From Caldithrix abyssi DSM 13497 (GTDB taxonomy: Bacteria; Calditrichota; Calditrichia; Calditrichales; Calditrichaceae): 64,000 nucleotides of DNA. The stretch lies in the NCBI RefSeq assembly GCF_001886815.1, contig NZ_CP018099.1:3098501-3162500 (forward strand). Reading direction: 5' to 3'. The position numbers and the translations under genes were made by a program. The notes under the pieces were generated by a model. The model was not told the origin of the DNA and searched no databases. It saw only the letters and a program-made list of their open reading frames with translations. How positions within the stretch are numbered: the first letter of the stretch is position 1; every line of letters starts with the position of its first letter. Below are positions 1-64,000 of the stretch, one piece after another.

Positions 1-327
1 CTGTTGAATGAGAGAATCCAGCTCATCCCAGTAAGACAGCGTGTTGCGATCTTCATCCGAAAGTTCGGCCAGTTGATTAAACGCCTGCTCAAAATAAATC
101 TGGGCGCCAATCGTATCGCCTTCGGCCAGTTTACGGCGGGCGTCCTGGTAATAGCTTTTCAGATTTTCCATCCTGTCCGAAAGGTTTTGCGAAACCCACA
201 AACTATCCGGTAGCGAACGAGGCCATTGTGTGGTAACGACTTCTGGCTGATTGCGCACCTGCCGCCATTGACATGCCTGGAGTACAAGCAGAATTGCTAT
301 TAAAAGCAGAAATTTTCTATTAAACAT
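1..327 (-). CDS. Putative lipoprotein, partial (C-terminus beyond window start)
   Basis: The open frame runs off the left edge, so only about 109 N-terminal residues are visible. It begins MFNRKFLLLIAILLVLQAC: a short positive start, a hydrophobic stretch and an LQAC lipobox, so it is probably an outer-membrane-facing lipoprotein. The mature part is polar and looks helical, with residues such as DRMENLKSYYQDARRKLAEG. I chose the ATG at 327 because AAGGA lies about 7 bases upstream; an in-frame ATG at 333 sits too close to that site. It is read in the same direction as the heptose genes just upstream of it. The family is not recognisable from this fragment. Confidence 0.6.
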   Translation of the reverse strand, partial: MFNRKFLLLIAILLVLQACQWRQVRNQPEVVTTQWPRSLPDSLWVSQNLSDRMENLKSYYQDARRKLAEGDTIGAQIYFEQAFNQLAELSDEDRNTLSYWDELDSLIQQ

Positions 328-343
328 ATCCATCCTTGTGTTT

Positions 344-823
344 TCAATATTCTTGTCTTATTTTCTTAACTATGTTCGTAGTCGATCGCCCTTTTATTAA
401 GGGAATGGTTAAAACTTTACCGCCAAGGCCTTCCACCACTTCCCGACCTACGATTTCATTAAGCTCGTAGTCGCCTCCTTTAATCAACAAATCCGGCTTA
501 ACGCGTTTTATCAATTCCAGCGGCGTGTCCTGTTCAAAAATACAGATCACATCCACGCTTTCCAGGCGGGACAGAATAAAAGCCCGGTCGTCCTGATCAA
601 TATAAGGTCGCTCTTCGCCTTTTAAACGGCGCACGGAATCATCTGAATTGAGCCCCAGAATAAGAAAATCTGCCTGCTGGCGGGCCGCTTCCAGATAGGC
701 CACATGGCCGCGGTGAATTAAATCGAAACAGCCGTTGGTAAAGGCAATTTTACAGCCCGGGTATTTCTTCCTTAATTGTTCGACGAATTGGCCTATTTCA
801 TTAAAATCTACTATTTCATTCAT
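344..823 (-). CDS. rfaE2: D-glycero-beta-D-manno-heptose 1-phosphate adenylyltransferase
   Basis: The 159-residue protein is a cytidylyltransferase-fold enzyme that adds AMP to heptose 1-phosphate, the last nucleotide-activation step of ADP-heptose synthesis for lipopolysaccharide core. The nucleotide-binding signature FTNGCFDLIHRGH is at residues 28-40, with HxGH at 37-40. The GEERPYI and IKGGDYELNEIVG segments are typical of RfaE2. The length matches the stand-alone enzyme rather than the fused HldE. Its start overlaps the end of the kinase gene by 8 bases, so the two are translationally coupled and equal a split HldE. The product acts in the cytoplasm. Confidence 0.93.
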   Translation of the reverse strand: MNEIVDFNEIGQFVEQLRKKYPGCKIAFTNGCFDLIHRGHVAYLEAARQQADFLILGLNSDDSVRRLKGEERPYIDQDDRAFILSRLESVDVICIFEQDTPLELIKRVKPDLLIKGGDYELNEIVGREVVEGLGGKVLTIPLIKGRSTTNIVKKIRQEY

Positions 824-1820
824 CGGCTAATCGTTCGCTTTTTAATTTTTCGAACAGATGCTCGCGATAGATTGGCACAATGCCCACCTCTTCACAAACC
901 ATGCCAGCGGCGTAATTGGCCATGGTGGCGGCCTCGCGGAAGGTTGCTCCCCCCACCAGGGCGGCGGCCAGCGTGCTGATGACCGTATCACCCGCACCGG
1001 AAACATCGGCCACTTTGCGCGTGCGCGTGGGGATGTGGTTGACGCTACGATCTCTTTCAATTAAGGACATGCCCCTGCCCCCGCGGGTAATTAACACACA
1101 TTTGGCGTTTAGCCTTTCCAGCAATTCTTTGCCGGCAAGCTCCACTTCCGTATCGCTGTCCACCGGCCGGCCCAGGGCATGCACCGTTTCCTTAATATTG
1201 GGCTTAAATACCGTCACATTACGGTATTCCAGAAAATTCACAAATTTGGGATCGACCAGCACGGGTTTATGGAGCTGCTGCGCCTTTTGCGTCAAATGCT
1301 GGATAACCTGGGTGGAGAGAACGCCTTTATTGTAATCTTCCAGCACAATCGCCTCGATGCTATCCAGAACGGCCTCGAAGCGTTCGATAATGCGTTCGGC
1401 AAGCGGGCCATTTACATATTCGATTTTTTCGCGATCGACGCGCGCAATGTGCTGGTTGTCGCCAATAATCCTGGTTTTTAAAGTGGTTGGTCGGTCATCG
1501 GACACCAGAATACCTTCGGTTGTCATGCCGGCCTCTTCCAGTAATTGAACGAGAATATCGCCCGCCCGATCGTTTCCCACCAGACCAAGCGTTACCGGCT
1601 CGCAACCCAGGGTCTTCAGATTAATGGAAACATTCGCCGCCCCGCCCAGATGATACGACTCGTGATCGATTTCCACCACCGGAACGGGCGCCTCTGGCGA
1701 CAGACGATGGACGGCGCCCCGAAGATACTCATCGACCATCAGATCGCCAATAACCAGAACTTTTTTTCCGGCAAAGCCTTTAAATATGTTGTTCAATCGT
1801 TCAAAACTAAAATTTACCAA
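816..1820 (-). CDS. rfaE1: D-glycero-beta-D-manno-heptose 7-phosphate kinase (PfkB family)
   Basis: This 334-residue carbohydrate kinase phosphorylates heptose 7-phosphate at C1 in ADP-heptose synthesis. Family marks are VLVIGDLMVDEYLRG near the N-terminus, the HLGGAANVSINLKTLG segment, and the PfkB C-terminal motif DVSGAGDTVISTLAA, where the Asp of GAGD is the catalytic base. The start is read as TTG at 1820, with GGAG about 8 bases before it; no better ATG is in frame before the first conserved strand. It lies directly upstream of rfaE2 with an 8-base overlap. The split kinase/adenylyltransferase arrangement is common outside enterobacteria. Confidence 0.92.
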   Translation of the reverse strand: MVNFSFERLNNIFKGFAGKKVLVIGDLMVDEYLRGAVHRLSPEAPVPVVEIDHESYHLGGAANVSINLKTLGCEPVTLGLVGNDRAGDILVQLLEEAGMTTEGILVSDDRPTTLKTRIIGDNQHIARVDREKIEYVNGPLAERIIERFEAVLDSIEAIVLEDYNKGVLSTQVIQHLTQKAQQLHKPVLVDPKFVNFLEYRNVTVFKPNIKETVHALGRPVDSDTEVELAGKELLERLNAKCVLITRGGRGMSLIERDRSVNHIPTRTRKVADVSGAGDTVISTLAAALVGGATFREAATMANYAAGMVCEEVGIVPIYREHLFEKLKSERLADE

Positions 1821-2138
1821 ATCTTTCTCCGTCTCACTTGGGCAACGCCTTAATGGCTACCCCTTTTTCATTTCTGTTTAGAAGTGTCAAATTTAAGAAA
1901 ATTATTGATTTGTTCAAAATGATTTCGTTCTGGCATTTTAGCCGGGGAGCCCTTTTAAAAAGACTTTATTGGAAGCTGCGCTTTTCCAAAACCGTCGCTT
2001 TTTACATGGCGCGACGCTTGATTTTTGTTCCATTTAAAGCTTACCGCTCAGGCACAGGAGTATGCTTTTCTTCATCCCCTTTTTAAAATTTTAGCGGTAG
2101 TCTGAACTTCTGCCTCCCATATTCGGAGCCCGTTGCGA
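1821..2138. other. Intergenic, 318 bp, nothing identified
   Basis: The stretch lies between the start of the heptose kinase and the end of the sensor kinase, both on the minus strand. It should hold the promoter of the rfaE1-rfaE2 unit, but I see no convincing -35/-10 pair. An open frame on the plus strand here has no homology-like features or ribosome site. Confidence 0.4.
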
Positions 2139-3704
2139 TTATTTTCTGTAAGGAATGTAAATCCTGAACGTCGTTCCTTTACCCTTTTGCGACTGCACAT
2201 CAATACACGCGCCATATTCGGCCAGCATGCTTTTAACCATGCTCAGCCCCAGCCCGGAGCCGCTGGGAACGCCCGCCGCATGAGATTCGTCGTGTGGATT
2301 GGCTTTGGTCGTAAAAAAGGGCTCAAAAATGCGCTTTTTAACCTCTTCATCCATCCCGCAGCCCGTATCAGAAAATTCAAAAATAATATTTTCCTGATCG
2401 TAATCTGTTTTAACGTGCAACACGCGCCGCTCGGAATTCGTCATGGCATCGATGGCGTTGTCGATTAAATTATCGAAGATTTGCGAAAAATCGCTGTAAC
2501 GCCCTTTGAAGGTCGGCAGATCTTTGTTCAGTTCTAATCTTTTTTCGATTTTGTGTTTAAAAAACAGATTGGCCTCAAAGAACTCCAATTCCTGTTGAAT
2601 GAGCTCATTTAAATTGATTTCCACCCGATCGTAACTTTGTTCTCTCTTGCCCTTCATTACGATGGTGGCCACCAGGCTGGTCATTCGCCTGGTTTGCTCA
2701 ATGATTTTATCCAGCTCGGGGTAATCGACCTTTTTTAATTTGAGCAATTCGGCATTGGCCTGAATAATGGCAATGGGATTGTTTAAATTATGGGCGATTC
2801 CTGCCACCAGATTACCAATAGCAGCCATTTTGTGGGCGTTCATCAACTGCAGTTCCAGCTGCTGTTCACGCTGCTGCGCTTTAACCTGATCGGTCACGTC
2901 GATGACAATGCCTTCGATGGCCGGTCGTTTCTGGTATTGGATCGGAGCAAACCACAGCCGCAAAATAGATTGCGAGCCGTCGGGTAAAAAGGCCGGCAGA
3001 GTCAACTGCGCATACGGCCTTTCACCAGAAAGGCACTGGTTCAATTTGGCCTCCAGCTCAGAGCGCTTTTCTCCTTCAAAAAAATCCGAAATATTCTTTG
3101 AATAAAATTGTTCGCTCGAGTCGCCGCCAAATATTTCGAGCGTTTTTCTATTCAAATATTGAAACCGTCCATCTTGCAAGACGAACACGCCGATCAGCGA
3201 TTGCTCTACCAGGTTTTTGTATTTGATCTCCGATTCTCGCAGTTCTTCTACTTTTTGGGCCACCAATTCTTCGAGATGTTTCTGGTAGAGCAATTTTTGT
3301 TTTTCTAAATCGCGCCGTTCCTGTTGCAAAAAGTATTGAGTTACGGCATTGTTAATAACCTGAGCTAGTTGACGATTTTTAATCGGTTTAACCAGATAAT
3401 CAAACACACCCAGGCGAATGGCTTTCTGCGCTTTTTGAATATCGGAACTACCTGTTATAACCACGGCCGGAATTTTGAGTTTTTGCGATTGAATAGACTG
3501 GATGAACTCAAGGCCATCCATGTCGGGCAGGTAAATATCGATCAGCAAACAGGCAAAACGATGTTTCTGTAGCAACAAACGGGCTTCTTTAACTGTTGAG
3601 CAGGCGTAAACCTCATAGTTTTCGTTTTTTAGCAGCGCCTTAATCGTCTCCTGAATATCCAGATCATCATCAATAAGCAAAATTTTTGGTTTAATTTTTA
3701 TCAT
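2139..3704 (-). CDS. Response regulator-PAS-histidine kinase (hybrid sensor)
   Basis: The 521-residue protein has no membrane segment and is a cytoplasmic hybrid. A receiver domain spans about residues 6-120, with phospho-acceptor Asp56 (IDIYLPDMDG), the acidic pair in IDDDLD and Lys107 (YLVKPI). A coiled-coil linker covers about 125-160 and a PAS domain about 160-275. The dimerisation/phosphoacceptor helix has His305 (AGIAHNLNNP), and the ATPase domain carries DNAIDAM, DTGCGM and SGLGLSMV. The receiver-first order suggests it is downstream in a phosphorelay. Its 5' end overlaps the upstream small membrane-protein gene by 14 bases, so that protein may be a partner. The signal is unknown. Confidence 0.93.
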   Translation of the reverse strand: MIKIKPKILLIDDDLDIQETIKALLKNENYEVYACSTVKEARLLLQKHRFACLLIDIYLPDMDGLEFIQSIQSQKLKIPAVVITGSSDIQKAQKAIRLGVFDYLVKPIKNRQLAQVINNAVTQYFLQQERRDLEKQKLLYQKHLEELVAQKVEELRESEIKYKNLVEQSLIGVFVLQDGRFQYLNRKTLEIFGGDSSEQFYSKNISDFFEGEKRSELEAKLNQCLSGERPYAQLTLPAFLPDGSQSILRLWFAPIQYQKRPAIEGIVIDVTDQVKAQQREQQLELQLMNAHKMAAIGNLVAGIAHNLNNPIAIIQANAELLKLKKVDYPELDKIIEQTRRMTSLVATIVMKGKREQSYDRVEINLNELIQQELEFFEANLFFKHKIEKRLELNKDLPTFKGRYSDFSQIFDNLIDNAIDAMTNSERRVLHVKTDYDQENIIFEFSDTGCGMDEEVKKRIFEPFFTTKANPHDESHAAGVPSGSGLGLSMVKSMLAEYGACIDVQSQKGKGTTFRIYIPYRK

Positions 3705-3993
3705 AAATCAACCTGTTAATCAGCCCTTTAATACTTACAGCAAAAAATTCGATGATTAAAAAAACCAGCAGACAGGTAATTCCCGTCAAATAAAAAACGC
3801 GCGTCACCTTATCTAAAAAGGGAGAGTTAAATTCCGGTAAAATGATCACCATTACAAAAGCAATACCAACCGTCCAGCTTAAACCTTTTAAAATATATTT
3901 AAAGATCTTTTCTACTTTCTCCGGAAATTGCGGTTCTTCTGCCTCAACTTTTTTATCGTGTTTTTTAGCCTTTTCTTTAACTTTTTGCGCCAT
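3691..3993 (-). CDS. Small two-helix membrane protein
   Basis: This 100-residue protein has a very charged N-terminal third (Lys/Glu-rich, about residues 1-30). Two hydrophobic segments follow, roughly 40-55 (SWTVGIAFVMVIILP) and 66-85 (FYLTGITCLLVFLIIEFFAV). I do not recognise the family. It overlaps the following hybrid histidine kinase by 14 bases, a tight coupling that makes a membrane sensory or anchoring partner for that soluble kinase plausible. This is inference from position only. Confidence 0.7.
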   Translation of the reverse strand: MAQKVKEKAKKHDKKVEAEEPQFPEKVEKIFKYILKGLSWTVGIAFVMVIILPEFNSPFLDKVTRVFYLTGITCLLVFLIIEFFAVSIKGLINRLIYDKN

Positions 3994-4005
3994 CTATCCT
4001 CCAGT

Positions 4006-5691
4006 TTAAAATCCTTTTGCCATACCAGGGCCGCGCGGATCGCTCCATCCCTGGCAAATATTGTCTTTGACTAAAATTGCCTGCACCAGTCCCATACCTT
4101 CCACAAAAGAAGTTCGATAACCCGCCGCATGTAAGTTGTGGATTGCATCACGACTGAAGCCGTAATTTTCAAGGAATATTTGGTCCGGCAGCCATTGATG
4201 GTGGAAGCGCGGCGCTTCCACCGCACGGCGAATGTTCAGTTTAAAGTCAATCACATTAATTAAAACCTGAGCCACCGAAGTGATGATCTTTGAACCGCCC
4301 GGCGAACCTAATACCATAAATAGCGAATCATTCCTCAGCACAATGGTGGGCGTCATGGAACTGAGCATCCTTTTGCCTGGCTCAATGGCGTTTGCCCTGC
4401 TGCCCACCAATCCGAACATATTTGGATGACCGGGTTTAATGCTAAAATCGTCCATTTCATTGTTCATTAAAATACCGGTTCCCTCAATAACCACGCCCGA
4501 ACCGTAATTGCCGTTTAAGGTGTAAGTGTTGGAAACCGCCCAGCCCTGCTCATCCACGATTGAGAAATGCGTGGTTTGCGTGGATTCCTCCGCCACCGTC
4601 AGCTTTTGCGGCTGAGACCGTCCGGCCGTCAGCAGCGAAAGGCGCGCTTTGATGGAATCGGCATATTGCTTGCTGATCAATTTTTCCACCGGCGCCGAAA
4701 CAAAATCCGGATCGCCCAGATAAATAGCACGATCGCGGTAGGCCTGGCGTTCTATTTCCGTCAGCAAATGGATGTAGCGGTAAGCGTTTAATCCCAGCGC
4801 CTGCACATTGAATTTTTCGATCGTGTTCAAAATTTCCGCTAATAAAATTCCGCCGGAACTGGGCAAAGGCATCGAGTAAATCCTGTAACCGCGGTAATCG
4901 ATTAAAATCGGCTTGCGCCACACCGCGCGATATTGAGCCAGGTCTTCAAGAGTAATGAGTCCGCCGTTGCGTTGCATATCGGCGGCAATTAGCCTGGCTG
5001 TTTTCCCCCTGTAAAAATCTTCAATGCCTTTTCGGGCAATGCGCTTTAAAACGGCAGCCAGGTCTTTTTGAACCAGCTTATCGCCCTCTTCGAACGCTCC
5101 CTCTTCTTTCATAAATATTCGTTTTGAGGAGGGGAATTTTTCAAACTTTATTCTTCCCCAGTTCAAAAGGGCGGCCTGATAGTCGTTTAACAAAAATCCC
5201 TTACTGGCATACCTGATGGCCGGCTTAAGCAATTCGTTCCAGCGCAGCTTTCCGAACCGTTTGTGGGCTTCCCATAAACCGTAAACCGTGCCCGGCACTC
5301 CGCTGGCTCGATAGCCGATCAGACTGGCCTCAGGAATCACGTTGCCCTGCTCATCCAGATACATGTCGCGCGTTGCTTTGAGAGGCGCTTTTTCTCGATA
5401 ATCGAGGGCAAAAATCTGGTTCTCTGGCGTGCGAATCAACATAAATCCTCCGCCGCCCAGATTTCCGGCATTGGGATAGGTCACGGCTAAAGTAAAGGCC
5501 ACGGCAACCGCAGCGTCCACGGCATTTCCGCCTTTTTTTAAAATTTCAACGCCTGCCTCGCTGGCCAGTCGGTCAGCCGTAACGACCATCGCCCGCTCTG
5601 CTTTTACGGGGCTAAAGTTTTGCGCTACAAGCGGGTTTAACCAGAAGCCGGTACTCGTTAACACAATAAAAAGAAGCCAACGATTTTTCAT
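4006..5691 (-). CDS. ggt: Gamma-glutamyltransferase
   Basis: The 561-residue protein is an N-terminal-nucleophile hydrolase that cleaves the gamma-glutamyl bond of glutathione and related peptides outside the cytoplasm. A signal peptide ends near residue 23 (PLVAQ). The precursor self-cleaves before Thr373 in the QTTHFSIVD motif, giving a large subunit of about 350 residues and a small one of about 190. The small subunit carries the oxyanion GSPGGSKIITSV segment. NAVDAAVA and PNAGNLGGGGFM near the N-terminus are also diagnostic. It is separated by 2 bases from a thioredoxin-like lipoprotein gene upstream, suggesting an envelope thiol or peptide function for the pair. Confidence 0.95.
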   Translation of the reverse strand: MKNRWLLFIVLTSTGFWLNPLVAQNFSPVKAERAMVVTADRLASEAGVEILKKGGNAVDAAVAVAFTLAVTYPNAGNLGGGGFMLIRTPENQIFALDYREKAPLKATRDMYLDEQGNVIPEASLIGYRASGVPGTVYGLWEAHKRFGKLRWNELLKPAIRYASKGFLLNDYQAALLNWGRIKFEKFPSSKRIFMKEEGAFEEGDKLVQKDLAAVLKRIARKGIEDFYRGKTARLIAADMQRNGGLITLEDLAQYRAVWRKPILIDYRGYRIYSMPLPSSGGILLAEILNTIEKFNVQALGLNAYRYIHLLTEIERQAYRDRAIYLGDPDFVSAPVEKLISKQYADSIKARLSLLTAGRSQPQKLTVAEESTQTTHFSIVDEQGWAVSNTYTLNGNYGSGVVIEGTGILMNNEMDDFSIKPGHPNMFGLVGSRANAIEPGKRMLSSMTPTIVLRNDSLFMVLGSPGGSKIITSVAQVLINVIDFKLNIRRAVEAPRFHHQWLPDQIFLENYGFSRDAIHNLHAAGYRTSFVEGMGLVQAILVKDNICQGWSDPRGPGMAKGF

Positions 5692-5693
5692 GA

Positions 5694-6224
5694 CTATTTT
5701 CCGCTTAAAATATTCAGCACATCTTCTTCAAGGTAAAGGGCTTCCGGGCTTTCGATGATTCGTCCGATTTCCCGGTTATTTATCTCAAATATGAATGTCG
5801 GAACATATTCAATATGATATTTTTGTGGCAACTCGTTTGGCAGGCTTTTTTTACGATCCACGGCCCACATTTCAACGGGCAGTTTCGAGCTTAATCCGGC
5901 CGCATCCAGTATTTTAAAAAAACGGGGTACCTCCCGTTCGCTATCCGGGCACCACGTACCCAAAAAAATAAGCACTCTGCCGCGAGGTTCTATCTGCTTT
6001 AGTTTAGCGATGATCTCATTTTGCGGAACATAAGAGGCATACTCCGTTTTCCAATCGGGATAATCATAAAACAATTGTTCCAATGAAATTTTTCCGTAAA
6101 GCATCTCTCTCCCGTCGCGAATCACTTTTTTTGACTTTAGCGGTCGCTGCTCGCTGAAGATGGCGCAGGAGGCCAAAATGGCCAGCAACAACACAACCAC
6201 ACTACTGTGTTTGAGAAGATTCAT
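5694..6224 (-). CDS. Thioredoxin-like lipoprotein
   Basis: The 176-residue protein has an N-terminal lipoprotein signal (VVVLLLAILASC, Cys about residue 20). A thioredoxin-fold domain contains FLGTWCPDSEREVPRF, so the active site is CPDS instead of CxxC; only the first cysteine is present. The second half has YVPTFIF, matching the cis-proline strand of the fold. With one cysteine it is unlikely to be a classic disulfide oxidoreductase and may bind or reduce thiols through a monothiol. It overlaps the RodZ-like gene by 23 bases and abuts ggt. Confidence 0.8.
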   Translation of the reverse strand: MNLLKHSSVVVLLLAILASCAIFSEQRPLKSKKVIRDGREMLYGKISLEQLFYDYPDWKTEYASYVPQNEIIAKLKQIEPRGRVLIFLGTWCPDSEREVPRFFKILDAAGLSSKLPVEMWAVDRKKSLPNELPQKYHIEYVPTFIFEINNREIGRIIESPEALYLEEDVLNILSGK

Positions 6225-7023
6225 TGGTCGTTTCCTTTTTCCTTGGCTTTACCACGCGTTTTGTAACAATACCTTCTCGGGTTACTTTCATATAAGAAAT
6301 CACCTGTCCCGGCGCAGCCAGGCTGTCAAATTTCTGTTCGTTGACGGTCATCCAGACTGCGGCCGGATTACCCATGCGCAACTCGACCACAGAGTCCGCC
6401 CTGACTTTGATCATGGTATTGGGCGCCAGCGTTACATCGCTGGTGTCTCGATGATCTTTAATATGCAACAACCAGCAATAATCACGCGCTCTGATTTCAA
6501 CCAGCAGGCTATCGTCAACCGCTCCGGCGGCTTGCTGCGTTTCAGTTTGCGCCAGAGATTGTTGAACAATGTCCATAGCTGTAAGTTCCTTTACCGAAGA
6601 TTTTTGCAAATCGTCTTTAGGCTTGTAATTTTTAAAAAAAATGACAAAAAGGGCAATCAGAATGAGGATGGGAATGAAGATGTAAATTGCTTTCAGCAAA
6701 GTAAATTCCGAAATAAATTGTTTTTTATTTTTCTCTTTAAGCTGCCTGACAATGGTCGTTTCGCCGGGCAGGCGTCCGGTTTCCGCGTCAAACCGATGAA
6801 GCAGATCATTAAAATTTTCCGCGCCTATTTTTTCCAGATAGGTTTTAAATATAAACCGGTCATAAACGCCGGGCAATTTATCCAGCTGCCCTTCTTCCAG
6901 TTGTTTTAAATAAATTAACTTAATTTTAGTCTGGGCGGAAATCTGCTCTAAAGTGATGCCCTTTTCTTCGCGGAGCGTTTTTAGCTCTTGCAGTATTTGA
7001 TTAAAATCTTTTTGTTCACCCAT
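6202..7023 (-). CDS. RodZ-like helix-turn-helix membrane protein
   Basis: The 273-residue protein starts with a cytoplasmic helix-turn-helix of the RodZ type, about residues 8-75 (LREEKGITLEQISAQTKIKLIYLKQLEEG). A single membrane segment lies at about 107-128 (IYIFIPILILIALFVIFF). The periplasmic domain of about 75 residues is of the DUF4115 type (VEIRARDYCWLLHIKD, MIKVRADSVVELRMGNPAAVWMTVN). RodZ links MreB filaments to the cell-wall elongation complex and sets rod shape. It lies between recJ (8-base overlap) and a thioredoxin-like gene. The assignment rests on domain order; shape genes such as mreB are not in the window. Confidence 0.85.
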   Translation of the reverse strand: MGEQKDFNQILQELKTLREEKGITLEQISAQTKIKLIYLKQLEEGQLDKLPGVYDRFIFKTYLEKIGAENFNDLLHRFDAETGRLPGETTIVRQLKEKNKKQFISEFTLLKAIYIFIPILILIALFVIFFKNYKPKDDLQKSSVKELTAMDIVQQSLAQTETQQAAGAVDDSLLVEIRARDYCWLLHIKDHRDTSDVTLAPNTMIKVRADSVVELRMGNPAAVWMTVNEQKFDSLAAPGQVISYMKVTREGIVTKRVVKPRKKETTNESSQTQ

Positions 7024-8728
7024 TGCTTCTCACCTCAATGTCTTTGAGTCGCATTTGTATGGCGGTTCTGCCGTTCCAGCGGTTTTCTTCCAGCACATAC
7101 GCGCAACTGATCCGCCCTTTCGGGCGATTGATTAAATCGATTAAATGTCCCAGATTGTAGCCGATGGCATCCAGAACGATGGACTTTTGTTTAAACTTGG
7201 CTTTTAGATGATTGTTTCCCACCACGCTCACCGACCCGTAGGTTTTCAGGTCGTGGGAGACGAATACCGGCCGCATATTGCCCGGGCCAAAAGGCGCCAT
7301 ATCGCTCAAGGCCGAAAAAAATTGAGCGTTGAGTTGATCAAAAGTGATTTCGGCGTCGATTTTTAATTTGGGTATCAACTGATCGATATCCAGTTCTTCT
7401 TCGGAGAGCATGTTAATTTCGCGATCCAGCAGCGGAATATTTTCAGGGGCGATGGTTATGCCGGCCGCAAACTTGTGCCCGCCAAAATTGATAAAAAGGT
7501 GCTTCAGCTTTTTAAAACCTTCGTAAATGTCGAAATTTCCCATGGAACGTGCAGAGCCTTTGCCAACGCCATTCTGGATCGAGATCAAAATGGTGGGGCG
7601 ATTAAATTTTTCCATGATTCTGGAGGCCACAATACCGATCACACCCGTATGCCAGTTTTCTTTAGCCAGAACCAGCACGCGCTTGGAATCGAGATCGATT
7701 TCATCATGAATCAGCTCCAGTGCTTCTTCAAAAGTAATTTCGTCAATATCTTTTCTGGTTCTGTTTTCATATTCCAGAATGCGGGCGATATTACGTCCCT
7801 GTTGAAAACTGCGCGTGGTCAACAAATGGACGGCTTTTTTGGCGTTGGACATGCGCCCCACGGCATTCAGACGCGGCGCCAGCACAAAAACAATGGCATT
7901 TACGGTCAGCGGCCGCCCCAGCAACCCGCTGCTTTCCAGAAGAGCCATCAATCCGGGACGAGGATTCTGATTTATCATTTTCAGACCCTGGTACATAAAA
8001 ATGCGGTTTTCATCCAGTAGTTGAACGATATCGGCGGCGGTGCCAAGCGCCACCAAATCCAGATATTGATTGGGAAATTTCGGGTCGATATTCAATTTTT
8101 GACTGAGGGCCTGCAAAACCTTAAATGCAACGCCGCAGCCGGCCAGTTCTTTGTAAGGATAGGGGCTATTGGGCAATTTGGGATTTAAAACAGAAACGGC
8201 TTGCGGAATGCTTTCGCTGGGCTGGTGATGATCGCAGATGATGACGTCAATACCCAGCTCGCGGGCAAACTCCACTTCATCGATGGCCGTAATCCCGCAA
8301 TCCACGGTAATGATCAAAGAGGCGCCTTTTTCTTTGGCCACCTTAACGCCTTCTACCGAAACGCCGTATCCTTCCCGAAACCGACTGGGGATAAAGAATG
8401 ACACCTTTCCCCCCAGGTAAAACAATCCGTCATATAAAATGGAAACGCTGGTCACCCCATCCACATCGTAATCGCCGTAAATGAGGATATTCTCCCCTTC
8501 TCGTAGGGCGCGGATAATGCGATCGACGGCCTCTTCCATACCGGGCAGCAGAAAAGGATCATAGAGATTTTCAAGGCTCATGTCATAAAATTTTTTTACT
8601 TTTTGCGGCGAATCGATGCCGCGCTGGATTAAAATGCGGGCGATAATGGGCGGCAGGTCAAACTCCCGGGCAATCTGGTCGATTTTATCGGCTGCAATTG
8701 GCGGTGGTAAAATCCATTTATAGATCAT
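7016..8728 (-). CDS. recJ: Single-stranded-DNA-specific exonuclease RecJ
   Basis: The 570-residue DHH-family enzyme degrades single-stranded DNA 5' to 3' in recombination and mismatch repair. Motifs are DYDVDG at residues 86-91, VDCGI at 142-146, the name-giving DHH at 166-168, and the DHHA1 domain with HTGVIGIVASR and FGGHKFAAG. A C-terminal OB-fold (about 440-560) is present, so the enzyme is full length. The ATG is only 15 bases after the 3' end of the RNase P RNA gene, and no clear ribosome site fits in the gap. Transcription from the rnpB side is likely. Confidence 0.95.
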   Translation of the reverse strand: MIYKWILPPPIAADKIDQIAREFDLPPIIARILIQRGIDSPQKVKKFYDMSLENLYDPFLLPGMEEAVDRIIRALREGENILIYGDYDVDGVTSVSILYDGLFYLGGKVSFFIPSRFREGYGVSVEGVKVAKEKGASLIITVDCGITAIDEVEFARELGIDVIICDHHQPSESIPQAVSVLNPKLPNSPYPYKELAGCGVAFKVLQALSQKLNIDPKFPNQYLDLVALGTAADIVQLLDENRIFMYQGLKMINQNPRPGLMALLESSGLLGRPLTVNAIVFVLAPRLNAVGRMSNAKKAVHLLTTRSFQQGRNIARILEYENRTRKDIDEITFEEALELIHDEIDLDSKRVLVLAKENWHTGVIGIVASRIMEKFNRPTILISIQNGVGKGSARSMGNFDIYEGFKKLKHLFINFGGHKFAAGITIAPENIPLLDREINMLSEEELDIDQLIPKLKIDAEITFDQLNAQFFSALSDMAPFGPGNMRPVFVSHDLKTYGSVSVVGNNHLKAKFKQKSIVLDAIGYNLGHLIDLINRPKGRISCAYVLEENRWNGRTAIQMRLKDIEVRSNG

Positions 8729-8742
8729 CGCGTTTTTAAAAC

Positions 8743-9168
8743 AGGTCCGGATAAACTTGTAAGCCGAATTCTGTATCCCGCCGCAGCGGGACGGTAGCCA
8801 TTTCTCTTAGTCAACCGTTGCCAGTTGACTTAAGCGACCTACCCTGAAGTGTGTTCCCTTACGGAACGCGTACCGGGCCGTACGCTCCCGCAAAGCGGGA
8901 TCCTTCTATATTTGGTCTTGCATCAGATTGGGTTTGTCCTACCTCCGCCTTTGGTACCGCAAGGGTATTCCGTATGGAACGGAGTGGTGAGCTCTTACCT
9001 CGCCTTTTCACCCTTATCCCGCCGGAGCGGGACGGTACATTTTCTGTGACACTTTCCGTCGGCCAAACGACCGCCCTTGATTTCTCAAGGAACCCTGCCC
9101 TTTGATGTTCGGACTTTCCTCCCCGGCAGAGCGCTCTGCCGGAGTGGCTACCCGGTTCATCCGGACCT
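8743..9168 (-). ncRNA. rnpB: RNase P RNA, bacterial type A
   Basis: The catalytic RNA that trims tRNA 5' leaders. On the minus strand the conserved 5' core GAGGAAAGTCCGAAC and the 3' core ACAGAATTCGGCTTAC are present. The internal GGTAAGAGCTCACC-type and AGGTAGG segments are also present. The ends pair as P1 (AGGTCCGGAT with ATCCGGACCT), which fixes the boundaries and gives about 426 nucleotides. Several GC-rich hairpins of the form CCCGC-loop-GCGGG sit in variable helices. It lies 18 bases after the zinc-ribbon gene and 15 before recJ, on the same strand, with no separate terminator visible. Confidence 0.97.
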
Positions 9169-9186
9169 ATTTATCCTTTTTTTATT

Positions 9187-9894
9187 TTACTCTTCAACGT
9201 AAACCAGGATCCGCCCACAGAACTCACAGGTGTAAATCTTCTCCATTTTACGCACTTCCACAATTTTCTGTGGCGGAATGTGTGAAAAGCAACCGCCGCA
9301 AACACCGTTTTCTACCCTGGCAATCCCCAAACCGTCTCTGGCCTGGCGAACAATTTCATAGGTTTTAATGATTTCCGGATCTGTCTTTTTTAAAATAATG
9401 TCTCGCTCGTTCTGTAATAAGTTCTCTTCTTCCGCAGTGGCTGTCAGTTTTTTATCTAACTCAATCTTGTTCTCTTCCAGTTCGCCGGCTACTTTTTCGA
9501 GTTCGCTCTCGATTTGCTTAATTTCTTCTTCCAGGCGCTCGATGGTTTCCTGTGTGTTTAACAGCTCGTCTTCGCTTTCTTCCAATTTGGTTTTGGTCGC
9601 GTCGGTCTCGGCCATGATGGCGTCATATTCACGATTCGTTTTAACCTGGTAGAGTTTTTCTTCAAATTCCGCGAGTTTGGCTTTTGCTTCTTCTATTAAA
9701 AGCTCCAATTCTTTTTGCCGAACTTTGGTGGTTTTTAAGGCCTGTGTTTTTTCTTCCAGCAAGCCCTTTTTTTCTTTGTATTTGTTTTCCAGCTCTTCGA
9801 CGATTAAAGGCAGATCGCCTCGTTCGGCGCGTAATTCATCCAGGCGATTGTCGATTTCTTGTAATTCAACCAGAGCATATAATGTTTTTTGCAA
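9187..9894 (-). CDS. Coiled-coil protein with C-terminal zinc ribbon (DUF164/C4-type)
   Basis: The 235-residue protein is mostly a long Glu/Lys-rich coiled coil (about 5-165). A C-terminal zinc ribbon has two CxxC pairs: VCGGCF near residue 200 and TCEFCGR near 225. This is the architecture of the CT398/DUF164 family, whose members have been linked to nucleic acids or flagellar and secretion factors; the function here is unknown. The start is TTG at 9894, five to six bases after a strong AGGAGG. A rho-independent terminator for the upstream tRNA lies just before it, so the gene probably has its own promoter in that gap or depends on readthrough. Confidence 0.85.
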   Translation of the reverse strand: MQKTLYALVELQEIDNRLDELRAERGDLPLIVEELENKYKEKKGLLEEKTQALKTTKVRQKELELLIEEAKAKLAEFEEKLYQVKTNREYDAIMAETDATKTKLEESEDELLNTQETIERLEEEIKQIESELEKVAGELEENKIELDKKLTATAEEENLLQNERDIILKKTDPEIIKTYEIVRQARDGLGIARVENGVCGGCFSHIPPQKIVEVRKMEKIYTCEFCGRILVYVEE

Positions 9895-9918
9895 TTTTCT
9901 TACCTCCTTGATTTATAT

Positions 9919-9954
9919 AAAAAAAGTGCATCCACTTTTTGGGTGAATGCACTT
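9919..9954 (-). terminator. Rho-independent terminator after the CAU tRNA
   Basis: On the minus strand an 8-base stem AAGTGCAT/ATGCACTT with a 15-base loop is followed directly by a run of seven T. It sits downstream of the tRNA and upstream of the zinc-ribbon gene. Confidence 0.8.
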
Positions 9955-10041
9955 CATTAAACTTAAAACTAAAACCACGTCTGATTGTTGAAATGCTTGT
10001 GCAATTCCTTTCATCAACTTCCCTAAACCTTTTTATTTTAG

Positions 10042-10115
10042 TGGGCCCACAGGGACTCGAACCCCGGACCAGCCGATTATGAGTCGGCCGCTCTAACCAA
10101 CTGAGCTATGGGCCC
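10042..10115 (-). tRNA. tRNA with CAU anticodon (elongator Met or lysidine Ile2)
   Basis: This is a full cloverleaf of 74 bases. The acceptor stem GGGCCCA pairs with TGGGCCC, followed by TA at positions 8-9, a GCTC D-stem and the anticodon loop CTCATAA with CAT at 10079-10081. The T-arm contains GGTTCGAGTCC and the discriminator base is A. The 3' CCA is not encoded (the next bases are CTA). A CAU anticodon does not separate elongator methionine from isoleucine-2. The arm sequence GACTCATAATCG followed by TGGTC resembles known tRNA-Ile2 genes, which I favour slightly. An initiator tRNA is excluded by the paired first base. Confidence 0.95.
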
Positions 10116-10163
10116 CGTTATTACCGAATGGTTAATTTATCAAACCAACGCAATAAAATCAAA

Positions 10164-12377
10164 TCAAATTTTTACAACTTTTTGAATAAAAAATAATCTT
10201 TCCAGCGCTTCTGCCAGCGCCTCTGGACGAACCCAACAATATTTTATGGTTTTGCGCATCTGCAACCGAATTTCCCCGCCATCCAGCAGCGCTATATCTG
10301 CTTGTGGGGTTGTACTAACCAACATATTTATTGTTTCTGATGTTGGATTAAATTCTTTACCGTAAGTTACATTAATTTTGGGCACGAATCCCAGCTTGCA
10401 GGCAAAAATCTCTTTAACCGTAGAAACCTCCTGCTCCTCCGCAAGCCATACCACTAATTTATTGAGTAGTTCAACGCCAGAAAGCAAAAGCAGCTTTTTA
10501 AAATAGGCCTCACAGTCGTCAATTCGCCCATCCAGCGGCTGGCAACGGCGGGCAGTCAGGCGAAAAGCAACCGGTATGCGACCGATAGGAAGACGATGCA
10601 ACTGCAGACCGTTTGTGGAGATTTTATGATTTCGTTTTGAATTTTGCACTTTAAAATTAACTGTTTCGTGCATAATTCCCCGCGCATCCAGCGCCAGGCC
10701 TCTGATTAAAAGATCGCTGCGCCGGGCATGGCATTTTTCCACGCCAATGCCTTGCCGGTCGTAAAGTCCCACATACCAGCGAGATTCTTGAGAGGGAATG
10801 GGATAATAATATTTTTTGTAAACGTTTTCGATATTCAGTGTTTGACCGTTTACAATTATGTCATCCTTAATTTTTTGCGGCGCTTTGACCGTTAATTGAA
10901 AACGCCTTTTTTTACGAATCCATTTGAAGCGCGCTTCATTGATGTGCACAACAAACTGTTCCCATATGGCAGGCACGCGCAAAACAAACGATCCCACGCG
11001 TATTTCATGGAATTTAAAATCCGGCGCGGATTCTGGCGGCGTCCAGACATCGGGAAGAAGCTTCATCTCCCGCCGTTCAAAATCCCATTGAAATTGCACC
11101 GCTTTGTCAATTTTTACGCAAATTCCGTCGGCCACATTGTTCAATTTCGAAAACGTTCTTTTGCCAAAACGATGGAAGTTCACCTCAAAAAGGCCATGGT
11201 TTTGAATTTTGGTATGGGCATTCAACATCCAGGAAGAAACCCTGAACGTTCCGTTTAAGGAAAAATGGGCAAAACGCCCCAGATCAAACAACAGCCCCAA
11301 CAACGCTTTTTGTTCATCCGTTGCCATGGAAAACAATTTGTCCCGACAACGCTCAGCCCAGAAAAAATGCAACTGAACGCTCAGCAGCAAAAAGGCAAAA
11401 AATTCCGCCGGATTTCCGTTCCATCTCCTCTGCCAGTAAATTTCCAGAGCCGGGACATTCAACGCTTCCCAGAACTGCTGAATCTTTTGTCGATCGGCCG
11501 CAGTGATCGGCTCTAATCGTTGCTGCAGGTACTCAAACGAATCTTCGCTTTTTACGCCTTCCGGTTTCAGGCCGGCAAGCCATGAGGGAATTTTTTGCTG
11601 ATTTATCTCCAGAGTTTTTTTGAACCTTAAAAGAAACAACCTGCGGAGCGAATGACCGAAAAAAAAGGCGCGTACTTTCTCGCTTTGGAAAAAAGCCAGT
11701 AATGGATCAAATTGAGCGCTTTGCAAGAAGAGCTCCAGGTAGTACAGCAGCAACGGCGACTCGATCACGGCCGGGTGCAGTTTACCTCCGGCTCCGATGT
11801 ATTTTAGCCTGGCAAAGTTACGATCGATGGCCGCCAGCAGATCCCCGTTTTCGCTTTGCAGCGCTCCCACGGGATCTAAAGCGTACTCTTTCCTTTTGAT
11901 TTCATTCAATAGGTGTAACAGCGAAGGGATTTTTTGGCGCAGATCGGCCGGGGCCGCGAGGTAAACCTGCTGCCCGCCGGACAATAGTCGGGAGCCGGCT
12001 GCCGGTAAAAAAACCTGCTGGCCGATATTCAGTAATTTTAAACGCGTTCGATTGAGTAATGTAGCTTCGGCGTTTTCTCCGTAAAAGACGAGAATATGAA
12101 CGTTAAAATAATCAATAAAAATAATTCTGCTTTTTAGATTTTGATACAAAGTGTAATAGATTCGCGTCTGAGGCAGGCGGTAAACATATTTTTGAAATTC
12201 AGGATTTCCGGGAAATTTCAATTCCAGCTTTGCCGTCCGATTGACAACCTTGCTGGCAGCCAGTTCAATCTCTTCTGTGAAATAATAGCTTTTAACCTGA
12301 CCGTTGTAGCGATGGTTCAATGATTCTAACAGAAATTGTTCTATTTTTGCGGTCAGTTCCGTAATTTGCATTAACAC
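10164..12377 (-). CDS. Large protein of unknown function
   Basis: The 737-residue cytoplasmic-looking protein has no signal peptide, no membrane segment and no motif I recognise. It is rich in aromatic and basic residues. A C-terminal region, about 610-737, is compact (LLLSGVELLNKLVVWLAEEQEV, DIALLDGGEIRLQMRKTIKYCW), and the middle contains beta-rich stretches such as QLTVKAPQKIKDDIIVNGQTLNI. It stands alone between the tRNA and rseP, with 97 bases and a terminator on the rseP side. The full-length open frame with normal codon use argues for a real gene. It may be lineage-specific. Confidence 0.75.
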   Translation of the reverse strand: MLMQITELTAKIEQFLLESLNHRYNGQVKSYYFTEEIELAASKVVNRTAKLELKFPGNPEFQKYVYRLPQTRIYYTLYQNLKSRIIFIDYFNVHILVFYGENAEATLLNRTRLKLLNIGQQVFLPAAGSRLLSGGQQVYLAAPADLRQKIPSLLHLLNEIKRKEYALDPVGALQSENGDLLAAIDRNFARLKYIGAGGKLHPAVIESPLLLYYLELFLQSAQFDPLLAFFQSEKVRAFFFGHSLRRLFLLRFKKTLEINQQKIPSWLAGLKPEGVKSEDSFEYLQQRLEPITAADRQKIQQFWEALNVPALEIYWQRRWNGNPAEFFAFLLLSVQLHFFWAERCRDKLFSMATDEQKALLGLLFDLGRFAHFSLNGTFRVSSWMLNAHTKIQNHGLFEVNFHRFGKRTFSKLNNVADGICVKIDKAVQFQWDFERREMKLLPDVWTPPESAPDFKFHEIRVGSFVLRVPAIWEQFVVHINEARFKWIRKKRRFQLTVKAPQKIKDDIIVNGQTLNIENVYKKYYYPIPSQESRWYVGLYDRQGIGVEKCHARRSDLLIRGLALDARGIMHETVNFKVQNSKRNHKISTNGLQLHRLPIGRIPVAFRLTARRCQPLDGRIDDCEAYFKKLLLLSGVELLNKLVVWLAEEQEVSTVKEIFACKLGFVPKINVTYGKEFNPTSETINMLVSTTPQADIALLDGGEIRLQMRKTIKYCWVRPEALAEALERLFFIQKVVKI

Positions 12378-12404
12378 AACGTCCTGTTTCCATTATTTTA
12401 AACA

Positions 12405-12443
12405 TTAAAAAAGGGCCAGAAAGATTGCTCTGTTCATGGCCCT
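12405..12443 (-). terminator. Rho-independent terminator after rseP
   Basis: On the minus strand AGGGCCA pairs with TGGCCCT across an 18-base loop, and a run of six T follows. It lies 32 bases after the rseP stop codon. Confidence 0.75.
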
Positions 12444-12474
12444 AAAATGTACTCAAGCGAGATGTTTATTTCAA

Positions 12475-13791
12475 CTAAAAGAATAATCGGCTGATATCCA
12501 CGTAAAAGATAAAAATAATTAGCGTGAACAGAATGGCCAGGCCAATTTGCTGGACTTTTAATTTTATTTTAGCGGGAATGGGTCGGCCTCTGATGCCTTC
12601 AATTAGAATAAAGACCAGATGTCCGCCATCCAGAGCGGGGATGGGCAGAATATTAAAGAAAGCGAGTACCGTACTCAGGGCGGCGATCAGGTACCATAAA
12701 TAAGCCCAGCCGGCCTGAGCCGCATCGCCGGCCATTTTGGCGATCATAATCGGCCCGCCGATGATTTCTTTGGCCGATTTTGTGCCTGTTATGACCCAGG
12801 AAATCCCCTTAATATTCAAAGCAAGCAGATCAAAGGTATTTTTAACGCCCAGAATAACCGCCTGCCCCGGCCCCACGTCACGATGTTCGTAATAGTAAGA
12901 GATTCCGATTTTACCGACTTTTATCATTTCGCCTTTTTCGTTTTTTTCTTCAAAAGCCTGCGGTGTTATTTGCGCCGAAAACAGCGAGTCGCCGCGTCTC
13001 CACTCAATAGAGATCGTCTTTTCGGGATATTTCCGGATCACTTCCGTCATTTCCACCCAGTCTTTAATCGGCTGACCGGCAATGGCAACAATTTCGTCGC
13101 CGCGTTTCAGGCCGATTTTTTCGGCCGGCATCCCGGGCGTTATTGCGCCAACCTTTGCCGGAATCAAGGGCCCCACATCAAATTGTTCGGCTTTGCTCTC
13201 TTTAAACCATTCTTTTTGATAGACCAGTTGAATTTGCCGACCATCGCGCACAACCGTAAAAACAATGTTGCTGTTCAAATTATCTACAAACTGTTCCTGA
13301 ACTTCATTCCAGTTGTGGACAGGCTGACCATTGATGGCTAAAATTTCGTCGTATTTTTGAAAACCAATGCGCTGGCCAATGCCCTGCTCTCCTACATAGC
13401 CAACCTTAGTGGTTGGAATGATTCTCTCTCCCTGGACAAAATTTAATACCGTCAAAATTAAAATGGCCAGTAAAAAGTTCATGATCACCCCGCCGGTGAT
13501 AATGACCACTTTACGCCAGGTCGATTTGGATTGAAATTCGTCTGGAGCGCCGGTAATTTTGGCATCCATGCTTTCGTCAATAAAGCCTGCCATCTTCACG
13601 TAGCCGCCCAGCGGAATGGCCGAGATGGTAAACTCTGTATCTCCAATTTTTTTACTGAACAGCTTGGGCGGAAAACCGATGGAAAAACGCTCAACGCGCA
13701 CGCCCATCAATTTGGCGGCGATGAAATGTCCCAATTCATGGATAATTACCAGAACTCCAAAAACAAAAATGATGGCAAATAGATTGGTCAT
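12475..13791 (-). CDS. rseP: Site-2 membrane metalloprotease RseP
   Basis: The 438-residue inner-membrane zinc protease performs the second cut of anti-sigma factors and removes signal-peptide remnants. The zinc site HELGH is at residues 18-22 inside the first membrane helix, and the third ligand is in NILPIPALDGGHL near residue 390. Two periplasmic PDZ domains occupy about 115-290 (GYVGEQGIGQRIGFQKYDEIL and AEKIGLKRGDEIVAIAG). Further membrane helices follow. It ends at a clear terminator. Its usual neighbours dxr and cdsA are not present upstream, where a 400-base gap occurs. Confidence 0.95.
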   Translation of the reverse strand: MTNLFAIIFVFGVLVIIHELGHFIAAKLMGVRVERFSIGFPPKLFSKKIGDTEFTISAIPLGGYVKMAGFIDESMDAKITGAPDEFQSKSTWRKVVIITGGVIMNFLLAILILTVLNFVQGERIIPTTKVGYVGEQGIGQRIGFQKYDEILAINGQPVHNWNEVQEQFVDNLNSNIVFTVVRDGRQIQLVYQKEWFKESKAEQFDVGPLIPAKVGAITPGMPAEKIGLKRGDEIVAIAGQPIKDWVEMTEVIRKYPEKTISIEWRRGDSLFSAQITPQAFEEKNEKGEMIKVGKIGISYYYEHRDVGPGQAVILGVKNTFDLLALNIKGISWVITGTKSAKEIIGGPIMIAKMAGDAAQAGWAYLWYLIAALSTVLAFFNILPIPALDGGHLVFILIEGIRGRPIPAKIKLKVQQIGLAILFTLIIFIFYVDISRLFF

Positions 13792-14191
13792 AGATGAAAC
13801 TTTCTTTAATAATATTTATTTTTTTAAATTATTATTTACTATTTTTATCAGTTTACGTTAACTTACATAAAGCAAAAATGTTTCTAATTATTCCTGTTTC
13901 TTTCATTTCTTTTTTATACCGGAACGCCTCTCTTTGCCGCTTCTTTTTAATTTCCTTCGTGCTTAAGTGGAATGGAATCAGGCTTTTCATAACGAGCCGT
14001 TTTACCGTGCCGTTGCAGTTTTTTTTCTTCTTATCAGGCCTTTTTCCTCCGTAAAACGTCTTGATGGCAGCGCTTTTTATTTTAGCATGGCATATTAATC
14101 GGTCTGCGCCGTAAATAGAAAAGATTTCGGGAAGGGTTTCCCGAAATCTTTTAGGAAAAACAGCAAACAACTTTTATTCGTTTAGTCAGCG
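13792..14191. other. Intergenic, 400 bp, AT-rich with a terminator
   Basis: The stretch is strongly AT-rich near rseP. The only structure I see is the terminator at 14111-14150. A 105-codon open frame on the minus strand here is Lys/Arg-rich, without a ribosome site, and passes through the terminator; I do not call it. Confidence 0.5.
14111..14150 (-). terminator. Rho-independent terminator after the outer-membrane protein gene
   Basis: A perfect 13-base stem, AAGATTTCGGGAA paired with TTCCCGAAATCTT across a 4-base loop, is followed on the minus strand by a T-rich tract. It lies 41 bases after the stop codon of the 289-residue protein. Confidence 0.85.
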
Positions 14192-15061
14192 CTACAGGAC
14201 GAACATGGCGCCAACAGCCACGGATTTGTATTTACCAACATTGTAATCGGCGTGTACATTAAAAAATAGCAACGTAAAACTAATGCCGGCATTCAAACGC
14301 AGTGCATTTTCACCGTCAACCGTCACATCGCCGATGACTGAAGAGGGCTCCAGCTCTCCTGTTTTAACCGTCAGGCTGGAAACGTCGTATCCCACGCCGC
14401 CATAAATATCAATCGGAAACAGCGGGATGCTGCCGGAAGCCTGAAAATTCATGCTAAACGTGCCGGCGTCTAAAAAACTGCCGATGGTAAACTTGTGATA
14501 AGCCGCCTGAACGCCAAAGTCGATGGGAAACATGGGAATGGGGATCAAATCGCTCAGTTCGTATTTGATTCCGCCGCCGATCAACGTAACATCACCCAGA
14601 TCGTCAAAGTTTTTCTTGGCAAAACGAACCGTAGCTTCAAAACCGCCGAACAAACCAACATTGGCGTGCAGCATGGGCAATACAAAATCCTTCACATTCA
14701 GTCCAGGAACGCCAATGCTCTGCGGATCCTGCGGATCTACGGGCGCATCGTCACCAAACACCGTTGGCTTGGTCATGCCAAGATATTGAAAGGTCATGGC
14801 TTCATCCGGCAGGGGGATGTACACCGCGCTGACGCCCACGTCAAAGCGGGGTAATGTTTTAGCATAGCCGCGGTGAAAAAGCGCGCCGCCCAGGCCGGTG
14901 CCCAGCGCGGTGGAAAAGGGCTGAACATATCCCTGGATATAATCTTTAGCGGCCTGCTGCTGTAAAATCAATTTAAGGTTATCTTCAAAATCACCCGCTT
15001 TAGCAGAATTAAAATTCACTAAAACAAAGCCAACCATTAAAGCTAAGATTATACGCTTCAT
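14192..15061 (-). CDS. Secreted beta-strand-rich protein, probable outer-membrane protein
   Basis: The 289-residue protein has a signal peptide (MKRIILALMVGFVLVNFNSAKAG) ending near residue 22. The mature part alternates glycine and aromatic residues in strand-like blocks (FDVGVSAVYIPLP, LHANVGLFGGFEATVRF, NVHADYNVGKYKSVAVGAMFVL) and ends in a hydrophobic residue, as outer-membrane barrels do. It resembles the DUF6588 group, but I am not certain. It is a single-gene unit: a 13-base-stem terminator follows it, and the lipoate ligase-like gene 33 bases upstream reads the same way. Confidence 0.75.
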   Translation of the reverse strand: MKRIILALMVGFVLVNFNSAKAGDFEDNLKLILQQQAAKDYIQGYVQPFSTALGTGLGGALFHRGYAKTLPRFDVGVSAVYIPLPDEAMTFQYLGMTKPTVFGDDAPVDPQDPQSIGVPGLNVKDFVLPMLHANVGLFGGFEATVRFAKKNFDDLGDVTLIGGGIKYELSDLIPIPMFPIDFGVQAAYHKFTIGSFLDAGTFSMNFQASGSIPLFPIDIYGGVGYDVSSLTVKTGELEPSSVIGDVTVDGENALRLNAGISFTLLFFNVHADYNVGKYKSVAVGAMFVL

Positions 15062-15094
15062 ATCTCCTCCTGCAGTTTAAATATTAAAAGTAAG

Positions 15095-15931
15095 TTATTG
15101 AATTTTAAATTTATGTACAAATTTTTGTGCCTGCAGCAAATGATCTTCGTCAAATTTTTTAAAATAAATACGCAAATTTAATTTTTTTTCAAATTCGCGC
15201 AAAAGCCGTTCGATCAGCGTATTAAAATCCAGGCTGATATCCGGTTTAATTTCGGCAAGCGAAACGGAGCTTGCTTTAAGAATAGCCAGATACCGTTGTT
15301 TAGCCTGTTCGCTGGTATTCATCAGGTCGATAATTTCGTTCTGTTTTGCGCCGACTAAAATAGAACCGTGTTGTAACACCGCATTTCGATACAGCTTTTG
15401 GGCGCTGCCAACCACTTTTTTGTTTTGATATTTTATTTCGGCAAATGCCGGTCGATTAAAACAGGCAAAGCGTTCTTCGCCGGCTCGCAGATAATTTTCC
15501 TTATCGGCCTGGTAATTTAAACTTACAGGAAAGCCAAGGTCATTTAGCGCATTAGCCAGGTATTTATGAAACAAATAGTAGATGGCGTGGACATTAATAT
15601 CCTTACGCGGCGCCATTAAACCGTAGGTCAATTCTTCGCTGTGTAAAATGGCGCTGCCGCCGGTTGGTCGACGCACCGCATGGTAGCCCTTTTGATTTAA
15701 GGCTGAAAAATCGATAAACTTTTCGTCCTGATGATATCCCAGCGAAAGACAATAGGGTTGCCAGCCGTAAAATCTTAAAACAGGCGGGTCGTTTTCTTGA
15801 ATGTTTTGCGCCAGATAAAAATCAAGAGCCATGTTTACGGCTCCTGAAAATTTTTGATAGGGGTAAACGATTAAATCTTTAAAAGGGAAAATTTGACGTT
15901 CATCGTTCCGGTCGGATAATGCCGCGTTCAC
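15095..15931 (-). CDS. Lipoate-protein ligase A/B-family protein
   Basis: The 278-residue protein belongs to the biotin/lipoate ligase fold that attaches or transfers lipoyl or octanoyl groups to carrier proteins. Signatures are RPTGGSAILHSEELTYGL (about 90-107) and YLRAGEERFACFNRPAFAEI, followed by the conserved lysine in NKKVVGSAQK. The exact role (ligase, octanoyltransferase LipM or amidotransferase LipL) cannot be settled from sequence reading. The start is GTG at 15931, with GGAG about 11 bases before it. That start lies inside the end of lpxA by 32 bases, so the two are translationally coupled. Confidence 0.85.
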   Translation of the reverse strand: MNAALSDRNDERQIFPFKDLIVYPYQKFSGAVNMALDFYLAQNIQENDPPVLRFYGWQPYCLSLGYHQDEKFIDFSALNQKGYHAVRRPTGGSAILHSEELTYGLMAPRKDINVHAIYYLFHKYLANALNDLGFPVSLNYQADKENYLRAGEERFACFNRPAFAEIKYQNKKVVGSAQKLYRNAVLQHGSILVGAKQNEIIDLMNTSEQAKQRYLAILKASSVSLAEIKPDISLDFNTLIERLLREFEKKLNLRIYFKKFDEDHLLQAQKFVHKFKIQ

Positions 15932-16682
15932 TGTTTTTTAAAAACTCCACAATTTTTTTAACTTCCGCAGTAAGCTCCAGCGATTGTTCAATGCGCTCGA
16001 TGGCTTCTTTCAGTCGCAAATTTTCGCGATAGACGATGTGGTAGGCTTTTTTCATCAGGTCAAGCTGTTCGCGGGAAAAGCCGCGGCGACGCAGGCCAAC
16101 GGCATTTAAACCGGCAAAACGAATCGGCTCGCCGGCGGCCAAAATGAAGGGAGGGATATCCTGCGAAACGCGTAAGCCGCCGCCAATAAAAGCGTGATCG
16201 CCAATGTGTACAAATTGATGGATGGCCGTTAATCCGCCGATGCCCACATAATCGCCAATAATGACATGACCGGCCATATTAACCGAGTTGGCAATGGTAC
16301 AAAAATTACCGATCTGGCAATCGTGGGCAATGTGCGAATAGGCCATCAACAGGCAGTTGCTGCCCACGCGCGTGTAATAACTATGAGAAGTGGCGCGGTT
16401 GACCGTGGCAAACTCCCGGATGGTTGTGTTGTCTCCAATTTCAACAAAAGTCTTTTCATCGGCAAACTTTAAATCCTGCGGTTCTGTTGAGATAACCGCG
16501 CCGGTAAACACACGGCAATTTTTCCCCATGCGGGCGCCGTTGGCAATCACCGCATGCGGCCCTATTTGCGTGCCATCGCCAATGACCACATCCTTTTCCA
16601 CAACGGCATAAGGAGCGATTTTTACGTCAGCTCCTAATTGCGCTTTGGGATCAACAATAGCGGTGGGATGAATCTCTACCAA
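15900..16682 (-). CDS. lpxA: UDP-N-acetylglucosamine acyltransferase LpxA
   Basis: The 260-residue cytoplasmic enzyme catalyses the first step of lipid A synthesis, transferring 3-hydroxyacyl from ACP to UDP-GlcNAc. The left-handed beta-helix hexapeptide repeats run from about residue 5 to 185 (IHPTAIVDPKAQLG, IGDYVGIGGLTAIHQFVHIG). The catalytic His lies in LLMAYSHIAHDC, and a helical C-terminal domain holds FSREQLDLMKKAY. Length is as usual. The order lpxD-lpxC/fabZ-lpxA, read on the minus strand, is the classic lipid A cluster. Confidence 0.95.
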   Translation of the reverse strand: MVEIHPTAIVDPKAQLGADVKIAPYAVVEKDVVIGDGTQIGPHAVIANGARMGKNCRVFTGAVISTEPQDLKFADEKTFVEIGDNTTIREFATVNRATSHSYYTRVGSNCLLMAYSHIAHDCQIGNFCTIANSVNMAGHVIIGDYVGIGGLTAIHQFVHIGDHAFIGGGLRVSQDIPPFILAAGEPIRFAGLNAVGLRRRGFSREQLDLMKKAYHIVYRENLRLKEAIERIEQSLELTAEVKKIVEFLKNSERGIIRPER

Positions 16683-16692
16683 ATCTGCCTCC

Positions 16693-18102
16693 TTAATTAT
16701 CTACCACGGCGGCCATCATTTCCGCCTCGCAAACCAGTTCTCCGCGCACATAGGCTTTACCGGCCATTTTAAAGGTTGTGCGGCGGTTTTTAAGCATCTC
16801 CAGTTCCATCACCAGCTGGTCGCCGGGCTGGACGACCTTGCGAAAGCGCACATTGTCCATCCCCATAAAGTAAACCAGTTTGTTTTCCACATCTACACGC
16901 TCATTCAACAACAAAATACCGCCCACCTGAGCCATGGCTTCCACAATTAAAACGCCGGGCATAACCGGCCGCTGCGGAAAGTGTCCCTGAAAAAACGGTT
17001 CATTGACGGTAACATTTTTGATGCCAACAGCCCGCTTCTCCGGCTCCAGCTCAATAATGGCGTCAACCAGTAAAAACGGATAGCGGTGCGGTAGTATTTT
17101 TTTAATGGCGTCGATGTCAAATACAATGCCTTTTTTGCTGATATCCTGGAATTTACGCGTCAGTTTTTGTTTTTTGTAGATATTGCGTAAAATCCGCGCA
17201 AATTCAATATTGCTTTGATGCCCGGGGCGGGCGGCCAGAATCTGGGACTTGATGTTCACCCCGGTCAGGGCCAGATCGCCAATCAGATCCAGTAGCTTGT
17301 GACGCGCCGGTTCGTTGTGAAAGCGCAGGGCTTTGTTATTTAAAATGCCGCTGGCGCCCAGTTCCACATCGTCATCCACGCCCAGCTTTTTCTTTAAGCG
17401 TTCGATCTCTTCTTTATTCAACGGGCGATCCACAATCACAACCGCCGAATCAATATCGCCGCCTTTGATCAATCCCTGATCTGCCAGCGCCTCGATTTCA
17501 TGTAAAAAGCAGAATGTCCGGGCCGGCGCAAATTCGGTAATAAATTCTTCTTCCAGAGAAAACAAACCGGTATGCTGACTGCCAAGGGCGGGATTTTTAT
17601 AATCGATCATCAAAGTGATTCGATAGGCATCGGTGGGCAGGGCGACAAATTCCACGCCGCGTCGTTCATTCTTAAAATTTACCGGTTCTTCGATCACAAG
17701 ATATTCTTTGTCCACATCCTGTTCTTCAATTCCGGCCTCTAACAATTTATTAACAAACGGCATGGCAGAACCGTCCACAATCGGCGGCTCATTGGCGTTT
17801 AATTCGATGATCACGTTATCAATTTCCAGACCCACCAACGCTGCCAGAACATGCTCAACCGTATGCACCTGCACATCCCCTTTTTGTAAAGATGTGCCGC
17901 GCGAACTATCGATTTTATCATTTTGGATCACATACTCTACCAGCGCCGGAATTTCCGGTTTTTCTTCCAGATCAACGCGGACAAATACCCTGCCATAGTT
18001 GGGCGGGGCCGGCTTAAAGGTGATTTTAGTGTCGTTTCCCGTATGAATTCCTCGTCCTTGCAACGAGACAGGACGTTTGATGGTTCGCTGCTTTTTAGTC
18101 AT
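16693..18102 (-). CDS. lpxC-fabZ: Bifunctional LpxC-FabZ: UDP-3-O-acyl-GlcNAc deacetylase / 3-hydroxyacyl-ACP dehydratase
   Basis: The 469-residue protein is a fusion. Residues 1-310 are the zinc deacetylase LpxC, with zinc ligands in HTVEHVLAAL (near 80) and HKLLDLIGD (near 268-272), and the SLQGRGIHTG start. Residues 325-469 are the hot-dog dehydratase FabZ, with the catalytic His in LPHRYPFLLVD, and PFFQGHFPQRPVMPGVLIVEAMAQ. LpxC commits UDP-acyl-GlcNAc to lipid A; FabZ dehydrates hydroxyacyl-ACP in fatty acid synthesis, so the fusion joins two competing users of the same substrate. Such fusions are known in Bacteroidota and relatives. The gene lies between lpxA and lpxD. Confidence 0.96.
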   Translation of the reverse strand: MTKKQRTIKRPVSLQGRGIHTGNDTKITFKPAPPNYGRVFVRVDLEEKPEIPALVEYVIQNDKIDSSRGTSLQKGDVQVHTVEHVLAALVGLEIDNVIIELNANEPPIVDGSAMPFVNKLLEAGIEEQDVDKEYLVIEEPVNFKNERRGVEFVALPTDAYRITLMIDYKNPALGSQHTGLFSLEEEFITEFAPARTFCFLHEIEALADQGLIKGGDIDSAVVIVDRPLNKEEIERLKKKLGVDDDVELGASGILNNKALRFHNEPARHKLLDLIGDLALTGVNIKSQILAARPGHQSNIEFARILRNIYKKQKLTRKFQDISKKGIVFDIDAIKKILPHRYPFLLVDAIIELEPEKRAVGIKNVTVNEPFFQGHFPQRPVMPGVLIVEAMAQVGGILLLNERVDVENKLVYFMGMDNVRFRKVVQPGDQLVMELEMLKNRRTTFKMAGKAYVRGELVCEAEMMAAVVDN

Positions 18103-18109
18103 ATCCCCC

Positions 18110-19144
18110 TCACTCTTTACGCTTTAATGCTTCCTTTAAAGCATTGAGTTCTTCTTCTAAATCTCTTACCCTTTTGATCAACTCCGGTAAGCGTCGCATG
18201 GAAGCTTCGATCCGTTTTTGTTTGCCCATGGGTAAGGCAGGGCTTCCAAACACGATTTCCCCTTCCGGAACATCTTTTGAAATGCCGGATTTGGCGGCAA
18301 CAATAACCTTATCATGAATTTTAATGTGTCCGACGATGCCTACCTGGCCGGCAATAACCACGTTTTTGCCAATTTCCACACTGCCGGCGATGCCGGTCTG
18401 CGCGGCAATGGCTGTATGATCGCCGACTTTTACATTGTGCGCAATTTGAACCAGATTGTCAATTTTACAGCCGCGGTGGATGACGGTGGAACCGGTCGTT
18501 GCACGATCTATTGTGCTGTTGGCGCCGATTTCAACATCGTCTTCTATGATCACATTACCGATTTGCGGAATTTTGTGGTAAGCGCCATTGAACGGCGCAA
18601 AGCCAAAACCATCGCTGCCTATTACAACGCCATTGTGCAAAATCACGCGATTGCCAATCACGCAATCTTCCCGCACGGAAACATGGGGGTACAATACGCA
18701 GTCATCGCCGATCTGGACATTTTTTAAGACAACCACGCCGGGATAGATAACGGTATTTTTGCCGATTTTTACGTTGGGCCCGATGTAAGCCTGCGGCGCA
18801 ATTTTTGCGGAAGGATCGATCTGCGCCGTGGGATCGACCTCGGCCTGCTGCGAGATCCCTGCAAAATAATCATGTTGCGGCGGGGTGAACAGACGTAAAA
18901 TTTGCATGAAAGCCACATAGGCGTTGGCCACTAAAATGTAGGGCAGCGCAAGTCCCTCGATTGGTTTATCTATGACAATAGCGCTGGCCCTGGTGCTGGC
19001 AATATATTTTTGATATTTAGGATTGGCTAAAAACGTAATTTGCCCGGGTGCCGCTTCGTCGATTTTGCCGGGGCCGGTGATCTCCAGATCACCCGGCCCA
19101 TGCAGCTCCCCCTTAAGCGTGTCGGCAATCTCTTTTAATTTCAT
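18110..19144 (-). CDS. lpxD: UDP-3-O-acylglucosamine N-acyltransferase LpxD
   Basis: This protein of about 344 residues is the third lipid A enzyme and adds the N-linked hydroxyacyl chain. It has an N-terminal uridine-binding domain (about 1-100), then hexapeptide repeats ([20 protein letters not shown]), the catalytic His in [22 protein letters not shown], and a C-terminal helix ending in an [14 protein letters not shown] coiled segment. I prefer the ATG at 19144; a TTG two codons earlier has no better ribosome site. It follows the skp gene by 11 bases. Confidence 0.94.
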
Positions 19145-19155
19145 GTACAACCCGA

Positions 19156-19689
19156 TTACTTTTTAGAAGTCGAAACGCCTTTATTCAGCTCTTCGAGAAC
19201 ACGATCGGTAAGATCATATTTAGGTAAGGCATGAACCAGCGCTCCGGATGAAGCGTCAAAAATAAAATCGTAGCCTTCTTCTTCACCGATTTTGGCAATC
19301 AACTTATTGATTTTATCGATAATGGGGCGCGTTAATTCCATGCTCTTTTTGTAGAATTCGCCTTCCGGACCTAATTTTTCGTATTTGTATTGTTCAATTT
19401 GCATGGCCTTATCCTGTGCGGCCTGCATCTTTTGCTGCTTTTTTTCCGGACTCAATAAAAGACTTTGCGAATCGATCTCTTCCAGCAAAGCGTTGTACTC
19501 TTTAACCATTTGCTGATATTCGGCGTCATATTTGTTGCGCAATTGTTCCAGTTGTTTTTGCACATCCTGATATTCCTGATATTCATTTAAAATACGCTGC
19601 GACTCCACATAGGCAAATTTTTGTGCCTTTAATGGCAACACAAAAACGGCGACTAAAATCACAGCTAAAATAGACATATAAGATCTCAC
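19156..19689 (-). CDS. OmpH/Skp-family periplasmic chaperone
   Basis: The protein of about 177 residues has a signal peptide ([17 protein letters not shown]) and a long charged coiled coil, about 45-125, typical of the Skp tentacles. It holds unfolded outer-membrane proteins in the periplasm and delivers them to Bam[19 protein letters not shown] after the signal is a family hallmark. I place the start at GTG 19689, because an AAGGAGG ribosome site ends 5 bases before it. The upstream ATG at 19704 overlaps that site. It sits between bamA and lpxD, the usual order. Confidence 0.9.
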
Positions 19690-19760
19690 AATTACCTCCT
19701 TCATTTATTAATTCAAATCAACGAATATATGAAAATTTAACACATACTCCAAATCAAAAC

Positions 19761-22088
19761 TTAAAAGCGACCGAACTGGAAGTGCACCTTCCATTTTCCG
19801 CTGCGCTGGCCATATTCATTATAATAATCAAAGCCATACCCAAAATCGATTCCAATGATTCCAACCATGGGCATGAACAACCGCACGCCAAAGCCAACCG
19901 CTCTTCTCAAATCGAAAGGATTGGCTTCGCCGAGTTCACGCCAGGCATTGCCGGCTTCGGCAAACAGCAGGCCAAAAATGGTGGGATTGGGAGAAATGGG
20001 AAAACGTAATTCCAGGGTATTGCGCACCATCGCCTTGCCGCCCAACGGGCTGCCCGACGATGTTAACGGGCCTACCTGTCCGTCATCGTAACCTCTTAGC
20101 TGTTCAGAAAAACCCAGTCCGCTGCCGCCCAGGTAAAAATACTCGCCATAGAGTATTCTGGTCCTTTTATACAGAGGAACCAGCGTGGCATATTTGTTGG
20201 AGCTATAGAGCACCAGGCCAAAAGGCAAGGGTAAATACCAGTCGGCCACAAACGCCGTTTTGAAAAAATCCTGATCTCCGCCTAAAATACCGCCGGACAG
20301 CTCAGTGGAAAGCGAGTGCACCGAACCTCTGGTCGGGAACTCCGGATTATCGCGGCTGTCGCGCGTGATAATTTGCGTGATACTAAGCTGCTTGGTTTTT
20401 CCGTAGGTTCCAAAGTAGGTGGCGTAGCTTTCGGCCAGTTCCGGGTCGCGAATGTTGGAAATTTGCGATTGGGCAAAGCGCAGAATCCAATCGCCTCTAA
20501 AATAGTTATCAGGCCAGAAAAACCTTCGGCCAATACGGATGGAACCGCCGCGATCGTTTTGATCCCACGGATAATAGCCGCCGCCGCGCCGTGTATCGAA
20601 AATGGAAAATCCGCCCAGCGTTGGCGTGTTAAACATCCACGGTTCGGTAAAACTTAACGATATGGAACGGTAGATGCTTCCGAACTGCCAGTCGAAGACC
20701 AGACGCTGCCCGTCGCCGCCGGAAAAGGGATGGGCCAACGAAAAGTTGTTAAAGGTCAGGCCAATGCTACCGATTAAACCGTCTCGCTGACTGTAACCGG
20801 CCGACATGTTGGCCATGTCCGTCGATTTTTCTTTGACTTCCAGCAAAAGATTGACATAGCGGTCGTCATTAGGAATTAAGCGCACATCGGGCTTGGCGTA
20901 AGCAAAATAGTTTAAAATCGTTAAATCGCGGATAGAGCGTTCCAGCTTGCTACTGTTGAAAATATCGCCGGGATGCAGTTTAAATTCGCGACGAATCACC
21001 TTTTCGTTGGTTTTGGTATTGCCGGTAATGATGATCTCTTTCACGCGCACCACATTGCCTTCGATGATCTTAAAGTGGATATCCAGGGTATCTTTGCCGA
21101 CGGGTATTTCGCGCGGCTGAATGTTGGCGAACAGGTAGCCTTGATTGTAATACATTTTTTGCAAGCGATCGCGCACGCCTTCGTCATATTTTTTTTGATC
21201 GTAAATATCGCCCTTTTCAATATCCAGGGCAGCGCGCAACATCTCTTCAGAAAAGACCGTATTGCCCTCAAAGGTAATATCGCCAAAGTAATATTTATTT
21301 CCCTCGCGCACCCAGATATCGATGTACAGATCCGATCTGTCGTCGCTGTAATAAATGGAATCTTTTACGATTTCTGCATCCCGGAAGCCGTGTTCTTTGT
21401 AGAACTGAACGATCTTCTTTTTGTCCTGTTCGTATTTATCCGGATCAAAATCGGCGCTTCTCCACCAGCGATCCTCTTTAATATCCTTCATGGCGCCTTT
21501 CAGGTCGCCGTCGTCAAAATGTTTGTTGCCATGAAAGGTGATTTTTTTAACCTGAACTTCCTTGCCCTCATTGATATTGACCAGCAGGTTCACATAATTT
21601 CTTCCTGCGCGGCTGGTGTCAATTTCCACCTCGGCCAGTAAATAACCTTCTTCTTTGTACTTATCCAGCAGCCGCTTTTTCATCTTAAATATTTTATAAT
21701 CCGAAACCACCATGCTGCGATACGTATTCAAGGCTTCTTCCACATCTTTTCGAGAAAGCGCGTCGTTGCCGTTAATGATCACCTCTTTTAAACGCGGGTA
21801 TTCTTTAACGCGGATCAACAGGTCGAGCCCATTTAACGTTTGATTTTTAACAAAAATTTTAATGTCCGAAAAAACGTTTAAGGCCCACAAGTTTTTAACC
21901 GCTTTTTGCAGGTCTTCGCCGGTTACTTCCTGGCCGGCCCGCAAGCCGGAATTTAAGCGGATCATACTGGCATCCGCCGTTTCGTTCCCTTCGATCTCAA
22001 TAGAATTTATGATTACTTTTTGCGACTGGGCCAATATCCCGCCTGTAAAGATCAGTAAGAGTAATATGAGACCTAACCGTATGCGCAC
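19761..22088 (-). CDS. bamA: Outer-membrane protein assembly factor BamA
   Basis: The 775-residue protein is the central pore of the BAM machine that inserts beta-barrel proteins. A signal peptide (LGLILLLLIFTGGILA) precedes five POTRA repeats, about 23-420 (IEGNETADASMIRLNSGLRAG, VKKITFHGNKHFDDGDL, GDITFEGNTVFSEEML). The Omp85 barrel, about 440-775, has the RGYDDGQVGP lid-lock motif and a terminal Phe (HFQFGRF). The start is GTG at 22088, with GGAGG 6 bases before it. It is next to tamB and skp, so the cluster covers outer-membrane biogenesis as a whole. Confidence 0.96.
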   Translation of the reverse strand: MRIRLGLILLLLIFTGGILAQSQKVIINSIEIEGNETADASMIRLNSGLRAGQEVTGEDLQKAVKNLWALNVFSDIKIFVKNQTLNGLDLLIRVKEYPRLKEVIINGNDALSRKDVEEALNTYRSMVVSDYKIFKMKKRLLDKYKEEGYLLAEVEIDTSRAGRNYVNLLVNINEGKEVQVKKITFHGNKHFDDGDLKGAMKDIKEDRWWRSADFDPDKYEQDKKKIVQFYKEHGFRDAEIVKDSIYYSDDRSDLYIDIWVREGNKYYFGDITFEGNTVFSEEMLRAALDIEKGDIYDQKKYDEGVRDRLQKMYYNQGYLFANIQPREIPVGKDTLDIHFKIIEGNVVRVKEIIITGNTKTNEKVIRREFKLHPGDIFNSSKLERSIRDLTILNYFAYAKPDVRLIPNDDRYVNLLLEVKEKSTDMANMSAGYSQRDGLIGSIGLTFNNFSLAHPFSGGDGQRLVFDWQFGSIYRSISLSFTEPWMFNTPTLGGFSIFDTRRGGGYYPWDQNDRGGSIRIGRRFFWPDNYFRGDWILRFAQSQISNIRDPELAESYATYFGTYGKTKQLSITQIITRDSRDNPEFPTRGSVHSLSTELSGGILGGDQDFFKTAFVADWYLPLPFGLVLYSSNKYATLVPLYKRTRILYGEYFYLGGSGLGFSEQLRGYDDGQVGPLTSSGSPLGGKAMVRNTLELRFPISPNPTIFGLLFAEAGNAWRELGEANPFDLRRAVGFGVRLFMPMVGIIGIDFGYGFDYYNEYGQRSGKWKVHFQFGRF

Positions 22089-22102
22089 CTTTTACCTCCA
22101 TC

Positions 22103-25100
22103 TTAAAATGTAAACGAATGTCTTAATCTGATTTTAATGTCTTCCAGATACTGTTTTTGATTCTGGATTTTGTAATATCCCATTAATTCACGATCATACT
22201 CGATTTCCAGCAAAATGTTTCTAAAAAAACGGTACTCAATGCCAAACGAATGGTTAATATCGAATGAAGGCCGCGATTGATCGTAAACCGAAACGAGCTG
22301 ACCGGTATAAGTTAAAAAAAGATTTTGCGTTAAATATTTTCCCAGGGTTATCTCGGAACTCTGCATCAAAAACAAATAGGGCGTTTCGGTATTAAACGGA
22401 TTGATGAGCGGGGTTGATCGATTAAATTCACTGCGCCCAAAGCCAATACTGGAATAGAAAAGATTACGCGCGATATTGGAATTAAAACGCACCATATCGA
22501 TTCCCAGGTTGCGCTCGATAACCCGTTCCAGCGGCCGGAACAGGGGGCGAAAGATGTATTTTTCGGTAACCGCTCCGCCCACGCTGGTAACTTTATCGGC
22601 AATATTACCCACGCTAAAGCCCAGGTCGGCCAGTACCTGCTCCTGACTTTCGCCGATTTTGGGATCAGCAGAAACCAGTTTAAACTTAAAATTCTCCCAG
22701 CTTCCCTGCTGCTTTTCCTGTTGTGTTTCTTCATCGATGGCGTAGAGTTTTAAATAGATGGTTTTGGGCACCGCGCCAATGCTGTCCCGAATGGTCGTCC
22801 AGGCCTGGCCAGAAATCACCGGATACAGACTGTTTTCGTTAAATTCCGCCTGAAAATAATCCACGCGAAAGGTTTGATCCAGGTATTCCAGCCGCCCGCG
22901 CGAAGAACTGATTCTGCCGGCAACCTTAAAGGTTCCTTCGTTTAATATTCCAGAAAAATGCAGACCAGGAGAGCTTTCGTCAATGTACAGCTCGGTATTT
23001 ACGTTATCAATGTAAGCCGGGATTTCACGAAAATACAGTACGTCTTCTCCGGAGACAGCCAGCACATCCCAGTTAATATTTTCCAGAAAATTAACCACCA
23101 CCGAAGGCTTTTGGCCCGGCTTATTTTCCACAATAAAGGGGAAGGTAAGTCTGGTGTCATAAAGGACGACTTTGCCGTGAACCACGGGATGTTTTAAAGG
23201 ACCGGCAAAATAGAAATCTTCTTTGTCATTCATGCCGGTCAGGTACATACGCCCTTCTTCGCCTTTCCTCATTAAACCGGGAATGTGGAGTCGAACGCCC
23301 TTACCGCTGGTGGTCATTTTTAAAACGCCAAAATCAAGATCCAGATTTTTTAGATACCAGGGGGCCAGAACACGCCCGTCCGTCAGCCTTACATTACGCG
23401 CCGTATTGATGGTTAAAGTTTCTCCGCCCGTTTCCGCACTGAGATTAATGAAGTTGACCTGATTCGTGCCGCCTTTTTTTTCGATGACGCCCGAAATATG
23501 GGAAACATGTCTGGCCACATTTCTCAACCACATTTCCCCATCGTTGATTAAAAAATATCCGCTGCTTATGCGAATTCGGTCAGGGCTTCCGCCAATGGCC
23601 AGATGAAACTCCACGTCGGAACGGGCCTTTTCAATAAAAGGTTGATAAAAGGGAATAAGCCCTAACAGATCGCCTTTAAAATTTACGAAAAAATCAATAT
23701 TTTTTGTGGGATCGAAAGGAATTTCTCCCAGGGCATTTAAGGCATATTCGTCTCTTTTAATCAGGTCGAAACGATCAAAGAGCATTCGTTGATTTTCCAG
23801 ATCCAAAATACTGCTTCCGTTTATGTATTCATTTTTCACTAAAAGCGACAGCTGATCAAAAGGAATGCGATCCAGATAGCCGTTAAAAATTTTTAAGTCT
23901 AATTCGACCTTTGGCTTTTTAAGGGCTCCATGCAAATACAGCGAATAATTGGCTGACCCGCTTAAATGGGGATTGCGATTAAACACGCTGACCAGCAACT
24001 GTTCAATATCCACATCATTGGCATTAAAAAAGGCGTTAACACTGTCGTTTTTGATATCGGCGAATCCCTTCCCCTGGATAACCGGTAAATTATTAATAGC
24101 AATCAAAAGCGAATCTAATTTAATAAACTCCTTATTTGCGTCAAATTTTAAATTCCCCTGATAATATCCGATATCGTTAAAGATGAAGCGATCGCCGGAA
24201 ATTTCGCCCATAAGACGCGGATTGTCAAGGTCGCCGCCCAACGTTAGCCGTCCGTTTAAGCTGGCCAGGGCGCGCAAATCATCCTCTTTTAAAGAATCGG
24301 CCAGCGCTTTAATAATCCGGAAATCGTTAAACAAAATTTTACCGGATAAGTACTCAGACTTTGTAAGGTCCATATTAATTTCGCCAAGGAGCTGGTTGCT
24401 AAAATTAAAACTCCCGTTGAACTTATCCGGGAAAAGACTAAAATGAAGTTCTCCTTCAATGTTTTTTATTTTGCACAAACCGTCAACGGCAAAATTACCG
24501 GCAAACAATTTAGTTATGGACGATTGAATTTCAATGCGGTCGCCGGGCTTTCTTTTATTCATCAGCGTGATCTTCGAGCGAATATTTTGTTTTAACGAAC
24601 CGGAAAGCCTGAACTCTGTTAACGTCTCATTTAAAAAATCGTGCAGTAACTCGATACTGGTCAAGCGTTCGAATGGAAAGTTTTTAACAAAACCGCTTTC
24701 GATCTTCCAGTTCCTGAAAAGATCGCTGATGTGCACAAAGGCGGAAAAAGAAGGTTTGTTGGAATAATTTACACGCACTTTTACTTCCCGGGAATTGCCG
24801 AAAAAGGCGCCTTTAACAGCAAAAAGAGAATCGCTCGAATCGTGTAAGGCATACTGCCACAGCCCTGTAACGTTCTGGTTTTGGTGATTATAGCGCCCGG
24901 TTAATGAAAGGGTATGTCTTTTGTTACTCAAACGATCAAAAATAACGTGCCGTCCGTTAAGCTGGGAAGCAAGAATGTTAAAATCGGTAATACCCGTTTT
25001 TTTATCCGTAAAAGCACGCGCTTTTATCACGCCATTTTTCGGGAGAAAAGCCTCCACTCCTCGCAGCGTCATCTTTTGCGGAGTGCTGACCAGATTAAAT

Positions 25101-26257
25101 TTAAGATTATTTAAAACCAGGCCGCCGGGCACGCGCAATTTCCCTCGATCTCCGTTGATCTCCAGGGTTTTGTTCTGGGGATTAAAGTTAAACTCTAAAA
25201 CACTGGCAAGCGTAGCCTGATTTTGGCCTAAAATTTCGGAGGGCCCCAAAAGATCGGCAAAAGTCAGTTTTTCTAATTTCAACCTGCCAACGACCTGCGG
25301 ATTAAAAATATCGCTCACCTGCACCACGCCGCTTAACGAGGCTTTATTCAATTTCCCCCTGAGCGAATCCAGAATTAAACGATTGTCTGTAAAAATGGCC
25401 TTGCCAGATAGGGAAGAAAATTTAGCTTTGTTCAATTCAAGAACGCCGTCCGTAAAGCGGATCTGGCCGTTGCAATTTAACCGGTCGTAAGCGCCATCCA
25501 CATTCCTGATCAACAACCAGCCATTTAAGACGCCTGAAGAAGAACTAAGTTGAGGAAAGACGGAGCTCAATTCCGACTGACTAAAACGAAATTGATTGAA
25601 GGCATTAAAAATTTCCAGCTTCTTTTGGGCCAGATTCAACTCAGACGTAAGATTAATTTTCTGCAATTGACTGCCCAACAGATCGCCTTCTAATTTTAAT
25701 TTAAAGAGATTAAAATCGTCTGTTTTTAAAAATCCGCTTAAATTATTTACAAGGGTAATGACCTTTTTATCCGGCTTCTTCAAAGCAATGACGGCGCGCT
25801 CCACTTTAAAAAAGCTAAGTCCGCGTTCCCCCGCCACTCGCTGAACAAATTGTTTAATCTTCTCCATGCGAGAGGTCGAATCCTGTATTACTGCAACGGT
25901 GTCCTGGGTAAACAGAACCTGCGGTTCGATAAGGGCAATGGAGTTTAAAGCATGCAGGGGCTCGTGAGGATGGATTAGCAGATCAAACAGATCATAAAAA
26001 AAACGGACCGATTTGATCCGGACATGGATTTTTTGATTTCTGGTGTCCACGGATAAATTGGAAAGTTCAACCGAACCAAGCCCGATTCTAAAATCAGCGA
26101 GATCAATTTTTATATTATGATCGTCAATGATCTTTTTAAACAAATATTCCTTAACCGGGCGATCGGCGCCGGTAATTTTTAAAATCGATGGTATTGCAAC
26201 GATAAAGATGCCCAATACGCTTACGATTAAGGAAAATATTAAAATGAATTTTTTCAT
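22103..26257 (-). CDS. TamB-like translocation/assembly module protein
   Basis: The 1384-residue protein is anchored by an N-terminal membrane helix (FILIFSLIVSVLGIFIVAIPSIL). A very long repetitive beta-strand region follows, as in AsmA-like/TamB proteins that bridge the periplasm and carry lipids or assist barrel insertion. The C-terminal domain, about 1150-1384, matches the DUF490 type (GRISSSRGRLEYLDQTFRVDYFQAEF, GQAWTTIRDS, ADLGFSVGNIADKV) and ends in a beta-signature-like Phe (SFTF). It lies 14 bases upstream of bamA. TamB next to an Omp85 protein is the expected partnership; here the partner is BamA itself. Confidence 0.9.
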   Translation of the reverse strand: MKKFILIFSLIVSVLGIFIVAIPSILKITGADRPVKEYLFKKIIDDHNIKIDLADFRIGLGSVELSNLSVDTRNQKIHVRIKSVRFFYDLFDLLIHPHEPLHALNSIALIEPQVLFTQDTVAVIQDSTSRMEKIKQFVQRVAGERGLSFFKVERAVIALKKPDKKVITLVNNLSGFLKTDDFNLFKLKLEGDLLGSQLQKINLTSELNLAQKKLEIFNAFNQFRFSQSELSSVFPQLSSSSGVLNGWLLIRNVDGAYDRLNCNGQIRFTDGVLELNKAKFSSLSGKAIFTDNRLILDSLRGKLNKASLSGVVQVSDIFNPQVVGRLKLEKLTFADLLGPSEILGQNQATLASVLEFNFNPQNKTLEINGDRGKLRVPGGLVLNNLKFNLVSTPQKMTLRGVEAFLPKNGVIKARAFTDKKTGITDFNILASQLNGRHVIFDRLSNKRHTLSLTGRYNHQNQNVTGLWQYALHDSSDSLFAVKGAFFGNSREVKVRVNYSNKPSFSAFVHISDLFRNWKIESGFVKNFPFERLTSIELLHDFLNETLTEFRLSGSLKQNIRSKITLMNKRKPGDRIEIQSSITKLFAGNFAVDGLCKIKNIEGELHFSLFPDKFNGSFNFSNQLLGEINMDLTKSEYLSGKILFNDFRIIKALADSLKEDDLRALASLNGRLTLGGDLDNPRLMGEISGDRFIFNDIGYYQGNLKFDANKEFIKLDSLLIAINNLPVIQGKGFADIKNDSVNAFFNANDVDIEQLLVSVFNRNPHLSGSANYSLYLHGALKKPKVELDLKIFNGYLDRIPFDQLSLLVKNEYINGSSILDLENQRMLFDRFDLIKRDEYALNALGEIPFDPTKNIDFFVNFKGDLLGLIPFYQPFIEKARSDVEFHLAIGGSPDRIRISSGYFLINDGEMWLRNVARHVSHISGVIEKKGGTNQVNFINLSAETGGETLTINTARNVRLTDGRVLAPWYLKNLDLDFGVLKMTTSGKGVRLHIPGLMRKGEEGRMYLTGMNDKEDFYFAGPLKHPVVHGKVVLYDTRLTFPFIVENKPGQKPSVVVNFLENINWDVLAVSGEDVLYFREIPAYIDNVNTELYIDESSPGLHFSGILNEGTFKVAGRISSSRGRLEYLDQTFRVDYFQAEFNENSLYPVISGQAWTTIRDSIGAVPKTIYLKLYAIDEETQQEKQQGSWENFKFKLVSADPKIGESQEQVLADLGFSVGNIADKVTSVGGAVTEKYIFRPLFRPLERVIERNLGIDMVRFNSNIARNLFYSSIGFGRSEFNRSTPLINPFNTETPYLFLMQSSEITLGKYLTQNLFLTYTGQLVSVYDQSRPSFDINHSFGIEYRFFRNILLEIEYDRELMGYYKIQNQKQYLEDIKIRLRHSFTF

Positions 26258-26933
26258 GGAACTCTAAGTTTCTTAAATCTATTTACATTCTACGAAACTT
26301 CTACGCTTCCGTTCCGCAGAATTGTCAAACATTTAAAATTATTAAATTAAGGGTAGAATGTCAAAGGAAAGAATGAAAACTCTGAATGTCCCCCAAATTT
26401 TTTAAGATTACAATATTTTTTCTAAAATCATTTTTACAACTCACCCCCTAATCATATAATTACTAACACGTTAGGCATGCTCTTATCCCCCTCTCTTTGC
26501 AAAAAGAGAGGGGGAATAAGGGGGTGAGTTTTTCATACATTCAGCTATTGTATTCCCTTAAATATCAATCGATTATAAGGTCTTTGTTTGAAATTTTGGG
26601 GGACATTCAGAAAGAATGAAAACTCGGAAAAGCAGTGGCAAAGTACGCCAGGAAAATATAACCACATTTGAGTATTGTGTAATGCGTTACACGTAACAAG
26701 TAACGCGTGAGGCGTAATGAGTTAGCTCCGTAAGTGGAAGCGTTTATCACCGCCGATCAGTATCAAAGTGCAGGCACACAGTGCAAGCACACAGTGCAAG
26801 CGTTCTTTATTTAACGATGAAAGGCATTTTCATCGCTGCGTCATGACAGGCCACTCTTATACTCTTACCCCCTCGCCGGGCCTGCCTCTAAAGGACAAAT
26901 TACGCTTTTTATCGAGAATCCATCTGGTTAATT
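26258..26933. other. Intergenic, 676 bp, with a small mobile element and tandem motifs
   Basis: It contains the 229-bp inverted-repeat element at 26382-26610, a self-complementary stretch around 26680-26715 (GCGTTACACGTAACAAGTAACGC), and two copies of CACACAGTGCAAG near 26775-26800. No open frame here looks like a gene. It separates tamB from the Fe-S oxidoreductase. Confidence 0.6.
26382..26610. mobile_element. Intact MITE-like element, CTGAATGTCCCCCAA ends, 14-bp target duplication
   Basis: The 229-bp element has no coding frame. The ends are inverted repeats of at least 16 bases (CTGAATGTCCCCCAAA). It is flanked on both sides by the same 14 bases AAAGAATGAAAACT (26368-26381 and 26611-26624). 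The duplication extends to 16 if the terminal C and G are counted as target. The centre is a hairpin of CCCCCTCTCTTT/AAAGAGAGGGGG set within CTCACCCCC/GGGGGTGAG arms. Both halves recur in the broken copy at 33620-38032. It presumably moves with a transposase supplied in trans. Confidence 0.85.
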
Positions 26934-28946
26934 TTACGAAAGACGCTCAGCGACGATTTCCGCCAGGTCTTTTACTTCAATGCCGGCATTGGTTTCGTTG
27001 GAGGCGTCGGTCAACATGGTTAAGCAAAACGGACAGGCGGTGGAAACCAGTTTAGCGTCAATCTGCTGCGCCTGCTGCAGACGTTTTCGGCGCACGGCTT
27101 CTTCGCCGGGCTCTTCTTCTTTCCACATTTGCGCGCCACCCGCTCCGCAGCAAAAACTGTTTTCACGGGCATTTTCCATTTCTTTTACACGGTTGAAACT
27201 CACCGCATTTAAAACGCCCCGCGGCGCATCGTATTCTCGATTGTGCCTTCCAAGATAACAGGGGTCATGAAACGTCAGACCTTCTATCTGACCGGTTTTA
27301 AGCTGCACTTTGCCCTGTGCAATCAGCTGGTTGATGAACTGGCTGTGATGCAGCACTTCGTACTCTCCGCCAAACTGCGGATATTCATTTTTTAAGGTGT
27401 GCAGGCAATGGGGGCATGTGGTTACAATTTTTTTCACCTTGGCTGCGTTTAAGTTCTGCACATTGTTTTCGGCTAACAAGGCAAACAGGTATTCATTTCC
27501 GGCCCGACGCGCGCTATCGCCGGTGCAGCTTTCGTCGTTGCCCAATACGGCAAAATTAACCTGCGCCTGATTGAGAATTTTGGTAAAAGCGCGGGCAATG
27601 CGCTGCCCTTTTTGATCAAAAGCGCCCGCACAACCGACCCAGTACAAAATTTCAAAATCGGGATTTTCCTTAACCGTGGGCACCTTTAATGTTTGATCGA
27701 CTTTGGTCCAGGCCAGACGGTCTTCATTCATATTCCACGGATTGCCGTTGCGCTCCATACCCACAAAAGCATTCTGCAGTTGTTTGGGAAATTGAGATTC
27801 CATCAGCACCCGATCACGCCTGATGCCCAGTAAATCGTAAAGCGGTTCGTTTCCAACCGGACACACTTCCACACAGGCGCCGCAGGTGGTACAGGCCCAG
27901 AGCGCCGATTCGCTAAGGGCAAACTCCAGAAAGGAGGGCAGATTTTCTTTATCGTTTAAAAGTTGTTGGCCATTGCTATTCAAAAAGTATCGTTTATTGA
28001 TCTCCAGGGCCGAAGGGCTCAACTCCTTGCCCGTGGTATATGCGGGACAAACCTCCTGGCAGCGATTGCACATGATGCAGGCATAGGCGTCTATCAGCTG
28101 ACCTATTTCCTGATGAGCCAGAGTGGCCTGACCAAACTGCTCGGCCTCTTCGTCTTCAAAATCGATGGGCTCCAGCAACGTATAGCCTTCCGGATGTTTT
28201 TTAAAAAAGAAATTGATGGGGCCCATAAACAGATGAGCGTGTTTACTGTACGGAAAGTAAGGAATAAAAGCCAGAATAAGCCCGATGGCCAGCCACCAGC
28301 AAAAGTGGTACAGAATATTCAGCGTATCGGGAGCCATTCCGATCCAAAGGTTAGCAAAAAAGGAAGCGGCGGGCTGCCAGGGATCGGCGCCTTTATGAGC
28401 CAGCAAAAAACTTTCGCCCAGCCAGCGGAAACCAACATGGAATAAAATAAACAGCCCCACGATTAAAGAATCGCGCTTAATTCCAGCGTCAACTTCTGGC
28501 AAAAGTCTAACATTTTCCCGAATTTTTAATTGCTCACTTTTAAATAAAAAGCGGCGGAGCAAAAAGATAGCCATGGAAACAACCGCCAGAACGCTGAAAA
28601 TATCGACAAACAGTACATACCATCTGCCCGGCGCACTGTGTCCGAAAAGCAGAAATTCGCTATCAAAGGCCCGAATCAAATCGCTTAAATTAACCAGAAA
28701 ATAAAGAATAAAAGTCCAGGCGATAAAGGCATGAATAAGACTGATTAAAAAGCGCGATTTCAAAACCGTATTTTGTAAGATCAGCACTTTAAGCGCTTTA
28801 AAAAATCGTTTGGCAGGATGATCTACCGTCAATTTCCCCTGCCCCGATTTAATAATTTTGAACATCTTGGAAAACGATTGGTAGGAAAAAAATGCGGAAA
28901 GCAGAACGGCTACGATTAATACCAGTTGTTCAATCAAAGACAGCAT
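26934..28946 (-). CDS. Membrane-bound (Fe-S) oxidoreductase, heterodisulfide reductase-like
   Basis: The 670-residue protein has an N-terminal membrane domain of about six helices (to about residue 245), resembling the gamma subunit of nitrate reductase. Two 4Fe-4S motifs follow (CIMCNRCQEVCP near 295 and CTTCGACVEVCP near 355). Then come two cysteine-rich CCG domains (GCAGAF, CPHCLHTLKNEYP, FHDPCYLGRH, FCCGAGGAQMW) as in HdrD/GlpC. Stand-alone proteins of this build pass electrons from electron-transfer flavoprotein or similar donors to membrane quinone. The electron donor is not encoded nearby. It is transcribed separately after a long gap from tamB. Confidence 0.88.
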   Translation of the reverse strand: MLSLIEQLVLIVAVLLSAFFSYQSFSKMFKIIKSGQGKLTVDHPAKRFFKALKVLILQNTVLKSRFLISLIHAFIAWTFILYFLVNLSDLIRAFDSEFLLFGHSAPGRWYVLFVDIFSVLAVVSMAIFLLRRFLFKSEQLKIRENVRLLPEVDAGIKRDSLIVGLFILFHVGFRWLGESFLLAHKGADPWQPAASFFANLWIGMAPDTLNILYHFCWWLAIGLILAFIPYFPYSKHAHLFMGPINFFFKKHPEGYTLLEPIDFEDEEAEQFGQATLAHQEIGQLIDAYACIMCNRCQEVCPAYTTGKELSPSALEINKRYFLNSNGQQLLNDKENLPSFLEFALSESALWACTTCGACVEVCPVGNEPLYDLLGIRRDRVLMESQFPKQLQNAFVGMERNGNPWNMNEDRLAWTKVDQTLKVPTVKENPDFEILYWVGCAGAFDQKGQRIARAFTKILNQAQVNFAVLGNDESCTGDSARRAGNEYLFALLAENNVQNLNAAKVKKIVTTCPHCLHTLKNEYPQFGGEYEVLHHSQFINQLIAQGKVQLKTGQIEGLTFHDPCYLGRHNREYDAPRGVLNAVSFNRVKEMENARENSFCCGAGGAQMWKEEEPGEEAVRRKRLQQAQQIDAKLVSTACPFCLTMLTDASNETNAGIEVKDLAEIVAERLS

Positions 28947-28992
28947 GAGCGCTTCCTTTGCATGGTTTATTGGACATTGGTTTATTTAAAAA

Positions 28993-30495
28993 TCACGCAA
29001 GCTTATTCAGTTTTTTCAGGGCGGCGGCAATTAAACGAACGCCAAAGCCCGTGGCGCCCTTCCCTAAAAAGTCGAAGTGTTTGATATCGTTTGCCGTACC
29101 TGCCATGTCGATATGCGCCCAGGTAACCTTATCGACAAAGAATTCAAGAAATTTGGCTGCTGTAATGGCGCCGCCCCACCGACCGCCAATGTTGGCAATA
29201 TCCGCAATTTCGCTCTTCAGGTCATCATGGTAAAACGTATCGGTGGGCATGGGCCATAAAAGATCGCCCGACTCTTCCCCGGCTTCGTACAGCGCCTGGC
29301 GCAAACTTTCGGAGTTACTGAACAGACCGGCGCGTTTATCGCCCAGAGCGACCATGCATGAACCGGTCAGGGTAGCAAAATCAATAATCAATCCCGGCTT
29401 TAGCCGGTCAATGGCAAAGGCGATGGCATCGGCCAGAATCAGACGGCCTTCGGCGTCTGTATTCAAAATTTCGATCGTTTTGCCGTTGTAAGCTTTAACC
29501 ACATCTCCGGGACGAATGGCCCCGCCGCCCGGCATATTTTCAACCAGTGGAACGACTCCGTAAACGTTAATACGCGGCTTGGCGTTTACGATGTAATCCA
29601 TGGCGCCGATCACCGCCGCCGCCCCGGCCATGTCGTATTTCATCTCGTGCATATTGGCCGACGGTTTGAGACTGATTCCGCCGCTGTCAAAGGTAACGCC
29701 CTTGCCAATCAATGCCACCGACTTTTTTGCCTCCGGCGAAACATATTTTATGATCAACAAATACGGTTCGTTTTTGCTGCCCTGACTCACGGCCAGCAGG
29801 GCGTTCATCCCTGCTTTTTCCAGATTTTCGCGATCAAAAATTTCTACCGTGCAATGATTGAATGGTTTAAAGTGCTTGACGACCGCATCTTTAATGAAAA
29901 GAGGCGTTGCAATATTGGACGGCTGGTTGGCCAAATTGCGCGCCAGGTAAACGCCGTGCATCACCTTGCGCGTTTTAATAACGCTCTGCCGAAATTTGGG
30001 CGAATATTCGTACTTTCCGCAAACGTAAATGTAGCGCGGCTCCACACCGGGCGCTTTTTCTTCTGACTTCAGCTCATCAAAAACATATTGTTTGTAAAGA
30101 ATGCCCTCGCTAATCTGTTCGATCGTCTTTTGCGTACAAAAAGGAAGATTTCCCAGATAGATGTGATTGCGGCGACTTTTAATGTCTTTTTGTTTAGCCT
30201 GGATCAGACTGCCAACTTCTCTGAATTTTACGGCGTCCGGCTCAAAAGAATCGCCCATTCCTATAAATAAAACACGTTGAATGGAGTTGGCAAATTTTGG
30301 ATAAAACAAGAGCGTTTCTTTAAACTTCCCCTTAAAATCCTTCATTTCGCTGAAAAACCATTCCATATCCTGCTGGATGCAGGGGGGAAACACAGAAAAA
30401 TCTTTTTTTCTTTTTTTAACGTACGTTTCGGTAAGCATTATTACCAGCAGATGAGAATTCAGGCCATAATCGGAAACGGTTGCTATCTGAAACAA
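28993..30495 (-). CDS. pepA: Leucyl aminopeptidase, M17 family
   Basis: The 500-residue two-zinc aminopeptidase removes N-terminal residues from peptides in the cytoplasm. The catalytic C-terminal domain shows GKGVTFDSGGISLKPS, MKYDMAGAAAV and the family signature NTDAEGRL (near 348), with LIDFATLTG after it. The N-terminal macro-like domain is divergent; its first strand, about DYGLNSHLLVIM, supports the start at 30495. It begins 15 bases after the deformylase stop, so def and pepA form an operon for trimming protein N-termini and peptides. Confidence 0.95.
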   Translation of the reverse strand: MFQIATVSDYGLNSHLLVIMLTETYVKKRKKDFSVFPPCIQQDMEWFFSEMKDFKGKFKETLLFYPKFANSIQRVLFIGMGDSFEPDAVKFREVGSLIQAKQKDIKSRRNHIYLGNLPFCTQKTIEQISEGILYKQYVFDELKSEEKAPGVEPRYIYVCGKYEYSPKFRQSVIKTRKVMHGVYLARNLANQPSNIATPLFIKDAVVKHFKPFNHCTVEIFDRENLEKAGMNALLAVSQGSKNEPYLLIIKYVSPEAKKSVALIGKGVTFDSGGISLKPSANMHEMKYDMAGAAAVIGAMDYIVNAKPRINVYGVVPLVENMPGGGAIRPGDVVKAYNGKTIEILNTDAEGRLILADAIAFAIDRLKPGLIIDFATLTGSCMVALGDKRAGLFSNSESLRQALYEAGEESGDLLWPMPTDTFYHDDLKSEIADIANIGGRWGGAITAAKFLEFFVDKVTWAHIDMAGTANDIKHFDFLGKGATGFGVRLIAAALKKLNKLA

Positions 30496-30510
30496 AACTC
30501 TGCCCTTTCT

Positions 30511-31011
30511 TTAATATTTCTCCGGAATTGCTTTTTGTGCGATCAGTAAATTTCTGCGAATGGGACTGATGCGATCTACAAATAAGATGCCGTTTAAATG
30601 GTCGATTTCGTGCTGCAAAATGCGGGATAACCAGCCGGAAAACTCCTGCGTAAAGCTCTCTCCCACTACATCCTGAAACTTCAACAAAATCGTTTCCGGA
30701 CGCGTAACTTCTTCGCGCACGCCAGGGATGGAAAGACATCCTTCTTCTACCACCCATTCTCCCGAAGCTTCAAGAATTTGGGGATTGACAAACACCCGTG
30801 GAAATTCGTTTTCCACTAATTCCGAAGCATCCACCGCAATGATCTGTCTGGAAATCCCGATTTGCGGCGCGGCCAGACCAATACCATCTTCCACATGCAT
30901 CACGTCAATCAGGTCTTCCGCAAAATTCTTTAATTTATCGTCAAATTCGGTAATCGGTTCGGCAACTTTGCGTAAAACAGGATCGCCGATATATCGAATT
31001 TTGTATTTCAT
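30511..31011 (-). CDS. def: Peptide deformylase
   Basis: The 166-residue iron/zinc enzyme removes formyl from the N-terminal methionine of new proteins. All three motifs are present: GIGLAAPQIG (about 44-53), EEGCLSIPG with metal-binding Cys (about 91), and LQHEIDHLNG with HExxH (about 132-137). The length is usual. It is the first gene of a two-gene unit with pepA; fmt is not adjacent. Confidence 0.96.
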   Translation of the reverse strand: MKYKIRYIGDPVLRKVAEPITEFDDKLKNFAEDLIDVMHVEDGIGLAAPQIGISRQIIAVDASELVENEFPRVFVNPQILEASGEWVVEEGCLSIPGVREEVTRPETILLKFQDVVGESFTQEFSGWLSRILQHEIDHLNGILFVDRISPIRRNLLIAQKAIPEKY

Positions 31012-31371
31012 CTACTTTTAACCTCCAAATATTAAGCGAAAATATATTAAATTTTTCTGAATTTAAAAAATTAAAAAACGCCTTTCCGCTGTTCTTTCTT
31101 CTGCGAACCAGACCGATAAACTATCATTTGACCTGGATTTTCTGCGCTTTTTTCGCAGAACTCTTTATTAGCGCGTTGACAGACCACTTGCAACAACATC
31201 TCTTTTTTTTTAAGCGCTGAAAATGTTCAAAAAACCGTTCGTCTCACAGGTTTGATTTGCAAACTCTTAAGCGATTAACAACGAACGGGGATTTCATGAA
31301 ATTCTTTCAAAACTAAAAAGGCTGGCGATATGCGTTTGCCAGCCTTTTGTTAATATCATTTAGACGACCGA
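31012..31371. other. Intergenic, 360 bp, with the rny terminator
   Basis: It contains the terminator at 31316-31348 and the promoter region of def-pepA, where I cannot assign boxes. A 7-base inverted repeat TTCTGCG/CGCAGAA with a T-rich loop lies near 31140-31160. No gene is seen. Confidence 0.5.
31316..31348 (-). terminator. Rho-independent terminator after RNase Y gene
   Basis: AAAAGGCTGGC (31316-31326) pairs with GCCAGCCTTTT (31338-31348). The stem is closed by A/T runs on both sides and lies 23 bases after the stop codon at 31372. Confidence 0.85.
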
Positions 31372-32961
31372 TTAATGTTCGAAATTCATATTATCTTCAA
31401 AATCATCAGTGTATTTGGAAATAATGGTCTGCCGAATAACGCACACTTTAATTTGCCCCGGAAACTCCATGGTTTCACGGATTTTACTGGCGATATCCGT
31501 AGAAAGCACCATAGCCTGTTCATCGGTAATTTTGTCGGGCTCGACAATAACTCTGATCTCCCGGCCGGCGGAAATGGCGTATGTTTTGGCCACGCCTTCA
31601 AACGAATTTCCGATTTCTTCCAGCTTGGTAATCCGTTTGGTGTAAGCCTCCAGAGTGTCGCGACGCGCGCCCGGCCTACTGCCGCTGATTTTGTCGGCTG
31701 CCGTTACCAGAACAGAAATGGGATGGATGGGCTCTGCTTCTTCATGATGCGCTAAAATGGCGTTTTTGACGATCTCGTGTTCTCTGCACGCTTCGGCCAG
31801 CTCCAGACCCAGGGTTACGTGGCTGCCCTCAGAATTATTACTGACTGCCTTGCCGATGTCGTGGAACAATCCGGCGCGTCGGGCCAGATTAACATTAAAG
31901 CCCAGCTCGGCAGCCATGGAACCGGCTATGTAAGCCACCTCTTTGGAATGCTGCAGCATGTTCTGACCGTAGCTGTAGCGGTATTTCAAGCGACCCAGCG
32001 CTTCCCTCATTTTGGGATGCACATTGGTAATTTTCAATTCGCGCAGCGTTTCTTCGGCGGCCTTCTGAATCGAACGGTTGACCTCTTTGGTCGCCCGGTT
32101 AACCATCTGCTGGATGGTATTAACATTGATGGTTTTACCTTTGATCAAATACTCCATGGCCAGGCGGGCGATTTCGCGCGCCACCGGATCATAGCCCGAA
32201 AGCACAATCAGTTCCGGAGTGTCGTCCACAATCACCTTAACGCCGGTTGCCTCTTCAAAAGCGCGAATATTGCGTCCTTCGCGGCCGATGATCATTCCCT
32301 TAAAACGTTCGCTGGGCAGCTCAACCGTGGCCAGCGTCGATTCCATGGTGAACTCGTAAGCTAAATTTTCGATGGCCTGAGCAATGATCTCTTTTGCCTC
32401 GCGTTGAGCCTTTTCTTTGGCTTCTTCTTTTATATCCTTTACCAGCTGAACCGCTTCTAACTTGGCCTGGCTTTCCAGGTTTTTCATCAATTCATGTTTG
32501 GCCTCTTCAATGGTAAGATTGGCGATCTTCTCCAGACGTTTATTCTGCTCTTCTATCAAAAAATCAACTTTTTTGTGTTTTTCGTACAAAAGTTGCTCCA
32601 GCTCGTTGATCTTCTTTTCCTTGTTTTCCAGCCGGGCTTCTTTAATTTTTAGCTGATTTTCTTCGCGTCTTAACGCTTTTTCGCGGCGAATGTTTTCATT
32701 TTCCAGACGCGAAGCCTTTTCTTCTTTTTGCCGGATCTCTTTTAAAAAGGCGTTGCGCTTTTGCTGCAATTCGGATTTTAATTTGTAATGACTATCGCGC
32801 CTGATCTTTTCGGCTTGCTTTTTAGCCTGTTCGATTATTTGATTGGCTGCCTGTTTTTTGCTGCGCAATAATGAACTGTAAATAAAGACGCCGATAAACC
32901 CGCCGGCAAGTAAGCTGATGATCATAGTTACAATTAAAGTCAGATCAAAATGTATGGCCAT
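31372..32961 (-). CDS. rny: Ribonuclease Y
   Basis: The 529-residue membrane-anchored endoribonuclease initiates mRNA decay. It has an N-terminal helix (LTLIVTMIISLLAGGFIGVFIYSSLL) and a long charged coiled coil (about 35-185). A KH domain (GMIIGREGRNIRAFEEATGVKVIVDDTPE) and an HD phosphohydrolase domain (ARRAGLFHDIGKAV, ILAHHEEAEP) follow. Length and order match the family. It is a single-gene unit with its own terminator. A second copy of the same family lies at the right end of the window. Confidence 0.95.
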   Translation of the reverse strand: MAIHFDLTLIVTMIISLLAGGFIGVFIYSSLLRSKKQAANQIIEQAKKQAEKIRRDSHYKLKSELQQKRNAFLKEIRQKEEKASRLENENIRREKALRREENQLKIKEARLENKEKKINELEQLLYEKHKKVDFLIEEQNKRLEKIANLTIEEAKHELMKNLESQAKLEAVQLVKDIKEEAKEKAQREAKEIIAQAIENLAYEFTMESTLATVELPSERFKGMIIGREGRNIRAFEEATGVKVIVDDTPELIVLSGYDPVAREIARLAMEYLIKGKTINVNTIQQMVNRATKEVNRSIQKAAEETLRELKITNVHPKMREALGRLKYRYSYGQNMLQHSKEVAYIAGSMAAELGFNVNLARRAGLFHDIGKAVSNNSEGSHVTLGLELAEACREHEIVKNAILAHHEEAEPIHPISVLVTAADKISGSRPGARRDTLEAYTKRITKLEEIGNSFEGVAKTYAISAGREIRVIVEPDKITDEQAMVLSTDIASKIRETMEFPGQIKVCVIRQTIISKYTDDFEDNMNFEH

Positions 32962-33836
32962 AATTTCCCTCGTTTCAATTTAATCTCTTTGCACTAATTA
33001 ACGTTTTACTTAATTTAAGTTTATAATGTTTCGGCAAAATTTTCTTTTATTTAATGTAATTTAATAAATTAAAACGTTTTTCTACAAATAATTATTCTGG
33101 AAGAAAAGAATTGCCCTGTTTAAAGTCCAAAAATGTAAAGAAAAAAAACATCTTTGCCCCTTTTAAAACTGCTTAAAACATCAGCCTTACTCATGCGCCC
33201 TACTGAAATGCGCTGCGTTCTGTTTTGGAAAGGGGCAAAAAACCATTAATAATATTTTTTCTCCCGCATTCCTAATTTAGCAGGGGATCTAATGAGTTTT
33301 AAATTTAACTCCATTACCTCCTTTTTTACAGATTTTAGAGTTCTACAAAATGTAAATTTTAGTGTCATTTCGAGGAGCGGAGCGACGAGAAATCTTTTGT
33401 TTTTGTTGAAGTTAGAAGATTTCTCATCCCGATAAATCGGGATTCGAAATGACATGTATGTGCATTTTGCAGAACTCTAACAGATGTATGAGCGCCGAAC
33501 AAACGTTTTTTAAGCTTTTGCTTATATTTCACGATTACTTGAAAATTAAATACTTAAAGCCGCTCATTTTTACAAAAACGTCATGATACAAAGCAGCGCC
33601 CTGTTCAACAAATAACTTTCTGAATGTCCCCCAAAATTTCAAACAAAGACCTTATAATCGATTGATATTTAAGAGAATACATTAGCTGAATGTATGAAAA
33701 ACTCACCCCCTTAATCCCCGGGGCTCTCCCAAAAGTCAAAGACAATGTATTTTTATAAATTTTTTCTTTCCCTCACCCCCTTTAATTCCCCCTCTCCCGA
33801 AAATCGCTGACCTTTACCCACACATAGCACCGTGGG
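32962..33836. other. Intergenic, 875 bp, repeats only
   Basis: It holds a 146-bp repeat copy (33335-33480), the left half of a broken MITE-like element (33620-33719) and the left end of the DruA-type insertion sequence (from 33792). The first 370 bases, upstream of rny, are AT-rich without recognisable sites. Confidence 0.6.
33335..33480. repeat. 146-bp inverted-repeat element, copy 1
   Basis: The ends are TTAGAGTTCTACAAAATG and its complement CATTTTGCAGAACTCTAA. An inner pair TGTCATTTCGA/TCGAAATGACA makes the whole a near palindrome. It is the reverse complement of the copy at 52995-53140 with only about two base differences. No clean target duplication is seen here, only CAGAT on both sides with one base of offset. 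Confidence 0.85.
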
Positions 33837-36162
33837 TTATGGGCCGTCTCGGCTTGAAGTAAAAATAATATACATCTCGGTTGCCGTATCCAATCGCTGT
33901 ATTCCTCGCCAGAGCGTTACTGTGCCAGGCTCGCCATCACTCTTTCTGCCTAAATGGCCTCCGATCTGACCTACCATACGGATGGCTTCTCGTAAACTCA
34001 TCGGCTCCTCCGGCGCTATGGGCGTCTTATGCACATAGCAATACAACGCTTTCCATTCCTCTTCTTTGAAAAATACGCTCGCCGGCGAATCCGGTATTTC
34101 ACGACCTAACATGGTCATATGATAAATGCGCCAGGCTACAACCATATCCACGGCTAAGGCCGTCTCTAAACGATCCGCACTGCCTAATTGACGATCTTTT
34201 ATGCGGCAGCCGCTCTTGAGCGTTCGATGATATATCTCGATACCCCAACGACGAGTGTACCACTGCACTCGTTGATAGGCATCAGTAAAATTCTCTACCG
34301 ACACCGTGGTCAATAACATCCACTCTATTGGACTCTTAATATCAGCTGGCGGATCGACCTCTCGGATATAAACAGCCCACACCTTAATGGGCTTAGAGGA
34401 CGAAAATCGTTTCGGCGGTTCTAAGTCTATCGACGAATAACGCAAGGACATCTTGGCCTCACGAGCCCTGATATTGCCCCTACGAGGAACATGAATTTGA
34501 AATTGACCGCGCTCTTCTTGACTGGACATGTAATCCCACAGATCAATTCCGGCCACTTTGCGATTGCGGCGCTTGCCCACGCGTACCAAAAGTCCTGCCT
34601 TGCTATCTTTCCTTTGAGCCTCATGAAATAATTCGTAGATATCCGCCTCTCGATCGCCCACGCTTACGATAAGCGTCTCCGGACATAACTTAGCGATCTC
34701 GTTGACCCGGCGATAACTACGTAACCATTTCATACTCTCTTTTTGCTCAATGGGTAATTCCTTCCGACGACGCGTCTTGCCTCGATCCTTCGGATCACGA
34801 GCCCATACCTGGGCATCCAATACGCCTAACGGCGTGCCATCCTCACTAAAGGCCAATGTATCATGTAAAATCAAGCCAATGCTCTGGTGATCTATATGGC
34901 TTGTCGGCCCCAAGTCTTTGGTCATGGGATGCGTGCTGTAGTCTAAAATGGTCGTGTCCTGAGGCGCTAAAACCACCTTGTGTTCTTTTATGCGATCTAT
35001 CGTCGCCTCGGTATGTGCATCTAAAATAATATCCATGGTTACCTTCTCGTTTTGAAAAAATCGATAGGCGCCCATCGTGCGCGCCTTACCACCACAGGCC
35101 TCCGGAATGTTGGCCTGCGGCTTGTTGTAAAAGTCATCCGCTATGGCGTACAAACGCTGTTTGAGACGATTGTCATATAAGCGAATGCTGCCAAATTCCC
35201 GCTCCGCCCAATTCGATGAGTCTTTGATTAATCGTCCTTGGCCTAAACCGTCCGCACTCTCCTGACACAAAATCTTTCGCCAGTTCCTTTGCAATGGATA
35301 AAGAAATACCTTTTTGGCGATACCGTCACGACGACCGCTGGTATTTCCTACATAAAGCCAGTTGGAAGCCAGGTAACCGATGCCTTTGAAAACACTAGAA
35401 TCCACATAACTTTCCACCAAAACCGGGCGATAACCATAACGACTCTCCCAATCGGTTCCAATACGCTGCAAGGCTTTACTCAACAGAAATGAAGCCAGAT
35501 TCTTGACCTTAACCGTAGGTACGATCAAAAAACGATCATTACTGATCACATACTGGATATTCTCCCTTCGCGCCTTTTCGCTCCAGCCAATATAGGCATC
35601 CCTGGCTCGTAATTTATAAGTCGCTGAACTAAAGCCTAAAGCGCCAATATAGCCATACTTCTCGCTTTTTACAATATAGCGAATCTGAGCGCCACAAAGT
35701 TTTGCGCTTTTAAGGTAATGGAAATTCTCTATTAACTGAAACCATGCGCGCGAATCCTTGCTGTAGCGGCTTTTGATCGGCTCGATTACAATTTCGCCTA
35801 AAACCGATAAATGGCCTTCAATGGAGGCGATTGGAACATCAAGCTTACGCTTTTTCTTTTTTTCAAAAGCATAGCTTTTTTTTCGTTCTGGTAATTTGAT
35901 TAAACCGCGCCGATCCAGCTCTAATAAGGCTTTACGGCAGCTCATCTCCTGGAATTTCCCATTGGGAGATTTCCAGTCCATCAGTTCGCATACCTCTCGT
36001 GATAATTTCCTACGAGATATCTGCGGCTGCCGGGCAATGATCGCATTAATACGTTTTAATATTGGTTCGCTAAAAATTTTCCCATATATTTGCATGTAGA
36101 AAATTTAACAAATTATTCCCCCTGTGTCAAGTGTGTGCCAGGTCCAGCGAAAATCGGGAGAG
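33792..36162 (-). mobile_element. Insertion sequence with DruA-domain DDE transposase
   Basis: Imperfect inverted ends: CTCTCCCGAAAATCGCTG-ACCT on the left and, as complement, CTCTCCCGATTTTCGCTGGACCT on the right. They give an element of about 2371 bp holding one transposase gene. Flanking bases (left TTAATTCCCC, right CTTACTATAT) show no target duplication, perhaps because a neighbouring IS110 insertion or a deletion changed one side. Confidence 0.75.
33837..36095 (-). CDS. Transposase: DUF4338 (DruA) domain fused to Tn5/IS4-type DDE domain
   Basis: The 752-residue protein has two parts. Residues about 1-270 match DUF4338, the DruA domain named from Druantia defence systems (IENFHYLKSAKLCGAQIRYIV, GALGFSSATYKLRARDAYIGWS, ESRYGYRPVLVESYVD). 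Residues about 285-752 form an IS4/Tn5-type transposase. It starts with the DNA-binding segment NWAEREFGSIRLYDNRL, and the DDE triad lies in APQDTTILDY, VGDREADIYELF and RRWGIEIYHRTLKSG. No stop or frameshift is present, so the enzyme could be active. The DruA part probably helps recognise ends or target; this is inference. Confidence 0.9.
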   Translation of the reverse strand: MQIYGKIFSEPILKRINAIIARQPQISRRKLSREVCELMDWKSPNGKFQEMSCRKALLELDRRGLIKLPERKKSYAFEKKKKRKLDVPIASIEGHLSVLGEIVIEPIKSRYSKDSRAWFQLIENFHYLKSAKLCGAQIRYIVKSEKYGYIGALGFSSATYKLRARDAYIGWSEKARRENIQYVISNDRFLIVPTVKVKNLASFLLSKALQRIGTDWESRYGYRPVLVESYVDSSVFKGIGYLASNWLYVGNTSGRRDGIAKKVFLYPLQRNWRKILCQESADGLGQGRLIKDSSNWAEREFGSIRLYDNRLKQRLYAIADDFYNKPQANIPEACGGKARTMGAYRFFQNEKVTMDIILDAHTEATIDRIKEHKVVLAPQDTTILDYSTHPMTKDLGPTSHIDHQSIGLILHDTLAFSEDGTPLGVLDAQVWARDPKDRGKTRRRKELPIEQKESMKWLRSYRRVNEIAKLCPETLIVSVGDREADIYELFHEAQRKDSKAGLLVRVGKRRNRKVAGIDLWDYMSSQEERGQFQIHVPRRGNIRAREAKMSLRYSSIDLEPPKRFSSSKPIKVWAVYIREVDPPADIKSPIEWMLLTTVSVENFTDAYQRVQWYTRRWGIEIYHRTLKSGCRIKDRQLGSADRLETALAVDMVVAWRIYHMTMLGREIPDSPASVFFKEEEWKALYCYVHKTPIAPEEPMSLREAIRMVGQIGGHLGRKSDGEPGTVTLWRGIQRLDTATEMYIIFTSSRDGP

Positions 36163-36256
36163 CTTACTATATTATAGTTGTCAACAAAAGGATGAAAGAA
36201 AAGACTATACTCCTTAAATTGTAAGCTGATTTAAAAAAAAAGAAAGGAGCATAGTC

Positions 36257-37498
36257 ATGGGGAAAATAAACAAAAAAGAGAGAAAATTCAACGAAGAAAC
36301 CTTATTAGTTACAGTGGATATAGGCAAAAAATTTAATTACGGTTATGCACGTACAAAAGATGGTCAGGAGTTAGAAGTGTTTAAGTTTTTTAACACAGGT
36401 AAAGGATTCGAATATTTTTTAAAAAAAGTAGAAAGCTTCAGAGCAAAGACCGGTCTTAAGAATTGTTTATTTGGCCTGGAATCCACTGGCAGCTATGGGC
36501 TTGCGCTCATTCATTATCTACATCGAAGGGGCTATGAGATTGTACAAATAAATCCGATGCATACCAAGCGCCTGAAAGAATTAACGGACAATAGTCCCAA
36601 TAAGACAGATAAAAAAGACCCAAAGGTCATAGCAGATATAATAGAATTAAACAAATATTTAACAGTAATCATCCCAGAGGGAATTTTTGCGGAATTACGC
36701 GAATTGGTTCATTTAAGAGAGAAAATACTTGAAGATCTACGAAGGAGTTATAATCGAATTGAGGGACAGTTATTTAAGATATTTCCGGAATTCTCTCAGG
36801 TCATGAGAGATTTAACTACAAAGACTTCACGTTATCTTTTGGCTCATTATACTTTACCTCAATTCATATTGGATTTAGGCTTAACAAAGCTAACAGAGCT
36901 AATAAAGTCAGTAAGTAAAAACCGATTAGGTGAAGAAAAGGCCCTTGCTTTATATGAAGCTGCTAAGATGAGCGGAGGCATCAAAGAAGGAACCCGGTCC
37001 ATTGTAATGGAGATCAAGATACATCTTGATCAGATAGATCGTTTAGAATCTTATCAAAAGTCACTAAAGGATGAGATAGAGAATTATTTAAAAGAAGTGC
37101 CATACAGCAGGAACATATTATCCATAAAAGGGATAGGACCCATAATCGCAGCCATTTTAATAGGAGAGTTAGGAGATATCCGCAGATATAAAAGTTATCG
37201 TGAGTTAGAGAAGATAGCGGGATTAAACCTGTATGAAGTCAGTTCTGGCCAACATAAAGGTAAACATCACATAAGCAAACGCGGTCGGAGTTTATTAAGA
37301 AAAGCTCTTTTTTATATAGCCATCAATGCAAGTAGAGGTATCTTACAAGAAGTTTATCAGGTACATAAGGAGAAAGGGATGGCCAGCGCCAAGGCTTTAA
37401 CGGCGTTATCCAGAAAGATATTAGCCATTATTTTTGCATTAGTAAGAGATGATAGTTTCTACATAGAAGGCTATAAAAAATCAAATAAAGCAGCCTAA
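36257..37498 (+). CDS. IS110-family transposase (DEDD recombinase)
   Basis: The 413-residue transposase has an N-terminal RuvC-like DEDD domain: VDIGK near residue 20, FGLESTGSYG near 70, and DKKDPKVIAD near 115. A coiled helical middle and a C-terminal Tnp20 domain follow (SIKGIGPIIAAILIGELGDI, AGLNLYEVSSGQHKGKHHISKRGR) with the serine of the SSG segment. IS110 elements use a bridge RNA from their non-coding end. Here a long imperfect hairpin follows the stop codon at 37515-37608. A good ribosome site (AAAGGAG) precedes the ATG. The frame is intact; the element ends are not defined by inverted repeats in this family. Confidence 0.92.
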   Translation: MGKINKKERKFNEETLLVTVDIGKKFNYGYARTKDGQELEVFKFFNTGKGFEYFLKKVESFRAKTGLKNCLFGLESTGSYGLALIHYLHRRGYEIVQINPMHTKRLKELTDNSPNKTDKKDPKVIADIIELNKYLTVIIPEGIFAELRELVHLREKILEDLRRSYNRIEGQLFKIFPEFSQVMRDLTTKTSRYLLAHYTLPQFILDLGLTKLTELIKSVSKNRLGEEKALALYEAAKMSGGIKEGTRSIVMEIKIHLDQIDRLESYQKSLKDEIENYLKEVPYSRNILSIKGIGPIIAAILIGELGDIRRYKSYRELEKIAGLNLYEVSSGQHKGKHHISKRGRSLLRKALFYIAINASRGILQEVYQVHKEKGMASAKALTALSRKILAIIFALVRDDSFYIEGYKKSNKAA

Positions 37499-37514
37499 AA
37501 GCAACAATTTGAGA

Positions 37515-37608
37515 TATGGCGGGAAGACCTTCGGCCCCCCCATAAAGGCATACAGATAGTATGACCTTCGGTAAGAGAGCAAAAAAAGGCTTCCCGTCAT
37601 ATTTACCT
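37515..37608 (+). ncRNA. Possible IS110 bridge RNA structure
   Basis: Immediately after the transposase, ATATGGCGGGAAGACCTT pairs imperfectly with AAGGCTTCCCGTCATAT about 60 bases later. The loop contains a second GACCTTCGG copy. The position (3' side of the gene) is where IS1111-type members carry their guide RNA. It could equally be a simple terminator-like hairpin; no structure prediction was run. Confidence 0.35.
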
Positions 37609-37703
37609 TAGTTCCGATTAAGTAAGATAAGAGCTGTTAAAATACAGACTCTCGAATATCAGGGTAGAACAAGGTAAAATATCTCAAAAAATAGGCGAAA
37701 AAG

Positions 37704-37812
37704 TTATCCACAATAATTAACATATTAAAAAGAAAGGAGTTAGGTGTGTAAAAAATGAGTTATCCACATATCCACACCCTCTACAGTTATTAACATATTG
37801 TTAATAACTTTA
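37704..37812. other. DnaA-box pair beside an AT-rich palindrome
   Basis: Two perfect TTATCCACA sequences occur at 37704-37712 and 37760-37768, with a near match (ATATCCACA) overlapping the second. An AT-rich tract with the palindrome GTTATTAAC-ATATT-GTTAATAAC follows at about 37785-37807. This is origin-like, but no dnaA, dnaN or rep gene is near. It lies inside the mobile composite. Confidence 0.4.
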
Positions 37813-38051
37813 TTATTAAAATATTTGACTATAATAAATCAGGGGGGAAGGGGGTGAGGGCTAATGCAATGTTTTTCATGATATTAAATAAATATACATT
37901 TAATTTCTCTTTTGAGACACCCCCGGGGACAAGAGCATACCTAACGTGGTAGCAATTATGAGATTAGGGGGTGAGTTGTAAAAATGATCTTAGAAAAAAT
38001 ATTGTAAACTTAAAAAGTTGGGGGACATTCAGTTCAACAAATAACTTTTCC

Positions 38052-38080
38052 TTGACATACGAAATGATTTTTGTTATTAT
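38052..38080 (+). promoter_or_regulatory. Sigma-70-type promoter of the nickel operon
   Basis: A perfect TTGACA (38052-38057) stands 17 bases from TATTAT (38075-38080). It is 3 bases right of the target duplication of the mobile composite and 128 bases upstream of the TonB receptor start. Confidence 0.8.
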
Positions 38081-38085
38081 TCTAC

Positions 38086-38112
38086 GTGTTACTCATGTGA
38101 TTTTCGTAACAC
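38086..38112 (+). promoter_or_regulatory. NikR-type operator
   Basis: GTGTTAC (38086-38092), 13 bases, GTAACAC (38106-38112) is a perfect inverted repeat placed right after the -10 box, over the expected transcription start. It equals the GTGTTAC-N13/14-GTAACAC form described for NikR sites in several non-enterobacterial groups. Nickel-loaded NikR would block the promoter. No nikR gene lies in the window. Confidence 0.75.
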
Positions 38113-38207
38113 TGTTTTCGGAAAGATTGCTCATGAAAATTTGCAAAGGATTTTTATTGTCTGCCCTTTACTATAGATACACGTTTCATCAAAACAAGGA
38201 GAAATCC

Positions 38208-40277
38208 ATGCAAGCTAAAAAATCATTTTTAATAACCTTATTATCTTTTTTTACATTTAATTATTTATTCGGAGCAACCATTACCGGACGTGTGCTTTCG
38301 CCTGACGGGCATCCTGTTGCTTATGCCAATGTGTTCATTGAAGGCTCCAAATTTGGCTCAACAACCAATGAGAAAGGCGAGTTCAGGATAATCAACGTCC
38401 CGGAAGGCAGGGCAACTCTCAAGGCTACCCACATCTCTTTTGGGACTGTTGAATTGGAGGTCGATATTCCCTGTGATTATATTACGATCAAATTTAAACA
38501 GGAACATGTCATTTCTTTATCCGATGCGGTGGTAGTTACCGCCACGCGCACTCCCAAAACGCTAAAAGAAACGCCTTTGCCGGTTACTCTCATTCCACGG
38601 GAAAGCATTGAGGAGATTCAGGCGGTCAGTCTTTCCGACGCCATCAAACAGGTGCCCGGTATTGTTTTAGTTCCGAACGGATTTACGCGGAACAGCGCCA
38701 CCATTCACGGACTTCCGGAAGAGTACACCCTACTGCTGGTTGATGGTCAAAGAGTGTATGGCAGGCACGCCGACGCTAAAGATTTTGACAACATCCCGGC
38801 CGGAATGATTGAGCGCATTGAAATTGTGAAGGGGCCATCCTCTGTATTGTTTGGCAGCGACGCGGTTGCCGGCATTGTTAACGTGATTACCAAATCCGGG
38901 CAGAGCGTTCCCTTTTTTGAACTTTACGGATTTGGCGGGAGCAATAGTCGCTACACCACGCGCATCATGGCTGGCGGCCAGATCGGCGAAATCCGCAATT
39001 TCCTTTCGGCAAGCTACAATAAATCCGGACAGATGGCCGAAGGTTACGCCTTTTCAAATATCAATTTGCGCTACAATGGATGGTTTAATCCCACGGAAAA
39101 ATCCAGGTTACACTTTGGAGGCGGTGTTTTTAGCGAAGAAACCGAAGACATGCCCCCTGCCGAAGGACATGAAGAAGGTGGTCCCTACCTTACCGACGAT
39201 GTGTACGATTTCAATGTCGGCTACCATTATGAGACGGAATCGAAAACCACATATGATCTTTCCGCCTATGTTTATAATCAGGATCGCTGGGATAATCGTC
39301 CGGGCAGAGATGACCGCAGGTGGGATAGAAATCATATCCGCTTAGAAGGATTGAGCGGATTCCGCCGTGGCAACCATGAACTGTTAATCGGTCTGGAGGG
39401 CAGAAACGAAACACTCACTCATACTCAAATACCCGAAACCAAAAATCAACTTCTCCTCTCTTTGTTCGGTCAGGATACCTGGACATTGAACAACCGGCTT
39501 TCGCTGGTCACTGCGGTGCGCTTTGAGCATCATGATCGATGGGGGCTGGTTTTTGTGCCAAGGCTTGGGTTAGCCTGGAAGGCTAATGATCAATTGAATA
39601 TTCGGCTGTCAGGCGGCAGCTCTTTCCGCGCGCCTTCGCTGGAAGATCTGTTTGTTGAAACCTATTTTCATCCCTGGGGCGGCGGCTTCTGGTTAGGCGG
39701 CAATAATGAACTGAAGCCTGAAAAAGGCATTGGCGCTAACCTCGACTTTGAGTGGATTCCAAACGTCAAAACGGTGCTGACCATCGGCGCGTTTTATAAT
39801 CGCTTAAAAGATCGAATTGCTTCTGTGGACACCGATCAAACAATTCAGGATTCGCCCGTCCGCCAACTGGTTAATGTGCAAGAAGCCACCAGCTACGGCG
39901 TCGATGTTCAATTAAACCGCATTTTATGGCCAGGCGCCCGATTGATGACAACATACGGCTACACCTATTCGGAAGACGGAGCAACCGGAAAACCGTTCTA
40001 TCTGACTCCTTACCACAAGGGCGGTTTCATTTTCAACTGGAATCATCGAAAGTGGAAAACCAATTTGAATTTGAGCGCCAACTATCTGGGAGAACGTTCC
40101 ACTTCCAGAGAAACTTTGCAAGGCGTGGTTATCCTGGATGCCAACATTGAAAAACAGATAGTTGGCGGGATCAGTCTTTTCATTGCAGGGAACAACCTGC
40201 TGGATAAAGACCTTTTTCCCAGCCGCTACATCAATTATGGTCGTTATTACCGTTTAGGCTTTCGATTTAGAAGATAA
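38208..40277 (+). CDS. TonB-dependent outer-membrane receptor, probable nickel uptake
   Basis: This protein of about 689 residues has a signal peptide (KKSFLITLLSFFTFNYLFGA). A carboxypeptidase-like beta-sandwich domain follows (about 23-105, ITGRVLSPDGHPVAYANVFIEGS). Then come the plug (about 115-220, LSDAIKQVPGIVLVPNG, IERIEIVKGPSSVLFGSDAVAGIVNVITK) and a 22-strand barrel ending in Phe-Arg-Arg. I place the start at ATG 38208 after AAGGAG. A longer in-frame open stretch reaches back into the mobile element and past the promoter and is not coding. It is the first gene of the Nik operon under a NikR-like operator, so the substrate is probably a nickel chelate. Confidence 0.9.
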   Translation: MQAKKSFLITLLSFFTFNYLFGATITGRVLSPDGHPVAYANVFIEGSKFGSTTNEKGEFRIINVPEGRATLKATHISFGTVELEVDIPCDYITIKFKQEHVISLSDAVVVTATRTPKTLKETPLPVTLIPRESIEEIQAVSLSDAIKQVPGIVLVPNGFTRNSATIHGLPEEYTLLLVDGQRVYGRHADAKDFDNIPAGMIERIEIVKGPSSVLFGSDAVAGIVNVITKSGQSVPFFELYGFGGSNSRYTTRIMAGGQIGEIRNFLSASYNKSGQMAEGYAFSNINLRYNGWFNPTEKSRLHFGGGVFSEETEDMPPAEGHEEGGPYLTDDVYDFNVGYHYETESKTTYDLSAYVYNQDRWDNRPGRDDRRWDRNHIRLEGLSGFRRGNHELLIGLEGRNETLTHTQIPETKNQLLLSLFGQDTWTLNNRLSLVTAVRFEHHDRWGLVFVPRLGLAWKANDQLNIRLSGGSSFRAPSLEDLFVETYFHPWGGGFWLGGNNELKPEKGIGANLDFEWIPNVKTVLTIGAFYNRLKDRIASVDTDQTIQDSPVRQLVNVQEATSYGVDVQLNRILWPGARLMTTYGYTYSEDGATGKPFYLTPYHKGGFIFNWNHRKWKTNLNLSANYLGERSTSRETLQGVVILDANIEKQIVGGISLFIAGNNLLDKDLFPSRYINYGRYYRLGFRFRR

Positions 40278-40299
40278 ATAAAACAGAAAGGAAGAAATC

Positions 40300-41085
40300 A
40301 TGAAAAAGATTCTGTTCTACGCCTTTTTATTTTTCACTCTTGGGACGTCTAAAATCACTTACGCTCATCATCAAATTGCCTATCTGGCTCCTTTTGACCA
40401 CTACATGGTGGCGTTCATCAGTTCCGGCCACCATCTTCCAATGGGCGAAAAATTCTCCGGTCTGAAAAGATATTCAGAAGTCATCGTGATTGATCCTTCA
40501 GGGAAGAGGATTCCAATACAGGCGGCAACGAATATGGGAGCGTTCGGTTTTTCTGTGCTTCCTTCTGATCAAAAAGGCCTGTACATTCTCGGAATCAGCG
40601 CCGAGCATTACGGTGTTAAAACCACGGAAGGTTATTTTATCGGCACCAAAAAAGAGGCGCTAAAAGCCGGAAGAAAGGTCATCGAAGCCAAACACACCTT
40701 CCGTTTCAGTAAGAGTTATCGCTGGAACGGCCAGGGCGCCGCGCCGAATCTGAGGGTGGGACACGCCATAGAAATCGTTCCTGACAAAATGCCGCAAGTT
40801 TTAAAGAAGGGCGATGAACTGCCGGTTACCCTCTATTTTAAGGGCAAACCTGCGGCCAATATGATCATTGGCGTTAATTCCATGACCGGCAGCAGCGAAA
40901 TCGGACATCCCCACGAAACAGAGAAATTTTTAACAACCTACAAAACAGACGAAAATGGCAAAGCCGTATTAAAAATGAGCGACTCGGGATGGCTGATTTT
41001 CATGGCGGAAAAATTAATCAAAAATCCAGAACCTGATGTGGACAAGCTGTATTATTCCACCACGCTCACTCTCTGGGTTGAATAA
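40300..41085 (+). CDS. DUF4198-type periplasmic protein, NikK-like
   Basis: The 261-residue protein has a signal peptide (ILFYAFLFFTLGTSKITYA) and then starts its mature chain with HHQIAYLAPFDHYMVAF, rich in histidine. The beta-sandwich build with GDELPVTLYFKGKPA and YKTDENGKAVLKM fits the DUF4198 family. In NikKLMQO-type nickel uptake systems such a protein (NikK) accompanies the membrane part and is thought to bind or present the metal in the periplasm. It lies 22 bases after the receptor gene and upstream of a NikL-like gene, which supports this role. Confidence 0.8.
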   Translation: MKKILFYAFLFFTLGTSKITYAHHQIAYLAPFDHYMVAFISSGHHLPMGEKFSGLKRYSEVIVIDPSGKRIPIQAATNMGAFGFSVLPSDQKGLYILGISAEHYGVKTTEGYFIGTKKEALKAGRKVIEAKHTFRFSKSYRWNGQGAAPNLRVGHAIEIVPDKMPQVLKKGDELPVTLYFKGKPAANMIIGVNSMTGSSEIGHPHETEKFLTTYKTDENGKAVLKMSDSGWLIFMAEKLIKNPEPDVDKLYYSTTLTLWVE

Positions 41086-41165
41086 AAAGTTTCAATAAAA
41101 GAGGATTTAAACTAAATTATTCGGCATGATTAACGGTCGAGTGTAGAACAAACAAAGGAAAGCGC

Positions 41166-41597
41166 ATGAGAATCAACCTAATTTTATTGTTTGCCCTAAC
41201 ATGCTGCTGGCAAAGCGTCGGTTTTGCGCATGGCGTTACGTACCATGTGGTAAGAGATAGCGCGGTTATCGTTAAGCTTGAGTACAAAAGCGGCGAACCA
41301 ATCAGCTACGCCAAAATTAAGATATTCGCGCCCGACAACGACGAAGTGGAATACCAGAACGGTCGCACCGATAGAAATGGCTGTTTTGCCTTTGTTCCAG
41401 ATCAAGAAGGCGTCTGGGCAATAAAAGTGGACGACGGCACGGGGCATGGAATTAATAAAAAGATTACCATTAACCGGGGCGCAACCATAGAAAGCCATTC
41501 CCATCACGAGTCAGACAGGAATAATTACATCGGGGCGTTTGGCGTGTTAATGGCTGTTACGGGGCTGCTATTTTACTGGAAGTCCAGGAGGAACTAA
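41166..41597 (+). CDS. NikL-like periplasmic/membrane accessory protein
   Basis: The 143-residue protein has a signal peptide (LILLFALTCCWQSVGFA) and then HGVTYHV at the mature N-terminus. A small beta-sandwich follows (EYKSGEPISYAKIKIFAPDNDE, RTDRNGCFAFVPDQEGVWAIKVDDG), then a His-containing linker (SHSHHESD) and a C-terminal membrane helix (YIGAFGVLMAVTGLLFYW). This is the layout of NikL, the accessory subunit that replaces NikN in some nickel ECF transporters. It ends 6 bases before the nikM start. The exact mechanism is not known to me. Confidence 0.8.
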   Translation: MRINLILLFALTCCWQSVGFAHGVTYHVVRDSAVIVKLEYKSGEPISYAKIKIFAPDNDEVEYQNGRTDRNGCFAFVPDQEGVWAIKVDDGTGHGINKKITINRGATIESHSHHESDRNNYIGAFGVLMAVTGLLFYWKSRRN

Positions 41598-41603
41598 TCC
41601 GCC

Positions 41604-42200
41604 ATGCATATATCCGACGGGGTTTTGAACGGAACGGTTTGTATGGGCGGATATGCCATCACCGCTCTGATTACAGCCTATTCTTTGAAAAAAATGTCCA
41701 CAGAGGATATTCCAAAAATTTCGGTTGTTACATCGGCCTTTTTCATCGCCTCGCTTATTCATATTAAGATCGGGCCGACCAGCGTACATCTGGTTCTCAA
41801 CGGGCTGGTCGGCATTTTGCTGGGAATGGCGGCGTTTCCTTCCATATTAATCGGCCTGCTGCTCCAGGCATTCATTTTTGGCCATGGAGGGATTACGACT
41901 CTTGGGGTAAACGCGGTTATTATGGGCGTACCCGCCCTGATTGCTCATGCGCTTTTCAGATTAAGAAAATTGAACACGGCAAAAACTTTTGTGTTGTTCC
42001 TGGCCTTTTTAAGCGGCGGGATTGCCATTTTTATCTCTTCCTTACTCCTGGCGCTTTTTCTGGTGTTTTCAGAAAAAGAATTTGTAACGGTGGCAAAAAT
42101 AGCCGTGGTTTCCAATATTCCTGTCATGTTAATTGAAGCGACCATCTGTTTGTTGGTGGTAAAATTTCTTTTACAGGTCAAACCCCGACTGCTGGAGTAA
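41604..42200 (+). CDS. nikM: Nickel ECF transporter substrate-binding membrane subunit NikM (CbiM family)
   Basis: The 198-residue protein has six to seven membrane segments. It begins MHISDGVLN: the free N-terminus with His2 inserts into the protein and binds the metal in CbiM/NikM structures, so the start codon is critical and MH-x-x-DG is diagnostic. Histidines such as those in SLIHIKIGPTSVHL and IFGHGGITTLGVNAVIMG lie in the substrate-site region. NikM and cobalt-specific CbiM are hard to tell apart by sequence; the NikR-type operator and NikK/NikL neighbours point to nickel. It is 1 base from nikQ. Confidence 0.92.
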   Translation: MHISDGVLNGTVCMGGYAITALITAYSLKKMSTEDIPKISVVTSAFFIASLIHIKIGPTSVHLVLNGLVGILLGMAAFPSILIGLLLQAFIFGHGGITTLGVNAVIMGVPALIAHALFRLRKLNTAKTFVLFLAFLSGGIAIFISSLLLALFLVFSEKEFVTVAKIAVVSNIPVMLIEATICLLVVKFLLQVKPRLLE

Positions 42201-42201
42201 T

Positions 42202-42963
42202 ATGCATATTGAACTGGACAAATTTGCTTATTTGGATTCACCCGTTCATCAGTGGGACACGCGTTTTAAAATTGTTACGCTTACGGGGCTGATCGCCGGA
42301 TTTTCTTTCATCCATAAGATCGTTTTACTACCGTTTACCCTGATCATTTCTTTGCTGATTATTTACTCCTCCCGTTTACCGTTGCGCTATCTGATGAAGC
42401 GATTGAAATACATTATTCTTTTACTACTCTTCACGGCAATTTTGCTAAGCGTTACCTCCGGCGGAAAAATTTTGTTTTCTTTTAAAATACTCAAAGTTTA
42501 TCAGGAAGGCGTAACACTCGGTTTCGTGATCTTTATACGATCAATAGCGAGCATTCTGGTTTTTTTCGTGCTACTGGAGACCGCGCCGTTTCTGCAAACC
42601 ATGAAGGCGCTGCAGGCCTTAAAAATTCCAGCAAAGCTGACCGGACTTATTTTTTTCACTTATCGGTACATTTACGTTTATCTCGAAGAATTAAGGAAAA
42701 TGAAAATGGCGTTGCGCCTTCGTGGGTATGGCGCCAACCGTCTTTTTCACAGTCTTAAAACCAATTCGGCCATTATCGGTAGTCTCCTTTTAAGAAGCCT
42801 GGAACAGGCGGATCGAATTTGCACAGCCATGATTTTGCGGGGATATTCGGGGAACGTTCCGCAGGACAGCCGTTTTTCCGCCCGGCCTTCTGATTATATT
42901 AAATCGCTGGCGACTCTGATAATTGTTTTGCTAATCGTCATCATTCAAAAGAGAATGCCATGA
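42202..42963 (+). CDS. nikQ: Nickel ECF transporter membrane subunit NikQ (CbiQ/EcfT family)
   Basis: The 253-residue integral membrane T-component couples NikM to the ATPase. Four to five hydrophobic helices are visible (for example YIILLLLFTAILLSV and SIASILVFFVLLETAPF). The two coupling-helix motifs of EcfT occur as LRLRGYG (about 172-178) and MILRGYSG (about 212-219), an Ala-Arg-Gly-type signature. DSPVHQWDTRFKIVTL at the N-terminus is typical of CbiQ. It overlaps nikO by 4 bases. Confidence 0.93.
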   Translation: MHIELDKFAYLDSPVHQWDTRFKIVTLTGLIAGFSFIHKIVLLPFTLIISLLIIYSSRLPLRYLMKRLKYIILLLLFTAILLSVTSGGKILFSFKILKVYQEGVTLGFVIFIRSIASILVFFVLLETAPFLQTMKALQALKIPAKLTGLIFFTYRYIYVYLEELRKMKMALRLRGYGANRLFHSLKTNSAIIGSLLLRSLEQADRICTAMILRGYSGNVPQDSRFSARPSDYIKSLATLIIVLLIVIIQKRMP

Positions 42964-43688
42964 AAAAAGAAGTTATTCAGGTACAATCGCTTTGCTACTC
43001 GTACGAAGACAAAAAAGATGTGCTAAAAGATATATCGTTTACAGTAAATGAAGGAGAAAGCGTCGGAATTATCGGGCCCAACGGCGCGGGCAAAACCACG
43101 CTGTTTCTGCTTTTGTGCGGCATCCTGAAGCCGACAAAAGGGAGCATCCGAATCAAGGGGAAAGAAGTGGTTTACAGGGCATTTAACCCGGCAGTGGGCT
43201 ATGTTTTTCAAAATCCCGACGATCAACTCTTTTCGCCTACCGTTTGGGATGACGTTGCTTTTGGCCCGATCAATATGGCCTTACCCCGGGAAGAGATCAA
43301 TAAAAGGGTTGAAAGAGCGCTGGATATTTGCAACTGCAAACAACTGGCGGATCGACCTTCGCACCACCTTTCGGGGGGAGAAAAAAGAATGGTGGCTATT
43401 GCCAGCGTCCTTTCCATGGAGCCGGAGATAATGATCTATGACGAGCCAACGGCCAGTATGGATATGCGTTCCAGAAGGAACATCATTAAGCTGGTTACAT
43501 CGAATAAAAAAACGAATTTAATCGCTTCTCACGACATGGAATTTATCCTGGAGACCTGTCAGCGCGTGATTCTCATCGACTCCGGAAAATTAATCAGAGA
43601 CGGGCACGCGGCAGAGATCATGAGCAATTCAGAGTTGATGGAAACATGCGGCCTGGAGGTTCCCCATTCGTTAAAAAATTCCGGCTAA
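42960..43688 (+). CDS. nikO: Nickel ECF transporter ATPase NikO (CbiO family)
   Basis: The 242-residue ABC ATPase powers the transporter. It has Walker A GPNGAGKTT (about 38-46), the Q-loop in GYVFQNPDDQLFSPTVWDDVAFGP (the CbiO/EcfA form), signature LSGGEKR, Walker B IMIYDEPTA and the switch histidine in IASHDMEF. Only one ATPase gene is present, so it acts as a homodimer, as in NikMQO. It is the last gene of the operon; the start ATGA overlaps the nikQ stop. Confidence 0.95.
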   Translation: MKKEVIQVQSLCYSYEDKKDVLKDISFTVNEGESVGIIGPNGAGKTTLFLLLCGILKPTKGSIRIKGKEVVYRAFNPAVGYVFQNPDDQLFSPTVWDDVAFGPINMALPREEINKRVERALDICNCKQLADRPSHHLSGGEKRMVAIASVLSMEPEIMIYDEPTASMDMRSRRNIIKLVTSNKKTNLIASHDMEFILETCQRVILIDSGKLIRDGHAAEIMSNSELMETCGLEVPHSLKNSG

Positions 43689-43974
43689 CCCGAACATCGC
43701 CCGTTACTATAGAACGCGCTTTACTAAATTTATCCCGACCACAAAACGGTGACTTTACGCTTTATTTTTCCATAGTATGTTTGGCTTCTCCTTTAATTTG
43801 CGGGCCATTGCTACAGAGTTTGATGTCCGTTCTACAATTTCCCGTAATATTAAAATATCCCCACTGCCATTCCACCTTCGAATGAAATAACAGCGGGGAG
43901 TACGATTTTACTTTTTTAAAGACTGTTCGAGACAGCGCAATGTAAAAAACTTCAAATATCCATGCGCCTGAAGC
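43689..43974. other. Convergent intergenic region between nikO and citF, nothing identified
   Basis: The 286 bases between two converging genes hold no hairpin terminator I can recognise and no gene. Confidence 0.4.
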
Positions 43975-45537
43975 TTAATCCAGCACCTGCCTCACCACGT
44001 CAATTACCGTGCCATCCACCCATTTAATGGCCGCCACTACTTTATCGCCTAATTTCGGCTTCTGCGGCGCCCCGCCGCAAACCTTTTCGGCCTCGGCTTT
44101 CAATTCTTCAATGCTTTTAATAGGCAGGCGAGAGCCGGAAAGTTTATCGAGCAAATCCTTTCGGCGTGGATTAATGGCGATTCCCCTTTCAGTCACAATC
44201 ACGTCAATCAGTTCGCCGGGGCCCGTAACCGTTGTTACGCTATCCACAATAACCGGGATGCGATCGCGGAACAGCGGGATGGGCAGGATGACGGTTTTGC
44301 TGAACAGACAGTTCTGCCATCCGCCGATGCCGTGCAGCAAGCGACCGTCGCTGTGCGTTACCACATTGGCGTTAAAGTTGACGTCCACCTCCGTCGCTCC
44401 CAGCACCACCACATCCACCATAGAAGCAAAATTGCCCTTGCCGTGAAAATTATAACTGGTAAAAGGGTTGGTGTTCTGGTGGTTGGGATTTTCGCGCATG
44501 GAGCGCACGCCTTCCAGGTCAAAGGTCTGTCCGTCCAGGATGTAATCGGTTAAGCCCTCTTCTAACATTTCGACCAGATATTTGTTGGAACCGCCGCGCA
44601 CAAAGCGCGCTTTAATGCCGTGTTTTTTCATCAAATCTCTCACAAAAACAGCAAAAGCCAGCGAGGTGCCCCCTGCACCGGCTTGAAAGGAAAAGCCGTC
44701 CTTCATGATGCCCGTTTCCAGAATAAACTGCGCGGCCATTTCCGCAATTTTTAGACGGTCGGGACTTTTGGTGAGCACCGTTGTTCCGGAAACAATCTTG
44801 GAAGGATCGCCAATGGATTCCACTTCCACCACGTAATCTACGTAATTGCCGTGGATTTGCCATGGAATAACCGGAAAGGGTTCCAGATTGTCCGTTACGA
44901 TGATCACTTTATCGGCGTACATGGCGTCTGCTTCGGCAAAGCCAAGCAGCCCACAGGCGGCCTTTCCCCGCACCGCGTTGGCGTTGCCAAAGGGATCGGC
45001 CGTCGGCGCCGCAATTACGGCGATGTCGATGTGCACCTCGCCATCCTGAATGGCCTGCCAGCGTCCGCCGTGGGAACGCAAAATGGCCGTGCCCTTCATT
45101 TTACCATACGAACAATAATCGCCCAGCGGGCCGTTCATGCTGCCTTCGATGTGATGGATTACGCCGCTTTCTAAATGTTTGATCTGGTTGGCGTGAATGG
45201 GAAACGAGGCGCTGGGAAACCATCGTAAATTTTTGACGCCCAGTTCGGCGGCGGCGTCAAACACCATATTAGCCACAAAGTCGCCGTTTCTTAAATGGTG
45301 ATGGGTAGAAATGGTCATTCCGTCTTTTAAGCCGGCCTTTTTCAACGCCTCTTTAATGCTGGCCACACGTTTGTCGCCATCCGGCGGGTAGTCGATGCAG
45401 GTGGCAATGGGCGGAGCCGCCTTTCTGCCGGTGGGACGATGTTTATTTACGCCTTTAAAGGGCACATGTTGTTCGCCATTGATAATTTCCGGCACCAGCC
45501 GTCCAATGGCATTTTTGACCAATTTATCGTTACTCAT
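43975..45537 (-). CDS. citF: Citrate lyase alpha subunit (citrate CoA-transferase)
   Basis: The 520-residue protein is the CoA-transferase-like subunit of citrate lyase. It swaps the acetyl group on the acyl carrier for citrate. Family marks are HHHLRNGDFVANMVFD, GIKARFVRGGSNKYLVEMLEEG, and the C-terminal VIVDSVTTVTGPGELIDVIVTERGIAINP. The length matches CitF. It starts within the last 8 bases of the fused citD-citE gene, so the subunits are made in a coupled way. The lyase opens citrate to oxaloacetate and acetate in the cytoplasm. The activating ligase CitC and prosthetic-group genes citG/citX are not in the window. Confidence 0.95.
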   Translation of the reverse strand: MSNDKLVKNAIGRLVPEIINGEQHVPFKGVNKHRPTGRKAAPPIATCIDYPPDGDKRVASIKEALKKAGLKDGMTISTHHHLRNGDFVANMVFDAAAELGVKNLRWFPSASFPIHANQIKHLESGVIHHIEGSMNGPLGDYCSYGKMKGTAILRSHGGRWQAIQDGEVHIDIAVIAAPTADPFGNANAVRGKAACGLLGFAEADAMYADKVIIVTDNLEPFPVIPWQIHGNYVDYVVEVESIGDPSKIVSGTTVLTKSPDRLKIAEMAAQFILETGIMKDGFSFQAGAGGTSLAFAVFVRDLMKKHGIKARFVRGGSNKYLVEMLEEGLTDYILDGQTFDLEGVRSMRENPNHQNTNPFTSYNFHGKGNFASMVDVVVLGATEVDVNFNANVVTHSDGRLLHGIGGWQNCLFSKTVILPIPLFRDRIPVIVDSVTTVTGPGELIDVIVTERGIAINPRRKDLLDKLSGSRLPIKSIEELKAEAEKVCGGAPQKPKLGDKVVAAIKWVDGTVIDVVRQVLD

Positions 45538-46747
45538 GGCTTTCCCTCCAATTTTCGTCCAGAAGATTACTTTTTACGGCCAGCTCGATGGTTCGCACCG
45601 CTCGTTTAACCACAGGCGGATCAATCATCTTACTGCCGAGGGAAACCACTCCCAAACCTTTTTTCTCTGCTTCTTCAAAGGCCAGAACAATGCGCTTTGC
45701 ATTTTCGATTTCTTCTTCTGTGGGCGCAAAGGCTTCGTGAATGGGCTGAATTTGACGGGGATGAATACATCCTTTGCCGTCAAAGCCCAGGCTTTTGGCT
45801 TCCAGCACGCTGGCTTTTAAACCTTCCATATCCTGAACATCGGAAAACACCGTATCGATGGGCTGGATGCCGGCGGCGCGGGCGGCGTTAACAATGACCG
45901 AACGGGCAAAAAAGCTCTCTCTGCCCTCGTTGGTTCTTTGCGCGCCGATATCCGCCGTGTAGTCTTCCAGGCCGATGGCCAGGGCCACATTTCTTTTAGA
46001 AGCTGCGGCAATGGGATAAGCATTCATCACGCCCAGGGCGCTTTCGATAATGGGCATAAAAAACACTTCCCGTTTTTCTTCAAGCCCGCTCAAAACTTCA
46101 TCCACCTTGTCTTCGATTTGCTGTATTTGTTCGGGTCTTTCGATTTTAGGCAGCAGCAGCACATCCACCTTATGGGGCAGCACCTCTTCCAGATCTTTTA
46201 GCCCCAGCGGAAGCTGGTTAATGCGCACCATTCGCTCGCATCCTTTAAACTCCAGCGCGCGCAGAGCGTTGCGCACCAGAATGCGCGCATCGTCTTTTCT
46301 GGAAGGGGCCACGGAATCTTCCAGGTCTAAAATTAGACCATCCGGTTGATGGATGGCGGCATTGAGCATCAACTTGGGTTGATCGCCCGGCAGGTATAAA
46401 CGAGAGCGGCGAAATCGATCCCGCACCGGTTGGCCAACCTCTTCCACATAATCCGGCAAATAACGCTTCCCGTTATCCAGGCCCGCTTTTCTGACGGCCG
46501 CTTCAATGCGCGCCATCAAAACAAAAGGCACCGCGCCGGAATCCTCAATCATAATGCGTGCGTTTTTAATGGCGAAAAACTCCATCATCTCGCGCACCAG
46601 CGCCCGGATGGAATCGCCGTACAATTTTTCAACCTTGCTGGTTAGTTCAATTTGTAGGCCGCCGGAAGATTGGGGAACCAATGCCACCCAACAATCCGAA
46701 CGCACCTTTTCGCCTTTATTTCCTGCTTCAAAAACGGCTTGATCCAT
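45530..46747 (-). CDS. citDE: CitD-CitE fusion: citrate lyase acyl carrier plus beta subunit
   Basis: The 405-residue protein joins two citrate lyase parts. Residues about 1-95 match the gamma acyl carrier CitD (AGNKGEKVRSDCWVAL, LQIELTSKVEKLYGDSIRALV, MIEDSGAVPFVLMARIEAAV). Residues about 105-405 are the beta-lyase CitE (RSRLYLPGDQPKLMLNAA, LDLEDSVAPSRKDDAR, LLPKIERPEQI, GIQPIDTVFSDVQDMEGL, GFDGKGCIHPRQI). CitE cleaves citryl-carrier to acetyl-carrier and oxaloacetate. The serine for the phosphoribosyl-dephospho-CoA arm is not exactly in the usual place: RSD here against SxD, so Ser17 is the likely site. Normally CitD and CitE are separate. Confidence 0.9.
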   Translation of the reverse strand: MDQAVFEAGNKGEKVRSDCWVALVPQSSGGLQIELTSKVEKLYGDSIRALVREMMEFFAIKNARIMIEDSGAVPFVLMARIEAAVRKAGLDNGKRYLPDYVEEVGQPVRDRFRRSRLYLPGDQPKLMLNAAIHQPDGLILDLEDSVAPSRKDDARILVRNALRALEFKGCERMVRINQLPLGLKDLEEVLPHKVDVLLLPKIERPEQIQQIEDKVDEVLSGLEEKREVFFMPIIESALGVMNAYPIAAASKRNVALAIGLEDYTADIGAQRTNEGRESFFARSVIVNAARAAGIQPIDTVFSDVQDMEGLKASVLEAKSLGFDGKGCIHPRQIQPIHEAFAPTEEEIENAKRIVLAFEEAEKKGLGVVSLGSKMIDPPVVKRAVRTIELAVKSNLLDENWRESHE

Positions 46748-46768
46748 TTCTAACTCCTTCGCTGTTCG

Positions 46769-48592
46769 TTAAGCTTTGTTCAGCAAACCACCGCGTTTAT
46801 AAATGGCCATTTGCACGTCTGAGAATGGATTAATGTGCGCCTTTTTACCATTGCTCAAATTTTCGATTTCTCCGGTTTCAAAATTGATGCGCACCTTATC
46901 GCGCTGTTTTAAATCCAGTTGTTTAATGATCTGCGGATCATAAGTCAAAACAGGCATGGCGGCATTAATGGCGTTACGCTCATAAATAGCGCCGAACGAT
47001 TCCGCCAGAATGGCCTGAACGCCCAGGGCTTTAAAACAATCCACTGCCTGCTGTCGCGAGCTGCCGGCGCCAAAATTTTTACCGGTGAAGATAATATCGC
47101 CCTTTTCGGCTTTTTGAGCAAAATCTTCCCAGCCCTGCAGATTATCAAAGGTGTACTGGCCCATCTCTTCGATTTGCGTAATGGTCAGATAGCGGTTGTG
47201 AAAGATCATGTCCGTATCGATGTTGTCTTTTTCGATAATCCAGACCTTGCCTTCCACAACAGTTGGCGCTTCTCTTTTCTGGATTTGCGGTTTGCCTTTG
47301 GCCTGATATGAAAAAACCGTTGCCTGCAACTCATCAAAAGTGACCGGTCGCTCAGGCAATTGATCCGGCGTGGTTATGTAACCGGAAATGGCCGAAGCCG
47401 TAACCACGGCTGGAGAAGCAAGATACACTTCGCCTTTCCCCTGTTTGCCGGCAAAATTTCGGTTACCAGTACTGATGGTAATTTCTCCGGGACCGTTCTG
47501 CCCGATTTGTCCGGCCGCGCAGCCGGCGCAACCTGCATTGCCCACCAGGGCGCCCGCCTCTTTAAAAATTTTCAGCAGGCTTTCTTCCATCATTTGCTGC
47601 CATACTTCGTCGGTGGATGGTACGATTTTAAGCACCACGCCGGGCGCTACCTTTCTGCCTTTAAGAATGGAGGCCGCGATTCTTAAATCCTCTATCCGGC
47701 CGTTTGTACAACTGCCAATAAAAGCCGAATCAATTTTCACTTTGCCGATTTTGGTGATATCCACCGAGTCATCGGGATGGCCGGGACGTGAAACCATGGG
47801 CACAAAAGTTGACAGATCAAGCTCAAAAACCTGGTCATATTGCGCGTCCGGATCGGCCGTAATCTTTTCGATTTTTTTACCGGAACGTTTTTCACAATAG
47901 GCCATCACCTCGTCATTGGGCTCAAACAGCAAAATAATGGCGCCCATTTCCGTGGCCATGGATGCAATGGTAATGCGCTCATCCAGGGTCAATCTTTCCA
48001 CTTCTTCGCCCTGCACTTCTACGGCCAGGCCCAACAATCCGTTGGCGCCAAAGTGATGCAGCAGATTAAGCACTATATCTTTGGCGGTAATGCCCTTAGG
48101 CCGTTCGCCTTTTAAAATTAGCTTTGCGCTGGGCGGCACTTTAAACCAGGCTTTACCGGTCGCCCAAACGGCGGCAATATCCTGATCGCCCATTCCCTGA
48201 CCAAAAGCGCACACCGCGCCCACAATGTTGGCATGGGAATCGGTGGAAACCAGCGTGGCGCCGGGAATGGCCAGGCCTTCTTCAATGGCCGTGTGCGTAC
48301 CGATTCCAACATTGATATCAAATACTTTAATGCCTTTTTCACGGGCAAACTGCCGACAAAAATGCTGATTGGCGGCATACTTTTGATCGGAACCGGTAGG
48401 GTTGGTATCGAAGGTAAAAAAGGTTTTGGACGGATCGTCGATTTCCAATCCGTTTTCCACAAGATTTTTAACGACATTCGGACCGCCAAAATCGCGCGCG
48501 ATCCGAACGTCAATTTCCACATCAACAATATCGCCGGGTTTCACCGTTTTTTTGCCGGCATGCCGCGCTAATATTTTCTCGATAATGGTCAT
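46769..48592 (-). CDS. Aconitase / aconitase-family hydro-lyase, large and small domains fused
   Basis: The 607-residue protein combines the LeuC-like catalytic part (about 1-430) and the LeuD-like swivel domain (about 445-607). Iron-sulfur ligands are in IGSCTNGRIEDL and GCAGCAAG. The active-site loop TDSHANIVGAVCAFGQGMGD and the swivel motifs NIDTDMIFHNRY and GAGSSRQQAVDCFKALGVQAILAESFG are present. The build is that of bacterial-type short aconitases and homoaconitases. Lying between isocitrate dehydrogenase and citrate lyase genes, it most likely interconverts isocitrate and citrate. Substrate specificity was not tested. Confidence 0.88.
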   Translation of the reverse strand: MTIIEKILARHAGKKTVKPGDIVDVEIDVRIARDFGGPNVVKNLVENGLEIDDPSKTFFTFDTNPTGSDQKYAANQHFCRQFAREKGIKVFDINVGIGTHTAIEEGLAIPGATLVSTDSHANIVGAVCAFGQGMGDQDIAAVWATGKAWFKVPPSAKLILKGERPKGITAKDIVLNLLHHFGANGLLGLAVEVQGEEVERLTLDERITIASMATEMGAIILLFEPNDEVMAYCEKRSGKKIEKITADPDAQYDQVFELDLSTFVPMVSRPGHPDDSVDITKIGKVKIDSAFIGSCTNGRIEDLRIAASILKGRKVAPGVVLKIVPSTDEVWQQMMEESLLKIFKEAGALVGNAGCAGCAAGQIGQNGPGEITISTGNRNFAGKQGKGEVYLASPAVVTASAISGYITTPDQLPERPVTFDELQATVFSYQAKGKPQIQKREAPTVVEGKVWIIEKDNIDTDMIFHNRYLTITQIEEMGQYTFDNLQGWEDFAQKAEKGDIIFTGKNFGAGSSRQQAVDCFKALGVQAILAESFGAIYERNAINAAMPVLTYDPQIIKQLDLKQRDKVRINFETGEIENLSNGKKAHINPFSDVQMAIYKRGGLLNKA

Positions 48593-48607
48593 AAAGCCTC
48601 CATTGGT

Positions 48608-49174
48608 TTATTCAATCAACAAGCCCTTTTGCAGCATAACCAGCGGGTTAAACGTGGCAAAATCTGCCTGATGAATTAAAACCGTTTCGATTCGCTGCGG
48701 ACGTCCATCGCCTTCTTTGGCGTGGTTGGCAATCATATTAATGATTTCATTGTTCAGGCCTACTTTGGCGGCGACAATGGCTCCGGAAATGGGATGACGG
48801 GCGCATTTGCCAAAGTGACTTTTGCGGTACTCGCCATCAACATACTCAAACTCCAGAAGTTTTCCCACATCGTGCAGCAAGCCGCCGGCATACAGCCAAT
48901 CCATGTTTATTTCCAGCGGCATGGTGCGGTAGTGTTCCATCATGGCCTGCGCCAGCCCGGCGGCGCCCATGGTAACCGCAATCGTGTGCTCAATTAAATT
49001 CAAGCCTTTGGTGTCGGTTAACAAGGTAAAAGGAATTTGCTCGATCTGTTCTTCCTTCCAGCCCCCTTCTTCGGCGGCCATTACCCAGCAGGCGATGGTC
49101 TTTTCTTTCAATTCTTCGTCTTTAATTTTATCTAACACCGGTTTAAAAACTTTTTCGAAATAAGCTTTCATCAT
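48608..49174 (-). CDS. HD-domain protein of the citrate cluster
   Basis: The 188-residue single-domain HD protein has H...HD...D metal ligands: LIEHTIAVTMG (about 77), GGLLHDVGKLLEFE (about 112-113) and VLIHQADFATF (about 173). MIANHAKEGDG gives another helix with His. The HD family hydrolyses phosphate esters or nucleotides; the substrate cannot be read from the sequence. It is 15 bases upstream of the aconitase gene, and a terminator-like hairpin separates it from the isocitrate dehydrogenase gene. Co-occurrence suggests a regulatory or repair role in citrate metabolism, which is inference. Confidence 0.8.
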   Translation of the reverse strand: MMKAYFEKVFKPVLDKIKDEELKEKTIACWVMAAEEGGWKEEQIEQIPFTLLTDTKGLNLIEHTIAVTMGAAGLAQAMMEHYRTMPLEINMDWLYAGGLLHDVGKLLEFEYVDGEYRKSHFGKCARHPISGAIVAAKVGLNNEIINMIANHAKEGDGRPQRIETVLIHQADFATFNPLVMLQKGLLIE

Positions 49175-49204
49175 TCCCCCGTCTTTTTATTCAAACATGT
49201 TTTT

Positions 49205-49236
49205 ATGTAAAAACGGAGAGGCGGGGCCTCTCCGTT
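49205..49236 (-). terminator. Terminator or attenuator between isocitrate dehydrogenase and HD gene
   Basis: AACGGAGAGGC and GCCTCTCCGTT form an 11-base perfect stem with a 3-base loop. On the minus strand a run of T follows. It would separate the dehydrogenase transcript from the aconitase-citrate lyase genes, unless readthrough occurs. Confidence 0.75.
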
Positions 49237-49240
49237 CAAA

Positions 49241-50428
49241 TTATTTTAATTTTTCAATGATGGCGTCGGTCATCTGATAGGTGGTGGCGGCGCCTTTCTC
49301 AATGACATCCTGACTGCCGCGCATTTTTAGCATGTCGTACGTACGCACCTTTCCTTCGGCAATCACATCGGCCACGGCCTGGCGAATTTTATTGGCTTTG
49401 TCATTTTCGCCGATATGATCCAGCATCATGCAGGCCGTTAAAATCATGGCAATAGGATTGACAATCGGCGGATCGAATGTTTCGTATTTGGGCGCCGAGC
49501 CGTGCGTAGGCTCAAAAATGGCGACCTCTTTGCCAATGTTGGCGCTGCAGGCAAATCCCAGGCCGCCCACCAATCCGGCAAAACCGTCTGATACGATATC
49601 GCCGAACATATTGCCGGCCACGATGACGCCGTAATCTTCCGGATTCTTGGTCAGCCACATCATCTGCGCGTCGATGTTGGTGTTCCACAGCTGAATGTGC
49701 GGATATTCGGCGGCCACTTCTTTGCCAATGGCCAGCATCATTCCGGAAGTTTCGCGAATCACATTGGGTTTTTCACAAACCGTAACCGATTTGTATCCGA
49801 ATTTATCTGCATATTCAAAAGCGGCGCGCACAATCCGTTCGGTATATTTTTTGGTGAAAATACGCGTGCTGATGGCCAGCTCCTCTTTGGGCGACCAGGC
49901 AAATTTTTTCATTTTGGGATGCGTCATCAGCGCATTGTACACCTCATCCGGCGGATTAGTCCATTCAACGCCAACATACAACCCTTCGGTATTCTGACGA
50001 AAGATAACCACATCCACTTCCGGTTCTTCAATGGTGTCGCCCGGCCCGCGACGAATGAAATTGAGGGGATTGCCTTTAAAAGTTTTGCAGGGACGCATAC
50101 AAATATCCAGATCAAAATGCTGACGCAGCCCCACGATCGGACTGTAATACACATAACCTTTATCCTGCAGTTCGGGCGCCAGCTCTTTGGCGGCTTCCGC
50201 TTTTGGTTTGGAGGTTATGGCTCCAAAAAGGGCCAGTTTATGTTTTTCAAGCAGGTCAATGGTGCGCTGCGGCAAAGGATTGCCTTCTTTACACCAGAAT
50301 TCCCAGCCAATATCGGCATGAACATAATCAGCCTCAAAACCGGCGGCTTCCAGTACGCGTATGGCTTCCGGCAAAACCGTTTTGCCAATTCCATCGCCCG
50401 GCATGGTTACAATAGTGCGTTTGCTCAT
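49241..50428 (-). CDS. Isocitrate dehydrogenase (isocitrate/isopropylmalate family)
   Basis: The 395-residue enzyme of the beta-decarboxylating dehydrogenase family has the start VTMPGDGIGKTVLPEA, substrate-site RQNTEGLYVGVEW, catalytic Lys in EKPNVIRETSG, and metal-binding NMFGDIVSDGFAGLVGGLG. The coenzyme loop reads HGSAPKYETFD: the Lys-Tyr pair is typical of NADP-dependent isocitrate dehydrogenases, whereas NAD types have Asp-Ile/Val. With aconitase and citrate lyase nearby, it probably links 2-oxoglutarate plus CO2 with isocitrate. Either direction is possible. Confidence 0.87.
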   Translation of the reverse strand: MSKRTIVTMPGDGIGKTVLPEAIRVLEAAGFEADYVHADIGWEFWCKEGNPLPQRTIDLLEKHKLALFGAITSKPKAEAAKELAPELQDKGYVYYSPIVGLRQHFDLDICMRPCKTFKGNPLNFIRRGPGDTIEEPEVDVVIFRQNTEGLYVGVEWTNPPDEVYNALMTHPKMKKFAWSPKEELAISTRIFTKKYTERIVRAAFEYADKFGYKSVTVCEKPNVIRETSGMMLAIGKEVAAEYPHIQLWNTNIDAQMMWLTKNPEDYGVIVAGNMFGDIVSDGFAGLVGGLGFACSANIGKEVAIFEPTHGSAPKYETFDPPIVNPIAMILTACMMLDHIGENDKANKIRQAVADVIAEGKVRTYDMLKMRGSQDVIEKGAATTYQMTDAIIEKLK

Positions 50429-50456
50429 CGCATCTCCTTCCGTTTTTCCTAATTGA

Positions 50457-51224
50457 TCAAGTTAGTTTTTCAAATATGGTAAAGGCTTCGTCGCCAAATT
50501 TTTCCTGCATCTTTATGGTGTAGATATCATGGATGATGTAATCTTTAGTCAGTAGAACCATTCCGCGATTCAGTGTGTAAGCGGCGGTAGTCAGGCCTTC
50601 GTCTTTAAAATTAATGATCATCATGCTCGCGCTATCCACCACAACGGCCAGACGGCGGGCTCTCCGTTCCTGACGAATCTCGTGCTCCCGACCGTGGTGA
50701 AAGGTGCGTTTTAATCGATAGGTCGAATTGCCAAACAGCACCAAAAATATTTTTACGCCCTCGCGTTCTTTTTCTTCAAGAGACTCATGCAGCACAGCCA
50801 ACTCTTCTGCCCAGATGGAAATATATATTTCCGATTCCGCGCTGGAAATCAGTTCGCGCAATTTTCTGAAAATGTTTTCATCGCCGGAAATATTCCAGAT
50901 GTAATGCTGATCGTAGCCGTCTTTTTCGTAAATTTCAGCCAGTTTTTCCTGCAAAAACTCTATACTGTGCAAATAGTCCGCTTTGAGTTTTTTTAAAATT
51001 TCATCCGGTGGGAAAGGAATGTAGCGCTTTGGGTCGCTGCCCAGAGCCATAATCACTTCACGATCCTGAAGCTTATTAAGAACTTCATAAATCTTTGATG
51101 CGGGGATGCCCGACAACCTGGCTATTTCGTAGCCGGTAGAATTAGCCTGCTTGAGCAAAGCAATGTACGCTTTGGCTTCGTAAACGGTAAAGCCCAGTAA
51201 TTTTAGATGCTTCAACAAATCCAT
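50457..51224 (-). CDS. TrmB-family transcriptional regulator
   Basis: This protein of about 255 residues has an N-terminal winged helix, about 1-75 (LGFTVYEAKAYIALLKQANSTGYEIARLSGIPASKIYEVLNKL), and the TrmB middle domain (about 105-250, AESEIYISIWAEELAVLHESL). The latter binds sugars or other effectors in archaeal relatives. I choose the ATG at 51224 because AAAGGTGG precedes it; a longer frame upstream codes for a hydrophobic stretch without a ribosome site. It lies upstream of isocitrate dehydrogenase on the same strand (28 bases), so it probably controls the citrate cluster. Confidence 0.88.
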   Translation of the reverse strand: MDLLKHLKLLGFTVYEAKAYIALLKQANSTGYEIARLSGIPASKIYEVLNKLQDREVIMALGSDPKRYIPFPPDEILKKLKADYLHSIEFLQEKLAEIYEKDGYDQHYIWNISGDENIFRKLRELISSAESEIYISIWAEELAVLHESLEEKEREGVKIFLVLFGNSTYRLKRTFHHGREHEIRQERRARRLAVVVDSASMMIINFKDEGLTTAAYTLNRGMVLLTKDYIIHDIYTIKMQEKFGDEAFTIFEKLT

Positions 51225-51951
51225 AATAACCACCTTTGTAGTTAATAGGAAATTAAAGAAAAATAGCAACTCTGTCAATAGAGCGAAAAATTTAATTTGC
51301 ACTTTCTTACGCAGTAAAAAATCTATTCAATAAACGGAGAAAATTTATTGCATTAAGACCAAAATATGAGAAGAAAAATGGGACAGGCCGGTAGAGTGGT
51401 TGATTGGTTGAATGGTTAATTAGTTGAATGGTTGAATAGTTAGTCTGTCATTTCAAAAATGTTTCTGCAAATGTGGTGAATTCCTAACACCGTTTACGTA
51501 GGGGCGAAGGATTTCCAAGAACAATTCAACTCTGGTAAGCATTAATCTTTAGTCATATAAAAAAAGCGCTCTGGATAAAGTGGGGATGGAAATCCTTCGC
51601 CCTTACAAGTACGGTCATTCCTAATCTTTTGTCTGGGGGTAATGGTACAAGAGGGCGAGGGCAATTGAAACTATTTCCAATTTTAAACATTCCCTGCGCC
51701 CTTTGTCACTGCTCTGTGCTTTCTGTGGTTGCTTAAATTCCTGCGGATGTTTTTGTTTGCTGCTATGCTGTACTAGAATTAAAAATTAAAAATTACGAAT
51801 TACGAATAGTAGGGTGCCGGTTTTGTTTAGCTTTTGTCTTAAATGTTATATAATTTTCTGCGATTAATGGCGTAATCTGCAAGAGCGCGCGTTGCGGTTG
51901 ATTTTGCTTGCGGCTTTGCCGCCTTTGATTATGATATCCTTTGTTCTGAAA
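51225..51951. other. Intergenic, 727 bp, degenerate repeats
   Basis: It holds variants of GGTTGAATG in tandem near 51396-51443, a 109-bp inverted-repeat element (51498-51606) and AT-rich copies of AATTACGAAT/AATTAAAAATT near 51775-51810. It contains the promoter of the TrmB-dehydrogenase unit, which I cannot place. No gene is seen. Confidence 0.6.
51498..51606. repeat. Small inverted-repeat element with GTAGGGGCGAAGGATTTCCA ends
   Basis: The left end GTAGGGGCGAAGGATTTCCA (51498-51517) and the right end TGGAAATCCTTCGCCCTTAC (51587-51606) are complementary except at one base. About 70 bases without coding lie between. No target duplication is evident. This kind of repeat is common in intergenic DNA of many bacteria. 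Confidence 0.65.
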
Positions 51952-52968
51952 TTAAAGAGCCGTCTGAAGCTGCACGGTAAACAGGTCGCCAATATTATGG
52001 TTTAAATCGTCTTTGCGAATTTCATAATTTAGAATGATTCGATTTTGTTTGTTGAAATAATAGCCGCCCACAAACGTATAGCGCGTCTTCGTACTATTAG
52101 CTGTATTTTGATCGTCTTCATATTGATCATAACGCAGTCCGACCTCTATGTTTTGCGTAAAGCGATACGTTCCCGAAACATAAAAGCCTGCTGGTTCTTT
52201 TTTAAAATCGCTGTTTACTGCATCGTAAAAGGCCGTAATATATTCAGCCTGTGCCGTTATCTTCTTTGCTGAAAATTTTAAGAGAATTCCATAAGCAGAT
52301 TCCTCGCTCTCCGTTCCGTCACTCAGGCTTTTTCCCCGATAAAAAGAACCGGCAAGGGTCAAATGCGTTTCGGGCAGACGCGCTCCGATAAAGGCAGCGT
52401 AATCTTTCGAACTATTCACATCACGCGCATTAACGCCTGTGCCGTTGAAAACCATAAATTTGTAAATGGCGGAAAAATTATCTGCAAGCGCGTACTCTCC
52501 GGCAGCCTCAACGCCAATATCCCGAAAATATCCGCCGGTCATTCCCAGTTTTTTAACAATACCAGCCGTTACGTAAGATGGATTTAAAAATTTCCAATAA
52601 ATCCGGCCGGGATAGGCCTCATACCCAAAGGGATACTTGAACTGTCCCATACGAAATTTAAGAAAGGAACTAACGGTGTACGAAACCCAGGCTTGCATCA
52701 ACAACGGTTTTTTATCCGCGGGTCCGACCAGCTCAACCATCGCATGATAGCCCATTTTGTCGGTTGTTTGTCCTTTAAAAAGTAATCGCGCGTGCTTTAC
52801 GCCAAAGCTGGAGTTCGGTTCAATGTCTTCTGTGGTATCATATTCATAGTTACTCATTATCCAAACGCCAATTTTCGGTAAGGTTTGATTTTGACTTCCC
52901 CCCTGCGCCAGGGCAAAACTATTTATAAACATCGAAGCGATAAGCATAATAAACAATCTGTTGGACAT
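51952..52968 (-). CDS. OprO/OprP-like outer-membrane porin
   Basis: The 338-residue protein has a signal peptide (LFIMLIASMFINSFALAQ). The mature barrel has strands typical of phosphate-selective porin O/P relatives (FGVKHARLLFKGQTTDKMGYHAMVELV, LMQAWVSYTVSSFLKFRMGQFKYPFGYE, EVGLRYDQYEDDQ, RIILNYEIRKDD). The substrate is not known. It has a strong ribosome site (AAGGAGG). A 146-bp repeat element sits 27 bases upstream of its start codon, between the gene and its older promoter region. Confidence 0.85.
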   Translation of the reverse strand: MSNRLFIMLIASMFINSFALAQGGSQNQTLPKIGVWIMSNYEYDTTEDIEPNSSFGVKHARLLFKGQTTDKMGYHAMVELVGPADKKPLLMQAWVSYTVSSFLKFRMGQFKYPFGYEAYPGRIYWKFLNPSYVTAGIVKKLGMTGGYFRDIGVEAAGEYALADNFSAIYKFMVFNGTGVNARDVNSSKDYAAFIGARLPETHLTLAGSFYRGKSLSDGTESEESAYGILLKFSAKKITAQAEYITAFYDAVNSDFKKEPAGFYVSGTYRFTQNIEVGLRYDQYEDDQNTANSTKTRYTFVGGYYFNKQNRIILNYEIRKDDLNHNIGDLFTVQLQTAL

Positions 52969-52994
52969 TTTTAACCTCCTTATTCATATTACCG

Positions 52995-53140
52995 TTAGAG
53001 TTCTGCAAAATGCACATACATGTCATTTCGAATTCCGATTTATCGGGATGAGAAATCTTCTAACTTCAACAAAAACAAAAGATTTCTCGTCGCTCCGCTC
53101 CTCGAAATGACACTAAAATTTACATTTTGCAGAACTCTAA
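52995..53140. mobile_element. 146-bp inverted-repeat element, copy 2, with 8-bp target duplication
   Basis: The ends are TTAGAGTTCTGCAAAATG and CATTTTGCAGAACTCTAA, with a perfect target duplication TATTACCG directly outside on both sides. It is the reverse complement of copy 1 at 33335-33480, with about two differences in 146 bases, so at least one copy moved recently. It has inserted just upstream of the porin gene. Confidence 0.88.
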
Positions 53141-53231
53141 TATTACCGTAGCAAAACAGGAATTATTACACACCATGCGAAACTTGAACGTTCTTTCATA
53201 ACGCCAAGCGCTCCGGCCACGATGGTTTCTT

Positions 53232-53621
53232 TTACCGGCCGCTATGGTCTTTCGCCTTCCAGGCTGCCAGGGCCATCAAAACCCAGCCGGCCATAAAAGC
53301 CACGCCGCCCGCTGGGGTGATGTATCCGAAACTGAAGCCGGTCAGGGCATGGACGTATAACGAACCGGAAAACAAGACGATGCCGGCAGCCAGCGCCCAG
53401 CCGGCCGCGTTGAGAATCTTTTTTTGTCCCGGCCATTTTTCCAGCGCCCAGGCGACTGCCAGCAATGCCAGAGCATGGTACATGTTGTAGCGCGCCGCTT
53501 TTTCAAAGGTTATCATTGTTTGATGCAACTCTAACAAGCGGAGTCCGCCGTGCGCGCCGTAAGCGCCTAATATCACCCCAATTGCTCCAGATATAGAGCC
53601 AAGCATAAAAAATTTACCCAT
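53232..53621 (-). CDS. DUF423 family membrane protein
   Basis: The 129-residue protein has four predicted membrane helices. It starts with the family hallmark GAIGVILGAYGAHGGL, followed by TFEKAARYNMYHALALLAVAWALE, AGIVLFSGSLYVHALTG and TPAGGVAFMAGWVLMALAAWK. The family (YgdD-like) is widespread and its function is unknown. It is a lone gene upstream of the repeat that separates it from the porin. Confidence 0.9.
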   Translation of the reverse strand: MGKFFMLGSISGAIGVILGAYGAHGGLRLLELHQTMITFEKAARYNMYHALALLAVAWALEKWPGQKKILNAAGWALAAGIVLFSGSLYVHALTGFSFGYITPAGGVAFMAGWVLMALAAWKAKDHSGR

Positions 53622-53770
53622 CCTGTACTCCTGGCTGTACCTTTGCTAAAATTAGTTTTCACAGAAGAACTAAAAACATTGGCGCAGTATTCCCAGCACC
53701 GCATCCTCATACAATTGTTTTTTACATAGTCCTTCTCATTCTAATCCGCACTGTCTCCAGGAGTTAAATC

Positions 53771-53801
53771 AAAAAGGCGGTCCGAAACGAACCGCCTTTT
53801 T
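53771..53801 (-). terminator. Rho-independent terminator after ferredoxin gene
   Basis: AAAAAGGCGGT and ACCGCCTTTTT form a stem with a 9-base loop, symmetric so that it can work on both strands. It is 22 bases after the ferredoxin stop. Confidence 0.85.
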
Positions 53802-53822
53802 GATTCTGTATTTAGCTGATCC

Positions 53823-54071
53823 TTATTCACCATGAATACGTTTTTTCTTCTCCAATAATTGCTCTTCCGTTTCCTGGTGATTCGGATCTGGCTGGCAAGC
53901 ATCAGTCGGACATACAGCCGCGCACTGTGGCTCGTCATAAAAACCGATGCATTCGGTACAAAGGTCGGGATTGATTACATAAATGGGATCACCTTCGGTA
54001 ATGGCCTCGTTTGGGCATTCCGGTAAGCATGCATCACATGCAATACAATCTTCTGTGATATAAAGTGCCAT
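53823..54071 (-). CDS. 2[4Fe-4S] ferredoxin, Alvin type
   Basis: The protein of about 82 residues is a small electron carrier. The first cluster motif is CIACDACLPECP and the second CTECIGFYDEPQCAAVCP. The insert of about 6 residues between the second and third cysteines of cluster two and the C-terminal helix (QETEEQLLEKKKRIHG) are typical of the Allochromatium-type ferredoxins (also YfhL). I choose ATG 54071 since GGAG is 5 bases before it; a GTG two codons earlier is poorer. It lies upstream of a terminator. The partner enzyme is unknown. Confidence 0.93.
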   Translation of the reverse strand: MALYITEDCIACDACLPECPNEAITEGDPIYVINPDLCTECIGFYDEPQCAAVCPTDACQPDPNHQETEEQLLEKKKRIHGE

Positions 54072-54107
54072 GGTCACTCCTTTTTATTTTGTTAGCTACT
54101 GCGGAAT

Positions 54108-54314
54108 TTAATCTAACAACTTAAAGCCAATTTTTAAAATTACCTGATATTCTTCAACCTTTCCGTCACGCACGGCGCCGCGCTGTTGAACCACCTCAAA
54201 CCAGCTTATGGCCTTTAATGATTCCGAAGCTTTTTGAATGGCATTCTCGATTGCCTTTTCATAGCTCTCATTTGAAGTTCCAACGATCTCGATCATCTTA
54301 TAAACGTTGCTCAT
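54108..54314 (-). CDS. Dodecin (flavin-binding storage protein)
   Basis: The 68-residue protein has the dodecin fold of one helix on a three-stranded sheet: VYKMIEIVGTSNESYEKAIENAIQKA, then LKAISWFEVVQQRGAVRDGKVEEYQVILKIGFKL. The Trp in ISWFEV and the following Gln stack on flavin in known dodecins. Twelve subunits form a hollow sphere that buffers free flavin. It is 36 bases upstream of the ferredoxin gene, so the two are probably co-transcribed, both serving redox cofactors. Confidence 0.93.
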   Translation of the reverse strand: MSNVYKMIEIVGTSNESYEKAIENAIQKASESLKAISWFEVVQQRGAVRDGKVEEYQVILKIGFKLLD

Positions 54315-54403
54315 ATTCCCTCCTATTTTATTTGCACTTAATATAAGAAATGTTATTATTTAAAACAATGTTTCCCGCCATTTTTTAAATTCCAATTCAC
54401 CAG

Positions 54404-54814
54404 CTAACTTACGACATCATTTTCAAGAGTATTAACAATTTCTTTTAACTCCCTGATCACCTGATTCAAAATTTGCCGATTTTTTTCATTATTTGAATCC
54501 TTAACGGTTGCTTTTGAAATGGGTGCCTTTTTTTTGACGGTTTCCTTTTTACTTTCTGCGGACGTTTGCTGAATATGATATTTTTGGTTTAACAGTTTAT
54601 TTGCTCCCTTAATGGTAAATCCTCTTTGATATAGCAACTGTTTAATTTCCGAAATTATTTTCAAATCCCGATCACTGTAGCGCCTGCTTCCTCCGGGCGA
54701 TTTCATGGGGCTCAGGGCGTCAAACACCGTTTCCCAGTAACGTAAAACCGACTGGGGTAAATCAAAATACTCCGCCACCTGTCCGATGGTATAAAATGGG
54801 CCTTTTTCAGACAT
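54404..54814 (-). CDS. MerR-family transcriptional regulator
   Basis: The 136-residue protein has a winged MerR DNA-binding domain at residues 6-72 (YTIGQVAEYFDLPQSVLRYWETVFDALSPMKSPGGSRRYSDRDL). A short Lys/Ser-rich linker and a C-terminal dimer helix follow. It lacks the cysteines expected for metal sensing. It is divergent from the secreted Asp/Gly-repeat protein across a 467-base gap and separated from dodecin by 90 bases. Confidence 0.9.
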   Translation of the reverse strand: MSEKGPFYTIGQVAEYFDLPQSVLRYWETVFDALSPMKSPGGSRRYSDRDLKIISEIKQLLYQRGFTIKGANKLLNQKYHIQQTSAESKKETVKKKAPISKATVKDSNNEKNRQILNQVIRELKEIVNTLENDVVS

Positions 54815-55281
54815 TTAAAAACTCTACTTGTTTAACACTTAACAAATATTGCAAGCAAACGATTAAAAATCAACTTTTTGTAAGCCTTTTTTACGCCCTA
54901 CTTTAAAAACTTGCCTTATTCAATGGATGATTTTACCGGCTGCCGGTTACAGGCAAAGGCCAAATTCCAAAAACTTTTTTTCTTATCTTTTTTGAACTAA
55001 TCGGACACCATCGGTTTCTAATTTTTCTTTTCGCAGCGGGTAAGGTCATTCCTTATTTATTAAAATGGTTCATAATAGAACACCTACAACGACTTAAATC
55101 GACCCTGCGGTACTTTAAAACGACCAGCCTGTCGGGAAGCCGCATGGGGCGCAAAACACTCATTTTTTGTAAGGCCTTTAATTTCAATGCCTTAAACTGT
55201 ATTAATTTTTTTGGCACGGCTTTTGACATTATTAATAGCGAAGTTGAATTAAAGTAAAACCAAAAATCAAGGAGGTTCAAA
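54815..55281. other. Divergent intergenic region, 467 bp
   Basis: It contains the promoter of the 166-residue secreted protein on the right (see 55211-55228) and presumably that of the MerR gene on the left. An open frame on the minus strand at 55053-55334 overlaps the next gene's start and has no ribosome site; it is not called. Confidence 0.5.
55211..55228 (+). promoter_or_regulatory. Candidate sigma-54-like or sigma-70 promoter
   Basis: TTGGCACGGCTTTTGAC resembles the sigma-54 consensus (TGGCACG-N4-TTGC), but the -12 GC reads GA. The overlapping TTGACA (55223-55228) could be a -35 box with a weak GAATTA at 55246-55251. It lies about 55-70 bases before the start codon of the secreted protein gene. 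Confidence 0.35.
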
Positions 55282-55782
55282 ATGAAGAACTTACTCGCAA
55301 TCTTAGGCTTAGTGGCAATCTTCTTTGCCAGCAACGTTTTTGCACAGGACTCTTTGCAGGTGCAAAACCAATATCGTCATGGTTTCAAATACCAATCTAA
55401 AGTTATGAACGGCGCTCAGGGACAGGTCAAAGGCTTTGTGGATCTCAACGGCGACGGTTACAATGACAACGCGCCGGATGCAGACGGCGACGGCATTCCC
55501 AACGGAATGGATCCGGATTACACCGGGGCCAAAATGCGCAAGGGCAACAGCAACGCCGGCTTTGTTGATCTGGACGGCGATGGCATCAACGACAACGCCA
55601 TCGATTCGGACGGCGACGGCATCCCCAATGGACAGGATCCGGATTATGTTCGTCCTCAGGATGGCACCGGTCGTCAGTTGGGCAAAGGTAAAATGCAGGG
55701 CGCCGCACAGGGAACGGGCCTTGGAACAGGCGAATGTGACGGCACCGGCCCCAAAGGCAACGCTAAACGAGGCATCAAATAG
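55282..55782 (+). CDS. Secreted protein with Asp/Gly-rich calcium-binding-like repeats
   Basis: The 166-residue protein has a signal peptide (NLLAILGLVAIFFASNVFAQ). Two near-identical repeat blocks follow: FVDLNGDGYNDNAPDADGDG with IPNGMDPDYTG, and FVDLDGDGINDNAIDSDGDG with IPNGQDPDYV. The DxDGDGxxD loops are like EF-hand or thrombospondin type 3 calcium sites. The C-terminus is Gly/Lys-rich and contains CDGTGPKG. I do not recognise a family beyond the repeats. The gene has a strong AGGAGG site and its own terminator. It could be an envelope calcium-binding or structural protein. Confidence 0.85.
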   Translation: MKNLLAILGLVAIFFASNVFAQDSLQVQNQYRHGFKYQSKVMNGAQGQVKGFVDLNGDGYNDNAPDADGDGIPNGMDPDYTGAKMRKGNSNAGFVDLDGDGINDNAIDSDGDGIPNGQDPDYVRPQDGTGRQLGKGKMQGAAQGTGLGTGECDGTGPKGNAKRGIK

Positions 55783-56085
55783 TCCTTCTACCCCCCAAAT
55801 AAAACAACCGAAAAAGCCCGACGTATGTCGGGCTTTTTTAGCTTAAGCGACTTACAATTTTACATTTTTAAATTACTTATATTTACTTCGCCCCTCAAGT
55901 TTCAGACTATTTTGACCGGGAGCACGGTACGCCTACCGTTTTAAAGGGAGTTTTCTACTCGTCGCAGGCACGCTTAATCTACTTTATAATAGTCAGACTT
56001 GCATTATCGCTTGACTCATGTTTTATAAAGATTTATTTTGAAACTTCATTTTGCATTTTAAGGGTTCAACCAATGTGGAGTTCTT
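55783..56085. other. Intergenic, 303 bp, upstream of the OPT gene
   Basis: Apart from the terminator at 55811-55838 it is AT-rich. A short self-complementary motif CGGTACGCCTACCG lies near 55926. I see no clear promoter. Confidence 0.4.
55811..55838 (+). terminator. Rho-independent terminator after the repeat protein gene
   Basis: A 12-base stem AAAAAGCCCGAC/GTCGGGCTTTTT with loop GTAT, ending in a run of T, lies 28 bases after the stop. Confidence 0.9.
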
Positions 56086-58083
56086 ATGGAAAAGCAAAAG
56101 TTTAAGCCGTACGTTCCGGCTGATTCTGTTTTAAGCGAGTTGACGTTTAAGGCGGTTTTTCTTGGCGTGTTGATGGCCATCGTGCTTGGAGCGGCCAATG
56201 CCTACCTGGGCATGAAGGCCGGCTTAACGGTTGCCGCCACTTTTCCGGCGGCCGTGGTGGCCATGGCTGCTTTACGCGTGTGGAAAGGCAATATTCTTGA
56301 AGAGAATATCGCCCGAACAACCGCCTCGGTGGGCGAAGCGCTGGTGGCCGGCGCCATTTTCACCATTCCGGCTTTTGTCATCAGCGGCGTGTGGGATCGC
56401 CTGCACTACTTCGAAAGTACATTGATTATGCTGATTGGCGGGATGCTTGGCGTTCTTTTTGTGACCATTCTGCGCCGCAGCATGGTAGAAGAAGCCGATC
56501 TACCCTTTCCCGAAAGCGTTGCCGCCGCAGAAATCGTAAAAGCTGGCCAGGGCGGCCAGACCGGCGCCAGCGCGGTGTTTGCCAGTATGGGCATCGCCGC
56601 CATCTGGGAATTGTTTAAAAACAGCAACGGCATTCAATTGATAAAGGACTACACGCATCAATTTTATCAATTCAGCCAATCTAAAATAGATATGTTTGGA
56701 GAAAAAGTAACTTACGGCGGGGGCTTCCTTTTTGAAACACCGGCTGCCTCGCCTGCTTTAACGGGCGTCGGTTTTATCGTCGGTTTGCGCGTGGCCGCCG
56801 TGCTCTTTGCCGGCGCTGTTATGGGCTGGGTTGTTCTGGTGCCATTGAGCATTTTTGCCAATCCGGCGCTGGCCAATTACGTAGCCAACGGTCATTCCTG
56901 GTTAGAGGTTGCCCAGCAGGTCTGGCTGAAACAAATCAGGCCCTTTGCCGTGGGCACCATGATTGTCGCCGCCTTTTATACTCTTTACAATCTTAAAGAT
57001 TCTTTAATCACCGGTATTACCAAGGCCATTCGGGATTTGCAGGCCAAAAAAGAACACAAGGGCGAAGTGTCGCGTCTGGAAATTGATCTGGATTTTAAAA
57101 AGGTAGTATGGGCCATTGTCGGTCTTTCCATTCCCATGTTTTTTCTTTATGAATATTTTTCGGCTTCCATTGTTAGCGCATTGTTATTAACGGTAATCAT
57201 GATCATCTTAGGCTTTCTGTTTGCCGCGGTTGCCGGATATCTGGTGGGGCTGGTCGGCAGCTCGAACAATCCAATCAGCGGTTTGACCTTAAGCTCGCTG
57301 CTCATTGCGGCCGTTTTACTCGTTTTGCTCGGGGTTAAAGGGCAACATGGCGTACTGGCCGTACTGGGCGTGGCCGGCGTTATTTGCACCTCAGCAGGAA
57401 TTGCCGGCGACATGACGCAGGATTTAAAGGTCGGCCACATCCTCGGCGGCACGCCCTGGAAGATGGAAATTGCGGAAATCATCGGCGTTATTATCGCTGC
57501 CCTGGTGCTCATCTTCCCCATGATTGCCATGGATCAGGTTTACCACATTGGCAGCGCCGAATTGCCTGCCCCGCAAGCGGGATTGATGGCTCTGATGGCA
57601 AAAGGTATTGTGGGCGGCGAGATGTCATGGCCGCTGGTGCTGGCTGGCATGTTTTTCGCCATTGGTTTAATCATGATTAAGTCGCCATCTCCCATGTTGA
57701 TTGCCGTGGGTATGTATTTACCGTTTCATTCAACCGCAGCCATTTTTGTGGGCGGCGTTATTCGCTGGATGCTGGACACGGTTTTGAAAAAACGCAACGC
57801 CAGCGACGCAGACCGCGTAAAAGCCGAAAACAAGGGCGTGCTGATCTCTTCCGGTCTGATTGCCGGCGAGGCCTTAATGGCGGTGATTCTGGCCTTTGTG
57901 GTGCTTGGCGAACGACTCTCTGGCGTGGAGCGCCTGGTTAACGGCGAAACGGTTAGCTCCCTTAAATACTTTGCCGTTCAGGCGCTGGGCGTTCAAAATC
58001 CAAGCGTGATTTTAGGTCTGCTGGTGTTCGCCGGTTTGATCTATTTGCTGGTAAATGTTCCGCTGAAGGCCATAAAAAAATAG
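56086..58083 (+). CDS. OPT-family oligopeptide/metal-chelate transporter
   Basis: The 665-residue inner-membrane protein has about 15 hydrophobic segments. Conserved OPT features are LGAANAYLGMKAGLTVAATFPAAVVAMAAL near the N-terminus, ARTTASVGEALVAGAIFTIPAF, the NPISGLTLSSLL segment, AGDMTQDLKVGHILGGTPWKMEIAEIIG and SPSPMLIAVGMYLPFHSTAAIFVGG. The OPT members of bacteria carry small peptides or metal-peptide chelates by proton symport. It is a lone gene ended by a hairpin at 58144-58203; the PqqD-like gene after it is on the same strand. Confidence 0.92.
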   Translation: MEKQKFKPYVPADSVLSELTFKAVFLGVLMAIVLGAANAYLGMKAGLTVAATFPAAVVAMAALRVWKGNILEENIARTTASVGEALVAGAIFTIPAFVISGVWDRLHYFESTLIMLIGGMLGVLFVTILRRSMVEEADLPFPESVAAAEIVKAGQGGQTGASAVFASMGIAAIWELFKNSNGIQLIKDYTHQFYQFSQSKIDMFGEKVTYGGGFLFETPAASPALTGVGFIVGLRVAAVLFAGAVMGWVVLVPLSIFANPALANYVANGHSWLEVAQQVWLKQIRPFAVGTMIVAAFYTLYNLKDSLITGITKAIRDLQAKKEHKGEVSRLEIDLDFKKVVWAIVGLSIPMFFLYEYFSASIVSALLLTVIMIILGFLFAAVAGYLVGLVGSSNNPISGLTLSSLLIAAVLLVLLGVKGQHGVLAVLGVAGVICTSAGIAGDMTQDLKVGHILGGTPWKMEIAEIIGVIIAALVLIFPMIAMDQVYHIGSAELPAPQAGLMALMAKGIVGGEMSWPLVLAGMFFAIGLIMIKSPSPMLIAVGMYLPFHSTAAIFVGGVIRWMLDTVLKKRNASDADRVKAENKGVLISSGLIAGEALMAVILAFVVLGERLSGVERLVNGETVSSLKYFAVQALGVQNPSVILGLLVFAGLIYLLVNVPLKAIKK

Positions 58084-58143
58084 ATGAAAACTTTTAGCGG
58101 GAAAATTGAACAGCAGTGAACTACGCTAACAGGCGTGTTTGGG

Positions 58144-58203
58144 CTGGAGCTGTCCAAAAATTTGTGTAAAAGTCAACTTTTGGGACAGCTCCGGCTTTTT
58201 TAC
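58144..58203 (+). terminator. Terminator hairpin after the OPT gene
   Basis: GCTGGAGCTGTCC-AAAA pairs with TTTTGGGACAGCTCCGGC (one bulge, one G-T pair), and a run of T follows. The stem resembles insertion-sequence ends of the GGAGCTGTCCCAAAAG type, so it may be a domesticated repeat. Confidence 0.7.
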
Positions 58204-58272
58204 TTTGCATCGTTAAAATTGTCAATAAAAATGAAGCGGCAGCGCGATTAGAACTAATCAGGAAAAGGAACC

Positions 58273-58641
58273 ATGGAAGATAACGTATTTTTTCAACTGA
58301 TACCCGTCCGGCAATTTGAATGGAAAATAGAAGAAGAATCGCAAAGAGTAATCATCTTGCGGCCTAAATACATTTCAAAATGGGCGCAAAAACTAACAAA
58401 GCCCTTCACGGGCGAAAGTTTTTTTAAGATTAAATTAGACGCCCTTGGCAGCCAGGTGTGGCAATACTGCGATGGCGCGCACAGCGTGGAAGAAATTCTC
58501 CATATTTTACAAAAAAAATTCCCGGAAGAAGAAGACCTGGATAAGCGTTTTGTTCTTTTCATCAAACAACTATACCGGGAGAAATTTATTGATCTTTTAC
58601 AAAAGGTTGTGGAAGAAGATTCTACGACTCATCCAGAATAA
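58273..58641 (+). CDS. PqqD-family protein
   Basis: The 122-residue protein has a PqqD-type winged-helix fold. The segment KIKLDALGSQVWQYCDGAHSVEEILHILQKKFPEEEDLDKRFVLFIKQLYREKFI (about 50-105) shows the LxxxGxxVWxxxDGxxS pattern of the family. PqqD proteins chaperone precursor peptides to radical SAM enzymes in peptide natural product pathways. No precursor, radical SAM or protease gene is adjacent, so a role in such a pathway is not supported by context. Its last 20 bases overlap the end of selD, which runs the other way. Confidence 0.85.
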   Translation: MEDNVFFQLIPVRQFEWKIEEESQRVIILRPKYISKWAQKLTKPFTGESFFKIKLDALGSQVWQYCDGAHSVEEILHILQKKFPEEEDLDKRFVLFIKQLYREKFIDLLQKVVEEDSTTHPE

Positions 58642-59680
58642 TCTTTTTCTCCGCTCTGTCCACAATTTTGCCGATCACGGTTATTTCAAAGGGATATCCG
58701 CGTTTAAGAGCTCTGGCGTTCAAACGGCGCGCATCCTCTTCCGGCAGCGCCATTAACAATCCCCCGTTTGTTTGCGGGTCAAACAGAACGCAGTACGACG
58801 GCTCGCCTAAATCAGCGCGCGCCACTAACTGATCCTGAACAAAAAGACGGTTGCCGTGCAGGCCGCCCGGCCATAATGAATAATCTTCATGATATTGGAC
58901 AAAACTTTCGAATTTTGGAATGCTGCGCAAACGGATCATGGCCGAAAATATACCATCTCCCATCATCTCCAGCAGGTGCCCGGCCAGCCCAAAGCCGGTC
59001 ACGTCCGTACAGGCATGGACATCCAGCTCCAGCTCGCGGGCAATCTGAACAGGCAGGGCGTTAATCAACCGCATGCTTTGCACAATTTCATCTTCAAAAT
59101 GCTGCGGCAGCTTGCCCTGTTTGATGGCCGTGGACACCACGCCGGTGCCAATGGGTTTGGTCAACACCAGCACATCGCCGTTTTGCACGGTGTGGTTTTG
59201 CCAGATTTTATCGGGATGCACTTTCCCTGTTACCGCCAGGCCATACTTGATTTCCTGATCCTGAATGGAATGGCCGCCGGCAATGACCACGCCCACTTCC
59301 TGCGCTTTATCGATGCCGCCCTGCAAAATTTTACTGACCACAGGAGGTTTAACCTTACCCTGATGAAAGGCCAGAATGTTCAGCGCGACAAACGGTTCGC
59401 CGCCCATGGCAAACACATCGCTCAAAGCGTTGGCCGCGGCGATCTGCCCGTAAATATACGGATCGTCCACAATCGGCGTAAAAAAATCGAGCGTATTGAT
59501 TATGGCCAGGTCCGCGTTTAAACGGTACACGCTGGCGTCGTCAGCCGAGCTATGCCCCACCAACAGAGCGGGATGGCTTTTAAACTTTAAAGCTCCAATA
59601 ATCTTATCCAGAACCTCTGGATGAACTTTACTGGCTCAGCCGGAACAAGAGACTAATTGCGTTAATCTGATATCATCCAA
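58622..59680 (-). CDS. selD: Selenide, water dikinase SelD, a selenoprotein with in-frame UGA
   Basis: SelD makes selenophosphate from selenide and ATP, the selenium donor for selenocysteine. An ATG frame from 59563 encodes 313 residues and lacks the catalytic N-terminus. Reading upstream through a TGA at 59636-59638 restores it: the codons before and after give SCSG-U-ASKVHPEVL. Sec15 aligns with E. coli Cys17 and Lys18 with Lys20. The start is TTG at 59680, preceded by AGAGGA, giving about 352 residues, like the usual 347. Downstream motifs HSSADDASVY, TTDFF-like NTLDFFTPIVDDP, GGHSI and DVTGFGLAGH are intact. A SECIS-like hairpin follows the UGA. Confidence 0.92.
59606..59638 (-). promoter_or_regulatory. 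SECIS-like hairpin in selD with the Sec UGA
   Basis: The minus strand reads UGA (59638-59636), 13 bases, then ATCCAGA (59622-59616), loop GGT (59615-59613) and TCTGGAT (59612-59606), a perfect 7-base-pair stem with G and U in the loop. The loop is 24-26 bases from the U of UGA, close to the spacing in E. coli fdhF. This is what bacterial SelB needs to insert selenocysteine. Confidence 0.75.
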
Positions 59681-59682
59681 TT

Positions 59683-60582
59683 TTAGATCATCCTCTTTCT
59701 TTTACTTAAAAACTTGGTTAAGGCTATATTTAATGGTTCGTCGGTAAAGATCAATTGATATTCGATGTTATTTTTACTGGTTTCCAATTGATACATCTTT
59801 AAAAAGGCGCGCATGCGCTCCCGATATTGTTCTTTGATTAAATAGGGTTGGGTCTTGATTTTTTCGCCGCTTTCCAGGTCTTTAAACAACACATTTCCGT
59901 GAAAATTAAATTCGACCTCCTGCCGATCCAGAACATGAAATACAATCACCTCGTGCTGGTCGTGGCGAAAGTGTTTCAATCCCCTGATTACCTGAGCCGG
60001 ATCGTCCATCAAATCCGAAATCAGAATAATCAATCCTCTACGGCGGAAGCGGTCGGCTATTTGATGTAAGGTTCTGGCTATCTGCGTATCATTGCCCGCT
60101 TTTGCTGTTTCCAGCGCGTTTAATATCTGTCTCAGATACGACCCCATCGAGCGGGGCGGCATGTGCAGTTTGATGCGTTCGTCAAACAGGGCCAGCCCGG
60201 TTGCATCGCGCTGCCGCAAAAGCAGGTAAGCCAGAGACGCCGCCAGATAGGAGGCGTACTGCCATTTGCTAACGTCATTACTGCCGTAACTCATGGATCG
60301 GGAAACATCCACCAGCAAATAGGAGCGTAAATTGGTTTCTTCTTCAAATTGTTTGATGTAAAAACGATCGGTTCTGCCGTAAACCTTCCAATCCACAAAG
60401 CGCAAGCTGTCGCCGGCCATGTAGGGCCTGTGCTGCGAAAATTCAACGCTAAAACCGTGAAAGGGACTTTTGTGCAAGCCGGTAATAAAGCCTTCCACCA
60501 CCGCGCGGGCGATCAATTGCAGATTACCGATTTTAGAAAGAAACCTGGGGTCTAATAACTTTAAGGTATTTTGTGTTTTCAT
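59683..60582 (-). CDS. DUF58 domain protein
   Basis: The 299-residue protein contains a DUF58 segment with the family core GDSLRFVDWKVYGRTDRFYIKQFEEE (about 57-83). A von Willebrand A-like domain with a partly kept metal-site motif VDVSRSMS (about 92-99) follows. Such proteins usually sit with MoxR-type ATPases and vWA proteins in complexes for enzyme maturation or membrane stress; none is adjacent here. The stop codon lies 2 bases before the TTG start of selD, so the genes are probably co-transcribed. Confidence 0.9.
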   Translation of the reverse strand: MKTQNTLKLLDPRFLSKIGNLQLIARAVVEGFITGLHKSPFHGFSVEFSQHRPYMAGDSLRFVDWKVYGRTDRFYIKQFEEETNLRSYLLVDVSRSMSYGSNDVSKWQYASYLAASLAYLLLRQRDATGLALFDERIKLHMPPRSMGSYLRQILNALETAKAGNDTQIARTLHQIADRFRRRGLIILISDLMDDPAQVIRGLKHFRHDQHEVIVFHVLDRQEVEFNFHGNVLFKDLESGEKIKTQPYLIKEQYRERMRAFLKMYQLETSKNNIEYQLIFTDEPLNIALTKFLSKRKRMI

Positions 60583-60736
60583 TAAATCCCGCTTTATTCA
60601 TTACCTGAATGTTTGAAAACGCTGCTTTAATTTTTTGTCAACATCCCGCCCGCGCGGAATTAAAACGACAACGCGTGTTTTTTAAAGTAAACGCTAAGGA
60701 AGGAAAATAAGGAATATTAAAATACAAAGCAACGAA

Positions 60737-61060
60737 TCACAATTCGCTTTCCAGTTCAAAAAAATTACAACTGTCGGTTAACTCGACCTCACGGCTTTTA
60801 ATTTTACAACGGTAATAAAATTCGTCATCCGCTTCAGAAGTCGTTTTAATGAAGGCCTGGCGGTACTTGCAAAACTGACAGATGCGCATATTGACTCTAC
60901 GCGCATTCTGAATATCGTGATGGCGTTGTAAAATGGGCGAAATTATTTTGAGCATGGTTCGCAATCGGACAATCATCTGTTTAATGCGTACCAATGCGAA
61001 GATTTGAATCAATAACAGAATCACAAAGGCAATTAAGAGTACGGTTAATAAATCTAACAT
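60737..61060 (-). CDS. Small membrane protein with C-terminal cysteine cluster
   Basis: The 107-residue protein has one N-terminal membrane helix (LTVLLIAFVILLLIQIFALV). A basic helix follows, then a soluble end with CQFCKYR, FYYRCKIK and TDSCNFF, four cysteines that could bind zinc or a cluster. I do not recognise the family. It lies 25 bases downstream of the TIM-barrel gene and reads the same way. Confidence 0.7.
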   Translation of the reverse strand: MLDLLTVLLIAFVILLLIQIFALVRIKQMIVRLRTMLKIISPILQRHHDIQNARRVNMRICQFCKYRQAFIKTTSEADDEFYYRCKIKSREVELTDSCNFFELESEL

Positions 61061-61085
61061 AACCTTTTATCTCTTTTTTTTTCTA

Positions 61086-61859
61086 TTAACGTAATTCCTG
61101 CCCAATCGGTTTCAGAAAATTTTCTCGCACCAGATTGCCGATCGATTGTTTAACCATATTCCAATTTTCGTACTCAAACATCAAACACTTTAGTAATTCT
61201 GGTCTTTTAATGAACATTTTAATCAATAAACGCCATGGAAGGTCGCCCTGCAAAAGGGGTTGCCAGTGTTGGCGTGTGGTTTTTCCTGCGGGATGATCTA
61301 AGGCGTGGATGATGAAAGGACGCTCCATTGCCAATAAGCGGAAGATTAACTGCCCAACCTGGCGAGCGGTCTGTTCAAAAGTTTGGCTGGCCGCAGCCTG
61401 ATGAAAAAAGCGGGGGATGTCAAGAACCGGCAAAATTCGTTCATCTTCATTTTGCAAGCGTAAAATAAGGGCCAAAAATTCCGGGGGAGTTTGTTTCGGA
61501 AAATCGTTTTCGATGCCAATACGAATTTTGTCGGAGTTGAGCGAAAGTTGAAGCACATTTTCCCGGTAGGGCTGATGTTGAATTAAATACACTTCGCGCT
61601 CCAGCGATTGCCCAAAAGTATTTAAAAAGGTGGGCAAATCATTCTGAGGAAAATCTGTCGGCAGGTGCAAATGCAGGGTAAACTCGGCGGCAGATTTCTG
61701 CAGCAGGGCTAAAGATTGATCTGTAAGCTGCAGCGGATTTAAAAATAGCTGGATTTGCCTGAACTTTGCCCGGCGCGCATATTCAATGGTCGTTTGCCAG
61801 GAATAATTTTGTGGTCTGGCCACGGCGCTGGCCAGACCCAATTTGGCAAAAGTTAACAT
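61086..61859 (-). CDS. TIM-barrel protein, AP endonuclease 2/xylose isomerase-like
   Basis: The 257-residue protein shows the pattern of the sugar-phosphate isomerase/epimerase superfamily: KLGLASAVARP start, YARRAKFRQIQLFLNPL, FTLHLHLPTDFP, RIGIENDF and ILPVLDIPRFFHQA, with His and Glu residues at strand ends. The metal-site set is not complete to my eye, so activity is uncertain. Its start codon overlaps the folD stop by 1 base, hence translational coupling with folate metabolism. Confidence 0.65.
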   Translation of the reverse strand: MLTFAKLGLASAVARPQNYSWQTTIEYARRAKFRQIQLFLNPLQLTDQSLALLQKSAAEFTLHLHLPTDFPQNDLPTFLNTFGQSLEREVYLIQHQPYRENVLQLSLNSDKIRIGIENDFPKQTPPEFLALILRLQNEDERILPVLDIPRFFHQAAASQTFEQTARQVGQLIFRLLAMERPFIIHALDHPAGKTTRQHWQPLLQGDLPWRLLIKMFIKRPELLKCLMFEYENWNMVKQSIGNLVRENFLKPIGQELR

Positions 61860-62752
61860 TAATCGATGGCGATTTGATTCTGACGGGCGGCCACGGTCAG
61901 GGTATTGTGCATAAGCATGGCAATGGTCATAGGCCCCACGCCGCCTGGCACGGGCGTAATGCCCGCCGCCTTTGGCAGCACTTCATCAAAGGCCACGTCG
62001 CCCACCAGCACGTACCCTTTTTCGTTATCGGCATCTTTTCGATTAATGCCCACGTCGATAACCACTGCGCCCTCTTTAACCATGTCGGCTTTAACAAATT
62101 CGGGCCGTCCCATGGCCGCCACCAGAATATCGGCCTGGCGCGTGAATTCGGGCAAGTTTTTCGTGCGGCTGTGAACAACCGTTACCGTGGCGTTTGCAGC
62201 CGATGCTTTTTGCATCAAAAGATTGGCCATGGGTTTACCCACGATATTGCTGCGGCCGATTATCACCGCGTGTTTGCCTTCGGTTTGAATCTGGTAATAT
62301 TTTAACATTTCCACAATACCGGCCGGCGTACAGGGCAGCACGTAGGGTTTGCCGCTTACCAGCAGGCCCACATTGCGCGGATGAAAACAATCCACGTCTT
62401 TATCGGGATCTATTTTCAACAGGACTCTGTGCTCATCGATATGCGACGGCAAAGGCAGCTGTACCAGAATGCCGTGCGTCGAACGATCCGCATTCAATTT
62501 TTCAATGAGCTGCAGCAGTTCCGCTTGAGACGTGGCAGCCGGCAAATGGAGCGTTTCGGAATCCATGCCCAGCTTTTGGCAGGTCTTTTCTTTACGCGAA
62601 ACATAAACTTTAGACGCCGGATCATCGCCTACCAGAATCACCGTTAATCGGGGCAAAATTCCTTTTTCTTTTAAGATTTTTAACCGTTCGCTCACCTGAC
62701 CGTAAATATGGTCGGCGACGGGTTTTCCTTTTAACAGTTTATCTTTCTGCAC
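61859..62752 (-). CDS. folD: Bifunctional methylenetetrahydrofolate dehydrogenase/cyclohydrolase FolD
   Basis: The 297-residue cytoplasmic enzyme interconverts methylene-, methenyl- and formyl-tetrahydrofolate using NADP. Signatures are [19 protein letters not shown] (catalytic Lys in the SYxxxK position), [43 protein letters not shown] and [14 protein letters not shown]. The length is normal. It has one downstream partner, the TIM-barrel gene, by 1-base overlap, and starts 78 bases after the second RNase Y. Confidence 0.96.
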
Positions 62753-62830
62753 CTTCAGGTTCTCCGGATATTATTTAATGTTCATAGATTATTTTCAATA
62801 AATCAAAGCCGGCCACCGAGTTCAGGGCGG

Positions 62831-64000
62831 TTAAGCAAAATCAAAGGCCCGGAATTCCCGGATTACCACCACCTTTACCTGGCCGGGATAATCCGTTTCA
62901 TTTTGAATTTTTTTAGCGATTTCACTGGCCAGGTTAAAACTGGCCACATCGTCAACCTTTTCATGGTCGATAATCACGCGCACCTCTTTACCGGCCTGGA
63001 TGGCATAGGCCGCTTTAACGCCTTCAAAGGACATGGCGATTTCTTCAAACGATTCCATGCGTGTAACAAAGTTTTCGATGACTTCCCGACGCGCGCCCGG
63101 CCGCGAACGGCTGATATCATTGGCAATTTGCACCAGAATGGTGATAGGCGAAATGGGCTCTACCTCTCCATGATGCCCCAAAATGGCGTTTAGCACAATG
63201 GGATTTTCGCCGTATTTTTTAGCCAGTTCGTAGCCTAACTCTGTATGGCTGCCTTCCACATTCCGGCGATCCACAGCCCGGCCGATATCGTGCAGCAAGC
63301 CGGCCCTGCGCGCCAGTTGTTCGTCCAGCCCCAGTTCAGCGGCCATAATTCCGGAAATGATGGCCACCTCTTTACTATGCTGCAGCACGTTTTGCCCAAA
63401 GCTGGTGCGATATCGTAACTTACCCAGCATGTAGGTTAAATCCTGGTGCAGGCCGTGCAACCCTACATCAATAAGCGCCTGTTCGCCCAGCTCACGCAAA
63501 AATTCATCCATTTCCTGAACGGTTTTTTCATAGGTTTCTTCAATGCGCCCGGGATGAATTCGTCCGTCGTTGACCAGTTTTTCCATGGTCAGGCGCGCCA
63601 GTTCACGACGGTACGGATCATATCCGCTTAAGATAACGGCCTCGGGCGTATCGTCCACAATCACGTCGATGCCGGTTACAATTTCAAAGGCGCGGATATT
63701 CCGGCCTTCGCGCCCGATGATCCGCCCCTTCATCTCATCGTTGGGCAGGGTTACAACGGCCACGGTGGATTCGATGGCGTGATCCGAAGCGGACTGCTGC
63801 ATGGCCGATATGATAATATCTTTTGCCTTGCTCTGCGCCTCTTTTTGCGCTTCTTCCAGAATTTGATAGACCGCAGTGGAAGCTTCTTTTTTAGCCGATT
63901 CCAGCAGGTTGTCGAGCAAAAGTTGTTTGGCTTCTTCGCGCGTTAAACCGGCGATAGATTCCAGTTTTTTATTTTGCTCGTCCAGAAGCTGATTGAGTTT
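62831..64000 (-). CDS. Ribonuclease Y paralogue, partial (N-terminus beyond window)
   Basis: The frame is open to the right edge; about 389 C-terminal residues are seen. A coiled-coil end (QNKKLESIAGLTREEAKQLLL) is followed by a KH domain (GRIIGREGRNIRAFEIVTGIDVIVDDTPE) and an HD domain (LARRAGLLHDIGRAV, AILGHHGEVEP). The C-terminus is YPGQVKVVVIREFRAFDFA. The protein is clearly related to the intact RNase Y at 31372-32961 but differs throughout, so it is an old duplicate and not a recent copy. A membrane anchor would be in the missing part. It lies 78 bases upstream of folD on the same strand. Confidence 0.93.
   Translation of the reverse strand, partial: KLNQLLDEQNKKLESIAGLTREEAKQLLLDNLLESAKKEASTAVYQILEEAQKEAQSKAKDIIISAMQQSASDHAIESTVAVVTLPNDEMKGRIIGREGRNIRAFEIVTGIDVIVDDTPEAVILSGYDPYRRELARLTMEKLVNDGRIHPGRIEETYEKTVQEMDEFLRELGEQALIDVGLHGLHQDLTYMLGKLRYRTSFGQNVLQHSKEVAIISGIMAAELGLDEQLARRAGLLHDIGRAVDRRNVEGSHTELGYELAKKYGENPIVLNAILGHHGEVEPISPITILVQIANDISRSRPGARREVIENFVTRMESFEEIAMSFEGVKAAYAIQAGKEVRVIIDHEKVDDVASFNLASEIAKKIQNETDYPGQVKVVVIREFRAFDFA

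Follow-up and report, generated by a model that had tools for sequence, protein, structure and literature searches.

Insertions of a MITE family found twice in the window (the whole 64,000-nt stretch of DNA analysed here) target predicted promoters at one fixed position, as shown statistically with promoters called from sequence alone. In 19 of 20 copies across the genome, one flank reads, in order, target-site duplication, 3 nt, -35 box, 17 nt and usually -10 box. We consider it quite probable that the MITE is a non-autonomous derivative of IS4-like insertion sequences (ISs) that target sigma70-type promoters, probably via promoter-bound RNA polymerase/sigma.

The MITE and its interrupted sister copy

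The intact MITE (26382-26610, plus strand) is 229 bp long including the terminal C and G, and has the ends CTGAATGTCCCCCAA and TTGGGGGACATTCAG. Its terminal inverted repeats are 21 nt long with 95% complementarity, its centre is a nested hairpin with 13 bp of perfect pairing, and its fold has a z-score of -9.3. A 14-bp target-site duplication, AAAGAATGAAAACT, flanks the element, with the promoter-proximal copy at 26368-26381 and the distal copy at 26611-26624. The left end points towards the target promoter, which lies on the minus strand (26336-26364) and consists of a -35 box TTGACA (26364-26359), a 17-nt spacer and a -10 box TAATTT (26341-26336); it is separated from the duplication by 3 nt (26367-26365) and faces an ORF at 26257-22103 on the minus strand. 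In keeping with a MITE, the element is short, bounded by inverted repeats and duplications, present in 20 scorable copies and devoid of a transposase gene, and its ends are near-identical to those of ISs in other genomes (G005 and G414).

A second copy of the same MITE lies in reverse orientation at 33620-38032 (minus strand), interrupted by a second-family MITE, a DruA-Tn5-like IS and an IS110 element. Its 16-bp target-site duplication, TTCAACAAATAACTTT, has the distal copy at 33604-33619 and the promoter-proximal copy at 38033-38048. Three nucleotides after the latter begins a plus-strand promoter at 38052-38080 (TTGACA at 38052-38057, 17 nt, TATTAT at 38075-38080), which precedes a gene starting near 38209 on the plus strand.

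The first-pass annotation, made from the letters of the window, had described the 229-bp sequence as a MITE-like element and the sequence at 33620-38032 as a broken member of the same family. The inverted repeats, the hairpin, the duplication and the genome copies bear out the first claim, and the same MITE, reversed and interrupted, bears out the second. It had put the duplication at 14 (up to 16) bases, of which the 14 stand and the extension to 16 is a chance match of the terminal C and G. Taken as a whole, that interpretation is partly supported; the promoter target rule had not been seen.

Nearly all insertions across the genome lie 3 nt upstream of predicted -35 boxes

With at most one mismatch allowed, the 4.98-Mb genome has 44 occurrences of the 14-nt end motif, as against one of the reversed control, and BLAST of the genome with the element returned 37 matches. 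MITE copies are mostly 225-240 bp long and alignable over their whole length; genome-wide, 20 copies with both ends could be scored, and decayed copies exist besides. Duplications in the 20 copies measured 12 bp (1 copy), 13 bp (2), 14 bp (11), 15 bp (4), 16 bp (1) and 17 bp (1), some of them imperfect, as expected of old copies. The unusual length remarked on in the first pass is therefore a property of the family and not a coincidence of two sites. It had been suggested there that other copies with no duplication, or with duplications of other lengths, would make the two coincidental; the length does vary, from 12 to 17 bp, yet it is long in all 20 copies. What stays constant is the position of the promoter-proximal cut, which lies 3 bp upstream of a -35 box; the other edge of the duplication lies further upstream, by 9-17 bp when relatives in other genomes are included.

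We oriented the flanks with the left end of the element inside and scored them by the number of matches to the 12 promoter consensus bases. At the duplication edge + 3, the mean promoter score of the 20 copies was 7.5/12, compared with 3.73 +/- 0.35 for shuffles (z = 10.7), and 0 of 20,000 shuffles exceeded 5.05. Scores at every other offset were 2.6-4.6, and the opposite flank, which contains the two reversed insertions, scored 4.4 at the same offset. Columns +3, +4 and +5 were T, T and G in 17, 18 and 16 of 18 sites, respectively, and TA occupied +26/+27 in 15 and 16 of the 18. Orientation was fixed in 17 of 19 copies; in the remaining two (L032 and L039) the promoter lies on the other side with the same spacing. 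One copy (L035) was the only one of the 20 without a promoter. As a control, a second MITE family of the same genome gave no promoter-score peak at any offset. Six decayed copies (L040, L054-L057 and L059) also fit the rule by eye, with 17-20 nt between the element end and the -35 box.

At one locus (L050; G000:C1:4410377-4410680), an older MITE remnant lies directly beside a newer copy, and both end at the same promoter, which seems to have been hit twice.

The -10 box and the choice of site

At the -10 position, 16 of 19 target sites had TA...T, whereas among the noncoding TTG[AC] sites of the window the share was 2.9% (p ~ 2e-22); three copies of this genome (L033, L038 and L049) have poor -10 boxes at N17. 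Variation of the spacer to the -10 box between 16 and 18 nt left the cut fixed relative to the -35 box, which argues that the reaction is anchored on the -35 side.

This anchoring could also arise if the transposase itself reads a -35-like sequence (TTGAC, 3 bp from the cut) and selection removes insertions elsewhere, an explanation that we regard as possible but rather unlikely. It would account for a cut fixed to the -35 and not the -10 box, for TTG being the most conserved part of the sites, and for one distant relative (L134) that has TTGACA at +3 inside a coding sequence without a -10 box. However, it would not predict the excess of TA...T 17 nt downstream in the targets over the noncoding TTG[AC] sites of the window, and several targets are weak at -35 (TTTTAT, TTGCAT, TTGCCC) with a proper -10 box, as expected if the holoenzyme chooses. 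Since the -10 box is near-universal, the site appears to be picked by a complex that needs both boxes, which points to the holoenzyme over a reading of TTGAC alone.

We therefore favour, at somewhat better than even odds, guidance of a bacterial transposase group by promoter-bound RNA polymerase holoenzyme (sigma at -35), such that the host transcription machinery selects the site. The transposase would dock on promoter-bound RNA polymerase, perhaps most likely on sigma region 4 at the -35 box, and the docked enzyme would cut the DNA just upstream of that box. An insertion of this kind, outside genes and with the promoter boxes intact, should be tolerated even before essential genes.

Relatives in other genomes

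A scan of the ends across about 85,000 species led to KSB1 bacterium 4484_87, whose MITE differs in its interior but shares the ends and obeys the promoter rule, and to a Calditrichota MAG (G019) in which the contig breaks off, shortly after the terminal repeat, within the C-terminal part of a protein. This protein fragment led in turn to a full-length IS in G005, with the ends CTGAATAACCCCC/GGGTCATTCAG. The transposase of that IS has one in-frame stop, and the flank consists, in order, of a 17-bp duplication, TTC and TTGATA-N17-TACATT. Homologues occur in other lineages at 30-59% amino-acid identity. The full-length relatives number about a dozen; most of the genomes are draft assemblies, and some elements lack one flank.

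In the full-length relatives, the element end on the C-terminal side of the transposase faces the promoter. Promoter-facing relatives include L210 (HU gene), L212 (gapA), L216 (ptsH), L217, L131, L132, L133 (rpsB), L135, L136, L137 (tRNA-Pro) and L138, with protein genes assigned by eye and the tRNA-Pro confirmed by ARAGORN. An L210-type relative encodes a 417-aa transposase between the ends CAGGATGTCCCCC/GGGGGACATCCAG, the 10-bp duplication of L212 is present on both sides, and L213 has reversed orientation. A -35/-10 pair was found at the expected place in 23 of 29 scored insertions outside this genome, a tally less strict than the own-genome statistics because the side was chosen by eye. 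The N-terminal-side flanks of the same relatives, where scored, had no -35/-10 pair. There was no clear promoter at L130, L211, L172 and L149, and L169 lacks a -10 box. Duplication length differs by subgroup over 9-17 bp (17 in G005, 10 in L212, 9 in L135), so that here too the fixed quantity is the promoter-proximal cut. More distantly, Thermus relatives (24% identity) have duplications of 6-7 bp and no promoter rule. These comparisons show that the predicted rule follows the transposase and the ends of the element, whatever the host or the interior.

Random insertion, with survival only directly upstream of promoters because an insertion there does no harm or brings a benefit (such as insulation of the promoter or a supply of upstream DNA), is a very unlikely explanation of the rule. 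Gene-dense genomes do purge most insertions, and the sites are mostly intergenic with the boxes intact. However, survival alone would permit a range of distances and both orientations, whereas we observed a single offset (+3) and a 17:2 bias; moreover, the second MITE family in this genome does not sit at promoters, and the rule holds in distant hosts whose elements have different interiors.

Five hits of the terminal-repeat scan (L139, L140, L142, L143 and L145) look like chance matches, and a sixth (L144) had no promoter. Searches of plasmid, phage and viral sequences gave distant relatives or none. In L135 (G293, 1050-2760), a tRNA T-arm-like sequence (GGTTCAAATCC) lies on both sides of a distant relative, and an IS-end repeat beside the element suggests that insertion at this one site was tandem or repeated; next comes a TTGCCC-N17-TAGAAT promoter.

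Genes downstream of the target promoters and empty sites

By eye, the genes downstream of the target promoters include tRNA-Leu, tRNA-Gly, SRP RNA followed by a dnaX-like start, rpoZ, carA, a MerR-type regulator and others, and it is because of these genes that the targets look like working promoters. Most insertion sites fall between genes, and the promoter boxes are left intact. Sister species of the genus lack the element at the promoters of tRNA-Leu, tRNA-Gly, SRP RNA and rpoZ, yet have these promoters, with their -35/-10 boxes, at the matching position; at L195 the alignment crosses the insertion zone without a break. A promoter carried as part of the mobile unit, or copies arising by duplication of a larger segment, could in principle also yield a -35/-10 pair at fixed distance, but this is extremely improbable, given flanks and promoters that differ in sequence at every copy, duplications that differ between copies and lie on both sides of the element, and empty sites with promoters in sister species.

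The partner-type transposase

The partner-type transposase is a DDE protein of about 420 aa, encoded by a single ORF in elements of about 1.43-1.44 kb, and matches Pfam DDE_Tnp_1. Relatives carry the Y(2)R(3)E(6)K signature (YGLRWKIEEVHRQIK in G005, YGHRWKIEEVHRQIK in L210) together with DLSD and DRG..DR motifs. Matches to the NCBIfam IS4 and IS701 models were weak and distant, all below the curated cut-offs: the best IS4 model score was 58.5 bits against a cut-off of 160 (IS4_3), and the best IS701 score was 63.2 against 250. The link between MITE and transposase is drawn from shared ends and a shared, predicted target rule.

A partner transposase had been reported in the first pass as absent from the window, and this holds: the transposases in the broken copy are later passengers. 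The partner, then called unknown, can now be named by type, an IS4-like DDE transposase with nearly the same ends, found only in other genomes. The window's own genome contains no homologue of the partner-type transposase at E <= 1e-5, so the MITE may now be stranded or served by a divergent enzyme. We propose that a DDE/YREK transposase, supplied in trans, would have mobilised it by IS4-like cut-and-paste and is now lost or undetected in this genome.

Casposons, which use a Cas1 integrase and make 14-15 bp duplications, were considered as partners on account of the long duplications here and rejected, since the protein encoded by autonomous relatives with these ends is of the DDE_Tnp_1 type. 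We also rejected an IS1202-type partner (the ends begin CTG/CAG, not 5'-TGT, and the transposase matches DDE_Tnp_1 and IS4/IS701 and is not TnsB-like), as well as the DruA-Tn5, 600-aa DDE and IS110 transposases found within the long copies, which belong to insertions into the MITE with ends of their own.

A conserved QLxLxF-like peptide lies at the very end of the transposase C-termini (L125, L210, L212, L132 and L136), in the forms QLGLLF, QLELAF, QMTIRF or QMKIRL-like. These peptides resemble, at the level of sequence, the beta sliding clamp binding motif Q-L-x-L-F known from other transposases (PMC4549789).

Comparison with known systems

Known target cues of bacterial transposons are specific DNA sites, DNA structure, replication clamps, RNA guides and recombinase sites. 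To our knowledge, no bacterial transposon targets promoters at a fixed position; a search of the open-access literature found none that targets promoters, and an earlier report may exist elsewhere. The yeast Ty1 and Ty3 retrotransposons integrate position-specifically at RNA polymerase III promoters via the transcription machinery, a safe site in a compact genome. The parallel is conceptual: they are eukaryotic retroelements with an integrase, whereas here a bacterial DDE IS is paired with sigma70-type promoters.

The closest working parallel, with a fixed distance and orientation relative to a host-protein site, is the ISAjo2 group within the IS1202 family. Its insertions lie 5 bp from XerC sites at dif/pdif in fixed orientation, and contact between transposase and bound XerC has been proposed (Harmer, Pong and Hall 2023, PMC10132070). 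The group described here differs in targeting a promoter and not a dif site, in its IS4-like and not TnsB-like transposase, in ends that begin CTG/CAG and not 5'-TGT, and in duplications of 9-17 bp as against 5 bp.

The IS4 family is defined by its Y(2)R(3)E(6)K signature (De Palmenaer et al. 2008, PMC2266710). Our elements resemble it in their single-ORF DDE transposase with YREK, in ends starting CT/CA and in the length of the relatives. Unlike that family, for which part of the same review gives duplications of 8-13 bp, about one helix turn, they have duplications of 12-17 bp in this genome and 9-17 bp in the group, model scores far below curated cut-offs and a promoter at fixed position as target; the word 'promoter' is absent from the main text of the review.

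If true, guidance by the promoter-bound holoenzyme would be a bacterial counterpart of Ty3 targeting. The insertions would naturally map out the active promoters of uncultured phyla, would explain tolerated IS insertions in front of essential genes, and could be a route for repeated rewiring of upstream regulatory regions with the promoter boxes unbroken. The transposase would be a candidate enzyme for guide-free insertion at promoters, and whether it binds sigma factor or RNA polymerase is a testable question.

Passenger elements and the shared central module

The insertions in the interrupted copy, at 33720-37928, are nested, the MITE containing the second-family MITE and this in turn the DruA-Tn5 IS and IS110 (gene 36257-37498). 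The DruA-Tn5-type IS (2341 bp; 33807-36147 in the window, 380-2740 in L035) encodes one 752-aa protein that combines a DruA (Druantia) domain with a Tn5-type transposase. It sits in a central hairpin loop twice, in another copy of this MITE (L035), with a 10-bp duplication, and in the second-family MITE of the window, with a 9-bp duplication.

The centre of the intact MITE is a nested palindrome at 26438-26530, AACTCACCCCCT..CCCCCTCTCTTT(GCAA)AAAGAGAGGGGG..AGGGGGTGAGTT, common to unrelated MITE families; no Rfam family matched the region. The module, CTCACCCCCT..CCCCCTCTC..GAGAGGGGG..AGGGGGTGAG (also L062-L072 and L174-L193), forms part of the interior of MITEs whose ends are unrelated, in this genome (the second family, with the ends GGGGCTGTCCCAAAAGTC / GGGTGTCTCAAAAG) as well as in related ones, and its 10-mer CTCACCCCCT occurs 196 times in this genome, compared with 4 times for the reversed control.
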